Source of the DNA: Rhodobacteraceae bacterium bin131
GTDB taxonomy: Bacteria; Pseudomonadota; Alphaproteobacteria; Rhodobacterales; Rhodobacteraceae
DNA length: 64,000 nt
Direction of reading: 5' to 3'
NCBI GenBank assembly: GCA_002239085.1
Contig: MPNP01000006.1
Location: 1-64,000 of the forward strand
Part shown: piece after piece, positions 1 through 64,000 of the stretch
Position numbering within the stretch: the stretch's first letter is position 1
Layout: each line of letters begins with the position of its first letter
Made by a program: the position numbers and the translations under genes
Notes under the pieces: model-generated
Database searches by the model: none
What the model saw: only the letters and a program-made list of their open reading frames with translations
Told to the model about the DNA's origin: nothing

Positions 1-291
1 AAGGGTCTATTTTTACCTTTTTGGGGAAGATTATTGAATGAATGTGACCCAAAGGAGAAGAAATTATTCAGAATAATCATGATTTTTTCAAAGACAAAAA
101 CAAGTGAATCCTGATTTTGGGATTTTATAGAGGTGCCCTATTGTTAAAGTATGCAGCACTAAAACTATTCGTGTTGACAGTTGACGGGATAAAGGGGACT
201 AAATGCATATTAATTGTGAATTGAACAATCATCAATTCATAGGTGGGTTGAAACTAGATGATTGTCCGATTCTATATCAGTAAATCAAATA

Positions 292-1032
292 TCAATTCAC
301 GCCGGTAATCATTGAAATAATTTCATTTTTATCAGTCGCATGAGTTTCACGAATTCCAATTTGCTGACCTCTTCGTAAAACGCATATTTGGTCGGATAAT
401 CGAAAGACCTGATCAAGGCTGTGACTGATCAGTAAAATAGCAAGTTTACGTGCCCTTAATGATGCAACAAGTTCTTCAACCTTAGCCGTTTCGGCGACAC
501 CAAGCGCAGCAGTCGGCTCATCAAGGAGAATGAGCTTGCTTGCCCAATGAACAGCCCGCGCGATAGCAATACCTTGACGCTGACCGCCACTCAGGTCACG
601 TATTGTTGAGTTTGCCGACGGAATACGAACATCTAAAGCATCAACTAGATTTTGGCTTTCTTGACGCATTCGAACCTTGTCAAGCAAACCAAAGGGTTTT
701 TTTACTAACTCCTGACCTAAAAACATGTTCATGTAAACTGGTTGTTCATCCACAAGGGCTAAATCTTGATGAACAACTTCAATTCCTTTACTTCGGGAAG
801 AACTTGCATCCGAAAAAGAAACTGTTTCACCTTCAAGCTTAATGTCACCTGAAGTCGGGCGATAAATTCCTGAAATAATCTTAATCACCGTTGATTTACC
901 AGCACCATTATCACCAACAAGAGCGACAATCTTACTTTGAAACAGATCAAGTGAAAAGTCTTGAATCGCTATGAGTCCACCAAATGCCTTATGGATGTTT
1001 TTAAGAGATAAGACTGGAGAAATATCAGTCAT
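292..1032 (-). CDS. ABC transporter ATP-binding protein, simple-sugar type (single ATPase domain)
   Basis: Walker A GDNGAGKST, signature LSGGQRQ, Walker B LILLDEP; same-strand cluster with RbsC-like permease and RbsB-like binding protein. Confidence 0.9.
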   Translation of the reverse strand: MTDISPVLSLKNIHKAFGGLIAIQDFSLDLFQSKIVALVGDNGAGKSTVIKIISGIYRPTSGDIKLEGETVSFSDASSSRSKGIEVVHQDLALVDEQPVYMNMFLGQELVKKPFGLLDKVRMRQESQNLVDALDVRIPSANSTIRDLSGGQRQGIAIARAVHWASKLILLDEPTAALGVAETAKVEELVASLRARKLAILLISHSLDQVFRLSDQICVLRRGQQIGIRETHATDKNEIISMITGVN

Positions 1033-2240
1033 ATTCGGAACTCTCCAGGCCAGAAGGTTTGGTACCCAAAGCTGTTTTCAATAGAGGTTACTTCCGGCTT
1101 TCCGCAGGATAATCCTTTCAGACCCGCAACATGGGCACGAGTCACAAAAGCTTGACCCCGAAAGCCAAAAATTACACTATCACCGGCCCTTAGTTTTTTT
1201 TGGTGTCTTTGATCAATCATTGCATAATAGTCAATCGCAGAATAGTCAGGCATTTCAACATCATACAAGTCTTCACGACGAACAACTGGTTCTGATGTAA
1301 CGAGTGCCTTCACCTGGTAGTTCGGAAATACGGGGTCAATATAAAGTCCACCGCCAAAACAGTATGCTCTGCCACTATGGTTATGTGAAACTTCAGTCAG
1401 GTAAAGAACTGCTGGATCTTCAGGGAGATCTTCAATTGCATGGAGAGGAGTCGTACCGTGAAGACCATTACCTGGCTCGCATTGAGTTGCTCCTGCTTCA
1501 GCTAAGGCAGAAAGGACCACAGAAGATGTTGTTCCCGGGGCGTTAATTTCAATATCATTCCAACCATGGGATCTCAATTTCTCTGCTGCACGTTGAAGTG
1601 TTGCCAAGTTGGGAGTGGGTTTAACTTTACTGATTGACTGGTCAAAAAGTAAGGCTGGAAAAGTAGTTATACCGGCAAAATGTCCGCCATCAAGCTTATT
1701 TAGCGCGTTCGCCACCTCAATAATGTCGTCAGCATTAAAGCCCCCCTCATGACCACGATAGAACGTGTCCCCAGAAGTCTGAATACGAGTAAGAAATTTC
1801 TGCTTGTTACCAGCCCGTAATGAAGCTCTTGCGGCTTCAATTGCCTTTTCTTCTGAAAACACCGTCCAATAATCTGGTTTCAGTTTTGCGGCTACGAAGT
1901 CGGCCTCCGCAGATGGCACCTGAACGAGATGTCCAATATGGCCCGTTCGGAGTCCAGCTCTATCACAAGCGACAGCACAAGCGACATCAACCGCTACCGA
2001 GCGATTAATTCCACCTCTCTTAATCGCCTGACAAAAACTAGAATGTCGCCCCACTTGCTTGGTCATCGCAAATGTTGTCAGTCCATATTTCTTGGCTTCA
2101 TCTTGAAATCGCTTTGCATTCCGCTCCACGGCCTCAAGATCAATAACATAGGAATTTGCCGGCAACCTACCCAACTGGTGCATTGAGATTGCGGCTTCAA
2201 TGAAATTTGAGTTTCTCCGAATGAGTGCATCCAAAAACAT
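1029..2240 (-). CDS. YhfX-like PLP-dependent alanine racemase-family protein
   Basis: Fold-type III racemase-like sequence (SYVIDLEAVERNAKRF...TTFAMTKQVGRH with candidate PLP lysine); overlaps the ATPase start by 4 nt. Confidence 0.7.
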   Translation of the reverse strand: MFLDALIRRNSNFIEAAISMHQLGRLPANSYVIDLEAVERNAKRFQDEAKKYGLTTFAMTKQVGRHSSFCQAIKRGGINRSVAVDVACAVACDRAGLRTGHIGHLVQVPSAEADFVAAKLKPDYWTVFSEEKAIEAARASLRAGNKQKFLTRIQTSGDTFYRGHEGGFNADDIIEVANALNKLDGGHFAGITTFPALLFDQSISKVKPTPNLATLQRAAEKLRSHGWNDIEINAPGTTSSVVLSALAEAGATQCEPGNGLHGTTPLHAIEDLPEDPAVLYLTEVSHNHSGRAYCFGGGLYIDPVFPNYQVKALVTSEPVVRREDLYDVEMPDYSAIDYYAMIDQRHQKKLRAGDSVIFGFRGQAFVTRAHVAGLKGLSCGKPEVTSIENSFGYQTFWPGEFRI

Positions 2241-2248
2241 AAAATATC

Positions 2249-3241
2249 CTAAACTCGATTGAAATTGCGTAACGAAAAAGCAACGGCAACAAGAATAATA
2301 ATACCCCGTACAATCATTTGATCAGAGACATCAAGACCCATTAGAATAAGTCCGTTATTGAGCATTCCCATCATTAGGGAGCCTAGTAAAGCACCAATGA
2401 CTGACCCCTTACCACCGTACAGTGATGTTCCGCCAACAATGACGGCGGCAATTACTGTCATTAAGTCACTCTCTCCAAGTGTGTATTTTGCCGCTTGAAG
2501 TCGCCCGGCATAAAGCAACCCTGCTAACCCTGCCAATCCACCACATACGGTCAAAGCATAAAGCCTTATTCGCGCTACTCGAATGCCTGACACCTGGGCC
2601 GCGCGGGCGTTGTCGCCAACCGCAAGGACATGAGCTCCAAAGCGTGTATGCCGGTAGACGATATGACCAAATAGTACTGCTAGAATCGTCCATATTACCA
2701 GAGAGGGAATTGAGTACAGTTTTCCTGATCCAAAAATACCTGTAAACGTGTCATTAATTACCGGAATAGAACGCAGATTTGTTAAAGACCGTGCGATGCC
2801 TGCAAACAAACCCATTGTCGCCAAAGTTACTAAAAACGAGGGTAAGCGAAAATATGCAACAAAAACGCCATTGAACAATCCAATCGCCAAGCCAACTCCT
2901 AGTCCGGCCAATACGCCAACAATTAACGGAGCGCTCTGAAGCACAAGTGCCGCAGTGAGTGCGGAAACAGCTACAGTAGACCCAAAACTAAGATCAATCT
3001 CGCCCGCAGACAACACGAATACTAGCCCAATAGCCATGACCGTAGCGGGAGCTGTTTGTAGTACAATATTCGTTAAATTACGTGTCGTTAGAAACCCGTC
3101 GTCGTAAAGTGTTGCAGCGAAAAAGAAAAATATTCCTAGAAAGCCAAAATAAATTAGGTTTCTCTGAATATTTTGCAGAAGTGAATGCAAAAGAGAGCCT
3201 CCAATAGCCACTTTGCCTTTAGTCGATTTGGCGGGCTGCAA
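2249..3241 (-). CDS. ABC transporter permease, RbsC/sugar family
   Basis: Hydrophobic protein with RbsC-like motifs (VLSAGEIDLSFGS, AVIVGGTSLYGGKGSVIGALLG). Confidence 0.9.
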   Translation of the reverse strand: MQPAKSTKGKVAIGGSLLHSLLQNIQRNLIYFGFLGIFFFFAATLYDDGFLTTRNLTNIVLQTAPATVMAIGLVFVLSAGEIDLSFGSTVAVSALTAALVLQSAPLIVGVLAGLGVGLAIGLFNGVFVAYFRLPSFLVTLATMGLFAGIARSLTNLRSIPVINDTFTGIFGSGKLYSIPSLVIWTILAVLFGHIVYRHTRFGAHVLAVGDNARAAQVSGIRVARIRLYALTVCGGLAGLAGLLYAGRLQAAKYTLGESDLMTVIAAVIVGGTSLYGGKGSVIGALLGSLMMGMLNNGLILMGLDVSDQMIVRGIIILVAVAFSLRNFNRV

Positions 3242-3259
3242 TACAGCCCGCCTACAATG

Positions 3260-4318
3260 TTAATTTTGTGCGGCAGTAACGACACTTGATGGTGGGTCAA
3301 TATTGAGCGACTGATTCCAGCCTTCAACAATATTGTCTGCGCTTACCGTGATTGCCGGTGCTACGATAAATGGTGGAACAACTTCTCCCATAAGATCAAG
3401 AGCAGCAGATGCGGCCATTGCCCGACCAAGCTCATATGCTTCATCGGCAACAATAGCGACGACGTTACCGCCGCGTACCATATCCAGCGCAATAGGCTCG
3501 GAAAGATCCAATGTAACGAGCTTTGTTGTTTCATTGCCATTCGCACGCAGAACTGCAAGCACTCCTTCAGCAGGACCTGCCCAAGTTACATATATCCCTC
3601 CAAGATCAGGATTCTGAAGCAACATTGCATTTGCTATTTCCTCGGCTCTAGCGGGGTCACTTATTCCTTGCTCAGCAACAATGGAGATATCAGGATAGTC
3701 ATTTTCTATGGTTGTTTTGAACGCATTGTCACGCTGATTGGTTACATAATAAGCTGCATCATGAAAGATCCAACCGACAGTACCCATATTCCCCATAGCA
3801 GAAGCGAGTGCATCAGCCGCCTGTTTACCCATTTCAAATAGGTCATCAGTTACAATAGCTGCATAATCTTCTGGATGCATATAACCCGAAGGCAAGTTAG
3901 ACAGAAACGTAAGGGAAACTCCAGCTTCCTTTGCTTCTTCAAACGCCGCAGCAGAAGTTACCGGATCAAGCGGTAATGATAGAATTATGCTTGGATTCCT
4001 AGTCAGAGCTGTTTCAATATCGTTACGCTGTTTAGCAGCATCAAATCCAGCACTCGTGACAGCAACAACCTCAATACCGAGCCGCTGAAATTCATCACTG
4101 GCACCACTAGTAACAGCATTCACAAAATCTGATTGATCATGCCACAGAAGAGCCGCAGTATAATTACCCGCCTTAATTGAATCAACTAGACCATCACCGA
4201 CAACGATCTGTGAGCTTGGAGTTGAGGACTCCCCACCTGGACCCATCGTTTGTGAATTCACCCAAGTCCCAAGCAGTAAAATTAGCGCAGTGCTAATGAC
4301 AATTTTCGCCAGTTTCAT
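3260..4318 (-). CDS. ABC transporter substrate-binding protein, RbsB-like (periplasmic binding protein type 1)
   Basis: N-terminal signal sequence, PBP1 fold-type sequence, directly upstream of the permease. Confidence 0.85.
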   Translation of the reverse strand: MKLAKIVISTALILLLGTWVNSQTMGPGGESSTPSSQIVVGDGLVDSIKAGNYTAALLWHDQSDFVNAVTSGASDEFQRLGIEVVAVTSAGFDAAKQRNDIETALTRNPSIILSLPLDPVTSAAAFEEAKEAGVSLTFLSNLPSGYMHPEDYAAIVTDDLFEMGKQAADALASAMGNMGTVGWIFHDAAYYVTNQRDNAFKTTIENDYPDISIVAEQGISDPARAEEIANAMLLQNPDLGGIYVTWAGPAEGVLAVLRANGNETTKLVTLDLSEPIALDMVRGGNVVAIVADEAYELGRAMAASAALDLMGEVVPPFIVAPAITVSADNIVEGWNQSLNIDPPSSVVTAAQN

Positions 4319-4338
4319 AATGTTCTCCTTTCACTGGA

Positions 4339-5598
4339 TTAAATTGTTGATAAAGGTTTGATTCCACAGTAGCGTGAAATAAACAGAGCAAATCCTCTGA
4401 TTGCAGCGAGATACTCGTCAATATTAACCCGCTCTTCAAAGGTATGAGCAACAGAGATATCTCCTGGAGCACAATAAACTGCTGGACAGGAGAATTCGTT
4501 TACAAGAAATGGTATTTCTGACCAATATGGAGCGCCACATATTTCACCTTTTCCTTGGGCGCTATCATAGATGCAATTCTTCAATAGCTGAACGTATTCA
4601 GTATCTTGAGATATTTCGAAACCTGTCCCACCTTGAGCATGATTTCGTCCGGCAGGATAATCGATTTGAACCGTAATCCCTTCCATCGTCTCTTCATTTG
4701 ATAAACAATCTTCAAATTGCTTTATTGCCGCATTTAAATCTTCATCTGGTTGGAGCGTACGGATGAGCGAAAACCTGCATTGGTCCGGCACGGCAATAAA
4801 ACCACCCCCTTCAATGCTTGTAACAAGAAGTGAGGAGGGGCCCAACAAGTCATGCTGAGAGCCCAATCTGATTTCTGATTCGTGCGACCAAATCTGAGCT
4901 AGCAATTTGTGGGAATATTTTAGGGCATCAACACCGAGTTCAGGCTTACCAAAATATGCCGATTTTCCTCGTACTGTAATATTTGCAATGAAAAACCCAA
5001 TCTGGGCGGTAAAAATATCTAGGCATGTTGGTTCAACGTAGATTATAAAGTCGGGAGCTGTTAATTCCCACTCATTAAACCTACTTAAAAAATCTTTGAT
5101 CCCTGCGCTTACTCCTGTCCCAATCTCACCGCTTTCTTCATCACCAACAAATGCAAAAGTAATACCACCTTCAAGTTGATAGCCGGCCTCATGAAGAAGG
5201 CGAAGACTCGCCATAGCCGCACAGATTCCACCTTTAAGATCGCATGATCCACGGCCCCATATGGCTCCTTCGGTATCGACTCCGCCAAATGGGTCGGCGC
5301 GTGGGTCGGAACGCCAGTAGTCTCGCCAACCTTCAGTATGAACAGTATCGGTATGCCCAATGAACATTAAATTGGGGAAACCTTTCTTGCCCTTTTTATT
5401 TCCCCATACATTTTTTCGGCCTTCCATGAAATCGCTTACTCCAGTGTTCAAACCAAGCTTCTCAAGCTCAGCTTGTAAAAACAAAGCAAAGGGAGTTTCG
5501 TTTCCAGTTATACTTTCTACTGCAATTGAACGGCGTAACAACTCTATATCCGAATTGGCATTTTGTGCTTCAGAAAGAGTCTGTATGAATTCTTTCAT
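4339..5598 (-). CDS. M20 family metallohydrolase (ArgE/DapE-like deacylase)
   Basis: MFIGHTDTVHTEGW, GRGSCDLKGGICA, GDEESGEIGTG metal-site motifs. Confidence 0.88.
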   Translation of the reverse strand: MKEFIQTLSEAQNANSDIELLRRSIAVESITGNETPFALFLQAELEKLGLNTGVSDFMEGRKNVWGNKKGKKGFPNLMFIGHTDTVHTEGWRDYWRSDPRADPFGGVDTEGAIWGRGSCDLKGGICAAMASLRLLHEAGYQLEGGITFAFVGDEESGEIGTGVSAGIKDFLSRFNEWELTAPDFIIYVEPTCLDIFTAQIGFFIANITVRGKSAYFGKPELGVDALKYSHKLLAQIWSHESEIRLGSQHDLLGPSSLLVTSIEGGGFIAVPDQCRFSLIRTLQPDEDLNAAIKQFEDCLSNEETMEGITVQIDYPAGRNHAQGGTGFEISQDTEYVQLLKNCIYDSAQGKGEICGAPYWSEIPFLVNEFSCPAVYCAPGDISVAHTFEERVNIDEYLAAIRGFALFISRYCGIKPLSTI

Positions 5599-6845
5599 CG
5601 CATCTCACAGGATTTTAAGTTTTCAATTGCGGGGGCGGGGGGAATGGAAATAATTCCTATATCTTGACCTTCTGCAAAAAGAGACAGGTGCAGATGATGA
5701 AGTGCTGTAGCGACTCCACCGACGAGTGTTGCGTGACTACCAAGCTGTGTTTTTTCAATTTTTATCTGCCGTGGGAAACAACGGGAGGAGTGTTTGATAA
5801 TTAGCTTAAGAAGTTCTGGGCGCGAACCAATTGAGCCCCCAATTACAACTTTTGATGGATCAATTATGGCCGCTATGGCCGCTATGGACAAAGCTATGTT
5901 TTTGGCTACATGATCTAAAACAAGAATTGCATTCATATCCCCGGAAGCGGCTGCTTCAAATACTTCAGGCACATTTTTAAGAGTCTGGGAGTGCTTTTTA
6001 TAGTTGTTTATAATTGCACTCGTTGCTGTCGATCTCTCTAACGCACCAGTTTTGAGACTTTCGGGTTCAAAAGGGTCGGTGCCCAATGGTAAGAAACCAA
6101 CTTCACCCGCAGCTCCAAAACTACCTCTTAGCAAGCTACCACCAAGGACTATTCCTGCACCAATACCGGTTCCCACTGAAAGATATACAAGATTATCCTG
6201 TTCTCCTTTTTCGCCTAGCCAATGCTCTCCAAGAGCAGAAAGGTTAACATCATTTTCAACAATTATCTCCACACCCAGTTTCTGGCTTAAACTCTCAGCA
6301 AAATTAATTCGATCAATTCCTCCAATATTGGGAGCAAGAAGAATCGCTCCGGTTTCTGGATTGGGAACACCAGGGACTCCGATTACGGCTGTATGTAAAC
6401 TTTCATAAGAACTGCCTGTATCGGAAATCAAATTGTGAACCATTTGAGCAATTTGATGCACAACATCTTGTCCACCCCTTGGATCGGTTGGTTCAAGACG
6501 CTCATGTATAATCATGCCATTCAGATCGCTTATTGCGGCACGAACTTTTGTTCCTCCCAAGTCTACACTTGCGACTAATGCGGCCGTAGGCAAGAGTTCA
6601 TAGACAACCGCTCTTCGACCGATATGACCTTCCGTCTGACCAACTGGTCGAACCCAACCTTTTTCTTCAAGATTAGCCACAATTTCAGAAACTGTCTGTT
6701 TAGATAAGCCAGTTATTTTTGCTACACTTGCACGGGATACTGGGCCGTAATTTACGATTGCTTGGACGACAGAACTTTGTGATATTCGTCGGCTTATTTT
6801 GGTATAAGTTAGCATTACAATTATATTTTTAATTACTTCGTTCAC
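5595..6845 (-). CDS. ROK family transcriptional regulator
   Basis: N-terminal winged HTH (VSRASVAKITGLSKQTVSEIVANLEEKGWV) plus ROK domain (DLGGTKVRAAISDLNG, LSVGTGIGAGIVLGG); overlaps the M20 gene by 4 nt. Confidence 0.92.
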   Translation of the reverse strand: MNEVIKNIIVMLTYTKISRRISQSSVVQAIVNYGPVSRASVAKITGLSKQTVSEIVANLEEKGWVRPVGQTEGHIGRRAVVYELLPTAALVASVDLGGTKVRAAISDLNGMIIHERLEPTDPRGGQDVVHQIAQMVHNLISDTGSSYESLHTAVIGVPGVPNPETGAILLAPNIGGIDRINFAESLSQKLGVEIIVENDVNLSALGEHWLGEKGEQDNLVYLSVGTGIGAGIVLGGSLLRGSFGAAGEVGFLPLGTDPFEPESLKTGALERSTATSAIINNYKKHSQTLKNVPEVFEAAASGDMNAILVLDHVAKNIALSIAAIAAIIDPSKVVIGGSIGSRPELLKLIIKHSSRCFPRQIKIEKTQLGSHATLVGGVATALHHLHLSLFAEGQDIGIISIPPAPAIENLKSCEMR

Positions 6846-7280
6846 TTACCGAACTATATCGAAAGTAAATTATCATGTCAATTAATATTTATTTTCTCTG
6901 ATTAAAAAGACCTAAATTCGTTTTTCGGGCATCTATTGAGCATCAATCAATTTGACAGGGTAAAGACAAACAAATGACACGGAGCGATTGAAAGGGTTTG
7001 ACACAATGGAATGCGTGTAATGCCATTCTGTATGCTATTGTACCCAACTCTCGACGTGATGGTAGACAAATAGTCGTACATTAATCAAACGGAATCCACA
7101 ATCACGCTCTGAAAATCACCTATTGCGAAATTTACAAGGCCTAACTTTCGCTGAGGGATTTTCGGTAATAGAGATGAAATCCTATCTGAATGATAGAGTA
7201 TTAAATTTTTACGAAATTTGTCTGAAACAAATCTGCCGGGTACCAATTAAATGCTACCTTGGTCAAACAAGGTGGACGGA

Positions 7281-7577
7281 TTATTCAGTGTCTTGCGTTG
7301 AAACATTCTTTATTTCATCAAGTGAAACTGTGTCCTCGTCATCAAGTATATTATCAACTTCATCCTTCACCTCAACACCACTAGGTTTAATTTCCTCAAT
7401 CGGTACTTCAAGGTCAATGTCAAGAAGTTCTGTGTCATCTGCAAACTGGTTTTCACCACTAAAAAAGATTTCAACTGAGGTTCCACACTGAGGGCACACA
7501 ATAGGTGATTGTGAAAGATCATAAAATTTGATTCCACAGTTTTCACAAAAGTGCTTTACGCCCCATTCATTTGACAT
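7281..7577 (-). CDS. TIGR02300/FYDLN-acid family protein
   Basis: WGVKHFCENCGIKFYDLSQSPIVCPQCGT followed by an acidic tail; start chosen at internal MSNEWGV. Confidence 0.85.
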   Translation of the reverse strand: MSNEWGVKHFCENCGIKFYDLSQSPIVCPQCGTSVEIFFSGENQFADDTELLDIDLEVPIEEIKPSGVEVKDEVDNILDDEDTVSLDEIKNVSTQDTE

Positions 7578-7630
7578 ATTATTCCCCATTAACCAATTAC
7601 AATTAAAAGATCGCGATAAAACTCTTCCGC

Positions 7631-9019
7631 TCACGCGTGAATAGGTCCATCACCGCAAGCCAGTGCCGCTTCTCTTACAGCCTCTGAATATGTAGGATGA
7701 CCGTGGCTTGTCAAGGCCACATCTTCAGCTGACGCACCAAATTCCATCGCTAAGCAGATTTCTTGAATTAAATCGGAGGCCGCAGGGCTAATAATATGGC
7801 ATCCGAGTATCCGGTCACTGTCTTGAGCAGCAAGTATTTTGACAAATCCATCCGCTTGCATCACCGACTTCGCCCTAGCATTCCCCTTCAATGAAAACTT
7901 ACCTACTTTATAATCAATCCCAGCCTCTTTAAGATCTTCCTCTGTACGACCAACAGCGGCAACTTCAGGTTGCGTATAAATAATTGAAGGAATGATTTCA
8001 TGATTCACATAACCCGTTAAACCAGCAATCGTCTCAGCCACAGCAATACCTTCATCTGCTGCTTTATGAGCAAGCATGGGGCCCGAAATGACATCTCCGA
8101 TGGCATAAATTCCCGCCACGTTAGTAGCAAATTTATTATCTGTATCAATTTGACCTTGGGGAGTTAACTTCACCCCAACATTGGTAATTCCTAAGCCTTC
8201 TGTGAAGGGGCGACGACCGGTTGCAACCAATACAATTTCAGCTCGTTCCTTGAGTATCGTGTCTGATTTACTGTCTTCATAGGAGATTTCTTGAGCTCCC
8301 CTGCCCTTCTTCACATTTACAACCTTAACACCACACTTAAATTCCAAACCTTGTTTTTTTAGGATTTTTTCAAAGGTTTTAGCGACATCCAAATCCATGC
8401 CCGGAATGATTCGGTCTAAATATTCTAATACGGTGACCTTGGTTCCGAGCCAAGCATAAACTGACCCAAGCTCCAATCCAATCACACCTGCACCGATAAT
8501 GGCTAAGCTTTTTGGGAGTGCTTTAAGCTCCAAAGCTCCTGTTGAGGTCACAATGCTTTTTTCATCAACATCAATCCCTTTGAGTTCGGACGGCACCGAT
8601 CCAGTCGCTATAACGATATTTTTGGTTTCATATACCTTTGTGCCTACTTTGACTTTTCCGGTCTCAACTATTTCCCCAGCCCCCTGCAACCAGTCCACTT
8701 TATTTTTCTTAAACAGATACTCAACACCGCTCGTATTAGCGTCTATCGTTGATTGCTTGTATTTAAGCATTTGTGTCCAGTTCACATTAATCTTGGCTAT
8801 ATCAATCCCCAAAGTCGAAAAATTAGTATTTGCTTCGTGGACTTGATGAGCGGCATGAAGTAACGCTTTTGAAGGAATACAGCCGACATTCAAACAAGTT
8901 CCTCCAAGCTTTGCCCGACTTTCGACGCATGCGACTTTTAATCCGAGTTGTCCAGCTTTAATCGCACACACATACCCACCTGGGCCGCCACCAATTATTA
9001 TGAGATCATATTTAGCCAT
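7631..9019 (-). CDS. lpdA: Dihydrolipoyl dehydrogenase
   Basis: [17 protein letters not shown], redox motif [17 protein letters not shown]-terminal [14 protein letters not shown]; adjacent to sucB. Confidence 0.97.
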
Positions 9020-9058
9020 GATTCATCCTCTCAATTATTATCTTCAACTTTGTTGGAG

Positions 9059-10297
9059 TTAAACTTCTAACAACAGTCGCCGCGGATCTTCAATGGCTTC
9101 CTTTACTCGGACTAAAAAGGTGACCGCTCCTTTACCATCAACAATCCGGTGATCGTATGATAGGGCAAGGTACATCATCGGACGAATCACGACTTGTCCA
9201 TTCATAGCAATTGGTCGTTCTTGGATTTTATGCATACCCAAAATGCCTGATTGGGGTGGGTTTAATATCGGTGAAGACATTAAGGAGCCGTAAATCCCTC
9301 CATTCGAAATTGAAAATGTCCCTCCCTGCATATCGCTTAAAGCTAACCGTCCATCACGAGCCTTAGCCCCCAAACTTGAAATGGTCTGCTCAATTTCGGC
9401 AAAGCTCAATTCGTTGGCATTTCGGATAACAGGAACAACAAGACCAGAAGGAGTTCCAACCGCAATTCCCATATTCACATATCGCCGAAATACTAATTCG
9501 GTACCATCAATTTCACCATTGACCTCTGGGACCTCAAGGAGTGCATTACAACAGGCTTTAACAAAAAACGACATAAAGCCGAGCTTAATGCCAAATTTCT
9601 GTGAAAAGACATCCTTGTATTCATTTCGGATTTCCATGACATTGGTCATGTCCACTTCATTGTAGGTTGTCAGCATTGCCGCCGTATTCTGCGCTGACTT
9701 CAGGCGCTTCGCTATCGTCTGGCGAAGTCTTGACATTGGTACTCTCTCCTCCAACTCAAGGGACGGTGAAAATCCGTCATCAGGAGGAGAGGTTCTCCTT
9801 TCATCAAGCGTATTTGGGTGCACATCAGCTAAAAACTTTGTAACGTCTGGTTTCATGACTCGCCCATCTTTACCAGTCCCATCAACCGCTGCGGATTTAA
9901 TACCTTTACTGGTCATAAGTTTCTTGGCAGCAGGAGAATCTTCAATATCCTGATTAGGGGATGATTTTGCCAGAATCTCTTTACTATCAGATGCTTTTTT
10001 CTTTGCTTCTGATGGAGGATGTTGATCTTTTTTTGCCTTTTGGGCAGGTTGCTTTAATTCACCCTCAGCAATGACGGCAAGTAAAGCGTTAACTTCAACA
10101 TCTGTACCCTCAGGGGCTAATATTTCTTTCACTACTCCTGCCGATTGTGCCCGAACTTCAATGGCAACTTTATCGGTGTCTAGGTCGCATAGAATTTCAT
10201 CAACTATGACACTATCTCCGACTTGTTTATACCACTGTGCAACAGTGGCTTCATTGACGCTTTCTCCAAGGGCTGGAACCCGAATTTCATCTGTCAT
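9059..10297 (-). CDS. sucB: 2-oxoglutarate dehydrogenase E2, dihydrolipoyllysine succinyltransferase
   Basis: Lipoyl domain with [11 protein letters not shown], peripheral-subunit-binding domain, catalytic [17 protein letters not shown]. Confidence 0.97.
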
Positions 10298-10306
10298 CTA
10301 ATCCAC

Positions 10307-13258
10307 CTATTTGAGTGCCTGATTGATCAATTGTTCTTGTTCTTTTTTATGCTGTGATAATAAACCTGTTGCGGGCGATGCCGAAGCGGTACGCCCAACA
10401 TATTTAGGCCGTTTAATCTTGGCTTTGATTTTATTGAGGACCCATTCAAGATTGGGTTCAATAAAAGTCCAAGCACCTTGGTTCTTTGGCTCTTCCTGAC
10501 ACCAGACCATATCGGCTTGTTTAAATCGTCCCAATTCCGAAATGAGGCTAAATGCCGGAAAGGGATAAAATTGTTCAATTCTAAGAAGATAAATATCATT
10601 AATTCCCCTCTTATCCCGTTCGGCTAAAAGGTCAAAGTATACTTTACCAGAACACATTACCACCCGCTTGATTTTGTTGTCAGGTACTAATTCAGTATCA
10701 GAATTTCCTTTCTGAGCATCATCCCACAAAACCCGATGAAAAGTCGTTCGCTCAGTAAAGTCTTCAAGTTTTGATACGGCGAACTTATGGCGTAGTAAAG
10801 ATTTTGGTGTGAGCAAAATTAATGGTTTGCGAAATTCACGATGCATCTGGCGTCTGAGAATGTGAAAGTAATTTGAGGGAGTCGTACAATTCGCAACAAT
10901 CCAGTTATCTTCTGCGGACAATTGTAATAGTCTCTCAATCCGAGCAGAAGAATGCTCTGGACCTTGCCCTTCAAACCCATGTGGTAGAAGTAAAGTTAGA
11001 CCAGACATTCGAAGCCATTTTTTTTCTCCAGATGCTATGAACTGATCAAATATAATTTGAGCACCATTTGCAAAGTCTCCGAATTGAGCTTCCCATAGCA
11101 CGAGAGCGTTGGGTTCAGCGAGCGAGAAGCCATACTCAAAGCCAAGAACAGCAAACTCTGAGAGCATGGAGTCAATGACTTCAAATTGTTTCTGGTCTTG
11201 ACTCAGATTGTTTAGAGGGTAAAATTTTTCTTCAGTATCCTGATCAATGAGGGCGAGATGGCGCTGGCTAAAAGTACCACGCGTGCTATCTTGACCAGAG
11301 AGACGAACGGGGAATCCTTCAAGCAACAAACTTCCAAATGCCAAGGCTTCACCTAAAGCCCAATCGCATCCCTGACCTGTATCAAATACTTTTTTACGTG
11401 TATTGAGAAAACGCTTTAACGTCGGGTGAAGATTGAAATCCCCAGGATAGGTGCATAAGGTAGCACCAATTTTTTTTACCATCTCCTGACTAATTCCAGT
11501 CGAACCTCTAGCATCATCGTCATGTTGGGAACCAAGATGTGACCATCGGCCATCTAACCAGTCAACATCGTTAGGGCGATAATTTTTTGAGGCTTCCAAT
11601 TCTTCTTCAAGTTTATTTCGAAAACTCGTTTTTCGTTGCTCAATTTCTTTCATTGGAACTAGATTTTCAGTGACGAGTTTCTTAGAATAAATTTCAAGAG
11701 TCGTTTCATGTTTACGGATGGTTCGATACATTCGTGGTTGCGTAAACATGGGATCGTCTCCTTCATTGTGACCAAAGCGACGATAACAGAACATATCAAT
11801 GATGACATCTTTGTGAAATTTTTGCCGGAACTCAGTTGCTACTTTTGCTGCATGAACTACTGCCTCAGGGTCATCGCCATTGACATGGAATATCGGTGCC
11901 TCAATCATAAAACCAATATCGGTTGGATAAGGCGAAGACCTTGAGTATAATGGAGCCGTTGTAAATCCGATTTGGTTGTTGATAACAAAGTGAATTGACC
12001 CTCCAGTTTGATGACCGACGAGTCCTGACAATCCAAAGCATTCGGCAACGACTCCTTGACCAGCAAAGGCTGCATCACCATGAAGAAGAATTGGCAATAC
12101 TTTAGTTCGGTCTTGGTCGTCATATTGATTTTGTTTGGCCCGAACTTTTCCTAATACGACCGGATTAACGGCTTCAAGGTGTGACGGATTAGCGGTGAGA
12201 GATAGATGGACCTTATTCCCGTCAAAATCTCGATCAGAGGAAGCGCCGAGGTGGTATTTGACATCACCAGAACCTTCGATTTCCTCTGGTTTATAGCTCC
12301 CCCCATGAAACTCATGCATTATGGCTCGATAGGGTTTGCCCATTACATTCGCCAAGACATTGAGACGGCCTCGATGAGGCATCCCGATAACGATTTCCTG
12401 GACTCCTAATGCACCACCGCGTTTAATGATTTGTTCAAGGGCAGGAATAAGGGATTCCCCACCATCAATACCAAATCGCTTGGTGCCTGTATATTTGATT
12501 TGAAAGAACTTTTCTATCCCCTCAGCCTCAATCAGCTTATTAAGTATGGCTCGACGACCTTGAGCAGTAAATTGAATTTCCTTGCCGTAGCCCTCAATGC
12601 GTTCTTTGAGCCATCCCGATTGTTCAGGATCAGCTATATGCATATACTGTAGAGCGAATGTGCCGCAGTAAGTCCGCCGCAACAATGCAACAATCTGGCG
12701 CATTGTCGCTGTTTCGATCCCTAAAACATTGTCAATAAATATTGGGCGATCAAGATCCATTTCGGAAAAGCCAAAGCTGCGAGGTTCAAGCTCGGAATGA
12801 CCAATGTGATGGTGCAATCCTAGGGGATCGAGATTGGCTATGCGATGACCTCTAATGCGATAGGCTCTGATCACCATAAGGGCTCTGATTGAGTCAAGAA
12901 CTCTTTGATGGATTTCACTTTCCGATATACCCAATCCTATTTGGGAAGCGCGGGCTCTTATAGTCGTCTCTACGTTGTGCCCAAATTCATGCACCTCTCT
13001 GTCCCACTGACCATCAAGCGCAGAAAGGATTTCAGTTCTTTTATCCCGCGGCCAATTGGGTCGTACCCAAGAGGGACCATTTGTTCCATTAGTTTTTTCT
13101 TCTGTTGAACCCAATGTGCCAAAAAACTCGTGCCAAGACGCATCAACATTTTGGCTATTATTAAGGTATTGATCGCGTAACTTCTCAATGTATTCCGCAT
13201 TGCCTCCTGATAAAAAGCTCGTTGCATGGTAATCAGAATTCCGAGGTGTATCAGACAT
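10307..13258 (-). CDS. sucA: 2-oxoglutarate dehydrogenase E1
   Basis: 983 aa; IGMPHRGRLNVLANVMGKP, FGHNEGDDPMFTQP, GQDSTRGTFSQRH. Confidence 0.98.
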   Translation of the reverse strand: MSDTPRNSDYHATSFLSGGNAEYIEKLRDQYLNNSQNVDASWHEFFGTLGSTEEKTNGTNGPSWVRPNWPRDKRTEILSALDGQWDREVHEFGHNVETTIRARASQIGLGISESEIHQRVLDSIRALMVIRAYRIRGHRIANLDPLGLHHHIGHSELEPRSFGFSEMDLDRPIFIDNVLGIETATMRQIVALLRRTYCGTFALQYMHIADPEQSGWLKERIEGYGKEIQFTAQGRRAILNKLIEAEGIEKFFQIKYTGTKRFGIDGGESLIPALEQIIKRGGALGVQEIVIGMPHRGRLNVLANVMGKPYRAIMHEFHGGSYKPEEIEGSGDVKYHLGASSDRDFDGNKVHLSLTANPSHLEAVNPVVLGKVRAKQNQYDDQDRTKVLPILLHGDAAFAGQGVVAECFGLSGLVGHQTGGSIHFVINNQIGFTTAPLYSRSSPYPTDIGFMIEAPIFHVNGDDPEAVVHAAKVATEFRQKFHKDVIIDMFCYRRFGHNEGDDPMFTQPRMYRTIRKHETTLEIYSKKLVTENLVPMKEIEQRKTSFRNKLEEELEASKNYRPNDVDWLDGRWSHLGSQHDDDARGSTGISQEMVKKIGATLCTYPGDFNLHPTLKRFLNTRKKVFDTGQGCDWALGEALAFGSLLLEGFPVRLSGQDSTRGTFSQRHLALIDQDTEEKFYPLNNLSQDQKQFEVIDSMLSEFAVLGFEYGFSLAEPNALVLWEAQFGDFANGAQIIFDQFIASGEKKWLRMSGLTLLLPHGFEGQGPEHSSARIERLLQLSAEDNWIVANCTTPSNYFHILRRQMHREFRKPLILLTPKSLLRHKFAVSKLEDFTERTTFHRVLWDDAQKGNSDTELVPDNKIKRVVMCSGKVYFDLLAERDKRGINDIYLLRIEQFYPFPAFSLISELGRFKQADMVWCQEEPKNQGAWTFIEPNLEWVLNKIKAKIKRPKYVGRTASASPATGLLSQHKKEQEQLINQALK

Positions 13259-13987
13259 TTGCCAATTTAGACTCCGTTTAGTTATCGTTAATTGTGGTCA
13301 TTATATAAACAGTTTTAATTTTTTTCTATTTATTTACCCTGTAGCATAATTCAATTTCAGACAAGTGAATCGGCTATCAGGAATAAAATTAGGATCTAGA
13401 TGGAGTGAATATTGATTGTTCCCTCTTTAGAATTCCTAAATAATCTTTACCGACAATATATAAGTCTTTTCAACCTTCCTAGCCCTTCAAATAGAACCGA
13501 CGAACGCTGACAAAGACCGAACGGACATTGGACAGTAAACCGGCCAGCAAAAAAAATCGGTGCAAGGTAAATTTAGACACGATAATGATTATGCAATATT
13601 AAGAGTTAATCAATTGATAATGATATCGAAAATGTACGAATGAGGGTAATTGCTCAAAAAGTTATTATAGGTTGTTTTCAAAAATATATCCTGTTAGCAA
13701 TTCACTTCTATAGGGAGGTTTAATGTTTAGGGAAAAAAGTGCTATTGATTTTGAATTTCGACAACCAATAAAGCCATAAAATAATAATCAGAGGCTGAGA
13801 TTCTCTGTCAGTTCAATCAACTTCACGAACAGGGAGTCGTGCTGATAATATCAGTCAATCCTCTACACAAGCATAGCAGATTTGTTGTTTAAGTCCAATC
13901 CGACCGAACAAACTACAAATTCAACAGTCAAACGAATGATTTTATTTATTTGTAAATCGGTAGTTTGTAACGAGAAAGTTGTTTCAA

Positions 13988-14878
13988 TTAGGATGCTTGA
14001 TTTATCGCTTCTAAGACTGCTTCTCCAAGTGATGCCGGGCTTTCGGCAATGACAATCCCAGCACTGAGCATTGCTTCAATTTTCTCTTCGGCACCACCTT
14101 TTCCTCCAGAAACCACTGCGCCGGCGTGACCCATTCGTCTTCCAGGTGGAGCTGTTAGACCAGCAATAAATCCCGCGATTGGTTTTGAGCGTCCTTGTAA
14201 TGCCTCGTCTTTAATAAACTGCGACGCTTCTTCCTCAGTGGTTCCGCCAATTTCACCGATCATGATTATAGAATGGGTATCTTGATCAGCCATAAGAAGT
14301 TCAAGAATATCAATGTGTTCAGTCCCTTTTATTGGATCCCCACCGATTCCCACACATGTTGATTGACCCAGTCCAATGTCTGACGTTTGCTTTACGGCTT
14401 CGTAAGTCAGAGTTCCTGACCGTGATACCACCCCCACGGTTCCTTTACGGTGAATGTGTCCTGGCATTATGCCGATTTTACACGCACCTGGAGTAATTAC
14501 ACCTGGAGAATTCGGTCCAATTAAGCGGGTTTTTGAATTTTCCAAAGCTTTTTTGACAGTCACCATATCAAGGACCGGAATTCCTTCGGTTATACACACC
14601 ACTAATTCAATCTCAGCATCAATTGCCTCAAGAATCGCATCAGCGGCAAAAGGCGGTGGAACATAAACTGCGGAAGCATTCGCTCCTGTAGCTTTCCGAG
14701 CTTCATGAGCCGTATCAAATACCGGCAATCCTAAATGCTCTTGCCCCCCTTTTGCGGGAGTGACTCCCCCCACCATATTGGTTCCATACTCAATTGCTTG
14801 CTCAGAATGGAACGTGCCTTGTGACCCTGTGAAACCTTGACAGATAACTTTCGTATTTTTATCAACAAGGATTGCCAT
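13988..14878 (-). CDS. sucD: Succinyl-CoA ligase alpha subunit
   Basis: [45 protein letters not shown]. Confidence 0.98.
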
Positions 14879-14929
14879 AATTATATTCCTTAAACTTTAT
14901 CTTCCTTGAATAATTCAGATTTTTCATGA

Positions 14930-16120
14930 TTAACGAATTGTCGCGACGATCTTGGTCGCCGCATCACCTAAGTTATCGGCGACAATGACATTCAAACCAC
15001 TTTCGGAGATTATCTTTTTTCCTTTCTCTACGTTAGTCCCTTCAAGCCGTACCACAAGTGGGACTTCAAGCTTTACTTCCTTGGCAGCATCAACAATTCC
15101 GTTCGCAATAATATCGCATCGCATAATACCTCCGAAGATATTGACTAAAATACCTTTTACATTGGTATCCGAGGTGATAATTTTAAATGCCTCAACAACC
15201 TTTTCTCGGGTTGCACCACCGCCGATATCTAAAAAGTTGGCAGGTTCAAATCCACGTAATTTAATGATGTCCATCGTTGCCATTGCCAAACCCGCACCAT
15301 TAACCATGCAACCGATTTCGCCATCAAGGGCAATATAACTCAAGTCGTGTTTGGAAGCCTCCAACTCTTTGGGATTCTCTTCTGATTCATCTCGGAGCGC
15401 TAAAATGGATGGGTTGCGATAAAGAGCGTTTGAGTCAAATGCCATTTTGCAATCAAGACATTTTAGATGCCCACTCCTCGTGACAATCAAAGGGTTTACC
15501 TCCAACAGTTCGGCATCTTTCTCAACAAATAATTTGTAGAGATTTTTGATTAAACTCATACACTCCTTTATTGACTTTCCCTCTAGTTTGAGTGCCGTTG
15601 CCGCACGGCGGCCATGAAATGGTTGAATTCCCATAGCTGGGTCAATAGCAAAGGTCTTGATTTTATCAGGTTGGGTCGCTGCGACTTGTTCGATATCCAT
15701 ACCGCCTTCAGTTGAACATACAAATGAAACCCTTGACTTGGAACGGTCAATGAGAAGGGCAAGGTAAAGTTCGCGTTCAATCTCTGCTCCCTCTTCAATG
15801 TAAATGCGATTTACTAGTTTACCTTCAGCACCTGTCTGGTGAGTGATCAGAGTACGGCCCAACATTCGGCGAGACTCAATGGCGGCTGACTCAGCAGTCC
15901 GGGTAATTCTAACTCCTCCATCTGAACCGGCATCGGCTTCTTTAAAAAACCCTTTTCCACGCCCCCCTGCATGAATTTGTGCTTTCACAACCCAAACCGG
16001 ACCATCCAACTCCGCGGCAGCTGTTTTGGCGTCTTCAGCTCGGAGAACAGCCCGTCCTTCAGCAACTGGAACCCCATATAGCCTAAGCAATTCCTTTGCT
16101 TGATATTCATGAATGTTCAT
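14930..16120 (-). CDS. sucC: Succinyl-CoA ligase beta subunit
   Basis: [48 protein letters not shown]. Confidence 0.98.
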
Positions 16121-16220
16121 AGAAATTGATCCCCTAATTTTGTGTTTTTGTCATGTGAACTCGCACTACACTTTTCCATTGTGGATTTTCAACGCAATTG
16201 ATTTTATAACAACTATTCTT

Positions 16221-17204
<984 letters not shown>

Positions 17205-17688
17205 TCAGTGTTGACAATAATACTTAAATCTAGTTAGTGTTTACCTGAAAATAATTCATTCCTGTCGTTCCCGCTATTTTTTCTTTTTAAAATGTTCATT
17301 GGATTGACTTTAGGGTATGTTTTTTCTTTCCAAAGCAGATTAATTATTTCCTCAATCCCTTTTTATAAATCTTTTGTTGTTCTTGCGATTCGCTTGAATC
17401 AAACAAAAATTGTTTCCTTTTTGATGCATACGTGGTGACCTCATTTGAAAAACCTCTTAAATTGAAGACCGGTTCAAGAAGGTCTGGCTGAATTCATTAC
17501 GCTTGGCCCAATTATTGTCAGTTATATTGACGCGTGGTCCTGGCCAACTTTCTTGGGATTCAATAACATGCATGACTGAATTAAGAACGAGGTTAGAAGC
17601 ACACTTGAATGGAAAATTCTTAACATGCCCTGTACTGCATGGGCGTTATAGGCAATTGATATTATTCCCAGCAAACATTGACTTAAGA

Positions 17689-18654
17689 TCACTCCCCAAG
17701 TTTCTTTAGTAGGGCTTCAGCCTGACGTATTGATGCATAATCAATGAGCTTACCATCTAAAGTCGCCGCACCCTTTCCTTCAGACTCCGCTTTTCCCATG
17801 GCAGAGATAATTTGTTTTGCTTTTGAAATCTCTTCAGGGGAAGGATTCATCGTTTCGTTAGCCAGCACAATTTGACTAGGATGAATGGCCCATTTACCCT
17901 CACAACCAAGTGAAGAAGCACGTAAAGCGGCCGCTTTAAACCCATCCGCATCCGAAAAATCGCCAAAAGGACCATCAATAGGTCTCAACCCATTCGCACG
18001 AGCCACTACAACCATTTTTGAAAGTGCATAATGCCACATATCACCCCAATGAACTTGTCTAAGATTGCTCTCAGTTGAATCTGTTAAAATAGAGTAGTTT
18101 GAATTCGCACCACCAATGTTAGTCGTGCGCGCACCAATTGAAGCCGCATAGTCAGCCACACCAAAATGAAGACTCTCGTTGCGCTTGGAACCACCGGCAA
18201 TTTCAGCAAGATTTTGCATCCCTAGAGCAGTTTCAATAATCAATTCAAAGCCAATAGTTTTTGTAAAGCCTTTGGCCATTTGAATTTGACTCACTAACAT
18301 GTCCAATGCATAAACGTCTGAAGCCGTACCAACTTTGGGTATCATAATTAAATCAACAAATTGGCCAGCCTGTTCGACCACTTCAATCACATCTTGATAC
18401 ATCCACTGTGTATCTAAACCATTAATCCTAACCGAAATTGTTTTAGCACTCCAGTCAAGGTCATTAAGCGCTTCAATAATATTTTTCCTAGCTCGGGGTT
18501 TCTCCTCTGGAGCAACAGCATCTTCCAAGTCAAGAAAAATCACATCAGCTTGTGAGTTAAGAGCTTTTTCAAAAAATTTGGGTTGGCTTCCTGGTACTGC
18601 TAGTTCGCTTCGATTCAATCTTGAAATCGGCTTTACCGGTTGAATAAAACTCAT
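17689..18654 (-). CDS. Malyl-CoA/beta-methylmalyl-CoA lyase-like HpcH/HpaI family CoA-ester lyase
   Basis: MSFIQPVKPISRLNRSELAVPGSQPKFFEKA, DVIFLDLEDAVAPEEK, HWGDMWHYALSKMVVVARANGLRPIDGPFGDFSD, GKWAIHPSQI; start chosen at internal ATG (ORF opens at 18741). Confidence 0.85.
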   Translation of the reverse strand: MSFIQPVKPISRLNRSELAVPGSQPKFFEKALNSQADVIFLDLEDAVAPEEKPRARKNIIEALNDLDWSAKTISVRINGLDTQWMYQDVIEVVEQAGQFVDLIMIPKVGTASDVYALDMLVSQIQMAKGFTKTIGFELIIETALGMQNLAEIAGGSKRNESLHFGVADYAASIGARTTNIGGANSNYSILTDSTESNLRQVHWGDMWHYALSKMVVVARANGLRPIDGPFGDFSDADGFKAAALRASSLGCEGKWAIHPSQIVLANETMNPSPEEISKAKQIISAMGKAESEGKGAATLDGKLIDYASIRQAEALLKKLGE

Positions 18655-18788
18655 TGACGGGGACTCCCTAATAGCTGATAATTTATCTTCTTCGCTGACA
18701 AGGTCATTATGCCTTAATCTCTTAAGAAATATATCTTTCAATTTACACCACTTTCAATTGTTAATTTCCATTGGTTAGAACAAAAGTT

Positions 18789-19823
18789 ATGAAAAGTACA
18801 AAACTAAAATCGGGGAATTACCTTGAAGATTTTTTAATCGGACAAGTTATTCACCACCCCACACCGCGAACAATAACGGCTGGAGAACGAGCACTATACA
18901 CTTCCCTTTACCCGTCACGTCATGCTCTATACTCGTCTGATGAATTTGCTCGAAATTGCGGATTAAAAGAATCGCCCATTCAAGACTTGATCGTCTTTCA
19001 TGTCATTTTTGGCAAAACCGTTCCTGAAATATCCCTCAATGCTGTTGCAAATCTTGGCTATGCACAGGGTCGATTTTATCAACCTGTTTATTGTGGAGAT
19101 ACTATCAATGCTATCTCCGAAGTCATCGGATTGAAAGAAAACTCAAATCGAAAAACCGGCATTGTTTGGGTTAAAACGAGTGGATATAACCAGAACGGGA
19201 AACTCATATTAGAATATATTCGTTGGGTTATGGTTCGTAAAAAGCATCCTGATTCTTTAATTTCTGAAAATCTGATCCCAAAGATTACCCCCAGTGTTGA
19301 TCCCAAATCACTCCATTTAGCAGGTGATTGGAACTTTTCTAATTATGATTTTGACCAAGCTGGAGAACCCTACCGATTACACGATTACAAACCAGGAGAA
19401 ATCATTGACCACATTGATGGCATTACGATTGAAGAAACTGAACACATCCTCGCCACTCGCCTTTGGCAAAATACGGCTCGAGTTCACTTTGATAATACTG
19501 TCCGTGGCGATAGCAAAAGGCTGATTTATGGTGGGCATTTAATCTCCATGGCAAAAGCGTTAAGTTTTAATGGGCTTGCCAACGCCCAATCAATAGTTGG
19601 CATAAATAACGGTTCACATACCAACCCATGCTTTGCCGGTGATACCATCCGCGCGTGGTCAGAGGTTGAATATATCTACGACTTTCAAAAGAATGGGATA
19701 GGGGCAATTAAATTAAGAACTTTCATTACCAAAGGTGAAATTGAAAAAGCCTTTGATGACAATCAAAAATATGATAGAAATCTCTTGCTTGATTTTAGCT
19801 ACTGGGCATTAATCCCGACCTAA
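18789..19823 (+). CDS. mch: Mesaconyl-CoA hydratase (double MaoC-type domain)
   Basis: NYLEDFLIGQVIHHPTPRTITAGERALYTSLYPSRHAL, FGKTVPEISLNAVANLGYAQGRF, NTARVHF, GGHLISMAKALSFNGLANA; divergent from the CoA-ester lyase. Confidence 0.88.
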   Translation: MKSTKLKSGNYLEDFLIGQVIHHPTPRTITAGERALYTSLYPSRHALYSSDEFARNCGLKESPIQDLIVFHVIFGKTVPEISLNAVANLGYAQGRFYQPVYCGDTINAISEVIGLKENSNRKTGIVWVKTSGYNQNGKLILEYIRWVMVRKKHPDSLISENLIPKITPSVDPKSLHLAGDWNFSNYDFDQAGEPYRLHDYKPGEIIDHIDGITIEETEHILATRLWQNTARVHFDNTVRGDSKRLIYGGHLISMAKALSFNGLANAQSIVGINNGSHTNPCFAGDTIRAWSEVEYIYDFQKNGIGAIKLRTFITKGEIEKAFDDNQKYDRNLLLDFSYWALIPT

Positions 19824-20036
19824 CTGGCTTATGCTTGAACAAGGGACAGCTATTGACAGACACTATCCATTGGTGTCAACAGATTATTTAATCCTTTGTG
19901 TTGAGTATAGAATCACCTATATACCTAACCAATTGTAAGCATTGACAGTGAGTTGGATAACTTAATTCTCTACTGAAAAGCACATGAAATCCTGATACAG
20001 TGACTTATTTCCAAGTCAAAAATCATTAGAGCCAAA

Positions 20037-20930
20037 ATGAACAACGAATTACGCCTAATCCTTGCCATTCAAAAAAACGGTCGACTTGCAGATGATTCGC
20101 GTGTGCTACTTGAACGGTGCGGAATTGACTTACTCAAAAGTAAGGATCAACTTGTCTGTAAAGCCCAGAATTTCCCCCTTGATGTTTATTTCGTGCGGGT
20201 CAACGATATCCCTACTTTTGTTGCTGCCAAAGTCTGCCACATTGGTATTCTCGGTCAAAATGTCCTTCTTGATAAGCAAATCAACTCATCAAACTCGCAA
20301 TTAGATTCAATCGAAGCCATTATGAAGCTTGGTTTTGGAAGGTGTCGCCTGAGTATAGCCGTGCCAAATTCACATGACTACCAGGGGCTTTCAGACCTCC
20401 AGGGTAAGAGAATTGCTTCCTCTTATCGTGGAATACTGTCTCAATATCTAGGCAAACGCGGTGTTTCGGCTGAAATTGTTTCAATGCAAGGGGCGGTTGA
20501 AATTGCTCCACGAATGGGAATGGCCGAGGCAATTTGTGATTTGGTTTCAACGGGTTCTACTTTAGCAGTCAATGGGCTTAAGGAAGTTGAAATTGTTCTC
20601 GAAAGTCAGTCTATCTTAATCCGAAATGATACTCTCAATTCAGTTCAGGAAGAACTACTTGACCGATTAATGCTGCGTTTGAACGGCTTGCAAGCTGCTA
20701 AAACTCGGAAATATATCATGCTGCATTGCCCCATAAATAAACTTGAAGCAATTAAAGCAATTTTACCTGGTTCTGAGTCACCAACAATTTTAGCTCTACA
20801 GGGACTTGAAAATCTAGTCGCTGTTCATGCCGTTTGTGACGAAGGCGTTTTTTGGAATACCATGGAGGACTTAAAAGCCAATGGAGCAAGCTCAATTACA
20901 GTTCTTCCCATTGAAAAAATGCTTGACTGA
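20037..20930 (+). CDS. hisG: ATP phosphoribosyltransferase, long form (HisG_L)
   Basis: 297 aa; LAIQKNGRLADDSRVLLERCGI, GFGRCRLSIAVP, GMAEAICDLVSTGSTLAVNGLKEVE, C-terminal regulatory domain ending NGASSITVLPIEKMLD; closely resembles enterobacterial HisG. Confidence 0.96.
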   Translation: MNNELRLILAIQKNGRLADDSRVLLERCGIDLLKSKDQLVCKAQNFPLDVYFVRVNDIPTFVAAKVCHIGILGQNVLLDKQINSSNSQLDSIEAIMKLGFGRCRLSIAVPNSHDYQGLSDLQGKRIASSYRGILSQYLGKRGVSAEIVSMQGAVEIAPRMGMAEAICDLVSTGSTLAVNGLKEVEIVLESQSILIRNDTLNSVQEELLDRLMLRLNGLQAAKTRKYIMLHCPINKLEAIKAILPGSESPTILALQGLENLVAVHAVCDEGVFWNTMEDLKANGASSITVLPIEKMLD

Positions 20931-21029
20931 TTTTCAGGTATCCTTGTTCCACGATTCATTGTATTTTAACCCTTGTCATTTTCAAAGAGGCTAACCCCTT
21001 TATCAAAAACCTATATGTGTTGAACACCC

Positions 21030-21830
21030 ATGAAAACAGACGAACTTTTAACTTTCACCAAAAATATCTTACTGCCAAAAGCTAATTCAATTTTGTCACA
21101 AACTTATCGTGACTACTGCCAAGGCCAAGACATTGAAATAGTGACCAAGGCGGACCAATCACCGGCAACCCAGGCGGACCGTATGACAGAATCTGCTCTT
21201 AGGGAATTGATTAGTGAAAATTATCCTCTTCATGGAATTCATGGTGAGGAATTTGGTGGCCATAATCTTGACTCTGATTGGATTTGGGTTCTTGACCCCC
21301 TTGATGGAACCAAAGAGTTTGTGGCTCAGAAAAAGGGGCAGTTTGGAACATTGATTGGTCTGTTGTATAAAGGAAAAGCAGTTTTGGGAGCCATGAGTGA
21401 CCCGATTAATAATCAGCAATGGTTTTCGGGTCAAGTCATGCAGCGAATCAATAATCGTTTAGAGTTATCTGAGAGTACTATTGCCTGCACGCGACCCTGT
21501 GAAATGTTCCCTACTCACGAGTTGCAGAATAAAATGTCGCACGTTGAGGTAACGGCTCACGCAATAAAAACGGATTTAAATTGCTTAGGATTTGCTGGGG
21601 TGATTGATGGTTTATTTGATGCTGTTATTGAAAACCAACTTAAGGCCCATGATTTATTACCACTCATTCCAATTCTGTTAAATGCTGGACTTCAGGTTGT
21701 TGATTTGAGCGGCAACTCCTATGCCTGTATGGAATTTGCTTCGGCGGAGGCTTTTGAAAGAAAATATGGTGTAATTGCTGCCTCAAATCCCACATTGATG
21801 GAACAAATATTAAGCTGTTTTAACCCATAA
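21030..21830 (+). CDS. hisN: Histidinol-phosphatase, inositol monophosphatase family (HisN type)
   Basis: HGEEFGGHNLDSDWIWVLDPLDGTKEF with intact metal ligands; within the his operon. Confidence 0.85.
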   Translation: MKTDELLTFTKNILLPKANSILSQTYRDYCQGQDIEIVTKADQSPATQADRMTESALRELISENYPLHGIHGEEFGGHNLDSDWIWVLDPLDGTKEFVAQKKGQFGTLIGLLYKGKAVLGAMSDPINNQQWFSGQVMQRINNRLELSESTIACTRPCEMFPTHELQNKMSHVEVTAHAIKTDLNCLGFAGVIDGLFDAVIENQLKAHDLLPLIPILLNAGLQVVDLSGNSYACMEFASAEAFERKYGVIAASNPTLMEQILSCFNP

Positions 21831-21834
21831 GTTG

Positions 21835-23505
21835 ATGACTATACTAGCACGAGCACGTTCAGATATTGTCAAGATGCATGGCTATTCTTCGGCCCGCAAA
21901 TTGCAAACAAAAGCAAAGGGATTGGTTTACTTAGACGCAAATGAGTGTCCTTTTGAGCCCCTCGTTGGAAGTCAGAATTACTCTCGCTATCCCCTACAAC
22001 AACCCGAGGAACTCGTGCGAGCTCTTTGTGAACTTTATGATGTGAGCTCCCGCAACTTAATCATCGCACGCGGTGCCGATGAAGTCATTGATATCTTGGT
22101 GAGAACATTTTGTGTTCCATTCACAGATAATATTGTTGTCTGCCCTCCTACCTTTGCAATGTACCAGCATTCGGCAATCATTCATGGAATTGAAACAAGG
22201 AAAGTTCCTCTTACAGAAACGTTTTCGATTGACTTTGACGGAATTGTCAAAGCGAGTAATAGTGATACCAAACTCATTTTTGTCTGCTCTCCAAATAATC
22301 CTACAGCCAACCTTATGGACGCCGAGGCGGTCATGAGGCTTTGTCAGAAATTTTCGCATACCGCCCTTGTTGTTGTTGATGAAACTTACATTGAGTTTAG
22401 TGATTCACAAAGTTTCACGAGTAAAATAGAAGATTGCCACAACTTGGTGATTTTGCGAACACTATCAAAATCTTATGCTGCCGCGGGCTTAAGGTGTGGT
22501 GTCGGAATTGCCTTTTCGGAAGTTATCGCACTGCTCCTTAAATTGCTTCCCCCCTACCCCATTCCAGTTCCTGTCGTTCAAGCGGTGTGTCAGATACTCG
22601 CCCCCCATAATCGTGAACGAATCATCCATAAACGCAATGAACTTTTGCAAATTAAAGCTGAATATGTCCGTCAAATTGAAGAGATTGATGATGTCAAGGC
22701 AATCATTCCATCCCAAGCCAACTTTATTTTAGTGCGTGTCCATAACCGAACCGATTTCATATCCAAGTGCCTCAATGCGAACATTATCGTTCGCGACCAG
22801 TCACACCAGGAATGTCTTGAGGATTGTGTCCGGATTTCCATTGGCACTCGGACTGAAATGGATGCTTTAATCAATGCCCTAAAAGGGATCAAACCCAATC
22901 AATCCGAAAATCAGCGAGTTTCATTAATCACTCGGTCGACGAATGAAACACGCATTACGGCAAAAATCAATTTGGACACAAGCTCACCAGTTTCTGTTGA
23001 CACCGGGCATCCGTTTCTAGACCACATGCTTGAACAAGTCGCACGTCATGGTGCTTTTTCACTTGCGTTGGAGTGTCAGGGTGATTTGGATGTTGAAGCA
23101 CATCATACCATTGAGGATTGTGGAATTGTCTTGGGTAAAGCTTTAAATGATGCTCTTGGAGATAAATCAGGAATTGGTCGTTATGGTTCAGTTGAGTTAG
23201 TCACCCCCATGGATGAAGCCCAAGCAAATATCGCATTGGATCTAGGGGGACGGGCATTCCTTGCGTTTAAAGGAAATTTCCCAGATGCTTATGTGGGGAA
23301 CAAAAACAATCCACTCCCAATCGATATGATTGAACATATTTTTCGCTCAGTTGCTGATAATCTTCAATGTACATTGCACATCTCTGTCACAGGACAAAAC
23401 ACTCATCACATGGTTGAAACATGCTTTAAGGGGTTGGGCCGAGCTTTGCGTCAAGCCACCAAAATTCAAGGCAACGATCTCCCGAGTACCAAAGGAATGC
23501 TATGA
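21835..23505 (+). CDS. hisC-hisB: Fused histidinol-phosphate aminotransferase / imidazoleglycerol-phosphate dehydratase (HisC::HisB)
   Basis: One uninterrupted ORF; N-terminal HisC (LDANECPFEP, FVCSPNNPTANL, LRTLSKSYAAAGLRCG), C-terminal IGPD (TGHPFLDHMLEQVARHG, EAHHTIEDCGIVLGKAL, NTHHMVETCFKGLGRALRQA). Start set at ATG 21835; the ORF track opened at TTG 21832. Confidence 0.95.
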   Translation: MTILARARSDIVKMHGYSSARKLQTKAKGLVYLDANECPFEPLVGSQNYSRYPLQQPEELVRALCELYDVSSRNLIIARGADEVIDILVRTFCVPFTDNIVVCPPTFAMYQHSAIIHGIETRKVPLTETFSIDFDGIVKASNSDTKLIFVCSPNNPTANLMDAEAVMRLCQKFSHTALVVVDETYIEFSDSQSFTSKIEDCHNLVILRTLSKSYAAAGLRCGVGIAFSEVIALLLKLLPPYPIPVPVVQAVCQILAPHNRERIIHKRNELLQIKAEYVRQIEEIDDVKAIIPSQANFILVRVHNRTDFISKCLNANIIVRDQSHQECLEDCVRISIGTRTEMDALINALKGIKPNQSENQRVSLITRSTNETRITAKINLDTSSPVSVDTGHPFLDHMLEQVARHGAFSLALECQGDLDVEAHHTIEDCGIVLGKALNDALGDKSGIGRYGSVELVTPMDEAQANIALDLGGRAFLAFKGNFPDAYVGNKNNPLPIDMIEHIFRSVADNLQCTLHISVTGQNTHHMVETCFKGLGRALRQATKIQGNDLPSTKGML

Positions 23506-24098
23506 TTGCCGTCATTGATAGCTGTGGCTCCAACATGACTTCAGTTCTCTTTGCTCTTCAACGGCTGGGAGTTGAGTCCATCCTAACATCATGCCAAAAA
23601 GAAATAACGCGTGCAGACAAAGTTATTCTACCCGGCGTAGGAGCTTCTGACCATGCCATCGCAAGGCTTAAAGAAGACAATCTGATTGAATGTATTACGG
23701 CCTTAACCCAGCCTGTCCTCGGTATTTGTGTCGGAATGCAATTATTATTTTCGTATTCTGAGGAAGGGGAATCGTCACTATTGGATATTATTCCCGGGAC
23801 AATCAGGCATTTTACTCCTGAACCCAAAAAAGCCATACCTCATATGGGATGGAATAACGTTAAACTCGCCGAGAATAATCATCCATTAATTAAAGATATA
23901 CCCGAAAATAGCTATTTCTATTTTGTGCACAGCTATTTCCCACCCGTGAGTGAATTGACTATTGGTGAGTGTGAATATGGTGAGTGTTTTGCGGCTATAG
24001 TTGCTAAAGAGAACTTTATGGGGTGCCAGTTTCATCCTGAGCGGTCAAGTCAAAACGGGGCACAGATACTTAAGAATTTTGTTGAACTGTCCTTATGA
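23502..24098 (+). CDS. hisH: Imidazole glycerol phosphate synthase glutamine amidotransferase subunit
   Basis: DSCGSNMTSV, LGICVGMQLLF, QFHPERS; overlaps hisC-hisB by 4 nt. Confidence 0.96.
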   Translation: MIAVIDSCGSNMTSVLFALQRLGVESILTSCQKEITRADKVILPGVGASDHAIARLKEDNLIECITALTQPVLGICVGMQLLFSYSEEGESSLLDIIPGTIRHFTPEPKKAIPHMGWNNVKLAENNHPLIKDIPENSYFYFVHSYFPPVSELTIGECEYGECFAAIVAKENFMGCQFHPERSSQNGAQILKNFVELSL

Positions 24099-24829
24099 TT
24101 GTATACCCAGCTATTGATTTGATGAATGGGGAATGTGTTCGCCTGTATAAAGGGAACTTTGCCCAGAAAACCACCTATAGCAAATCACCTGATGACATTG
24201 CCCAAGGATTTCGTCAGGAAGGGTCGCAATGGTTACATTTAATTGACCTTGATGGTGCGCTTGAACCAAAAAAGCGACAACTTAAAACTATTCAGCAAAT
24301 TATTCGTTCAAGTCACTTAAATGTTCAGACCGGGGGAGGCATAAGGTCCGAAGACGATGTCTCTCAATTAATTAAAGCGGGAGCAAGTCGGGTCATTATT
24401 GGTTCACTGGCCACCAAAGAAATTGATCATGTAAAATATATCATAGGCAAATATGGCAGTGAAAAAATTTGCCTCGCCGCAGATGTGCAATTCCAACACA
24501 ATGACTATTATGTTGCTTTTTCAGGATGGCAGGAACACAGTAAAATCACCCTAAAATCATTGATTCGTGAATACCTTCCAGCTGGTCTTAAACATGTGTT
24601 GTGCACAGACATTTCACTTGATGGCACCCTCGAAGGTTGCAATCTTGAGCTCTATAACACAATCCAAAAAACATTTTCTGAAATTGACTTTCAAGCTTCA
24701 GGGGGAGTCGCTTCTTTGGATGACCTAAGGCAATTAAAAACCGCGGGTGTTATCGTAGGGAAAGCACTGTATGAAGGTGCATTTAGCCTCAAGGAGGCAC
24801 TGGAAGTCGTATGCTCACAAAGCGCATAA
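24095..24829 (+). CDS. hisA: 1-(5-phosphoribosyl)-5-[(5-phosphoribosylamino)methylideneamino]imidazole-4-carboxamide isomerase
   Basis: [50 protein letters not shown]. Confidence 0.96.
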
Positions 24830-25578
24830 TTCCATGTCTTGACGTTAAGGATGGACGCGTTGTCAAAGGAGTCCGGTTTAGAAACCACAAGGACATGGGC
24901 GATATCATTGAACACGCTGAACGCTATGCGAGTGAAGGTGCTGATGAGTTGGTATTTTATGATATAACCGCAAGCAGTGATGGGCGAGTCGTTGATAAGC
25001 AATGGATTAAGAAAGTTGCTAAAGTCATTGATATTCCGTTTTGCGTTGCAGGTGGAATTCGTTCAGTTGAAGATGCACGGAAAGTTCTCGGTGACGGAGC
25101 CGATAAAATATCAGTTAATTCTCCTGCCTTGGAAAAACCAGAATTTATATCTGAACTCGCTCATATATTTGGTACACAATGCGTTGTCGTTGGAATTGAT
25201 AGCCTTCAAGAAGGAAATCATTATGTTGTGAATCAATATACTGGAGATGAAACCAAAACGATTATAACCAGCCGCCATACCGTGCCATGGGCCCAGGAAG
25301 TTCAGGAGTTAGGAGCCGGCGAAATAGTCCTCAACTGTATGAATCAAGACGGCGTACGTCAAGGATATGACATTCAGCAACTTCTAGCCATTATGAAAGT
25401 TGTCCGTATTCCTGTCATTGCTTCAGGTGGAGCTGGTGAAATGAAACACTTCGCACAAGTATTTGCTTGTGCTGATGTTTCTGGAGCACTCGCAGCCTCA
25501 GTGTTTCACACCCAACACATTCATATTGGTGACTTGAAGCACTATTTGAAAAATCATGATGTGGAAGTTCGATTATGA
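24811..25578 (+). CDS. hisF: Imidazole glycerol phosphate synthase cyclase subunit
   Basis: [42 protein letters not shown]; overlaps the hisA 3' end by 19 nt. Confidence 0.97.
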
Positions 25579-26192
25579 CTATTGCACAACAAATAAATTG
25601 GGAAAAAGTATCGGGGTTGATTCCGGCCATTGTTCAGGACGCCAACGACCTCCGCATTTTGATGTTGGGGTTTATGAACCGAGAAGCCCTAGAACAAACG
25701 GTCGATACTGGTCGGGTAACTTTTTTTTCACGAAGCCGGCAAACGCTATGGACCAAAGGTGACACTTCAGGAAACTTTCTTGACTTAGTTAGTCTTGAAG
25801 TGGACTGTGATGGCGATACGATTCTTATCAAAGCACATCCCCAAGGGCCCGTTTGTCATACGGGTACGTCAACATGTTTTAATGATGAATTGGGGCAACC
25901 TTTAATGTTTCTGAACCGTTTGGAACGGCTCATTAAAACGCGCAATCAAAAACGGCCAGAAGGAAGTTATACAACGACTCTTTTTAATAAAGGGGCATAC
26001 AAAATAGCTCAAAAAGTTGGTGAAGAAGGTGTGGAGTTGGCATTGGCAAAAGTCAAAGAGGATCGATCGGAAATCCTTAACGAAGCCGCTGACTTGATGT
26101 TTCATATAATGGTCCTATTAGAGAGCAGTGGGCTAGGTCTTGACGAAGTCAGCAGAGTTTTAGCAGAGCGCTTTAAAGAATCAAAAAGGTGA
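25575..26192 (+). CDS. hisIE: Bifunctional phosphoribosyl-AMP cyclohydrolase / phosphoribosyl-ATP pyrophosphohydrolase
   Basis: HisI domain ([28 protein letters not shown]) fused to HisE domain ([30 protein letters not shown]). Confidence 0.96.
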
Positions 26193-26368
26193 GCGACTTT
26201 ACCGGCTCAATACAATCCCCAAATAGTAACAGTCAGAAAAGTCGGGTATTGTCTGACAGGCGTTCGCTAGTGGTAAAAAAGAAACTTGGTCAGATTATTT
26301 CCAATTTTCAGCTATTGGGAACAGGAATAATCCGACAATCATCCCCGATACAGATTGGAATACAATGG

Positions 26369-26388
26369 TTATGCCGATAACGGCATAA
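26369..26388. terminator. Hairpin downstream of the his operon (possible terminator)
   Basis: TTATGCCG-ATAA-CGGCATAA: 8-bp perfect stem with 4-nt loop; no clear T tract. Confidence 0.3.
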
Positions 26389-26660
26389 ATGTGGTAAACA
26401 GCACTTCCATATCATCAAGTTGTTGTCAAGGAGACGTTTGACTCATGTTCGTTCCTTGAAGAATTGTTGCATTGATGACGAATCAGGCCTTTTTATGAAA
26501 AAATCAAATTTTAAACTAACCTTGATCGCGTGGTAGCAAATCAAAACCCTGTATTGCAAAGATTTTGATAACTATTTTTGTATTTTTGAGCGGACAATAA
26601 ATATTTTTTGAAATGTCACCAAAGTGTGTACGGCCATAATTTTCGTCGTCAATTGCACAA

Positions 26661-27089
26661 TTAATTCGAGTTTGAATTTGATGCTTCGGCCATGCATCCG
26701 ACACAAATTATGTATCCGTCAGGATCGGTAAAATATATTTCCTCCATTCCATACCACTGGATGAAAGGTCCTTTGAGAATTTGATCAGGAGATAGATGGG
26801 GACATACTTCTGATGGTCTGATATTACGAAAATAAATCGTGCCTTGGGGCTGAGTTGCGGGCATTTCATTAATCATAGGGAGTTCGTCAATTAAACTTGT
26901 TCTTGTTTGAAGCATTAAACTAGCGTTATCTCGCCGCATGAGAGCAAATACCCCTTGAAGGGGGTCTTGCGTTAATGCTTTGTCTCTGTTAATTATAAAT
27001 TCAATATCCAACCCAACGACTTGTGAATAAAACTTGAGAGAAGTATTTAGATTCTCAACCATTAAATTGGGAATTATCTCAAGGGTCAT
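26661..27089 (-). CDS. Glyoxalase/bleomycin-resistance (VOC) superfamily protein
   Basis: IIPNLMVENLNTSLKFYSQVVGLDIEF ... EEIYFTDPDGYIICVG; start uncertain (ORF opens at 27116). Confidence 0.75.
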   Translation of the reverse strand: MTLEIIPNLMVENLNTSLKFYSQVVGLDIEFIINRDKALTQDPLQGVFALMRRDNASLMLQTRTSLIDELPMINEMPATQPQGTIYFRNIRPSEVCPHLSPDQILKGPFIQWYGMEEIYFTDPDGYIICVGCMAEASNSNSN

Positions 27090-27247
27090 GGCATCTTTAT
27101 ATTTTTTGCTATTCACTTATAATCTAATCTGAACAAAAAACTAATACTGTTTCAAATGTTTTGATAATGATACGCTTTATAAGTTGTATTGTATTTGATT
27201 GATCAACACAATGGAATAAGAAGAATTTTTTAGTAAATATTCGTACC

Positions 27248-27637
27248 ATGGCATATTCGAACTCCAAGCGCCCTCTTTCGCCTCATGCAACCATTTATAG
27301 GTGGCCTTTGAATGCCATAATGTCAATTTTACATCGTATTACGGGTGTTGGCCTAGTTTTGAGCGCTGTCCTAATTGTTTGGGTGTTTGTTGCAGCGGCA
27401 ACTTCAGAGCGGTACTACAATTTCACTTCTTGGATCGTTTCATCCTTTATCGTTGACCTTATCCTGTTTGGAAGTTTAGTTGCCTTTTGGTTTCATTACT
27501 TCAATGGAATCAGGCATTTATTTTGGGATATTGGATTGAGTTTCGAAGAACGTAATATCAAGATTTCCGCTTATCTTGGAATCGTTGGTACAGTCGTTAT
27601 GAGTCTTCTCAGTATTGTCTATATTTGGTTATATTAG
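27248..27637 (+). CDS. sdhC: Succinate dehydrogenase cytochrome b556 subunit
   Basis: RPLSPHATIYRWPLNAIMSILHRITGVGL, HYFNGIRHLFWD. Confidence 0.95.
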   Translation: MAYSNSKRPLSPHATIYRWPLNAIMSILHRITGVGLVLSAVLIVWVFVAAATSERYYNFTSWIVSSFIVDLILFGSLVAFWFHYFNGIRHLFWDIGLSFEERNIKISAYLGIVGTVVMSLLSIVYIWLY

Positions 27638-27638
27638 G

Positions 27639-28025
27639 ATGAAGTTTCGTACTGATTTAAGTAGGGTAAAGGGTTTAGGGTCATCCAAAGATGGAACTCA
27701 TCATTGGTGGTATCAACGATTAACCGCAATTGCACTGCTTCCATTAACAATTTTGTTTTTGATCCCTTTCATAAGGGCATTCGGGTCAGATCACGGTGAA
27801 TTTATTGCCATTTATTCACATATCGGTAATGCGATTATTGCTATCTTGTTTTTTATTGTTGCCTTTACCCATTTGCGGATGGGACTACAAGTTGTCATTG
27901 AGGACTATTCGCACTCAAAAGGATGGAAAACTGTTCTGCTTGTATCCAACTGGCTCTTTTGCTGGGGATTAATGATCGCAGCAACTTTTGCAATTCTTCG
28001 TATCTCTTTAAGTTTTGTCATATAA
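27639..28025 (+). CDS. sdhD: Succinate dehydrogenase membrane anchor subunit
   Basis: KGLGSSKDGTHHWWYQRLTAIALLPL; between sdhC and sdhA. Confidence 0.92.
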   Translation: MKFRTDLSRVKGLGSSKDGTHHWWYQRLTAIALLPLTILFLIPFIRAFGSDHGEFIAIYSHIGNAIIAILFFIVAFTHLRMGLQVVIEDYSHSKGWKTVLLVSNWLFCWGLMIAATFAILRISLSFVI

Positions 28026-28034
28026 GAGTGAGCC

Positions 28035-29837
28035 ATGTCACGCTATGAAATAGTTAATCACACATTTGATGTTGTCGTGGTTGGAGCTGGTGGTGCGGGC
28101 TTAAGAGCCACTCTAGGAATGGTTGAACAGGGATTAAAGACCGCGTGTATTACGAAAGTGTTTCCGACACGTTCACATACCGTTGCTGCTCAGGGAGGTA
28201 TTGCCGGTGCACTTGCCAATATGGGACCTGACAGCTGGCAGTGGCATCTTTATGACAGTGTTAAGGGGTCAGATTGGCTCGGTGATAATGACGCAATGGA
28301 ATATTTGGCACGTGAAGCATCTCGTGCGATTTACGAACTTGAACATTATGGGGTACCCTTCAGTCGTACAGCGAATGGTCAAATTTATCAAAGACCTTTT
28401 GGTGGTCATACCACCGAATTTGGTGAAGGCCCACCTGTTCAAAGAACCTGTGCAGCCGCGGATCGAACAGGACATGCTATTCTTCATACCCTCTATGGAC
28501 AATCATTAAAGCGAAAGGCTGAATTTTTTATTGAATACTTTGCCCTTGATTTGATTATGTCCCCCGATGGAGCGTGCCAAGGTGTTGTCGCTTGGAACCT
28601 TGAAGAGGGTACTCTTCATAAATTCTCGGCCAATATGGTTGTTCTTGCAACTGGTGGTTATGGAAGATCATACTTTTCAGCTACATCTGCTCATACCTGT
28701 ACTGGAGATGGTAACGGGCTTGCTGCTCGAGCGGGTTTATCCTTACAGGATATGGAGTTTGTTCAGTTTCACCCGACAGGTATTTATGGTGCAGGGGTCC
28801 TGATTACCGAAGGGGCACGAGGTGAAGGTGGATATCTTACCAATTCCGAAGGTGAGCGCTTCATGGAGCGCTATGCTCCAACTTACAAGGATTTAGCAAG
28901 CCGTGATGTTGTTTCACGGTGCATGACAATGGAAATTCGTGAAGGAAGAGGAGTCGGGGCTAGCAAAGATCATATTCATCTTCACTTGAGTCATATTCCC
29001 GCTGACGTTCTTTCCGAGCGCTTGCCTGGAATTACAGAATCGGCCAAAGTATTTGCCGGAGTTGATGTGACCCGTCAACCCATTCCAGTATTACCGACAG
29101 TCCATTACAATATGGGGGGAATTCCAACCAACTACTGGGGAGAGGTTATCAATCCCGATGCCGGGGCCGATGCCATCCAGCCTGGTTTAATGTCAGTGGG
29201 AGAAGCTGCTTGTGCATCGGTTCATGGTGCCAACCGATTAGGCTCAAACTCATTAACTGACCTCGTTGTATTCGGAAGAGCTGCCGCTATTCGTACTGGT
29301 CAGATAATACAACCGCAGCAGTTCGTTGAACCGGGAGATGCAAAAGCGGTTGAAACGATTATTGAACGATTTGACACAATGCGACATGCGAACGGGAGCA
29401 CTCCTACCGCACACATTAGACTCCAAATGCAAAAAGTGATGCAGGAATATGCCGCTGTCTTTAGAAGCGAAGAGACCTTAGCAAAGGGGGTTAAGGAAAT
29501 GATTGAACTTACCAAAACCCTAAAAGATGTAAAGGTTACTGATCGCTCAATGATTTGGAATTCAGACTTGATGGAAACCCTTGAGTTAGCGAATTTAATG
29601 ATTTCCTCTCTTGCTACAGTGAGTTCTGCCCATGCTCGTAAAGAAAGCAGGGGGGCTCATGCCCATGAAGATTATCCTGAACGTGATGACGTCAATTGGC
29701 GCAAGCATTCACTCGTCAAGGTTGATGAACATACCTTTAAAATCAATTATCGACCAGTTCATGACACTCTCTTGGTTCCACAAGAAGATGGTGGTATGGA
29801 CCCAAGCATTATCGCACCAAAGAAAAGAGTTTATTAA
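28035..29837 (+). CDS. sdhA: Succinate dehydrogenase flavoprotein subunit
   Basis: 600 aa; [51 protein letters not shown]. Confidence 0.98.
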
Positions 29838-29838
29838 A

Positions 29839-30066
29839 ATGAAATTACTTCGCTTTTTACTTGTTTGTTTCCCTATTGTTGTTCTTATAAGTTGTTCAAC
29901 GCCCCCACCAGTTGAGAGAGAACCTTGCGAAGAAAATGAACCCAAGGTCAAGACCACCGGTACGATGAAGATGGGGGTCAATAATCATGGCGATGCTATT
30001 GGCGAATATTCAATCGGCATTGGCGTTTCAACTATTTTGGGGCAGTCGGAAAATTCAAAATGTTGA
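29839..30066 (+). CDS. Small predicted lipoprotein encoded between sdhA and sdhB
   Basis: ATG 1 nt after the sdhA stop; MKLLRFLLVCFPIVVLISC signal peptide with lipobox, then TGTMKMGVNNHGDAIGEYSIGIGVSTILG. Confidence 0.75.
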   Translation: MKLLRFLLVCFPIVVLISCSTPPPVEREPCEENEPKVKTTGTMKMGVNNHGDAIGEYSIGIGVSTILGQSENSKC

Positions 30067-30096
30067 AGAATGATTAGAGAATTTGGAGGTGAATAA

Positions 30097-30876
30097 ATGG
30101 TTGAATTAAGATTACCGAAGAATTCACGGATTCAGGTTGGAAAAACTTGGCCCAAGCCAGAAATTAAAGGACGACTTGGCACTTTCAAAGTGTATCGTTG
30201 GGATCCCGAACAAGCTGACAATCCGAGAATAGACACTTATTTCCTTGATTTAGACGATTGTGGACCCATGGTTCTGGATGCAATCATCAAAATCAAAAAT
30301 ACAATTGACCCAACTTTAACCTTTCGCCGATCATGTCGGGAAGGAATTTGTGGATCATGTTCCATGAATATTGACGGCGAAAATTCACTAGCTTGTATCA
30401 AGGAAATCAATCCTAAGGGAAAACCAATCAAAATATATCCTCTTCCCCATTTGCATGTCGTCAAGGACTTGATTCCAGATCTCACCCAGTTTTATGCTCA
30501 ACATGCGGCTATCATGCCTTGGTTGGCGACTTCAACCCCTGACCCGGGAACTGAGTGGAAGCAATCGCCAAATGATCGAAAAAAGCTTGATGGACTATAT
30601 GAATGTGTGATGTGTGCTTGCTGTTCAACATCCTGTCCGAGCTATTGGTGGAATAGTGACCGCTATATGGGACCTGCTGCTTTGCTTCACGCTTACCGTT
30701 GGATTGTTGATAGCCGTGATGAAAATCGTGGAGAACGACTTGATGAACTTGAGGACCCGTTTCGATTATACCGGTGCCACACAATACTTAACTGCACTAA
30801 AAGCTGTCCAAAAGGATTAAACCCAGCAAAGGCCATTGCCGAAATCAAAAAGTTGATGCACGAAAGAATCACCTAA
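30097..30876 (+). CDS. sdhB: Succinate dehydrogenase iron-sulfur subunit
   Basis: [49 protein letters not shown]. Confidence 0.98.
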
Positions 30877-31469
30877 CACTTTATTGGTTCTCACTCGGCC
30901 TTGTAAATCGGTAGATTAATCACACAATTGTGAACTCATTGTCCTCCAACGAGTCGTATGAGTCCGACCAGGTTTGAGTTCAATAGAAAGCCCATTTGCA
31001 GAACTGTTAACCATAATTCCGTCAATTTGATTAAGGAATTGCCTCCGAGTTGTTCTATTGCTACTGGTTTTGGATTTGATCTGCCAACAAACTTCCAGAC
31101 CCAGCGAATGCAGTTTAAATCGTCTTAATATTTGGATTTAGGAATTGCTCAACAGAAAATGTATAACTTCACATTAATTTAAGAAAAATTACTTGATTAT
31201 TGTTCAAAACTTTGGTAGAATATCTGTTTGCCCCATGCGCCAAAAAGTGTGACGTTTTGAAACGCATCTCAAGGGTTTTAGAAAGTATTCCCTTGTGCGT
31301 GCTAGGGGTATTTGTGAGATATTTGGAAGAATAATTGGGGATCAAGCCATAGCGATTATTGTGAGGCATTTACCCTAAATTCTTGCGACATTATTCTATT
31401 GAATAATTGACAACGGTATCTCCAAATCAAAAACAGAATTGCGTAGAAAGTAAATTACAGGTTATTGGA

Positions 31470-32009
31470 ATGTATAGAAGAAAAGTAAGTGGATATATGG
31501 TCGGTGCTAAAGTTGTTTATCCATCTCATGGAGTGGGTGAAATTAAAGAAATTATCTCCCAGACGGTTGATAAACAAACAGTTGAAATGTTCAAAATTTA
31601 TTTTGATAGTGACGGCTTAACTCTTCGCATCCCAACAGACCGTGTATCTCAAGATGGGTTACGGAAAATTACCAGCGAAGAAGAGCTTGATAAAGCACTC
31701 ACTGTGCTTAAAGGACGTGCCAAAGTAAAAAAATCTATGTGGTCTCGCCGAGCCGTTGAATATGACCAAAAGATTAACTCTGGCGATATCATTCAACTTG
31801 TTGAGGTCGTTCGTGACCTCCATAAACGGGACCCTAACAAAGATCAGTCTTACTCGGAGCGACAACTATATGAGTCTGCTTACAATCGCCTTGCTCGGGA
31901 AATTTCTGCGGTTCGTGAAATAACTGTTGTTGAGGCCAAGGAAGTGATTGTTGGTAATCTGAAACCCAAAAGGAGCCAAAAAAACATCAGCCAAGAGATT
32001 GCTGCTTAG
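31470..32009 (+). CDS. carD: CarD family transcriptional regulator
   Basis: YMVGAKVVYPSHGVGEIKEI, DRVSQDGLRKI, MWSRRAVEYDQKINSGD; start chosen at internal Met (ORF opens at 31407). Confidence 0.92.
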   Translation: MYRRKVSGYMVGAKVVYPSHGVGEIKEIISQTVDKQTVEMFKIYFDSDGLTLRIPTDRVSQDGLRKITSEEELDKALTVLKGRAKVKKSMWSRRAVEYDQKINSGDIIQLVEVVRDLHKRDPNKDQSYSERQLYESAYNRLAREISAVREITVVEAKEVIVGNLKPKRSQKNISQEIAA

Positions 32010-32062
32010 AGCAATCAACAGAACTCTAGCGAGCACCAATTCTCACTATAGAAATTGCTTTA

Positions 32063-32087
32063 CGGCAGTGATTCCTGATCACTGCCG
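32063..32087. terminator. Perfect 10-bp hairpin between convergent genes (possible bidirectional terminator)
   Basis: CGGCAGTGAT-TCCTG-ATCACTGCCG between the carD 3' end and the lipoprotein gene 3' end. Confidence 0.45.
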
Positions 32088-32103
32088 ATGAATATAAGTT
32101 GAA

Positions 32104-32613
32104 TTATGCTTCTTTCCAAAAGCCATTAGGCTGGCGGCAAGCTTGACCGCTAAGGTTACCACTTACATTTCCGTCAGTATACAGCGAGTCGTATCCCCTG
32201 CAGGTAAGACCGTATTCCGTGTATGAACCTGTTGGGTAAATTGTACCTGACGATTTTCCATAACTCCATTTTTCGGGTGAACCCGATTCCAGAGCTCGTT
32301 GAACAGCAAAATTATGGGCCGCAATAACGGGATTTGTTTTCTCGTTACTTTGCTCGGCAGTATATGTGGTACTTGCTGAAGTGCTTTGGGTCGTTGCCGA
32401 TTCACTTTGGCTTTGTTTTTGCATTTCGTTCGCAAGTAAAGTACCTAGTCCGGCACCTATCAATGCACCTTCTCGTTTATCGTCATCATTAGAAACGGCC
32501 ATCCCTATTCCAGCACCTAAGGCGGCGGCACCTAAGGTAGACGTTGTTTCATTATCGCAAGCTGCTAGCGCTAGAACTGATAATCCGATTATGAAATAGT
32601 GTATTTTCTTCAT
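32104..32613 (-). CDS. Predicted lipoprotein with glycine-zipper-like segment
   Basis: MKKIHYFIIGLSVLALAAC lipobox, LGAAALGAGIGMAVSNDDDKREGALIGAGLGTLLANEM. Confidence 0.7.
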   Translation of the reverse strand: MKKIHYFIIGLSVLALAACDNETTSTLGAAALGAGIGMAVSNDDDKREGALIGAGLGTLLANEMQKQSQSESATTQSTSASTTYTAEQSNEKTNPVIAAHNFAVQRALESGSPEKWSYGKSSGTIYPTGSYTEYGLTCRGYDSLYTDGNVSGNLSGQACRQPNGFWKEA

Positions 32614-33068
32614 TAGTATCCTCCAAAATTTGCTCGACATTAGAGTAAGATGTAAGTATTAGCGCATAAAAATTCAACTAACAAATTATTGCTTCATTTA
32701 TACTTCTTATAATTGGGAGGCTTGTCCTCTCAATAATATTGTTTCTGGTAATTTCACCTCGGTTAACAAGTGCGAAAAGGCTACATTAAAATTTATTGAA
32801 AGGGCTATTGAACTATCATTGAGAATGCGTGAAAAATAAAAATATTCTAAAACTGTGGTTGTTCAAATTCTAGTTTAACCCTTGCTCATTAATGTTTAAT
32901 TCAGCAGTTAATTTGATATTCACAGGTTTAAGGCATCAAATAATATGGCAATTGAGTTAATGTAGGTGGTCAACTATTAATTACTCTTAGCTTGTGTTTT
33001 GATTATCTCAGCAGTATCCATTCTGGACTAAATTTAATGCGCTTATATTTAAATTACTTTTCCTAACT

Positions 33069-34118
33069 ATGACATCTAACTCCTCCTCGCTTTCCAATTC
33101 AATAAAAATTGACTTTCGGAGTGACACAGTAACTCAACCTACCCCCGCAATGCTCCATGCCATTTATAATGCCAAAGTCGGTGATGATGTGTATGGCGAT
33201 GACCCTACTGTTAATGAACTTGAAGCGGAGTTTGCTGAAATGGTAGGGAAAGAAAGGAGCGTCTTTTTCCCATCGGGAACACAAAGCAATCTCGCGGCTA
33301 TCATGGCTCACTGTGGCAGAGGCGATGAAATCTTGGTCGGTGATTCATATCATACCTATGGTTACGAAGCAGGAGGAGCATCGTCTTTGGGCGGTATTGC
33401 GTATAAAACCTTAAATACAAATGATGATGGTTCATTAAACTGGGCTGAAATTCAAAGCAGAATTAATCCTGATGACCCCCATTTTCCTGAAACTCGATTG
33501 CTATGTCTTGAGAATACCGTCCATGGAAGTCCTATTTCATTGGACAACATTCAAAAATGTTCGCGTGTAGCACGCGAAAATGGCTTGAGGGTCCACCTGG
33601 ACGGTGCTCGTCTGTTCAATGCAACCACCGAACTTAAAGAGGAACCTAAGGCCTTTGCCGAGGCAGCAGATACGATATCAGTTTGCCTTTCTAAAGGATT
33701 AGGGACACCGGCAGGGACTCTCCTTGGTTGTTCCCAAGCAATGGAACGGTCAATCCGTCGAAACCGTAAAATACTTGGTGGAGGAATGCGACAAGCAGGG
33801 TATCTGGCCGCCGCTGGAATTTATGCACTTAACAATCATATCCAACGCCTCAAGCAGGATCATGAGAGGGCAAAAATGCTCGCGTCAATCTTGGCTGATC
33901 TTGAGGCCCAAGAGAAAGTTTCCATTTCCAACTCAACCAATATGGTATTTTTAAAGCCGCATGAAGATGACCATGAGCCATTACGGCAGCATTTGCTCAA
34001 GAGTGGATTTCTAGTGACCAATAAAAAGCCAACCTTTCGCTTTGTCATTCATCTTGGTATTGACGATTTCGATATTGAACAATTAGGAACAGCGATAATT
34101 TCGTATTATTCACGTTAA
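33069..34118 (+). CDS. ltaE: Low-specificity L-threonine aldolase
   Basis: IDFRSDTVTQPTPAML, GDDVYGDDPTVNELE, FPSGTQSNLAA, VCLSKGLGTPAGTLL. Confidence 0.93.
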   Translation: MTSNSSSLSNSIKIDFRSDTVTQPTPAMLHAIYNAKVGDDVYGDDPTVNELEAEFAEMVGKERSVFFPSGTQSNLAAIMAHCGRGDEILVGDSYHTYGYEAGGASSLGGIAYKTLNTNDDGSLNWAEIQSRINPDDPHFPETRLLCLENTVHGSPISLDNIQKCSRVARENGLRVHLDGARLFNATTELKEEPKAFAEAADTISVCLSKGLGTPAGTLLGCSQAMERSIRRNRKILGGGMRQAGYLAAAGIYALNNHIQRLKQDHERAKMLASILADLEAQEKVSISNSTNMVFLKPHEDDHEPLRQHLLKSGFLVTNKKPTFRFVIHLGIDDFDIEQLGTAIISYYSR

Positions 34119-34126
34119 ACTAGAGA

Positions 34127-34699
34127 CTATCTTTTCAGCCTTGATTTGAGGCTATCGGCTTTTTCCTGAAGCCACAGGGTAAAATGATTCCATAATCGCC
34201 ATATCGCCAAGAGAATAAATCCAATCAAAACAAATCCAATAATTCGGACCCAATTGATCGGTGCTACAGAGGGAGATTCAATGACTCGTAAATTGGTAAT
34301 GTTTGGATAAATTGAAAAAATTCGACTTCGAATTCCATAATGATTGATAAGTATCCAACCCTCAGACATTTCCGAAAATTGTTGCGCTTCTGCCTGAAGA
34401 TCACCACTATTAAATTTGAAATAAGGCGGCCAGCCCCAAGCAGTATCCTCATTACGATAAACCATTGGTTTGCCATTTTGGAGCACCGCGTTGATAAAGC
34501 GTATATCTCTATTACTAATTGCCGTGGCACTCCCTCGGACCCAAAACATTTGATTCTGACCTACTTCTGTGCGGACCACTTCAGTCCCAACAACCCTGAC
34601 GACATCTTGAGACCTTAAGGTGTAATGAGCAAAACCGAATATGAGTAAAGCGGCAAGTGTTAGTATTGTATATTTGATATATGACATTTTTGCAGTCAT
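34127..34699 (-). CDS. DUF1523-like membrane protein
   Basis: N-terminal TM with HYTLRSQDVVRVVGTEV, RFINAVLQNGKPMVYRNEDTAWGWPPYFKFN, C-terminal TM; resembles Rhodobacteraceae DUF1523 proteins as remembered. Confidence 0.65.
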   Translation of the reverse strand: MTAKMSYIKYTILTLAALLIFGFAHYTLRSQDVVRVVGTEVVRTEVGQNQMFWVRGSATAISNRDIRFINAVLQNGKPMVYRNEDTAWGWPPYFKFNSGDLQAEAQQFSEMSEGWILINHYGIRSRIFSIYPNITNLRVIESPSVAPINWVRIIGFVLIGFILLAIWRLWNHFTLWLQEKADSLKSRLKR

Positions 34700-34880
34700 C
34701 GCTTTTATTACAAAAAATAATTGGCCTTTTTGGGGTCACCTTCTAATACTGATAGTGTAACTGAAATTTAAGCTATCTCACAATAGGTTGCCAAAAAAGA
34801 TATTCAATCAGTTCGTATTATTAACTTACTTTTTACAATATCAGTTAGTCTTAGACCAAGATATCTAAAGGGTTGAGTCC

Positions 34881-36164
34881 ATGAATGTTAAAGAGAAATT
34901 GTTTCAAGCTATTCATGAACGTTCTGAAGAGCTTGTTCAATTGACTCGTGAACTTGTTGCGTTTGAAACGTTGAATCCACCCGGTGCAAATTATCGCGAG
35001 TGTATTGAATATTTAAGCAAGCGATTGCAAACTAGTGGCTTTTATTCCCAAATGGTAAGAGCTGAAGGGGCCATTGGAGACAGTGATATCCATCCAAGAT
35101 GGAACTTGTTAAGCCGTATTGAAGGTGATTTCCCCGGCGATTGCATCCATTTTAATTCGCACATTGATGTTGTTGCAGTAGGCAATGGATGGACCAAAGA
35201 CCCTTTTAAGGGGACCATAGAAGATGGCCGAATTTATGGTCGAGGTGCATGTGATATGAAGGGTGGACTTGCCACTTCAATCATTGCGGCAGAAGCATTT
35301 ATTTCTGTCATTCCTAATTTCGGCGGGGCCATTGAAATTTCAGCAACCGTGGACGAGGAATCTGGCGGTTACAGTGGCGTCGCATGGCTTGCTGAAAAGG
35401 GAATTATAACCTCTAAGAATACGCAACATGTCATTATTCCCGAACCTCTTCATAAGAATCGAATTTGCCTTGGGCACAGAGGAGTTTGGTGGGCTGAAAT
35501 CGAAACTCATGGCAAAATTGCCCATGGGTCTATGCCGTTTTTAGGGGATTGTGCAATTCGACACATGGGAGCACTGATTCAAACGTTTGAAGATCGTCTT
35601 TTTCCCAAGCTTGACTGCCGTAAAACCAACTTCCCAATTGTCCCCAATGAAGCCAAACGGTCATCAATTAATCTCAATTCTATCCATGGGGGTGAACCGG
35701 AACTAACCAACGAAAACAATAGCTATTCAGCTCCTTGTGTACCAGACCGCTGTCGAATGCGAATTGACCGAAGGTTTTTACCAGAAGAGTCTCTTGATGA
35801 AGTTAAGGCTGAAATTGTTGACATATTGGAGGCATTGAAAAGAGAACGACCGGGCTTTGAATATACTTTAACCGATTTATTCAGTGTCCCTTCAATCATC
35901 ACTGATCACCATAAACCGGTTGCCAAAGCTGTCCATAAAGCGATCAATGAAGTACTAGGAGAAGAACCCGAATATGTTATTTCACCAGGTACCTATGATC
36001 AAAAACATTTTGCACAGATTAGCAACATTCACAATTGCATTGCCTACGGCCCTGGTCTTTTGAAACTCGCGCACCAGCCAGATGAATGGATTGGAATTCA
36101 AGATATGATTGAAAGTGCCAAAGTGATGGCTTGTACTATGTTAGAATTACTGACAAAAGATTAA
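34881..36164 (+). CDS. M20 family peptidase/deacylase (ArgE/DapE-like)
   Basis: FNSHIDVVAVGNGWTKDPF, GRGACDMKGGLATS, VDEESGGYSG. Confidence 0.9.
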   Translation: MNVKEKLFQAIHERSEELVQLTRELVAFETLNPPGANYRECIEYLSKRLQTSGFYSQMVRAEGAIGDSDIHPRWNLLSRIEGDFPGDCIHFNSHIDVVAVGNGWTKDPFKGTIEDGRIYGRGACDMKGGLATSIIAAEAFISVIPNFGGAIEISATVDEESGGYSGVAWLAEKGIITSKNTQHVIIPEPLHKNRICLGHRGVWWAEIETHGKIAHGSMPFLGDCAIRHMGALIQTFEDRLFPKLDCRKTNFPIVPNEAKRSSINLNSIHGGEPELTNENNSYSAPCVPDRCRMRIDRRFLPEESLDEVKAEIVDILEALKRERPGFEYTLTDLFSVPSIITDHHKPVAKAVHKAINEVLGEEPEYVISPGTYDQKHFAQISNIHNCIAYGPGLLKLAHQPDEWIGIQDMIESAKVMACTMLELLTKD

Positions 36165-36189
36165 TTTTCATTTTTGATTAGGAGGACTT

Positions 36190-37674
36190 ATGAAAAGCAA
36201 TTTGATTCGGTTGGGGGTATCATGCCTCATGTTGGGATGTCTGTTTGGCTCAGCACACGCGGCAAAAAACTCAATTACGATTGGAATGCAATTGGAACCG
36301 CCCCATTTGAATCCAACTGCAGGAGCGGCGGCGGCCATAGATGAAGTTGTCTATGCCAATATCTTTGAAGGCCTGACCCGATTTAATCCCGATGGTTCGA
36401 TTCGCCCTGCATTAGCGAACAGCTGGACTGTTTCTGATGATGGATTAATGTATACTTTTAGTTTACAGGAAAATGTTACCTTCCATGACGGCAGCACGTT
36501 TGATGCGAGTGATGTCAAATTTTCACTTGATCAAGCACGATCCGAAGATTCAACCAACGCACAAAAGGCTCTGTTTGCAGATATAAACGAAGTTACTGTT
36601 GTCGATCCCCTGACTGTAGAAGTTACCTTAAATAACCCGAATGGATTATTTCCGGTTAATATGGCTTGGGGTGATGCCATTATCCTTGATCCTGCTTCTG
36701 CAGACACTGCCGAAACCAAACCGATTGGGACCGGACCATTTATGTTTAGCGACTGGGCCGAAGGTGACCGAATTGAGCTTGTAAAAAATCCGAATTACTG
36801 GGGAGATGAAGTGGCCTTAGAGTCGGCAACATTTAAATTCATTTCAGATCCTACTGCTGCCTTTGGAGCTCTCATGACAGGGGATGTTGATGCCTTTCCT
36901 GGTTTTCCGAGCCCAGAAACTCTAGGCCAGTTTGAAGCCAATCCAAATTTTTCCGTGATTGTTGGTTCAACCGAAGGCGAGACAATACTATCGACCAACA
37001 ACCTTGCAGATCATTTATCTGATGTAAGGGTTCGAAAAGCCATTGCTCATGCAATAAATCGGCAAGAATTGATCGACGGGGCCATGTTTGGCTATGGGAC
37101 TGAAATTGGAACCCATTTTGCTCCGCATCATCCAGATTATTTAGATTTAACAGGAGAGTCTTCTTACAATCCTGAATTGTCGCGACAATTATTGAATGAA
37201 GCGGGATATGCTGATGGCTTATCTTTGCGATTGCATCTTCCACCTCCCTCTTATGCTAGGAGAGGTGGAGAAATCATTGCTTCTCAACTCAGAGCAGTGG
37301 GGATTGAAACCGAGATAATCAATGTTGAGTGGGGTGTGTGGCTTGAGCAGGTTTTTCAAGGGAAAGATTTTGACTTGACCATTGTGAGTCATACCGAACC
37401 CAATGACATCAATATTTATGCTCGACCTGACTATTATTTTCAGTACAATAATCCTGATCTTCAAGCAATCATTGAAGAAATGAGATTGACCTCTGATTCC
37501 ATGCGCCGAACGGAATTAGCTCATCAAGCTCAGACAATCATTGCTCAAGACTATGTTAATGGATACTTGTTCCAGCTTCCCAAACTCGGAGTTGCACAAA
37601 GCACAATTGTTGGGCTGTGGGAAAATTCACCAACTCAAGCCAACGACCTGACTCAGGTTTACTGGCAAGAATAA
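36190..37674 (+). CDS. ABC transporter substrate-binding protein, family 5 (peptide type)
   Basis: Signal peptide ending SAHA; NIFEGLTRFNPDGSIRPALANSWTVSDDGLMYTFSLQENVTFHDG; KPIGTGPFMFSDW. Confidence 0.92.
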   Translation: MKSNLIRLGVSCLMLGCLFGSAHAAKNSITIGMQLEPPHLNPTAGAAAAIDEVVYANIFEGLTRFNPDGSIRPALANSWTVSDDGLMYTFSLQENVTFHDGSTFDASDVKFSLDQARSEDSTNAQKALFADINEVTVVDPLTVEVTLNNPNGLFPVNMAWGDAIILDPASADTAETKPIGTGPFMFSDWAEGDRIELVKNPNYWGDEVALESATFKFISDPTAAFGALMTGDVDAFPGFPSPETLGQFEANPNFSVIVGSTEGETILSTNNLADHLSDVRVRKAIAHAINRQELIDGAMFGYGTEIGTHFAPHHPDYLDLTGESSYNPELSRQLLNEAGYADGLSLRLHLPPPSYARRGGEIIASQLRAVGIETEIINVEWGVWLEQVFQGKDFDLTIVSHTEPNDINIYARPDYYFQYNNPDLQAIIEEMRLTSDSMRRTELAHQAQTIIAQDYVNGYLFQLPKLGVAQSTIVGLWENSPTQANDLTQVYWQE

Positions 37675-37698
37675 TTGGACCGTTAGAAAACACATCTC

Positions 37699-37726
37699 TC
37701 AGCCCTGTCTTTTTAGGCAGGGCTGA
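37699..37726. terminator. Hairpin downstream of the family-5 substrate-binding protein
   Basis: TCAGCCCTG-tctttttagg-CAGGGCTGA, 9-bp perfect stem 25 nt after the stop; no strong T tract after the stem. Confidence 0.45.
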
Positions 37727-37855
37727 TGAGGCAGTTCCAGAAGAATTTAACCAACTTGGGTTTCAATTAATGCAGTTGGGATAAATCATTAGAGTGCACG
37801 GTCATGAGCACTTTTCTGTATTGATCTATAATTTTATGCAAACCCTTGGGATAAT

Positions 37856-39055
37856 CTAACTTGTGGCCAACACCTTTGCTGCGGCTCCAATGGCTCCTGC
37901 TCCTCGTGGAATTGCCAAATGCTCAAAACCTGCTTCAATTGAACCTAAAAGCCCCATTATCATATTCCCATTGACATGCCCCATATGGCCGATTCTAAAT
38001 ATGCCCGTCGAATTTGGGTCTTCTTTTGTTCCCATTCCAAGACCAATACCTAGAGTTAAACCAGTATGATCTTCAACCCAATGGCGTAATTCGCTACCAT
38101 AGGGTGCTCCCACTTTTACAACAGTTACTGCATGGCTTCGGCACTTGGGATCGGCAATATTGATTGTGATAGGACCACTTAATGCCCAAGCATCGATTGC
38201 AGCCCATATCATTCTTGCCATGCGCTTATGGCGTTTAAATACCTCCATCTTCCCTTCTTCATGAATGATCATGTTCAGTGCTTCCCGTAATCCATATAGG
38301 TGGTGTGTAGGAGCGGTTCCACAGAAGTAAAAATAAAACTCTTCGGGGAAGATTCGTCTTTCCCAATCCCAATACAAGGAATTATGTTGTTTATTTCTAG
38401 CGCATTCTCTTGCGCGCTCATTAAATGATAAAAATGCCAGACCAGGTGGGGTCATAAGCCCTTTTTGGCTCGCACTGAGAACGACGTCAACATCCCAATC
38501 ATCCATAGAAAAATAATCACACCCAAAACTGGCTATACAGTCAACAGCTAGAATAGCTGGATGGTTAAGAGTTTTTAATACAGTGGAAATCCCTTGAATG
38601 TCATTTTTTACTGAGGTGGAGGTATCTGCTTGGCAAACAATAATCCCTTTTATTGTTTTGTTTGAGTCCAACTTAATTCGGTCAGCAAATTGATCTAAAT
38701 CAACTGGGTGATTGAGCCCAAAATCTAATGTATGAACTTTAATCCCCATTGCTTCGGCACAGGAAGCCCACCCTTGTGCAAATATACCTGTATTCAGTGT
38801 TAAGATTTCATCACCAGGGGCAAAGAGATTGGCTATTGCAGCTTCCCATGCACCATGACCATTGGCGATATAAATTACTGAGTAATACTTCGTTCCGACC
38901 AAAACTTTTAAATCAACAATAATGCTCTCAACCAAGGCCTCTAACTCGCTAGAGTATATGTTTGGAGCCGGTTGATGCATCGCTCTTAATACTCTTTCGG
39001 GTATCACCGACGGCCCGGGAGTGGCTACATATGAACGACCAAAGTGTTTTGTCAT
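37856..39055 (-). CDS. Class V aminotransferase (alanine/serine--glyoxylate aminotransferase-like)
   Basis: YVATPGPSVIPERVLRAM, LAVDCIASFGCDYFSMDDWDVDVVLSASQKGLMTPPGLAF. Confidence 0.88.
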   Translation of the reverse strand: MTKHFGRSYVATPGPSVIPERVLRAMHQPAPNIYSSELEALVESIIVDLKVLVGTKYYSVIYIANGHGAWEAAIANLFAPGDEILTLNTGIFAQGWASCAEAMGIKVHTLDFGLNHPVDLDQFADRIKLDSNKTIKGIIVCQADTSTSVKNDIQGISTVLKTLNHPAILAVDCIASFGCDYFSMDDWDVDVVLSASQKGLMTPPGLAFLSFNERARECARNKQHNSLYWDWERRIFPEEFYFYFCGTAPTHHLYGLREALNMIIHEEGKMEVFKRHKRMARMIWAAIDAWALSGPITINIADPKCRSHAVTVVKVGAPYGSELRHWVEDHTGLTLGIGLGMGTKEDPNSTGIFRIGHMGHVNGNMIMGLLGSIEAGFEHLAIPRGAGAIGAAAKVLATS

Positions 39056-39634
39056 TTATAAACTTTCTCTGATAGAATTGGCTGAGTAATTGACTGAGGT
39101 ATTTATTAATAGATAGTGATTTAAAACTTTTTATACTTGCAATCCCAAAATTCATTGACAATACCATAAATTTTAGAGCGTCAATCAACTTAAGGTGGCG
39201 AATACAAGGAGCAGAGCGTTTTATAATGGCCTGATGGTGCATGTCATTTCCATCCTGAAAGAAATTAGGTCATTGCTACGACCTTGGACGAAAAAACTTA
39301 CACCATTCTGTGAAGAAACCAAACCCGTACGGCAAATGGAGCACAAGGAATGGGAAGGCAATTTTAATGACCGCGGTCATCATGCCCAGTCCCCTCGAAT
39401 AGAGACCACAATCAAATAACAACAGAAGACTTAAATTTTAGATCGTAAGAACAATTGCAATGAGTTGATAATCAGCACTTTGCAATTAGTTAATGGAAGT
39501 GACTATTCCCCCCTATGGATACAGAAATATAAATAAATTATACCCTTTCATTGGGCAAGAAACTGGTTTGGTAGCATATCTTCTAAATTAAGCACTTCAA
39601 CTGAAACATACAGCTAAAAGGGAATCTAATAGAT

Positions 39635-40657
39635 TTGGCGACATCTCCGAAAAAAAGAAACGCTCCTATTCCCCTATTTCCACCACGCGAAATCATTGTG
39701 TGGATGTGGCATGGGTATTTAAAGAAGCACACTGCCCTGTTTATTCTTTCCGTCTTACTAATGTCACTTCAAGGAGGTATGTTGGGTGTGTTAAGTTACC
39801 TTATCGGACCCATGTTTGATGAGGTATTTACCAATAAAAATACAAATGCACTGACCCTTTTAGGGATTGGTGTCTTTGTAATTTTTTGTGTTCGAGGTTT
39901 CTCTGGGCTGGGGCAGAGGAGCATTCTTGCGTATATTGGTGAGAAAATCAATTTTGAACTCAAGACTTTTCTGATGCGTCATATTATGGCTCTAGATGAT
40001 AGTTTTTTTGGAAAGTATCCCCCTGGCGACTTGATGGCTAGAGTCCAAGGGGATGCCGAAGCAGTAAGGAGTATCTGGTCTGGATTTATTGGCCCAGGAA
40101 TAAGGGATAGTGTTTCGATCATTTCCTGTATCGCTGTGGCAATCTATATTGATCCTCTTTGGACTATAGTCACGTGCATCGGTGTACCCATTCTTGTTTT
40201 TCCGATATCACGACTGCAAAAACTAGTCAAGCAGCGGTCAATTGAGCATCGTTGGCTGATTTCAAACATGACCGTGCTTATGGATGAAGTATTTCATGGT
40301 ATCCAAATTGTAAAATTGTATCTGCTAGAAAAAATACTTCAAGGTCGTTTTGTTGGTTTTGCCAAACGGGTTCAAAAAATTGGTGTCAAGGTTGCAATCC
40401 AGAATTCGGCAATTCCAACAATGATTGATGTTGTTGCCGGATTTGGTTTTTTAGGCATGTTGTATTTGGGTGGGAATGAAGTCATAAGCGGCGAGAAAAC
40501 CACCGGTGAGTTTATGAGTTTCTTTACAGCAATCGTACTCGTTTTTGATCCCCTAAAACGACTGAGCTCACTGGCAACTTACTGGCAAATTACCTTGGCA
40601 TCTTTAGAAAGAGTTTATGCAATCGTTAGCCATGAACCATCCCCCAAGAACAAATAA
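39635..40657 (+). CDS. ABC exporter transmembrane domain (5' part of an apparently split TM-ATPase gene)
   Basis: ABC_membrane sequence (FGKYPPGDLMARVQGDAEAVR, FDPLKRLSSLATYWQITLASLERVYAIV); TTG start; ends just before an ATPase ORF in another frame. Confidence 0.85.
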   Translation: MATSPKKRNAPIPLFPPREIIVWMWHGYLKKHTALFILSVLLMSLQGGMLGVLSYLIGPMFDEVFTNKNTNALTLLGIGVFVIFCVRGFSGLGQRSILAYIGEKINFELKTFLMRHIMALDDSFFGKYPPGDLMARVQGDAEAVRSIWSGFIGPGIRDSVSIISCIAVAIYIDPLWTIVTCIGVPILVFPISRLQKLVKQRSIEHRWLISNMTVLMDEVFHGIQIVKLYLLEKILQGRFVGFAKRVQKIGVKVAIQNSAIPTMIDVVAGFGFLGMLYLGGNEVISGEKTTGEFMSFFTAIVLVFDPLKRLSSLATYWQITLASLERVYAIVSHEPSPKNK

Positions 40658-40671
40658 ACCTTTGGGTAAGC

Positions 40672-41478
40672 ATGGATCAAACTAAACCAATTCATTTTGA
40701 TAGGGTCTCTTTTTCCTATCCTGACTTCCCCGTTGTCAAGGATATATCTTTTACCATTGAGCCCAAGAAAATGACAGCTATCGTGGGACCATCGGGGGCC
40801 GGTAAAACAACTATCTTTAACTTGCTCGCTGGTATCATTGACCCACAGGATGGTCATATTATGATGGGGGGCATTGATACACAACAAATGACCAAAAATG
40901 AATTGAGAAAACACATTGCTGTCGTTGCGCAAGAAAGCGGCATTTTTGATGAAACGATCCGCGAAAATATTCGCTACGGTAATCCCGGTGATGTTGATGA
41001 GTATGGTAATACCATAACCAGTTCCCATAGCCCAAAGATGGGAGCCACTGAGCAAGAAATCCTCCATGCAGCTGAACAAGCACGCGTTTTAGATTTTGCC
41101 AAGCACCTTCCAATGGGGCTTAAAACACACTGTGGTCCGAGAGGATCCAAACTTTCCGGTGGACAACGGCAACGCATTGCTATTGCGCGCGCCTTTTTAA
41201 AACCTTCACCGATTTTGTTGCTGGACGAACCAACATCCGCCTTGGATGCCCATACCGAGGAATATATCCAGGAATGTCTGTTAGAGCGAGTCAAACATCA
41301 AACTATTGTTGTCATAGCGCACCGATTATCAACGATCAAGAATGCCCACCAAATTATTGTTCTGCAATCAGGACACATTATTGAAGAAGGTAATCATTCC
41401 AGTTTAATGTCGCAAAAGGGACTCTATTTCAACTTATATAACAGTCAAGAACTCCGAACCGATCACCGGGACTTATAA
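40672..41478 (+). CDS. ABC exporter ATPase domain (3' part of an apparently split TM-ATPase gene)
   Basis: Walker A GPSGAGKTT, signature LSGGQRQRIAIARAFL, Walker B ILLLDEPTSALD; starts 14 nt after the preceding stop. Confidence 0.88.
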   Translation: MDQTKPIHFDRVSFSYPDFPVVKDISFTIEPKKMTAIVGPSGAGKTTIFNLLAGIIDPQDGHIMMGGIDTQQMTKNELRKHIAVVAQESGIFDETIRENIRYGNPGDVDEYGNTITSSHSPKMGATEQEILHAAEQARVLDFAKHLPMGLKTHCGPRGSKLSGGQRQRIAIARAFLKPSPILLLDEPTSALDAHTEEYIQECLLERVKHQTIVVIAHRLSTIKNAHQIIVLQSGHIIEEGNHSSLMSQKGLYFNLYNSQELRTDHRDL

Positions 41479-42161
41479 TAATCTTTATAGAGCTTGTTGG
41501 GGTGTGTTCCCATTAAATATCGGGTGAGTAAAATCAAGTTGGATACCCCTGACTTTATCCATCCAGATTTAATTTTCCGTTCAGCATCGGTCTGTGCATA
41601 ACAATTCAAACCTCGCAAGCGGCCCTTGAGCTTACGAGCGATATAAACATCCTCCATAAGCGGAATATCGGGGAATCCACCAATATGATTGTAGAGGTCA
41701 CGAGAAATTAATAAACCTTGGTCGCCATAGGGGAGACCAAATAACTTGGAACGGAAATTGGCAAAGGCAGAGGTTAAGAAAGGAAAGATACCTTGAGCGG
41801 AGTATTTTAATTGGAAGTAGCCTGCCTGATGCGGGTAGGTATTAATGTGTTCAGTACATACCTGAGACCAGTTGTCTGCCAAATGCGTATCCGCATGAAG
41901 GAACAGCAACCATATACCTTTAGCCTGTTTAGCACCATAATCAAGTTGGGAGCCGCGCCCCTTAAGTGTATTAAAATAGCGGGCACCAACTTCGTTGGCA
42001 ATTGTTTGGGTTGCAAGATCTTCTGATGCATCGCACACAATCAATTCGTGAATCAAATGGTCGTGAAGCCCTTTGTAAAGGGGCACAAGAGTTGGCCCTA
42101 GATATTGTGCTGATTGATAGGTCGGAATGATGATTGATAATAGGGCTGGCATATCAATCAA
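41463..42161 (-). CDS. Family 2 glycosyltransferase (TIGR04283-like)
   Basis: LSIIIPTYQSAQYLGPTL, GRGSQLDYGAKQAKGIWLLFLHADTHL; 3' end overlaps the convergent ATPase gene by 16 nt. Confidence 0.8.
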   Translation of the reverse strand: MIDMPALLSIIIPTYQSAQYLGPTLVPLYKGLHDHLIHELIVCDASEDLATQTIANEVGARYFNTLKGRGSQLDYGAKQAKGIWLLFLHADTHLADNWSQVCTEHINTYPHQAGYFQLKYSAQGIFPFLTSAFANFRSKLFGLPYGDQGLLISRDLYNHIGGFPDIPLMEDVYIARKLKGRLRGLNCYAQTDAERKIKSGWIKSGVSNLILLTRYLMGTHPNKLYKDYYKSR

Positions 42162-42163
42162 CC

Positions 42164-42970
42164 CTATCCAATTTGAGCACCTTGAATAAATTGTTCAATA
42201 CGAATCGCTAAACCTGTATTATCGTCGGTTTCTACAAGAACGCCGCACAGTGTAGCCTCGTTAACTGCTGGACGCATTTGATTGGCCGAATATCCTTTGG
42301 CAAAGCGGTCCATTGGAACCTGTGACTCCATTCCAATCACTGAATCATAGTCGCCACACATTCCGGCATCAGTGATAAACCCAGTTCCGTTGGGTAAGAC
42401 TCTTGCGTCAGCTGTTGGGATATGTGTATGCGTTCCCGCGACAAGTGATACTTGGCTATCCCAAAGTCGTCCGGCAATCATTTTTTCAGAGGTTGCTTCG
42501 CAGTGAAAGTCAACAATGATCGCATCAACTGCTTTTCCAGCTCCCATCGGGTATCGGCTTAAAACCTCATTAACAAAGCGAATCGGATTATCATAAGGCT
42601 TCTTCATAAAGATTTGGCCAAGAGCAGCCATCACCAAAACTTTCTTTGCATTCTTCGTTGTATAAACACCGTAGCCTTTTCCCGGCAGGTCATGACCCAA
42701 ATTGAGAGGACGAAGTAATTTAGGTTGCTTCTGGAAATGGCTTAGGATTGTTTTTTGATCAAAGGCATGATCACCAAGGGTCATGCAATCAATCCCCGCA
42801 CCAATTAATTCATCGGCGTGGTTCGGAGTAATCCCTTTTCCTTGGGTTGCATTCTCTCCATTCACAACCACAAAATCAAGATTGAGAGTGCGTCTAATTG
42901 CCGGAAGTTCCTTTTTGACTTTCTGGCGGGCAGACCGGCCGAAGACATCGCCTAAAAATAAAATTTTCAT
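42164..42970 (-). CDS. TIGR00282/YmdB-like metallophosphoesterase
   Basis: MKILFLGDVFGRSARQ, VVNGENATQGKGI, TLGDHAFDQK, VAGTHTHIPTADARVLPNGTGFITDAGMCGDYDSVIGM. Confidence 0.93.
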   Translation of the reverse strand: MKILFLGDVFGRSARQKVKKELPAIRRTLNLDFVVVNGENATQGKGITPNHADELIGAGIDCMTLGDHAFDQKTILSHFQKQPKLLRPLNLGHDLPGKGYGVYTTKNAKKVLVMAALGQIFMKKPYDNPIRFVNEVLSRYPMGAGKAVDAIIVDFHCEATSEKMIAGRLWDSQVSLVAGTHTHIPTADARVLPNGTGFITDAGMCGDYDSVIGMESQVPMDRFAKGYSANQMRPAVNEATLCGVLVETDDNTGLAIRIEQFIQGAQIG

Positions 42971-42982
42971 CGTTTCCTCATG

Positions 42983-43576
42983 TCAATTTGTTAGTTTATA
43001 CATCCCCTTTTGGGTAATGATGGCGTCAAGTTTATGGTCGGTGTCATTGGTCGGCACCGACTGAATTTCCTGTTCGGCAAAAGCAAAACCGACCACAACC
43101 AGTTTTCCTCTTGCCTTTAACATGGCAATCGTTCGATCATAATAACCTCCCCCATATCCCAAGCGGTAGCCCCGGTGATCAAAAGCTAAAAGAGGAGCGA
43201 TAACAATATCTGGTACAACCCAATTTCCCTTTTTGGGAATTTTTACATTGTACTCACCCTTGACTAACTCTTCCCCAAATTTCCATGATTTAAAACAAAG
43301 GGGAGTCGCTTTTGCTTTAACAATCGGCAAACATAAGTTGTAGCCATCAGATTCGAGTTTTTCTAGAACTTTCAGAGGATTGATTTCAGTATTGATGGGT
43401 GAATAACCTGCTATCATCAAGGGAGGCTTAAATTTATCAAAAAAATGATAAAGGTTATCAGTTCCAAGTTTTTCTGTTTCCTTTGAAAAGGACTGGCATC
43501 GGACGAGATGTGAATCCTGACGTTGCTTACGTTTGAGCTCATTAATATCACACATATGGATACGATTGGGTATCAA
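42983..43576 (-). CDS. 5-formyltetrahydrofolate cyclo-ligase
   Basis: PDIVIAPLLAFDHRGYRLGYGGGYYDRTI, VGFAFAEQEI; exact start uncertain. Confidence 0.9.
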   Translation of the reverse strand: MIPNRIHMCDINELKRKQRQDSHLVRCQSFSKETEKLGTDNLYHFFDKFKPPLMIAGYSPINTEINPLKVLEKLESDGYNLCLPIVKAKATPLCFKSWKFGEELVKGEYNVKIPKKGNWVVPDIVIAPLLAFDHRGYRLGYGGGYYDRTIAMLKARGKLVVVGFAFAEQEIQSVPTNDTDHKLDAIITQKGMYKLTN

Positions 43577-43730
43577 CCCTTGATAAATTGGTAAATATTG
43601 ATTGCATTCACTACAAATTTAGCACAATGACTTAAAAGAACGAGTTCCAAAGCAAATAAATGATGAATTAATCCACCTAAGCATTTATCCAATGACCAAG
43701 CAATTAAAATTAACCGAATATGATTGACTG

Positions 43731-44186
43731 ATGCGAACCAACAGTTCACGAGGAGAAGAATTAGCACGAGGTGTAGGAAGGCATTTAAAAGCTCGTGGCT
43801 TTGCTTGCCTTGAAGAGTTTATACCGGCTCCTGGATTACGGGTTGATGTGATTGCTCTTAGTCAAAAGGGATTCCTATGGATTATTGAATGTAAATCGTC
43901 ACAACTTGATTTTTATTCGGATAAGAAATGGCATAAGTACCTCCCCTACTGTGATCAATTTTTCTTTGCCGTAGACCGAAGCTTTCCGCACCACATTCTC
44001 CCTTCTGACGTGGGGCTGATCATTGCTGACAAATATGATGCCGAGACCATTCGGCTTGGTTCCACTTTGAAGGTTTCGCCCGGACGTCGCAAATCCATCA
44101 CAATCAAGTTGGCATTCAATGCGACTGAGCGATATGGTTATTTGAAGGAGAGTATGTACCGGAGGAGCATCCTTTCTCGTTGGTAG
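43731..44186 (+). CDS. mmcB: MmcB-family DNA repair protein
   Basis: VDVIALSQKGFLWIIECKSSQLDFYSDKKWHKYLPYCDQFFFAV nuclease-like core. Confidence 0.82.
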   Translation: MRTNSSRGEELARGVGRHLKARGFACLEEFIPAPGLRVDVIALSQKGFLWIIECKSSQLDFYSDKKWHKYLPYCDQFFFAVDRSFPHHILPSDVGLIIADKYDAETIRLGSTLKVSPGRRKSITIKLAFNATERYGYLKESMYRRSILSRW

Positions 44187-44212
44187 ACTGGTTGTTCGGA
44201 GCGGATGTCGGA

Positions 44213-45454
44213 TTATGCTTGGGCAGTTGGCAAGTCTTCCCAGCGGGTTGTATAATTGGGGCTGATAAATTCTCGTTTCATTGACCAAGGGCGCTCAATT
44301 CCTGTTGTTGCGAGGCGTAGTGTTCCATGTCCGTAGCGTTTATTCATCTTATCCATTGCGCACATAAGTTCATGGATGAGACCATCATCAGCTTTTCCAA
44401 ATATCGGGATTGCTCGGTGCTTGGAACTTGACAGATCGGTCAGAATGATACCGGCCTTTTTGTATTCGTAACCGTCTTTCCAAATGGCATCCAAGCACTT
44501 AACAGCCGCTTTCACTAGGGTTAAATCATCATTGCTAGCATTCAGCAAAGTCCTTGATGCGGTATTTATATAGGGTGGTCCTTTAGCAAAAAGTGATGCT
44601 TGAACAAACACATGAATGACACGTGTATAAACCTTCTTTTTGCGCGCTTTTTCAGCGGCTTTTGAAGCATACGTTGCAACCGCCTGCTCAAGATACTGTT
44701 TGTGTGTAACTTGGCAGTTAAACTGGCGCGAAACAATTATTTGTTTCGGATCCGGCAGCTCATCGTCCAAGGCTATCACAGCCTCTCCTCGGAGTTCCAT
44801 GACTGTTCGTTCCATTGTGACACCAAATTTTCCGCGCACCATTCGGACATCCATATCAGCGATATCTTGTGCCGTTCCAATACCCATCAACCGCAACTTT
44901 TTAGATAAAGCCCGTCCAATTCCCCAAACATCTTCAACGGCCACCTGATTCAGTGGAAACGTTGAGTTCATGACGCAGACACCAGCAAGTTCTGGTGACT
45001 TTTTGCTCAAACGATTAGCGATCTTGGCAAGCGTTTTTGTGGGAGCAACCCCGATTGACACTGGAATGGATGTCCACTGTTTGACAGTTTGAACAATTTT
45101 GTTACTAAAATTGTTGAGATCGTCAATCCCATGCAAATCAAGAAAGGCTTCATCAATAGAGTAAGTTTCAACTTTTGGAGTCATATCTTCAAGGCATGTC
45201 ATAACACGCTGTGAGAGGTCACCATAGAGAGCGTAGTTGCTACTGCAAATGATCACACCATCACGAGCAAGTTGATTCTTGACTTTGAAATAAGGAACTC
45301 CCATCGGGTATCCGAGCTTCTTAACTTCCTCGGAACGGGCAACGATACATCCATCATTATTTGACAGCACCGCGATAGGAACTTTTCGCCATTCGGGCCG
45401 AAACACCCGCTCACAGCTGACATAAAAGTTATTACAATCAACAAGGCCGAACAT
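44213..45454 (-). CDS. umuC: Y-family DNA polymerase V catalytic subunit
   Basis: MFGLVDCNNFYVSCERVFRPEWRKVPIAVLSNNDGCIVARSEEVKKLGYPMGVP, YSIDEAFLDL. Confidence 0.95.
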   Translation of the reverse strand: MFGLVDCNNFYVSCERVFRPEWRKVPIAVLSNNDGCIVARSEEVKKLGYPMGVPYFKVKNQLARDGVIICSSNYALYGDLSQRVMTCLEDMTPKVETYSIDEAFLDLHGIDDLNNFSNKIVQTVKQWTSIPVSIGVAPTKTLAKIANRLSKKSPELAGVCVMNSTFPLNQVAVEDVWGIGRALSKKLRLMGIGTAQDIADMDVRMVRGKFGVTMERTVMELRGEAVIALDDELPDPKQIIVSRQFNCQVTHKQYLEQAVATYASKAAEKARKKKVYTRVIHVFVQASLFAKGPPYINTASRTLLNASNDDLTLVKAAVKCLDAIWKDGYEYKKAGIILTDLSSSKHRAIPIFGKADDGLIHELMCAMDKMNKRYGHGTLRLATTGIERPWSMKREFISPNYTTRWEDLPTAQA

Positions 45455-45915
45455 TAGAAACCGAACTTTTGAATACAGGCTGTCACAACACCACGAATTT
45501 CAGTTTCGGGGGTCACAAGAATATCATTATAAGCGTCGTTGTCGGGTCGCAGAACCCAACCATCTTGCTGCTTGACCAGCCGCTTGACGGTAAACTCATT
45601 ATCCACGATAGCAAGAACAATCATGCCATTTTGTGGATCAATACTGGAATCAACAACCAAAATTGAGCCGTCAAGTATGCCGACATCCTTCATGCTGCTG
45701 CCTCTGACTCTAACCAAAAATGTTGCTGCCGGACGCTGAATAAGCAAGTCGTTGAGGTCAAGCTTTGTTTCAAGGTAATCATCGGCTGGTGAAGGGAAAC
45801 CAGCCTCAATCAAGGCCCCGTACATCGGCAACTCAATGTGAGATTGCTTCTGAATCTTTACAATCTCAAATTCGGGATTCCGATTCACAGTGTCTCCAAC
45901 CGTTCTTACTATCAT
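45454..45915 (-). CDS. umuD: UmuD-like S24 autoprotease
   Basis: AG cleavage-site context (LIEAGFPSPADDY), VRGSSMKDVGI (Ser), DNEFTVKRL (Lys); abuts umuC. Confidence 0.94.
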   Translation of the reverse strand: MIVRTVGDTVNRNPEFEIVKIQKQSHIELPMYGALIEAGFPSPADDYLETKLDLNDLLIQRPAATFLVRVRGSSMKDVGILDGSILVVDSSIDPQNGMIVLAIVDNEFTVKRLVKQQDGWVLRPDNDAYNDILVTPETEIRGVVTACIQKFGF

Positions 45916-46109
45916 TCATTACATAAAGACTGGTAGCTAAAAAATAGCGGGCCTCCGTCAACTATGTTAAAGCTACTATAGCCAAGAAATCCGAATGTTT
46001 AAACCTCGCAAAGTTGAGGGGAGTCCCCTCCCCCCTAGTAAGGGAATGAATCCAATAAGGTAAAAAGTGTCAAAGTCAGGATGTTTTGTTCTCAAATCAG
46101 ATGTAAAAA

Positions 46110-46472
46110 TTATGAGGAGAAAAATTCAACGACCCCAGGAATCACCAACATCGCTAGAAATAATATAATAGTGCTACCAATCGCATACACCCATTTAAAG
46201 TTGGTGTTGATTGAGGCAAGTAATATATCTATTTTATTGAACCGCTCATCATGTTTGTCAAGTTGACGTTTGACCTCATCCAAATTTCTATTCGTCTCAG
46301 CTATTGACTGGGTAAGTTTACTTTCCAGATTGATTATATCAACCTTTGTTGCAATATCACCTTCTAACCCGCTTTTAATGGCAATCGTAATCGCTTCGGC
46401 TTGGTTTTCAGCAATCCCAGATGACTCAAGAAGCTTGGTCGTTGCCAAGGTATCAAAGGATGTTTGTGTCAT
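46110..46472 (-). CDS. DUF1640/CCDC90-like coiled-coil membrane protein
   Basis: FDTLATTKLLESSGIAENQAEAIT, coiled coil (LTQSIAETNRNLDEVKRQLDKHDERF), C-terminal TM helix; start chosen at internal MTQTSFD. Confidence 0.7.
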   Translation of the reverse strand: MTQTSFDTLATTKLLESSGIAENQAEAITIAIKSGLEGDIATKVDIINLESKLTQSIAETNRNLDEVKRQLDKHDERFNKIDILLASINTNFKWVYAIGSTIILFLAMLVIPGVVEFFSS

Positions 46473-46907
46473 TAATAATCTCTCTTTCAATTCAATGATA
46501 AAGCATAGAGTTGTAAATGGCAACAATTCATTTGCTCAAATAAGCCTGAAGCAAATTTGGTTGCGTTTCATAACCGAATCCGCACAGGCAAGTGCATTGA
46601 GACTTAAGAAAGTTCGCCAAGATATACAAGTAGCAATGAAATCAATGTACAATTAATTGGTGCGTTCGTTAAATGTATAACCCCCAATCTATAGCATACA
46701 TCTAATCTTAATCAAAACTCTGTGGCTGTAATAACAATATTTTTGCTGCTTCACGATTATATTCATCTCACATCGGAAGAATCAAGCCAGTGTAGGCAAA
46801 GCCAATGTTTAATTGTTTTGTGAGTACTGTCCTTTGACTTTAGAGCTTAATGCTTTTTCATCTCTTTTTGTTGAAAAGAGCTCTTGAATTGACTATTTCA
46901 CACGCAT

Positions 46908-46983
46908 GCCGCCTTAGCTCAGTCGGAAGAGCGCTAGATTGTGGCTCTAGAGGTCACTGGTTCAATTCCAGTAGGCGGTACCA
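46908..46983 (+). tRNA. tRNA-His (anticodon GTG), CCA encoded
   Basis: GCCGCCT TA GCTC AGTCGGAA GAGC G CTAGA TTGTGGC TCTAG AGGTC ACTGG TTCAATT CCAGT AGGCGGT A CCA; all four arms pair, with G1:U72. Confidence 0.97.
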
Positions 46984-47133
46984 TACCCAATATGCGTGTT
47001 GTTCTTTCCAAGCTTTTTCCAAGAACCATGCCACCCTGAGGATTTTTCTTAATCCACAAAATAATTCTTTATCTCCTTCGTTGAATGAGTTATAGTTCAA
47101 CTACTGTGCTACTGATTGTAAGGAGGGATTTCA

Positions 47134-48564
47134 ATGCGGGCATCTGTTGATTCGTCATTTCTAGAATCTGTTAATCAACTGTTTGAGAGGGCGGCAAACC
47201 TTATTGAACTTCCACCGGGTCTAAAAGAAAAGATTCAGATCTGTAATAGTACCTATACCGTTCGCTTTGGGGTTAGGATGCGTGGTAAAATTCAAACCTT
47301 TACGGGTTATCGTTCAGTCCACTCAGAGCATATGGAGCCTGTTAAAGGGGGCATTCGCTACAGTTTGGGAGTGAGTCAAAATGAGGTTGAAGCATTAGCT
47401 GCATTAATGACCTACAAATGTGCAATCGTCGAAACCCCCTTTGGTGGCTCAAAGGGAGGTTTGCGTATTGATCCAACGCAATATTCAGACGAAGAATTAG
47501 AGCGCATCACTCGGCGATTCGCCTACGAGTTGATTAAGCGAGATCTCATTAATCCGAGCCAGAATGTTCCGGCACCAGATATGGGAACGAGCGAAACCGA
47601 GATGGCCATCATTGCTGACCAATATAATCGCATGAATACCACTGACATCAACTCGCGGGCATGTGTGACAGGCAAGCCCCTCACTAGTGGCGGTATTCAT
47701 GGGCGCGTTGAGGCCACCGGTCGAGGCATTCAGTACGCTTTGCAAGAATTTTTTCGTCACCCCGATGACATCAAACGAACTGGTTTAAAAGGAACCCTTG
47801 CCAACAAGCGGATTATCTTGCATGGTTTCGGAAATGTTGGCTATCATGCCGGATTATTTTTACAACAAGAAGATGATGCAGTTATCATTGGTATTGCGAA
47901 TGTTGACGGCGGGTTATACGACCCCAAAGGTCTTGATGTCGCTGATTTACAAAAACACCTCAAAGCGGGTCAGACATTTAAGAATTACCCTAAAGGTGAA
48001 TTCTTAGAAAATGGTCTGAAACTCCTTGAATGTGAATGTGATATTTTGATACCAGCTGCCGTTGAAGGAGTCATCACCACCGCCAACGCCAGTCAAATCA
48101 AGGCTCCTCTCATCATTGAGGCCGCCAATGGGCCAATTACGGCTGAAGCCGATGCCGAATTGAATCGGCGGGGTATTATAATTATTCCCGATACCTTCGC
48201 TAATGCTGGCGGCGTCACTGTTTCTTATTTTGAGTGGGTCAAGAATCTCAGCCATATTCGATTCGGTCGCATGCAAAGACGCCAAGAAGAATATCGAAGT
48301 CGTTTACTCATTGATGAAATGAATCGCCTCTTTGCTTCGTCAGATTACCCCTTTCGTTTCCACGAAGATTTCATTCGGCGTTACCTTCAAGGAGCGGGTG
48401 AGATTGAACTCGTTCGCTCCGGGTTAGATGACACCATGCGTCTGGCGTATCAGTCAATTAGTGAAATTCTTCATACCCGCCCAGAGGTGAATGACCTGCG
48501 TACAGCAGCCTTTCTCCTCGCTATAGAGCGTGTTGCAACCAGCTACAAAAACAAAGGTCTTTAA
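47134..48564 (+). CDS. Glu/Leu/Phe/Val dehydrogenase (glutamate dehydrogenase)
   Basis: GGIRYSLGVSQNEVEALAALMTYKCAIVETPFGGSKGG, VPAPDMGTSETEMA, ILHGFGNVGYHAG. Confidence 0.95.
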   Translation: MRASVDSSFLESVNQLFERAANLIELPPGLKEKIQICNSTYTVRFGVRMRGKIQTFTGYRSVHSEHMEPVKGGIRYSLGVSQNEVEALAALMTYKCAIVETPFGGSKGGLRIDPTQYSDEELERITRRFAYELIKRDLINPSQNVPAPDMGTSETEMAIIADQYNRMNTTDINSRACVTGKPLTSGGIHGRVEATGRGIQYALQEFFRHPDDIKRTGLKGTLANKRIILHGFGNVGYHAGLFLQQEDDAVIIGIANVDGGLYDPKGLDVADLQKHLKAGQTFKNYPKGEFLENGLKLLECECDILIPAAVEGVITTANASQIKAPLIIEAANGPITAEADAELNRRGIIIIPDTFANAGGVTVSYFEWVKNLSHIRFGRMQRRQEEYRSRLLIDEMNRLFASSDYPFRFHEDFIRRYLQGAGEIELVRSGLDDTMRLAYQSISEILHTRPEVNDLRTAAFLLAIERVATSYKNKGL

Positions 48565-49034
48565 GATAATCGAGTCATTTTAGCGCGAATGAGGTCAACC
48601 ATTACGTTGACCTCAGCTCGGCTGGTGCATCCTCCAATTCCTACTCTTTTGCCAATTCGCCACCATAAACCAAAACGAACTATTGCCGGCATTGAACTGT
48701 GGAGATGGACTAAGGCACCATTACTTGGCTTGAATGCAAATAAGCCGTTGTCAATGGATTTGATGTTTTGTACCTCAAACAGCAACTCACCCGATGATGA
48801 GATGACGCGGTTATGAAACAATAAAACAGATTGCCCGGTTGTTGTATAAAACTTAAAGCAGACAAAAAAGGTCACCAAAGCCAAGAAGTATAATATGAAA
48901 CTTCCCGGTTGTCCCCAGTAATACACCGTTCCATAATACCCCAGCCCTAATCCACCTAATACCAGCAGGCTTGTTGCCACGACCCGTTTTCCTAGAGGTG
49001 GCCTGACAATTGCTTCGGGTTTATCTTGTGCCAT
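48561..49034 (-). CDS. Conserved hypothetical membrane protein
   Basis: 157 aa, two predicted TM helices then a soluble domain; fills the space between gdh and lepA. Confidence 0.6.
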   Translation of the reverse strand: MAQDKPEAIVRPPLGKRVVATSLLVLGGLGLGYYGTVYYWGQPGSFILYFLALVTFFVCFKFYTTTGQSVLLFHNRVISSSGELLFEVQNIKSIDNGLFAFKPSNGALVHLHSSMPAIVRFGLWWRIGKRVGIGGCTSRAEVNVMVDLIRAKMTRLS

Positions 49035-49060
49035 AACTACCGGTCGGAATTAGTGAATAC

Positions 49061-50860
49061 CTAATCACTACTAATCTTTAGAGCGTTGATTAATGCCTTT
49101 TGGGGAATCTCAACCTTACCGAATCTTCGCATTTTTTTCTTCCCCGCCTTTTGCTTCTCAAGCAACTTCTTTTTTCGTGTAATATCTCCACCATAACACT
49201 TGGCGGTTACATCTTTGCGTAGTGCTGAAATGGTTTCGCGAGCAATGATTTTTCCTCCAATCGCTGCTTGAATTGGAATTTTAAATAAATGCTGGGGAAT
49301 TAATTCTTTTAACTTTTCGCACATAATACGGCCTCTCGCTTCAGAATTTTCTTGATGCACCATGATGGCTAATGCATCAACGGGTTCACTGTTAACCAAG
49401 ATTTGCAGCCGAACGAGTTTATCCGCCCGGTAGCCGTAGTGAGAGTAATCAAATGACGCATAGCCTCGTGATACCGACTTAAGACGATCATAGAAATCAA
49501 AAACGACCTCATTCAGAGGAAGGTCAAATCGCATCATTGCCCGATTATCCGTTACTGACAATTCCTGTTGAATGCCGCGTTTTGAATGACACAGGGAAAG
49601 AATTTCACCGATGTACTGGTCGGGGGAAAGAATGGTTGCGATGATACGAGGCTCCTCAATTCGATCAATTTCCATTGGGTCAGGTAAATCAACAGGATTA
49701 TAAACCTCAACCATCTTGCCCTTTTTCAAATACACATGAAAAATTACTGAGGGTGCCGTCACGATGAGATCAAGTTTATATTCTCTTTCGAGTCTTTCTC
49801 GAATGACCTCTAGGTGAAGAAGTCCTAAAAATCCACAGCGAAAACCAAAACCTAAAGCTGTCGATGTTTCAGGTTCCGTGTGAAAAGACGAGTCATTAAG
49901 TGTTATCTTTTCAATGGCGTCTTTTAGAGTGCCATAATCCGACGAATCAATTGGATACATTCCACAATAGACGACCGGTTGCGAAGGTTGCATTCCCTCA
50001 ATTGGCAAAATATTTGTCGCGTTTAGATGGGTGATGGTATCGCCGACGATTGTATCCCTCACCCTTTTTATGGAAGCAGTCAAGTAGCCAATTTCCCCTG
50101 CTCCCAAATAATCAGTATCAACCATTTCAGGTTTGAAAACACCAATTTTATCAACTTGGTAGGTCGAATTCGTGGCCATCATTTTAATTCGATCACCTTT
50201 CTTGAGTTCTCCATCAAGAATGCGAACTAAAACGATCACTCCAAGAAAAGGGTCATACCAACTGTCAACAAGCAGAACTTTTAATTGACTAGCAGTATTA
50301 CCAACTGGTGGGGGTAGACGATGCACTATCGCTTCTAATACATTTTCAATACCCACACCGGTTTTTGCAGAAATCGAAATGGCCTCTGAGGCATCAAGCC
50401 CAATCACGTCTTCAATTTGCTTGCGGGCTTTCTCAGGCTCTGCCGCGGGCAAATCAATTTTGTTTAAAATTGGAACAATTTCGTGATTGGCATCAATAGC
50501 TTGATATACATTTGCCAGAGTTTGTGCTTCGACTCCTTGTGACGCGTCAACAACCAACACGGAACCTTCAACCGCAAGCATTGACCTTGATACCTCGTAA
50601 GAGAAATCAACGTGCCCTGGAGTATCAATTAAATTGATAATGTATCGTTGCTGATTTTGAGCTAAGTATTCTAGCCGCACCGTATTGGCTTTGATGGTTA
50701 TTCCACGTTCGCGTTCAATATCCATCGAATCAAGCATCTGGGCTTTAAGTTTTCGCCGACTGACTGTTCCAGTCACTTCCATCAAACGATCTGCGAGGGT
50801 ACTTTTCCCATGATCAATATGAGCGACAATAGAAAAATTTCTAATATGCGAGATCTTCAC
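49061..50860 (-). CDS. lepA: Elongation factor 4
   Basis: [38 protein letters not shown]-terminal [26 protein letters not shown]. Confidence 0.98.
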
Positions 50861-51058
50861 AGCTCAAGAACCACTCAGTTTGAACTTCCAATTATTTATC
50901 GTCACGCACAAGTTCATTCCTCTAAAACTCTTACCCCATTTTGTTATGAGGATTCGGAGTGAGATGAGCAGGGTTATAACCCCTTTCTGAGGGACTTTGT
51001 CCTGATTAAATCTTACCGTATGTGCTGAATCATAACCAGCTTTCACTACCATGAGTTC

Positions 51059-51364
51059 TTATGAGGTGTGTTCGGGATCAGGCAATTGATTGAATTTAAT
51101 GAGTTCTTTTTTGATTTTTAATGCTTTAGGTGGAAGCTTTTCATCTCTAGTCGTCATAAGAAAGGAATCTAACCCTCCTTTGTGGTCAACGCTTCTTAAA
51201 GCTGCAGCTGAAACTTTCAGTCGGAATGATTTGTCCAGTTTATCAGAAATCAAGGTGACCGTGTTCAGATTCGGTAAGAATCTTTTTTTAGTTTTATTAT
51301 TTGCGTGACTGACGTTGTTTCCAACCAATACGCCTTTTCCTGTTAATTCACATACTCTGGACAT
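51059..51364 (-). CDS. rpmB: 50S ribosomal protein L28
   Basis: [33 protein letters not shown]. Confidence 0.97.
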
Positions 51365-51436
51365 AACCGATATACCTTAATCAATTCCAACTGTTTCTGC
51401 CTTTATCAAAGGAGTTAATACATTAGATACCTTTAG

Positions 51437-52462
51437 CTAATTATCAAGATCATGACCGATAGATTTTCTATTCAGAGATTGCATGATCTGCTGGGCAGCC
51501 ATCAGAGGTTCTTCGAGTCCTTTGCGGATTCTTTCTTCAGATTCTAATTGCAACTTGGCAAGATTTTTATCTTGGCTCATTAGCTGAACAAATTGATTAT
51601 GGAGTTCTTTACGAAATCGCAATATCTCTTGTTCATTACGAACCAAGTCCCATATTCCGTTCGCCTTTCGCCATTGCACGAGGTTTTGAATATCCTTCCA
51701 AGCTTGACCAATGCCAACTTCTAACTGTGCTGAAATCAAGTTGATTTTGGGAAAGTTGGGTGGATCCTGAATACGTTTTTGCAGTAATCTTAAAGCTGCT
51801 TCATATTCAGCGGCCGTTTTTTTTGCAGAACTTTCAAGGGGACCATCGGCTTTGTTAACCAAAATAAGATCTGCGACCTCCATTATTCCTCTTTTTATTC
51901 CTTGGAGTTCATCGCCACCTTCGGGTGCGATCAGCAATACGAATATATCCACAGTATCAGCGACGTTAAAGTCTGTCTGGCCTGTGCCCGTTGTTTCAAT
52001 AATAATGACATCAAATCCGGCTTGTTCACAAATAAAGGCTGCTTCTGCGGTTCTATTTGTGATTCCTCCATGCTGTTTGCCTGTCGGCGATGATCGGATA
52101 TATGCGCTCGCCTCGCGTGACAAATTGTGCATTCGGGTTTTATCTCCCAAAATCGACCCTCCACTTGTATGAGATGTTGGATCTACTGCGAGAACAGCAA
52201 CTTTTAAGTCCCTAGAGACAAGATGCATACCAAGCGATTCAATAAATGTTGATTTACCAACACCTGGTGTTCCAGTAACACCTAATCGGATAGCTTGACG
52301 GGGCTGCTTCTGGCGAAGTGCTGCAAGCAATTCAATTGTCAACGCTTTGTGATCGTTTTTATCGCTTTCTAGTATGGTAATGATTCTTGATATTGACTTT
52401 CGATTACCTTGACATAGGCTATCAAGAAGTAATCTAAGTGGTGGTTGTGAATTTTGCTTCAT
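51437..52462 (-). CDS. meaB: Methylmalonyl-CoA mutase-associated GTPase MeaB/ArgK
   Basis: LGVTGTPGVGKSTFIESLG, AVLAVDPTSHTSGGSILGDKTRM, IETTGTGQTDFNVADTVD, LVNKADGP. Confidence 0.93.
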   Translation of the reverse strand: MKQNSQPPLRLLLDSLCQGNRKSISRIITILESDKNDHKALTIELLAALRQKQPRQAIRLGVTGTPGVGKSTFIESLGMHLVSRDLKVAVLAVDPTSHTSGGSILGDKTRMHNLSREASAYIRSSPTGKQHGGITNRTAEAAFICEQAGFDVIIIETTGTGQTDFNVADTVDIFVLLIAPEGGDELQGIKRGIMEVADLILVNKADGPLESSAKKTAAEYEAALRLLQKRIQDPPNFPKINLISAQLEVGIGQAWKDIQNLVQWRKANGIWDLVRNEQEILRFRKELHNQFVQLMSQDKNLAKLQLESEERIRKGLEEPLMAAQQIMQSLNRKSIGHDLDN

Positions 52463-52528
52463 TGTAAATCAAAGATAGAGTAAAGTTCTAATTTTCAAAT
52501 TATCAAGTCATGGGGAACATTTACTATA

Positions 52529-53293
52529 ATGTCAGTTAAATTTGTTTGGGTCAGGCGGTCTGCAATAATAAAATGGGCACTCATAGGTGGCTTAATAATT
52601 TGGATAAGTATCTCATCGGCCTCAAGTCAACTGAAAGAAGAAAACTATTCTTTCGAAATCCGCTCTTTTGGTTTTACTCTTGGTTATGTTTTTGCTGGAA
52701 CAATTTCAAACGGGCGAAGGTATAAAGTCGCTTCCGTAATGCGGAGCAGTGATTTTGTTAGCATATTTTCGAAACGACGATTCGAAACAAAAGCCGAAGG
52801 CACGGTCAGTAATGGCATGATCAAATCAGAACGCTACGAGCTACTCTCCAATATCGGCAGTAATCAAAGTACCAAACTACTCACGTTCTCGGATGGACGA
52901 ATTACAAATTATGAAGTGAATTCTGAGAGTGAACCCAATCCTGTGGATATCAATGACGGTATCGCAAGTCTTGATTACCTCTCTGGATTTTACGCATTGT
53001 TAAATCCGAAGCCTGCAAATGAACTCTGCAACATGTCTTTTTATCTTAAGGATGGCGAACGGGTGGCTCTCATGAATATTGAGGAACCGAGCCCCTTGCA
53101 ACCAGAAAATATCATTTGCAATTCCACTTATACAAGGGTCAAAGGGTTTGATGCTGATGAAATGGAAAACGAACCACAAATAGATTTTACTCTTCTTTAC
53201 ACCCCGTCATCTACCTCTCAAGGCTACTATGAATTGAAAAGAATGAGTTTTACAGCAGATTTTGGACAAATCTCCATAGTTCGGATAAACTAA
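52529..53293 (+). CDS. DUF3108-like secreted protein
   Basis: N-terminal hydrophobic segment; YSFEIRSFGFTLGYVFAGTISNGRRYKVASVMRSSDFVSIFSKRRFETKAEG. Confidence 0.65.
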   Translation: MSVKFVWVRRSAIIKWALIGGLIIWISISSASSQLKEENYSFEIRSFGFTLGYVFAGTISNGRRYKVASVMRSSDFVSIFSKRRFETKAEGTVSNGMIKSERYELLSNIGSNQSTKLLTFSDGRITNYEVNSESEPNPVDINDGIASLDYLSGFYALLNPKPANELCNMSFYLKDGERVALMNIEEPSPLQPENIICNSTYTRVKGFDADEMENEPQIDFTLLYTPSSTSQGYYELKRMSFTADFGQISIVRIN

Positions 53294-53453
53294 TCTGATA
53301 GAGCAATAATATTGTCCTTTTACATAGGCCGAATCATCTAAGGCAAAAATTTGGATTCAATTCAACTCAGACCGACAGCGAAAATGATTTCGATAGTATC
53401 CCGGCTAGAAGTCGTTAATTTAAACAAGCTAAACGGTCAACTTGGATTTTGGA

Positions 53454-53759
53454 CTAATTTGTCCCTTTGATTACTTTTTTAGTTTCTTTCCTAGAATGTA
53501 CGACACTTGTTCGAATCCCTTTTTTAACATAGTTCATGAGCCCACGAACAGCTCGTTCACTCGGATCTATTCCAGCACAAGCGAGAATTTCTTTCCCGTC
53601 ACTTGAGCGGGCCCACTGAGCAATGGAATCCACCCCATTACCAAATCTCTGGTCGTCGGTAATGGCATCATCTATTACCGTAAGTACAATCGCTGAGAAC
53701 AGTTTGCGTGCTCTGACACCCTGCTCTGCCAGATAGGTAATTTCATCATATTTAGTCAC
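53454..53759 (-). CDS. Conserved hypothetical protein divergent from efp
   Basis: 101 aa; coherent protein-like sequence, ATG start, divergent from efp. Confidence 0.6.
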   Translation of the reverse strand: MTKYDEITYLAEQGVRARKLFSAIVLTVIDDAITDDQRFGNGVDSIAQWARSSDGKEILACAGIDPSERAVRGLMNYVKKGIRTSVVHSRKETKKVIKGTN

Positions 53760-53860
53760 CGTAAATTATTCCTCTATAACAAATTCTTATATTTTGATTG
53801 CGTGAATTTGCACTATCTCTTTTAATTCAGATTAGAAATTGTTTCAAAAGGTTACACTCT

Positions 53861-54424
53861 ATGCCAAAAATAAATGGAAATGAAATCAAAAACGGAAATG
53901 TCCTTGAGCATAAAGGTGGTTTATGGTCAACTGTAAAAGTTGATCATGTCAAGCCTGGTAAGGGTGGTGCTTTTGCCCAAGTTGAACTTAGGAATCTTCG
54001 CAATGGTGCAAAGCTTAACGAGCGTTTCCGGTCAGTTGATAAAGTTGAAAAAGTTCGTTTAGAGCAAAACGACTATCAGTATCTCTACTCTGAGGGAGAG
54101 ATGCTCGTTCTTATGAATATGGAAACCTACGACCAAATTTATGTCAAGGCTTCCATACTTGAAGACCGATTGCCTTACCTGAAAGAAGGTACAATGGTCA
54201 TTGTTGAGCAATTTAACGAAGAAGTTTTGAAAATTACTTTACCTCAAAAGGTAACCTTTAAGGTGGTTGAAACTGAACCTGTCGTATCAGGGCAAACCGT
54301 TGCGAATAGTTTTAAGCCAGCACTTCTTGATAATGGTGTTCGAGTTATGATTCCCCCCTACATTACCGAAGGAACAGAGATTGTCATTAATACTGAAACG
54401 CTTCAATACTCTGAAAGGGCTTAG
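53861..54424 (+). CDS. efp: Elongation factor P
   Basis: MPKINGNEIKNGNVLEHKGGLWSTVKVDHVKPGKGGAFAQVELRNLRNG; start chosen at internal Met. Confidence 0.97.
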   Translation: MPKINGNEIKNGNVLEHKGGLWSTVKVDHVKPGKGGAFAQVELRNLRNGAKLNERFRSVDKVEKVRLEQNDYQYLYSEGEMLVLMNMETYDQIYVKASILEDRLPYLKEGTMVIVEQFNEEVLKITLPQKVTFKVVETEPVVSGQTVANSFKPALLDNGVRVMIPPYITEGTEIVINTETLQYSERA

Positions 54425-54434
54425 AACAATGCTA

Positions 54435-54869
54435 TTATTGTTTCGAAACTATCAATCCCGTCGTTGATGCTGTTGCATAAATTTTTCTACTTTTATCGTA
54501 TATTTTTCCTTCAGCCACTGCGGTTCGGCGGCCGATATGGACAGATGTGCCCTCGGCCCAGACTTCCTGATTGAGCGGAATTTGATGGGTCATGTTGACC
54601 TTATACTCAAGGGTTGTAAAAATTTGATTTGCTGGGAGACGGCTGATCACCGAACAAGCCATCGCACTATCAAGAATAGATCCATACCAGCCACCATGCA
54701 CGGTACCCATTGGATTAACATAATTGTGATTTGGGACCCCACTGAAAATAACTTTGCCTAATTCAAGATAAACCAATTTAAAGCTGAGAGTTTCACCCAT
54801 CGCAGGATTATTACCCTCATCTATCATTTTTTGTAGTAACTCAAAACCTGGCAAATCTTTGGGGTACAT
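54435..54869 (-). CDS. PaaI-family (hotdog) thioesterase
   Basis: NPMGTVHGGWYGSILDSAMACSV, VHIGRRTAVAEGKIYDKSRKIYATASTTGLI. Confidence 0.82.
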   Translation of the reverse strand: MYPKDLPGFELLQKMIDEGNNPAMGETLSFKLVYLELGKVIFSGVPNHNYVNPMGTVHGGWYGSILDSAMACSVISRLPANQIFTTLEYKVNMTHQIPLNQEVWAEGTSVHIGRRTAVAEGKIYDKSRKIYATASTTGLIVSKQ

Positions 54870-55051
54870 GTGATACCTATTAAAACCATTTAGGAATAAC
54901 AATTAAGAATTATCAATGTAAAAATAATATTTATTTTTCCCTGTACGGAGTTTTTGCTCAACAGGTGATGTTTATACCATGGCAATCCCAAAAAATGATA
55001 TTTCAATTTGAGTAATCTTATTGTCAGCTCGAAAAAAAAGAAACAGCAAAT

Positions 55052-55840
55052 ATGACCAACCTAAATGCTAACATCAATGTAATGGCGAAAGCTGTTTCCA
55101 TTGCCGGCGACACCCTGCTCAGAGATTTTGAGGAGATCATCCGTCTTCAATCCTCAATTGAAGGGGCGGGCAAGCTTACTCAAAAGGCCTTGCAACGTGC
55201 CGATAATGCAATCATTTACGAGCTCACTTCTGCTCGACCTCATTACAGTTTGGAAAGCACTTTATCCTCCCCGATTATCGGCAAAGACCCAACTCGTAAA
55301 TGGCTGGTTTATGCTGTTTCTGGAGTTGATAATTTTGCTCGTGGAAATCCTAATTGGGTCATTTCAATTGGTCTTTTATTTAAAGGGGAAATTCAACTCG
55401 CAGTTATCAACCAGCCTTGCTTTAATGAAATCTACAAGGGTGTGAAGGGTAACGGTGCCTATTCACGGCAAATGAAACTTCGCGTTGCACCCATCAATCA
55501 AGTATCTAGTTTTTCGGTCGCTATTGACTTTGACTCATGCAAATCCTTAAGCATTCCACCCCTATTAAACACTATATTTTCCAATTTTCGTGCCATTCGA
55601 ACAAGTGGTTCGGCGAGCTTAGATCTACTGAATCTCAGCGCCGGTAAAATTGATGGATTTATTGGCTTTCAATGCGACCCCATTGAGATCCTTCCTGCAC
55701 AACTTCTTCTGACTGAAGCCGGAGGGTTAGTTCATACCTTTCCCAACCAGAACAATAATGACTACCATGGGTTAATTGCCGCAGGGTATCACAAATTTGA
55801 CGAATTTAAGCAAGCGGCTTTGGAATTTACGACAATTTAA
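55052..55840 (+). CDS. SuhB/inositol monophosphatase-like protein lacking the catalytic metal ligands
   Basis: Collinear with SuhB (RKWLVYAVSGVDNFARGNPNWVISIGLLFKGEIQLAVINQPCFNEIYKGVKGNGAY; RTSGSASLDLLNLSAGKIDGFIGF; LLLTEAGG) but DPLDGT reads YAVSGV. Confidence 0.82.
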   Translation: MTNLNANINVMAKAVSIAGDTLLRDFEEIIRLQSSIEGAGKLTQKALQRADNAIIYELTSARPHYSLESTLSSPIIGKDPTRKWLVYAVSGVDNFARGNPNWVISIGLLFKGEIQLAVINQPCFNEIYKGVKGNGAYSRQMKLRVAPINQVSSFSVAIDFDSCKSLSIPPLLNTIFSNFRAIRTSGSASLDLLNLSAGKIDGFIGFQCDPIEILPAQLLLTEAGGLVHTFPNQNNNDYHGLIAAGYHKFDEFKQAALEFTTI

Positions 55841-56040
55841 ATATGTCTGTTACCAAGGCTATCGCATTTGAAATAACATTCTATCACATTTCACGTAATT
55901 GACCCTCGCAGATTATTTCCTGAAGGAGTTTGAGGGATTTTTCTTTCTTTTACTGGCTAATAATGTTGACAATATTGAAAAATATAGTTCGTCAGCAAGC
56001 AAAACCATTGTAAAATTTCAAATACGATAGCCCTAGTCTG

Positions 56041-56811
56041 TTACGGCCTAAATGCCCACTTAGGGTCATTTCTAATTTCTACCCCATCTGCTTCCATTTT
56101 CCCGATGGCACGATCGAAGTTTAGATAGGCGATTCCCATCTTATTAGACTGGGTATACAGAATTCCGACAGGCTTCCCATTAACACTGATAGTGCTACCT
56201 GGTCTTACTGAACCTTTGACAATGACTCTAGCAAGTCCTTTTCTGAGAGTTGTTTTGTGTTTCATTCGGGCCGTAACCTCCTGCCCCACAAAGCATCCTT
56301 TGTTAAAATCTACCCCATTGATCCTTTCAAAACCAGCTTCAAGAATGAAAGTTTTGTTTTGAATAAGTTCAACACCCGTTTCTGGAATACAATTCATAAC
56401 TCGAATTAATTCCCAGTCTACATTCTCTTCTGATAGTTTCTCTTCACTATAATGACGCCATCCTAGAGCGGTACATCGGGGATCATGACGCACAAATTTG
56501 GCGGTGGCATTTAAGCCTCTACTTACTTTTAATTTCGTATCGTTCAGCTCAACTTTCGCTCGAAGTTGATACATTGCAAGACGAGTTATCAGTTCTTTTG
56601 TAGAATTGGTTTTGATATCTAAAAAATAATCAGAACCTTTTTTGAATAAGAAGAAATCGTAAAGGTATTTACCCTGAGGTGTCAGCAGAGCTGAATAAAC
56701 CAAATCTTTCTCGCTCACAGGCAAACTGTTGGTAATCAAACCCTGTAGAAACTCGGCATTATCATGTCCCCCAATGCGAATGACTGAACGACAATTATTG
56801 AAATTAGACAG
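56041..56811 (-). CDS. ygfZ: YgfZ-like tRNA-modification/folate-binding protein; probable CTG start
   Basis: Family motif KGCFVGQEVTARMKH; N-terminal SNFNNCRSVIRIGGHDNAEFLQGLITNSLPV extends 24 codons beyond the ORF-track start to a CTG with AGGAGG 5 nt upstream. Confidence 0.8.
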   Translation of the reverse strand: MSNFNNCRSVIRIGGHDNAEFLQGLITNSLPVSEKDLVYSALLTPQGKYLYDFFLFKKGSDYFLDIKTNSTKELITRLAMYQLRAKVELNDTKLKVSRGLNATAKFVRHDPRCTALGWRHYSEEKLSEENVDWELIRVMNCIPETGVELIQNKTFILEAGFERINGVDFNKGCFVGQEVTARMKHKTTLRKGLARVIVKGSVRPGSTISVNGKPVGILYTQSNKMGIAYLNFDRAIGKMEADGVEIRNDPKWAFRP

Positions 56812-56954
56812 TTAGTCCTCCTTTTCTATAAAGCTTTATCGTTGTCCTATATTTATAATTTGGAATCAATTCCCTATTTCATAGTATCTAATCAATTGGT
56901 TTAAACAATTAAATGGGATGAATTGAGTCATATGATTCAGAGTTGGAGACATTA

Positions 56955-57698
56955 ATGGCAGGTCATTCAAAATGGGCTAACATTCAACATCGAAAAGGGC
57001 GGCAAGATGCCACTCGGTCAAAGTTATTCTCAAAACTTTCAAGAGAGATTACTGTTGCCGCCAAAATTGGAGATCTAGATCCTGAAAAAAACCCCCGGTT
57101 GCGGTTAGCCGTTCGAGAAGCCAAAAGTAATTCAGTACCTAAAGATGTTATTGAACGGGCTATCACGAAAGCTTCCGGTGCGGATTCAGATTCCTTGGAA
57201 GAAGTTCGTTACGAGGGTTATGGGCCTGCGGGAGTCGCTGTGATTGTTGAGGCCATGACCGACAATCGAAATCGAACAGCCGCATCTATTCGGTCAATAT
57301 TTACTAAGCTTGGAGGCAATTTAGCTGAAACAGGTGCTGTTAGCTACATGTTTGAGCGTAAAGGCGAAGTTGTTTTTTCGCGTGAAACTTGTGACGATAA
57401 CGAACTGTTAGAAGCCGCTATAGAGGCTGGAGCAGAGGATGTTGATTCAAGTGATGCCGGCCATATTGTATACACATCAGATGTTGAACTCTCGGCTGTA
57501 TCCAACGCTTTAGAAAAAGAACTCGGTGAGGCACTCACCGCTAAACTTATCTGGAAACCCACAATTACTACTGAACTAGATTTGGAAAAAGCACAAAAAG
57601 TCATAAAGCTAATTGATATGCTTGATGAGGATGAAGATGTGCAGAGAGTTACGGCAAATTTTGAAATCCCTGACGAAATACTCAATCAATTTGAGTGA
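56955..57698 (+). CDS. yebC: YebC/PmpR family regulator
   Basis: [32 protein letters not shown]. Confidence 0.97.
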
Positions 57699-57736
57699 TT
57701 ATACCTCCTCAGATTATTCGGCTGATATAGATTCTC

Positions 57737-58618
57737 TTGGAAATAAAATTTCTTAATCGTCGATTATCCAACAATGCTGTGGGTATATTGTGGATGGTCG
57801 TTTGCAGCTTTAATCTCGTCGCTGTAGCGACAATCGCTAAAATCATAGGCAACGATATTTCGGCCAGTCAGTCGGGATTTTTACGATATTTAATAGGCCT
57901 CATATTTATCATTCCCCTTTTACGGCATTTCAACCTGAAAACTATTCCCAAAAATGACTTAATTATTTTTAGTATTCGTGGCTTTGTTCATTCCATTGGT
58001 GTCATGCTTTGGTTCTTTTCAATGACACAAATAACTATCGCCGAAGTCATATCCATGAGTTATCTCACCCCCATATTACTTTCAATCATGGCCATAATTT
58101 TTCTAGGAGAGGAGCTATCATGGAATCGCATTATAACCCTGTTGTGTGGTATCATTGGTTGCTTAATAATACTGAGACCTGGTTTTCGCGAATTGGTCAT
58201 TGGTCACTGGTCCATTCTTGGAACAGTTTGTGCATTTTCAGTGTCTTACCTTCTGACCAAACAGCTCACTAATCGTTATAGTGCCGAGGTCATAATTGTC
58301 ATGCTATCTTTGACCTGTACTACATTCTTATTTCCAACGGCTCTACTGGCCTGGAAGCCACCGACTTTGGAAAATATTTTTTGGTTATTTCTGGTTGCTT
58401 TTTTTGCTACTTTTGCTCATTATTCAATGACTCGTGCTTTTAACGCAGCACCGATTACCGTGACTCAACCCTTTAACTTTTTACAATTAATAGGAGCCGT
58501 CGCAATTGGAGCATTGTTTTTTTCTGAGCCGTTAGATATTTGGGTGTTTTTGGGTGGGAGCATAATCGTTTGTGCCATCTCGCTTTTGGCATGGCGGGAG
58601 TTCATGAGCAAAAAATAA
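57737..58618 (+). CDS. DMT/EamA-family transporter
   Basis: Multiple TM segments, two EamA-like repeats (MSYLTPILLSIMAIIFLGEELSWNRI; TQPFNFLQLIGAVAIGALFFSEPLDIW); exact start uncertain. Confidence 0.85.
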   Translation: MEIKFLNRRLSNNAVGILWMVVCSFNLVAVATIAKIIGNDISASQSGFLRYLIGLIFIIPLLRHFNLKTIPKNDLIIFSIRGFVHSIGVMLWFFSMTQITIAEVISMSYLTPILLSIMAIIFLGEELSWNRIITLLCGIIGCLIILRPGFRELVIGHWSILGTVCAFSVSYLLTKQLTNRYSAEVIIVMLSLTCTTFLFPTALLAWKPPTLENIFWLFLVAFFATFAHYSMTRAFNAAPITVTQPFNFLQLIGAVAIGALFFSEPLDIWVFLGGSIIVCAISLLAWREFMSKK

Positions 58619-58627
58619 TTATAAATT

Positions 58628-59854
58628 TCAACCAAACTTTTTTTGTGATTGTTGGCGGTCACGATGAACAACATAAAGAGCGATAAAAATGCTTGCTAGA
58701 ACGCTGATCAACATGATGAAATACAATGGGTAAGGTCCCGATTCAATTGTCAATAAAGATCCCGCCAAGGCCGATAAACCAGAGCCAATCCCGATCATGA
58801 TCGCGCCACCTATTCCTGACGCTGTCCCCGCAAGATGTGGGCGGACTGACAGCATACCGGCTGTCGCATTTGGCAGTATCATTCCATTACCGACACCCAT
58901 CATCACGGCAAAGCCAAAAAAGCTCATCGGGTGATTAAAACCCGCAAGGGCTGATAAAATTGGCCCCACTGGCCCCAACAAAAGAATCGCACACCCCACC
59001 AAAATCATTTTGTTAATTCCAATTCTTGTGGAGTATTTTCCAGAAATAAAATTACCAGTCATATAACCGACGGCCGTCAAGCCAAAATAAATTCCAACCG
59101 CTGAAGGGCTCAGATTGAATATCTCTGATCCCACAAAGGGGGCTCCACCTAAAAATGAAAAAAATACCCCTGAGGCACATGCTGCAACAAGACAGTACCC
59201 CCAGAATCTTTGAGATTTAAACAATTCTGGATATTCTTTGAATTGTAACCAGATGTTGGACTTTGACCTAGGCAAAGTTTCGCCCAAATCATAGTAAGTG
59301 ATTCCCAACGTGATGACGCCAAAAAGTATCAACAGGGATAAACTTGCTTGCCAGCCAAACAGTTCATCAAGAAATCCACCTAAGATTGGTGCAATCATAG
59401 GAGCAACCGCCATGCCCATGGTTACATATCCAATCACAGAGGCCGATTCTGCGGCTGAATACATGTCACGAACTACCGCTCTAGAAAGAACCATACCGGT
59501 CACAATAATGGCTTGTGCCATTCGAAAAAATAGGAAAATCTCTACTGTTGTAGCGAGTACACAGCCAAACGTGGCAATAATGAACAGAATTATACCCCAT
59601 AAAACAACTGGTCTTCGGCCATAGTAGTCGGAAATAGGCCCGACAATAACGTGCATGATGGCATTGAAGACTAAATAAAAGGCAACCGAAAGCTGAATTA
59701 TTCGATAATCCGTTTGAAAAAACTCCGTCATATTTGGCAGGGACGGAAGAAACAATGTCATGGACAATGCTGGTAGGGCTGAAAGGATAACCAATGTAGT
59801 TATATGGGGCGGTGTTTTCCGGTTTAGAAATTGTATTTGAGGGGTTCCGTTCAC
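58628..59854 (-). CDS. MFS transporter, Bcr/CflA-like
   Basis: LPSLPNMTEFFQTDYRIIQLSVAFYLVFNAIMHVIVGPISDYYGRRPVVLWG. Confidence 0.88.
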   Translation of the reverse strand: MNGTPQIQFLNRKTPPHITTLVILSALPALSMTLFLPSLPNMTEFFQTDYRIIQLSVAFYLVFNAIMHVIVGPISDYYGRRPVVLWGIILFIIATFGCVLATTVEIFLFFRMAQAIIVTGMVLSRAVVRDMYSAAESASVIGYVTMGMAVAPMIAPILGGFLDELFGWQASLSLLILFGVITLGITYYDLGETLPRSKSNIWLQFKEYPELFKSQRFWGYCLVAACASGVFFSFLGGAPFVGSEIFNLSPSAVGIYFGLTAVGYMTGNFISGKYSTRIGINKMILVGCAILLLGPVGPILSALAGFNHPMSFFGFAVMMGVGNGMILPNATAGMLSVRPHLAGTASGIGGAIMIGIGSGLSALAGSLLTIESGPYPLYFIMLISVLASIFIALYVVHRDRQQSQKKFG

Positions 59855-60115
59855 TATATGACCTTCAGGTTTTTGCTTAATCGCATTTAACCCATCGCTA
59901 TGAAGGGTTCTTATTTGCTTTCAATGATGCCTTGAAGGCAATTATAGTCAATGAAATCGCACTTCAAGAAAAAGACTCCATTAATCCCTAACGATTGAAT
60001 AATTTTGAATTGAATTGAAATTTAGGGACGCATTGATTTTTTATAATCCCAAGTTGGTAATACTATTGTATAAGGGTTATGTTATGCATTCACAACAATA
60101 AGACAGGGCGATGAT

Positions 60116-61648
60116 ATGGAAACAATAATTTCTGAACTTGGCAAACGACGTGTAGAAGCCAATCTTGGGGGTGGCGTGGCAAGAATCAAGGCCCAGCATG
60201 ATAAAGGTAAACTCACCGCTCGCGAGCGAATTGAATTGTTGCTTGACGACAATTCCTTTGAAGAATTTGATATGTTCGTTGCCCATCGCTGTAATGACTT
60301 TAATATGCATAACACCAAAATCCTGGGGGATGGTGTCATCACTGGATGGGGAACAATAAACGGGCGGCAAGTTTACGTCTTTAGTCAGGATTTTACCGTA
60401 TTTGGTGGCTCCTTATCCGAAACACACGCAGCCAAAATATGCAAAATTATGGACATGGCAATCCAAAATGGGGCACCAGTTATTGGCCTCAACGATTCTG
60501 GAGGTGCCCGTATTCAAGAAGGGGTATCATCGCTTGCTGGATATGCCGAAGTTTTTCAGCGCAATATCCTTGCTTCCGGGGTTATTCCACAAATTAGTGT
60601 CATCATGGGGCCGTGTGCTGGAGGAGCAGTTTATTCTCCTGCAATGACTGACTTTATATTCATGGTCAAGGATTCCTCATATATGTTTGTCACTGGACCA
60701 GATGTTGTAAAGACTGTGACTAATGAGATCATTTCATCCGAAGATTTAGGAGGTGCAGGCACTCACACAACCCGATCTTCAGTCGCCGATGGTGCCTTTA
60801 ATAATGACGTTGAAGCACTTTATGAAGTACGAAGATTCTTTGATTATCTCCCGCTTAGCAACACTTCAAAACCGCCACTCCTACCCAATTATGATGACCC
60901 CAATCGGATTGAGATGTCACTTGATACCTTGATTCCCGACAGTCCCAATCAACCTTACGATATGAAAGAATTGATACACAAGATTGCTGATGATGGTGAT
61001 CTGTTTGAGGTCAAAGAAAATTTCGCTAAAAACATAATTACCGGATTTATCCGCCTTGAGGGTTCAACGGTGGGAGTCGTTGGTAACCAACCGATGGTAT
61101 TAGCAGGTTGTCTTGACATTGATAGCTCAAGAAAGGCGGCCCGATTTGTTCGCTTTTGCGATGCGTTTGAAATCCCCATTCTGACATTTGTGGATGTACC
61201 TGGTTTCCTGCCCGGAACCGCACAAGAATATGGAGGGATTATCGTGCATGGAGCCAAACTGCTGTTCGCATTTGGGGAAGCAACAGTACCAAAGGTCACT
61301 GTAATCACTCGAAAAGCTTATGGAGGGGCTTATGATGTTATGTCATCCAAGCACCTTAGAGGCGATTTTAACTATGCTTGGCCCAGTGCTCAAATTGCCG
61401 TAATGGGAGCAAAAGGAGCGGTTGAAATTTTGTACCGTTCAGAAATCAATGATCCCGATAAGGTTGAAAAGCGCTCAAAGGAATATGAGGAGCGGTTCGC
61501 CAACCCTTTTGTTGCAGCTGAAAAAGGGTTTGTTGATGAAATTATTCACCCTCATTCCACCCGTATGCGAGTGTGTCGTGCATTAAGAAGCTTAAAATCA
61601 AAACGCCTTCGCAACCCTCCAAAGAAGCATGACAATATTCCACTCTAG
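60116..61648 (+). CDS. pccB: Propionyl-CoA carboxylase beta subunit
   Basis: [64 protein letters not shown]. Confidence 0.94.
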
Positions 61649-61820
61649 CTTGATGAACTCCCACATAAAAGGCTTTTTATGAATATTCGTATATATCAAA
61701 CTCGTTATAATGACCTTCTTGGTTCAATGTTTTGATTGTTTTTTCTTAGCTCGCATATAACTTTTTCAAAATTCCTCAACATGAAGATTATTCCTTCCCA
61801 TAAGTTTGATAGGTCAAATT

Positions 61821-63827
61821 GTGATTAACAAAATTCTCATTGCAAATCGAGGTGAAATTGCCTGCCGCATTATCAAAACGGCTCAGCGCCTGGGTATCAA
61901 AACCGTAGCCGTTTACTCTGATGCTGATAGAAAAGCACTGCATGTTCAGATGGCTGATGAAGAATTATATATTGGTCCAGCCGAGGCGACTCATTCGTAT
62001 CTCGTTATTGACAAAATTATTGAAGCCGTTAAAGCGAGCCAATCAGACGCAGTACACCCAGGGTATGGCTTTCTCTCGGAAAATGCTTCATTTGTTCAGC
62101 GCTTAGAGCACGAAAAGATTGTGTTCATCGGCCCGCCTGCTCGTGCCATTGAGTTAATGGGGGACAAACTCAAATCCAAGAAAATTGCTGCAAACGCTGG
62201 TGTTTCAACTGTTCCAGGTCATCTCGGTATAGTTGAATCTACAGATGCGGCTTTGGGCATTGCCCGTGAAATTGGCTTCCCCGTAATGATTAAGGCATCA
62301 GCTGGTGGCGGTGGTAAGGGCATGCGGGTCGCTAATAATGAAAATGAAGTCATTGAAGGATTTAAGTCGTCACAAAATGAAGCCGCAAATTCATTTGGTG
62401 ATAATCGCCTCATCATTGAGAAATTCATTGAATCACCCCGCCACATAGAAATCCAAGTCCTTGCCGATTCGTTAGGCAACTGTATTTATCTCAACGAACG
62501 TGAATGCTCAATTCAACGCCGCAATCAAAAAGTAATTGAAGAAGCACCCTCACCCTTCCTTGACTCCCAAACTCGACAATCTATGGGGGAACAAGCTGTT
62601 CGTTTAGCGAAAGCTGTTGATTATCAGTCAGCCGGAACTGTGGAGTTCATTGTAGACAAGGACAAAAACTTTTATTTTCTTGAAATGAATACGCGACTTC
62701 AAGTGGAGCATCCTGTTACTGAGTTGACAACAGGCATTGACCTCGTTGAGCAAATGATTCGAGTGGCCACTAATAATCCCCTTGAATTATCACAGGATCA
62801 GGTCCCCCTGAATGGTTGGGCCATTGAGTCGAGAGTTTATGCTGAAGACCCACGACGTAACTTTTTACCTTCAACAGGCCGACTATCACGGTATCGTCCA
62901 CCCCAAGAAATGACCACTTCAGAAATTGTTATCCGCAATGACACAGGCGTTTATGAAGGTGACGAGATTAGCGTTTATTATGATCCAATGATTGCTAAAC
63001 TGTGCAGTTGGGCAAGCGATAGAAAATCAGCAATACTTGCTATGCAAGAAGCATTGGACTGTTTTGAAATTGAAGGTATCGCTCATAATCTAGCTTTTTT
63101 ATCAACTGTGTATGATCACCCACGTTTTATTGAGGGTAACATCACAACTGGATTCATTGAGGAAGAATTTAAAAGCGGCTTCTCGGGTGCAGTGCTACCG
63201 CCTACAACCTTGCAAATGCTTGCATCTTGTACGGCATATATATTCCATATGCAGGAATTACGCAAATCGGCGATTTCAGGGCAGATGGCCGCACCCTATT
63301 ATCCCATTGAAAGGAATTTAGCCATCCTCATCGATAACGAGACCTATTCACTTAAATTGTCTACAGTTGGGGATAAAATTAAGACTATATTTAAAGATGA
63401 TGGCCTGACTCATTTCATTGAGTCGCACTGGCGACCAAATCAACATTATGGAACTTTCCAGGTAGAACGCTCAAAGATTCATTTAAAAATCAGTTATATC
63501 CCTTACGGGTACCAACTCAACTATCGGGGAAGTGATCTCACAGTTTTGGTGAAAACATCAAAACAGATCAATCTTTCTGCTTACATGAAAGAAATAATCC
63601 CACCCGACACGACTAAAATATTACAATGCCCAATGCCAGGATTATTAACAGATATTTTTGTTTCCATAGGGGACACCGTAGAAGAAGGTCAACCTCTATG
63701 TACTATTGAAGCAATGAAAATGGAAAATGTGCTTAAAGCTCCAAAAGGAGCGCGTATTTCAGCTATAAAAGTTGCGCCTGGAGATACGTTGCTTGTTGAC
63801 CAAACGATTATTGAGTTTGAGACTTAG
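61821..63827 (+). CDS. pccA: Propionyl-CoA carboxylase alpha subunit (biotin carboxylase plus biotin carrier domains)
   Basis: KILIANRGEIACRIIKTAQRLGI, MIKASAGGGGKGMRVA, biotinyl motif CTIEAMKMENVLKA; GTG start proposed at 61821 (ORF track opens at TTG 61806). Confidence 0.94.
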   Translation: MINKILIANRGEIACRIIKTAQRLGIKTVAVYSDADRKALHVQMADEELYIGPAEATHSYLVIDKIIEAVKASQSDAVHPGYGFLSENASFVQRLEHEKIVFIGPPARAIELMGDKLKSKKIAANAGVSTVPGHLGIVESTDAALGIAREIGFPVMIKASAGGGGKGMRVANNENEVIEGFKSSQNEAANSFGDNRLIIEKFIESPRHIEIQVLADSLGNCIYLNERECSIQRRNQKVIEEAPSPFLDSQTRQSMGEQAVRLAKAVDYQSAGTVEFIVDKDKNFYFLEMNTRLQVEHPVTELTTGIDLVEQMIRVATNNPLELSQDQVPLNGWAIESRVYAEDPRRNFLPSTGRLSRYRPPQEMTTSEIVIRNDTGVYEGDEISVYYDPMIAKLCSWASDRKSAILAMQEALDCFEIEGIAHNLAFLSTVYDHPRFIEGNITTGFIEEEFKSGFSGAVLPPTTLQMLASCTAYIFHMQELRKSAISGQMAAPYYPIERNLAILIDNETYSLKLSTVGDKIKTIFKDDGLTHFIESHWRPNQHYGTFQVERSKIHLKISYIPYGYQLNYRGSDLTVLVKTSKQINLSAYMKEIIPPDTTKILQCPMPGLLTDIFVSIGDTVEEGQPLCTIEAMKMENVLKAPKGARISAIKVAPGDTLLVDQTIIEFET

Positions 63828-63837
63828 TATAACAATA

Positions 63838-64000
63838 CTATCGTCCTTTTAATTTGATTTCCTGCTGTCTCATGGGGAGCTTATCAATGGCTCGACTTAT
63901 CTCCCTGATTGTCCAAGGGTTAGGTTTGCGAAGGAAAGTTCTTCCATCTTTCCCAACCACTAACATGTCAAAACCTCGGGGATGATAGGACCGCCTGATT
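63838..64000 (-). CDS. Hypothetical protein, truncated by the window edge
   Basis: Manual minus-strand reading gives YHPRGFDMLVVGKDGRTFLRKPNPWTIREISRAIDKLPMRQQEIKLKGR* open to the window end. Confidence 0.5.
   Translation of the reverse strand, partial: IRRSYHPRGFDMLVVGKDGRTFLRKPNPWTIREISRAIDKLPMRQQEIKLKGR

Follow-up and report, generated by a model that had tools for sequence, protein, structure and literature searches.

The gene at positions 55052..55840 (+ strand) of the window, i.e. the 64,000-nucleotide stretch of Rhodobacteraceae bacterium bin131 (contig MPNP01000006.1) analysed here, encodes a 262-residue Inositol_P (PF00459) protein that, in two related Rhodobacteraceae genera, is the genuine SuhB orthologue by vertical descent, but is catalytically disarmed. 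The active-site loss is a property of the clade, neither a local oddity nor a sign of a dying gene, and the gene is under purifying selection. The protein is very probably a non-enzymatic pseudoenzyme; the further proposal, by analogy with E. coli, that it lost its phosphatase chemistry and has been retained for the Nus/rRNA role of SuhB is one to which we give about equal chances of holding and failing. The finding is stronger than first stated in an earlier note on this DNA, and concerns a variation on a known protein rather than a system of a new type.

Identity and gene neighborhood

The open reading frame that the earlier note aligned collinearly with SuhB is exactly as it described, in frame, coordinates and quoted motifs. 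The encoded protein matches Pfam Inositol_P over residues 11-233 (E=2.5e-24, 86.7 bits, cut-off 27), and the PDB structures nearest to it by sequence are the SuhB entries 3luz, 2qfl, 6tqn and 6ib7; the SuhBs of Bartonella, E. coli and Pseudomonas are its nearest relatives of solved structure. Its score against the NCBIfam inositol-1-monophosphatase equivalog PRK10757, 90 bits, is below the cut-off of 332 bits; a canonical Rhodobacteraceae SuhB (that of G009) reaches only 223 bits, so this cut-off fails to reach the Rhodobacteraceae family anyway. In phylogenetic analysis the protein groups with SuhB, apart from HisN, CysQ and other inositol monophosphatases (IMPases), and it lies in a shared gene order.

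The gene is preceded by an EF-P-like gene (53798..54424, + strand), a conserved upstream neighbor, and by a PaaI-like thioesterase gene (54435..54902, - strand), which occupies the interval between the two in both pseudoenzyme genera; a YgfZ-like gene (56041..56739, - strand) is the conserved downstream neighbor. The names of these three neighbors are presumed, having been assigned from sequence knowledge. The order EFP, PaaI, suhB, YgfZ, YebC is conserved in five other members of the window genus (G002, G003, G005, G006 and G008), and the short contig of G001 spans EFP to YgfZ. In the second genus, the same order extends from LepA to YgfZ in G428 and from EFP through PaaI to suhB in G022. The sole exception among readable flanks is G007, where the neighborhood is lost. 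Adjacency of EFP and suhB predates the pseudoenzyme, being present with the canonical gene in G023 and in G049, a member of another family.

Promoter and terminator signals near the gene did not rise above chance, and a viral sequence scan gave no match. A contig search with the single protein as query likewise gave none; with the alignment as query it matched five relatives, all of them MAGs recorded as 'Rhodobacteraceae bacterium'. Beside the locus, a DUF3108-like gene (window positions 52529-53293) diverges unusually fast, with ~22-30% identity between syntenic orthologues.

Loss of active-site residues

Residues are numbered by the sequence of E. coli SuhB, which serves as a ruler. In this numbering the window protein carries D44>L, E67>T, E68>L, D84>Y, L86>V, D87>S, T89>V, T90>D, E205>G, W211>I and D212>E, such that the metal ligands E67, D84, D87 and D212 read T, Y, S and E, and the DGT loop reads SGV. 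Most of the changes lie in four segments (all + strand, numbered here by the window protein): LTQKALQRAD (residues 42-51, 55175..55204) stands for FVSxADxxAE, with L47 as the D44 equivalent; SLESTLSSPII (residues 66-76, 55247..55279) stands for the GEE/EES segment, with E67 and E68 becoming T70 and L71; WLVYAVSGVDNF (residues 84-95, 55301..55336) stands for W(I/V)(V/I)DPLDGTTNF, with D84, D87 and T89 becoming Y87, S90 and V92, and with G91 and N94 retained; and IEILPAQ (residues 211-217, 55682..55702) stands for WDxAAGx, with both W211 and D212 replaced. G88, N91, G186, L190, D191 and G198 (E. coli numbering) are retained, and the glycines and helix motifs on which the SuhB fold rests are still in place. 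From the residues replaced we infer that phosphatase activity is absent.

Across 45 intact Rhodobacteraceae SuhBs the catalytic columns show at least 95% invariance, and losses comparable to those in the window protein recur in nine other species, which together exclude chance. D44 is kept in none of the ten pseudoenzymes as against at least 95% of the 45 canonical proteins, and R184, present in 44/45 canonical SuhBs, is lost in 9/10 pseudoenzymes. E67, T89 and E205 are, like D44, replaced in all ten, D84 in nine and D87 in eight, with the replacements at position 84 (S, Y, Q or E) varying by subclade. The claim of the earlier note that several catalytic ligands are gone therefore stands for E67, D84 and D87, among others, but the loss is not uniform: D212 has undergone only a conservative exchange to E in the window protein and remains unchanged in four relatives, with D or E present in 6/10.

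Among 115 columns that are at least 95% conserved in canonical SuhB, 10/13 catalytic columns are lost (i.e. kept in at most 3/10 pseudoenzymes) vs 33/102 other conserved columns, a difference for which the Fisher p=0.004 is indicative, because the sequences are related and the columns hence not independent; the catalytic set was picked in light of what is generally known about how IMPases work. Approximately 30 of the canonically conserved columns are kept in all ten pseudoenzymes. Three derived residues (window-protein numbering) are, in addition, fixed in 10/10 pseudoenzymes: R97 (55340..55342, + strand), just past the old DGT loop, which is H in 45/45 canonical SuhBs; M141 (55472..55474, + strand), at a position that is variable in canonical SuhB, mostly S, R or T; and D159 (55526..55528, + strand), which is G in 45/45 canonical SuhBs. 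Speculatively, a new salt bridge between R97 and D159 may have arisen close to the old active site.

Distribution, phylogeny and selection

An open, disarmed suhB was found in eight of the nine members of the window genus, all eight found copies being of this type; the ninth member, G004, is 79% complete and lacks the gene. Both species of the second genus (G022 and G428) likewise carry an open, disarmed copy. Both genera are represented mainly by metagenome bins. When 397 genomes of the family, for the most part one from each genus, were scanned, pseudoenzyme-profile scores were 317-452 bits in these two genera and at most 275 bits in every other genome, with the two genera alone exceeding 300 bits. 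All 45 inspected copies from other genera, the best-scoring ones included, are canonical; the other genomes among the 397 were assessed from their scores alone, which leaves independent loss elsewhere possible. The close relatives carry the same losses at this locus, without DPLDGT, as the earlier note had proposed should be checked. In G428 (L127) and G022 (L042), LDG is still read at positions 86-88 although D44, E67 and D212 are gone; from the residues present, the second genus appears to represent an intermediate stage of active-site decay.

The pseudoenzymes form a single clade (SH-aLRT 99) nested inside canonical Rhodobacteraceae SuhB, in a tree that places nine of the ten and whose long branches call for caution. 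A NusA tree is compatible with G022 adjoining the window genus. Within its genus the window species stands out by an unusually long NusA branch (L125), in line with its long branch in the SuhB tree.

In pairwise codon models, close pairs of the disarmed genes (dS 0.07-0.40) gave dN/dS values of 0.17-0.31, significantly below 1 (likelihood ratios vs dN/dS=1 of 7.8-56), and the value for the G022-G428 pair is 0.11; pairs with the window species and the G003-G007 pair were saturated and left out. The ratio is thus not elevated, contrary to what the earlier note would have taken as a sign of a decaying pseudogene. Close pairs of the intact second IMPase (below) gave 0.11-0.16 and those of the neighboring YebC 0.02-0.04. 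Canonical SuhB pairs gave 0.02-0.05 at larger dS, such that their gap to the disarmed genes may be partly due to method. Mean pairwise identity is 48% among the pseudoenzymes vs 70% among canonical SuhBs, and this faster evolution suggests that constraint on the disarmed protein is partly relaxed or redirected.

Predicted fold

An AlphaFold2 model of the window protein from a 57-row alignment has a pLDDT of 92.2 and a pTM of 0.90, and its best Foldseek matches are SuhB structures, including 6ib8_A (TM 0.84) and 6tqn_S (TM 0.83), from the SuhB-NusA AR2 complex and the rrn antitermination complex, respectively. The retention of the fold that the earlier note supposed is thus borne out by the prediction. 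With nine pseudoenzymes alone the C-terminal half was modelled poorly (pLDDT 63), and the rise to 92 on adding 48 PF00459 relatives indicates that the prediction leans on catalytic relatives; the model thus shows that the protein is compatible with the SuhB fold, and is no independent proof of it.

Other PF00459 proteins and the second IMPase

The genome of the window encodes four PF00459 proteins, of which the three besides the disarmed SuhB resemble HisN, CysQ and a second IMPase; all three keep E67, D84, D87 and D212. One intact paralogue lies within the window (21078..21815, + strand) and serves as an internal control: its best NCBIfam match is HisN, below the cut-off, and its EE, DPLDGT and D212 are intact. 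The survey of PF00459 proteins revealed no further SuhB orthologue in the window assembly or among the remaining members of the genus, which answers the question of a second canonical suhB raised in the earlier note.

The second IMPase (L001, G000:C262) belongs to one orthologous group that is present and intact in 10/10 pseudoenzyme species, that of G001 being split over two contigs. Some 20/118 canonical family genomes also encode a protein like it (at least 195 bits), the group being patchy in the family, and the ten species represent only two genera, so its co-occurrence with the disarmed SuhB is suggestive only.

Functional interpretation

E. coli SuhB has NusA AR2 and rrn leader RNA as binding partners and is required for stable NusB/E entry (PMC6614801), and the cold-sensitive phenotype of E. 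coli suhB is independent of IMPase activity (PMC4807359). By analogy, the common ancestor of the two genera would have lost metal-dependent phosphatase chemistry from SuhB, and the folded protein would stay under purifying selection owing to a non-enzymatic job. That job would be of the E. coli type, i.e. that of a structural subunit that binds the nascent rRNA leader and NusA and aids entry of NusB/NusE into the rRNA transcription complex, and thereby correct rRNA synthesis and folding; the second intact IMPase would meet any residual need for IMPase activity. Taken further, it may be that SuhB is here purely a transcription/ribosome-assembly subunit, with R97, M141 and D159 fixed at the former active site and chemistry left to the second IMPase, a tentative picture that we consider somewhat likelier to be wrong than right.

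The suggestion of the earlier note that selection for the NusA/rRNA role alone preserves the gene is compatible with the data in that the NusA of eight genus members still has its two C-terminal repeat regions and aligns end to end with the NusA of canonical relatives. It finds no echo in the known contact: the E. coli residues for tight AR2 binding, K251 and L254, are D/E and mostly non-L in the pseudoenzymes, and the same holds for catalytic Rhodobacteraceae SuhB, so the known AR2 contact is untraceable. The loss of R184 from most pseudoenzymes and their faster evolution likewise count against this reading. When 16S genes were sought for rRNA leaders and boxA, they were found in only 1/14 genomes and in no genus member. 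A literature search found no paper that tests a Nus role of SuhB in alphaproteobacteria.

The main competing view is that the protein is a neofunctionalized pseudoenzyme, in which the old cleft has come to bind a ligand or a partner such as the second IMPase or some translation factor, the protein acting as a regulator outside Nus complexes. The fixation of R97, M141 and D159, with R97 right behind the former DGT loop, the co-occurrence with the second IMPase and the long-lasting linkage to efp all speak for it; however, the partner is hypothetical, the second IMPase occurs in canonical genomes too and the efp linkage, being ancestral, is not specific to the pseudoenzyme. We regard this view as unlikely, though with a real chance of being correct. 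That the protein is still an enzyme, with an altered metal site (e.g. D/E212 together with D159) and a different hydrolase activity, would accord with the acid at 212 in most copies and with D159 as a new invariant acid, but the replacement of D44, E67, T89 and E205 throughout, and of D84 and D87 in nearly all copies, argues against it, as does the subclade-specific variation at position 84, which is unlike a new conserved metal site; we consider it improbable.

Decay of a pseudogene after relaxed selection could account for the lower mean identity and the long branches, but is contradicted by ten intact frames without internal stops and by a dN/dS significantly below 1 in every usable pair, and the losses are concentrated on catalytic columns while about 30 canonically conserved columns persist in all ten; this reading was rejected as very improbable. 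An artefact, in which an assembly error, contamination or a mix-up of paralogues hides a canonical suhB located elsewhere, has in its favor the fragmented window assembly (416 contigs, 5.7% contamination), but the same gene recurs in the same neighborhood across independent assemblies, on which ground assembly error was rejected, and none of the three other PF00459 proteins is a SuhB orthologue; its probability is negligible.

A disarmed SuhB kept under selection bears on a wider question, namely which face of SuhB, the phosphatase or the Nus-complex subunit, selection maintains outside E. coli and its kin. Loss of the active site with fold, gene position and selection kept is a natural sign that SuhB matters beyond phosphatase chemistry. 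A clade that has discarded the active site is a natural experiment, in which the remaining function would be non-enzymatic, and comparison of its ten diverged sequences can reveal the functionally important surface free of a catalytic background. A literature search found no paper describing a natural SuhB or IMPase pseudoenzyme.

Comparison with known relatives

HisN and CysQ of the pseudoenzyme genomes have the superfamily in common with the disarmed SuhB, but differ from it in their intact metal ligands, separate clades and other loci. Canonical Rhodobacteraceae SuhB (that of G009, G011, G023 and others) is the direct orthologue and shares the N-terminal SANLNxMxKA and the DPTRxW motifs; unlike the disarmed protein, it keeps the catalytic residues in 45/45 inspected copies. 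The nearest alphaproteobacterial structure is Bartonella henselae SuhB (3luz/3lv0), the best match in sequence and fold, collinear over 232 residues, in which, in contrast with the window protein, EES and DPLDGTTNF are intact. E. coli SuhB (2qfl, 6ib7, 6ib8 and 6tqn), both an IMPase and a Nus-complex subunit, is orthologous, with the family and the predicted fold in common, and has a known non-enzymatic role; it keeps an active phosphatase site, whereas in the disarmed SuhB this site is gone and the AR2 contacts K251/L254 are not conserved.
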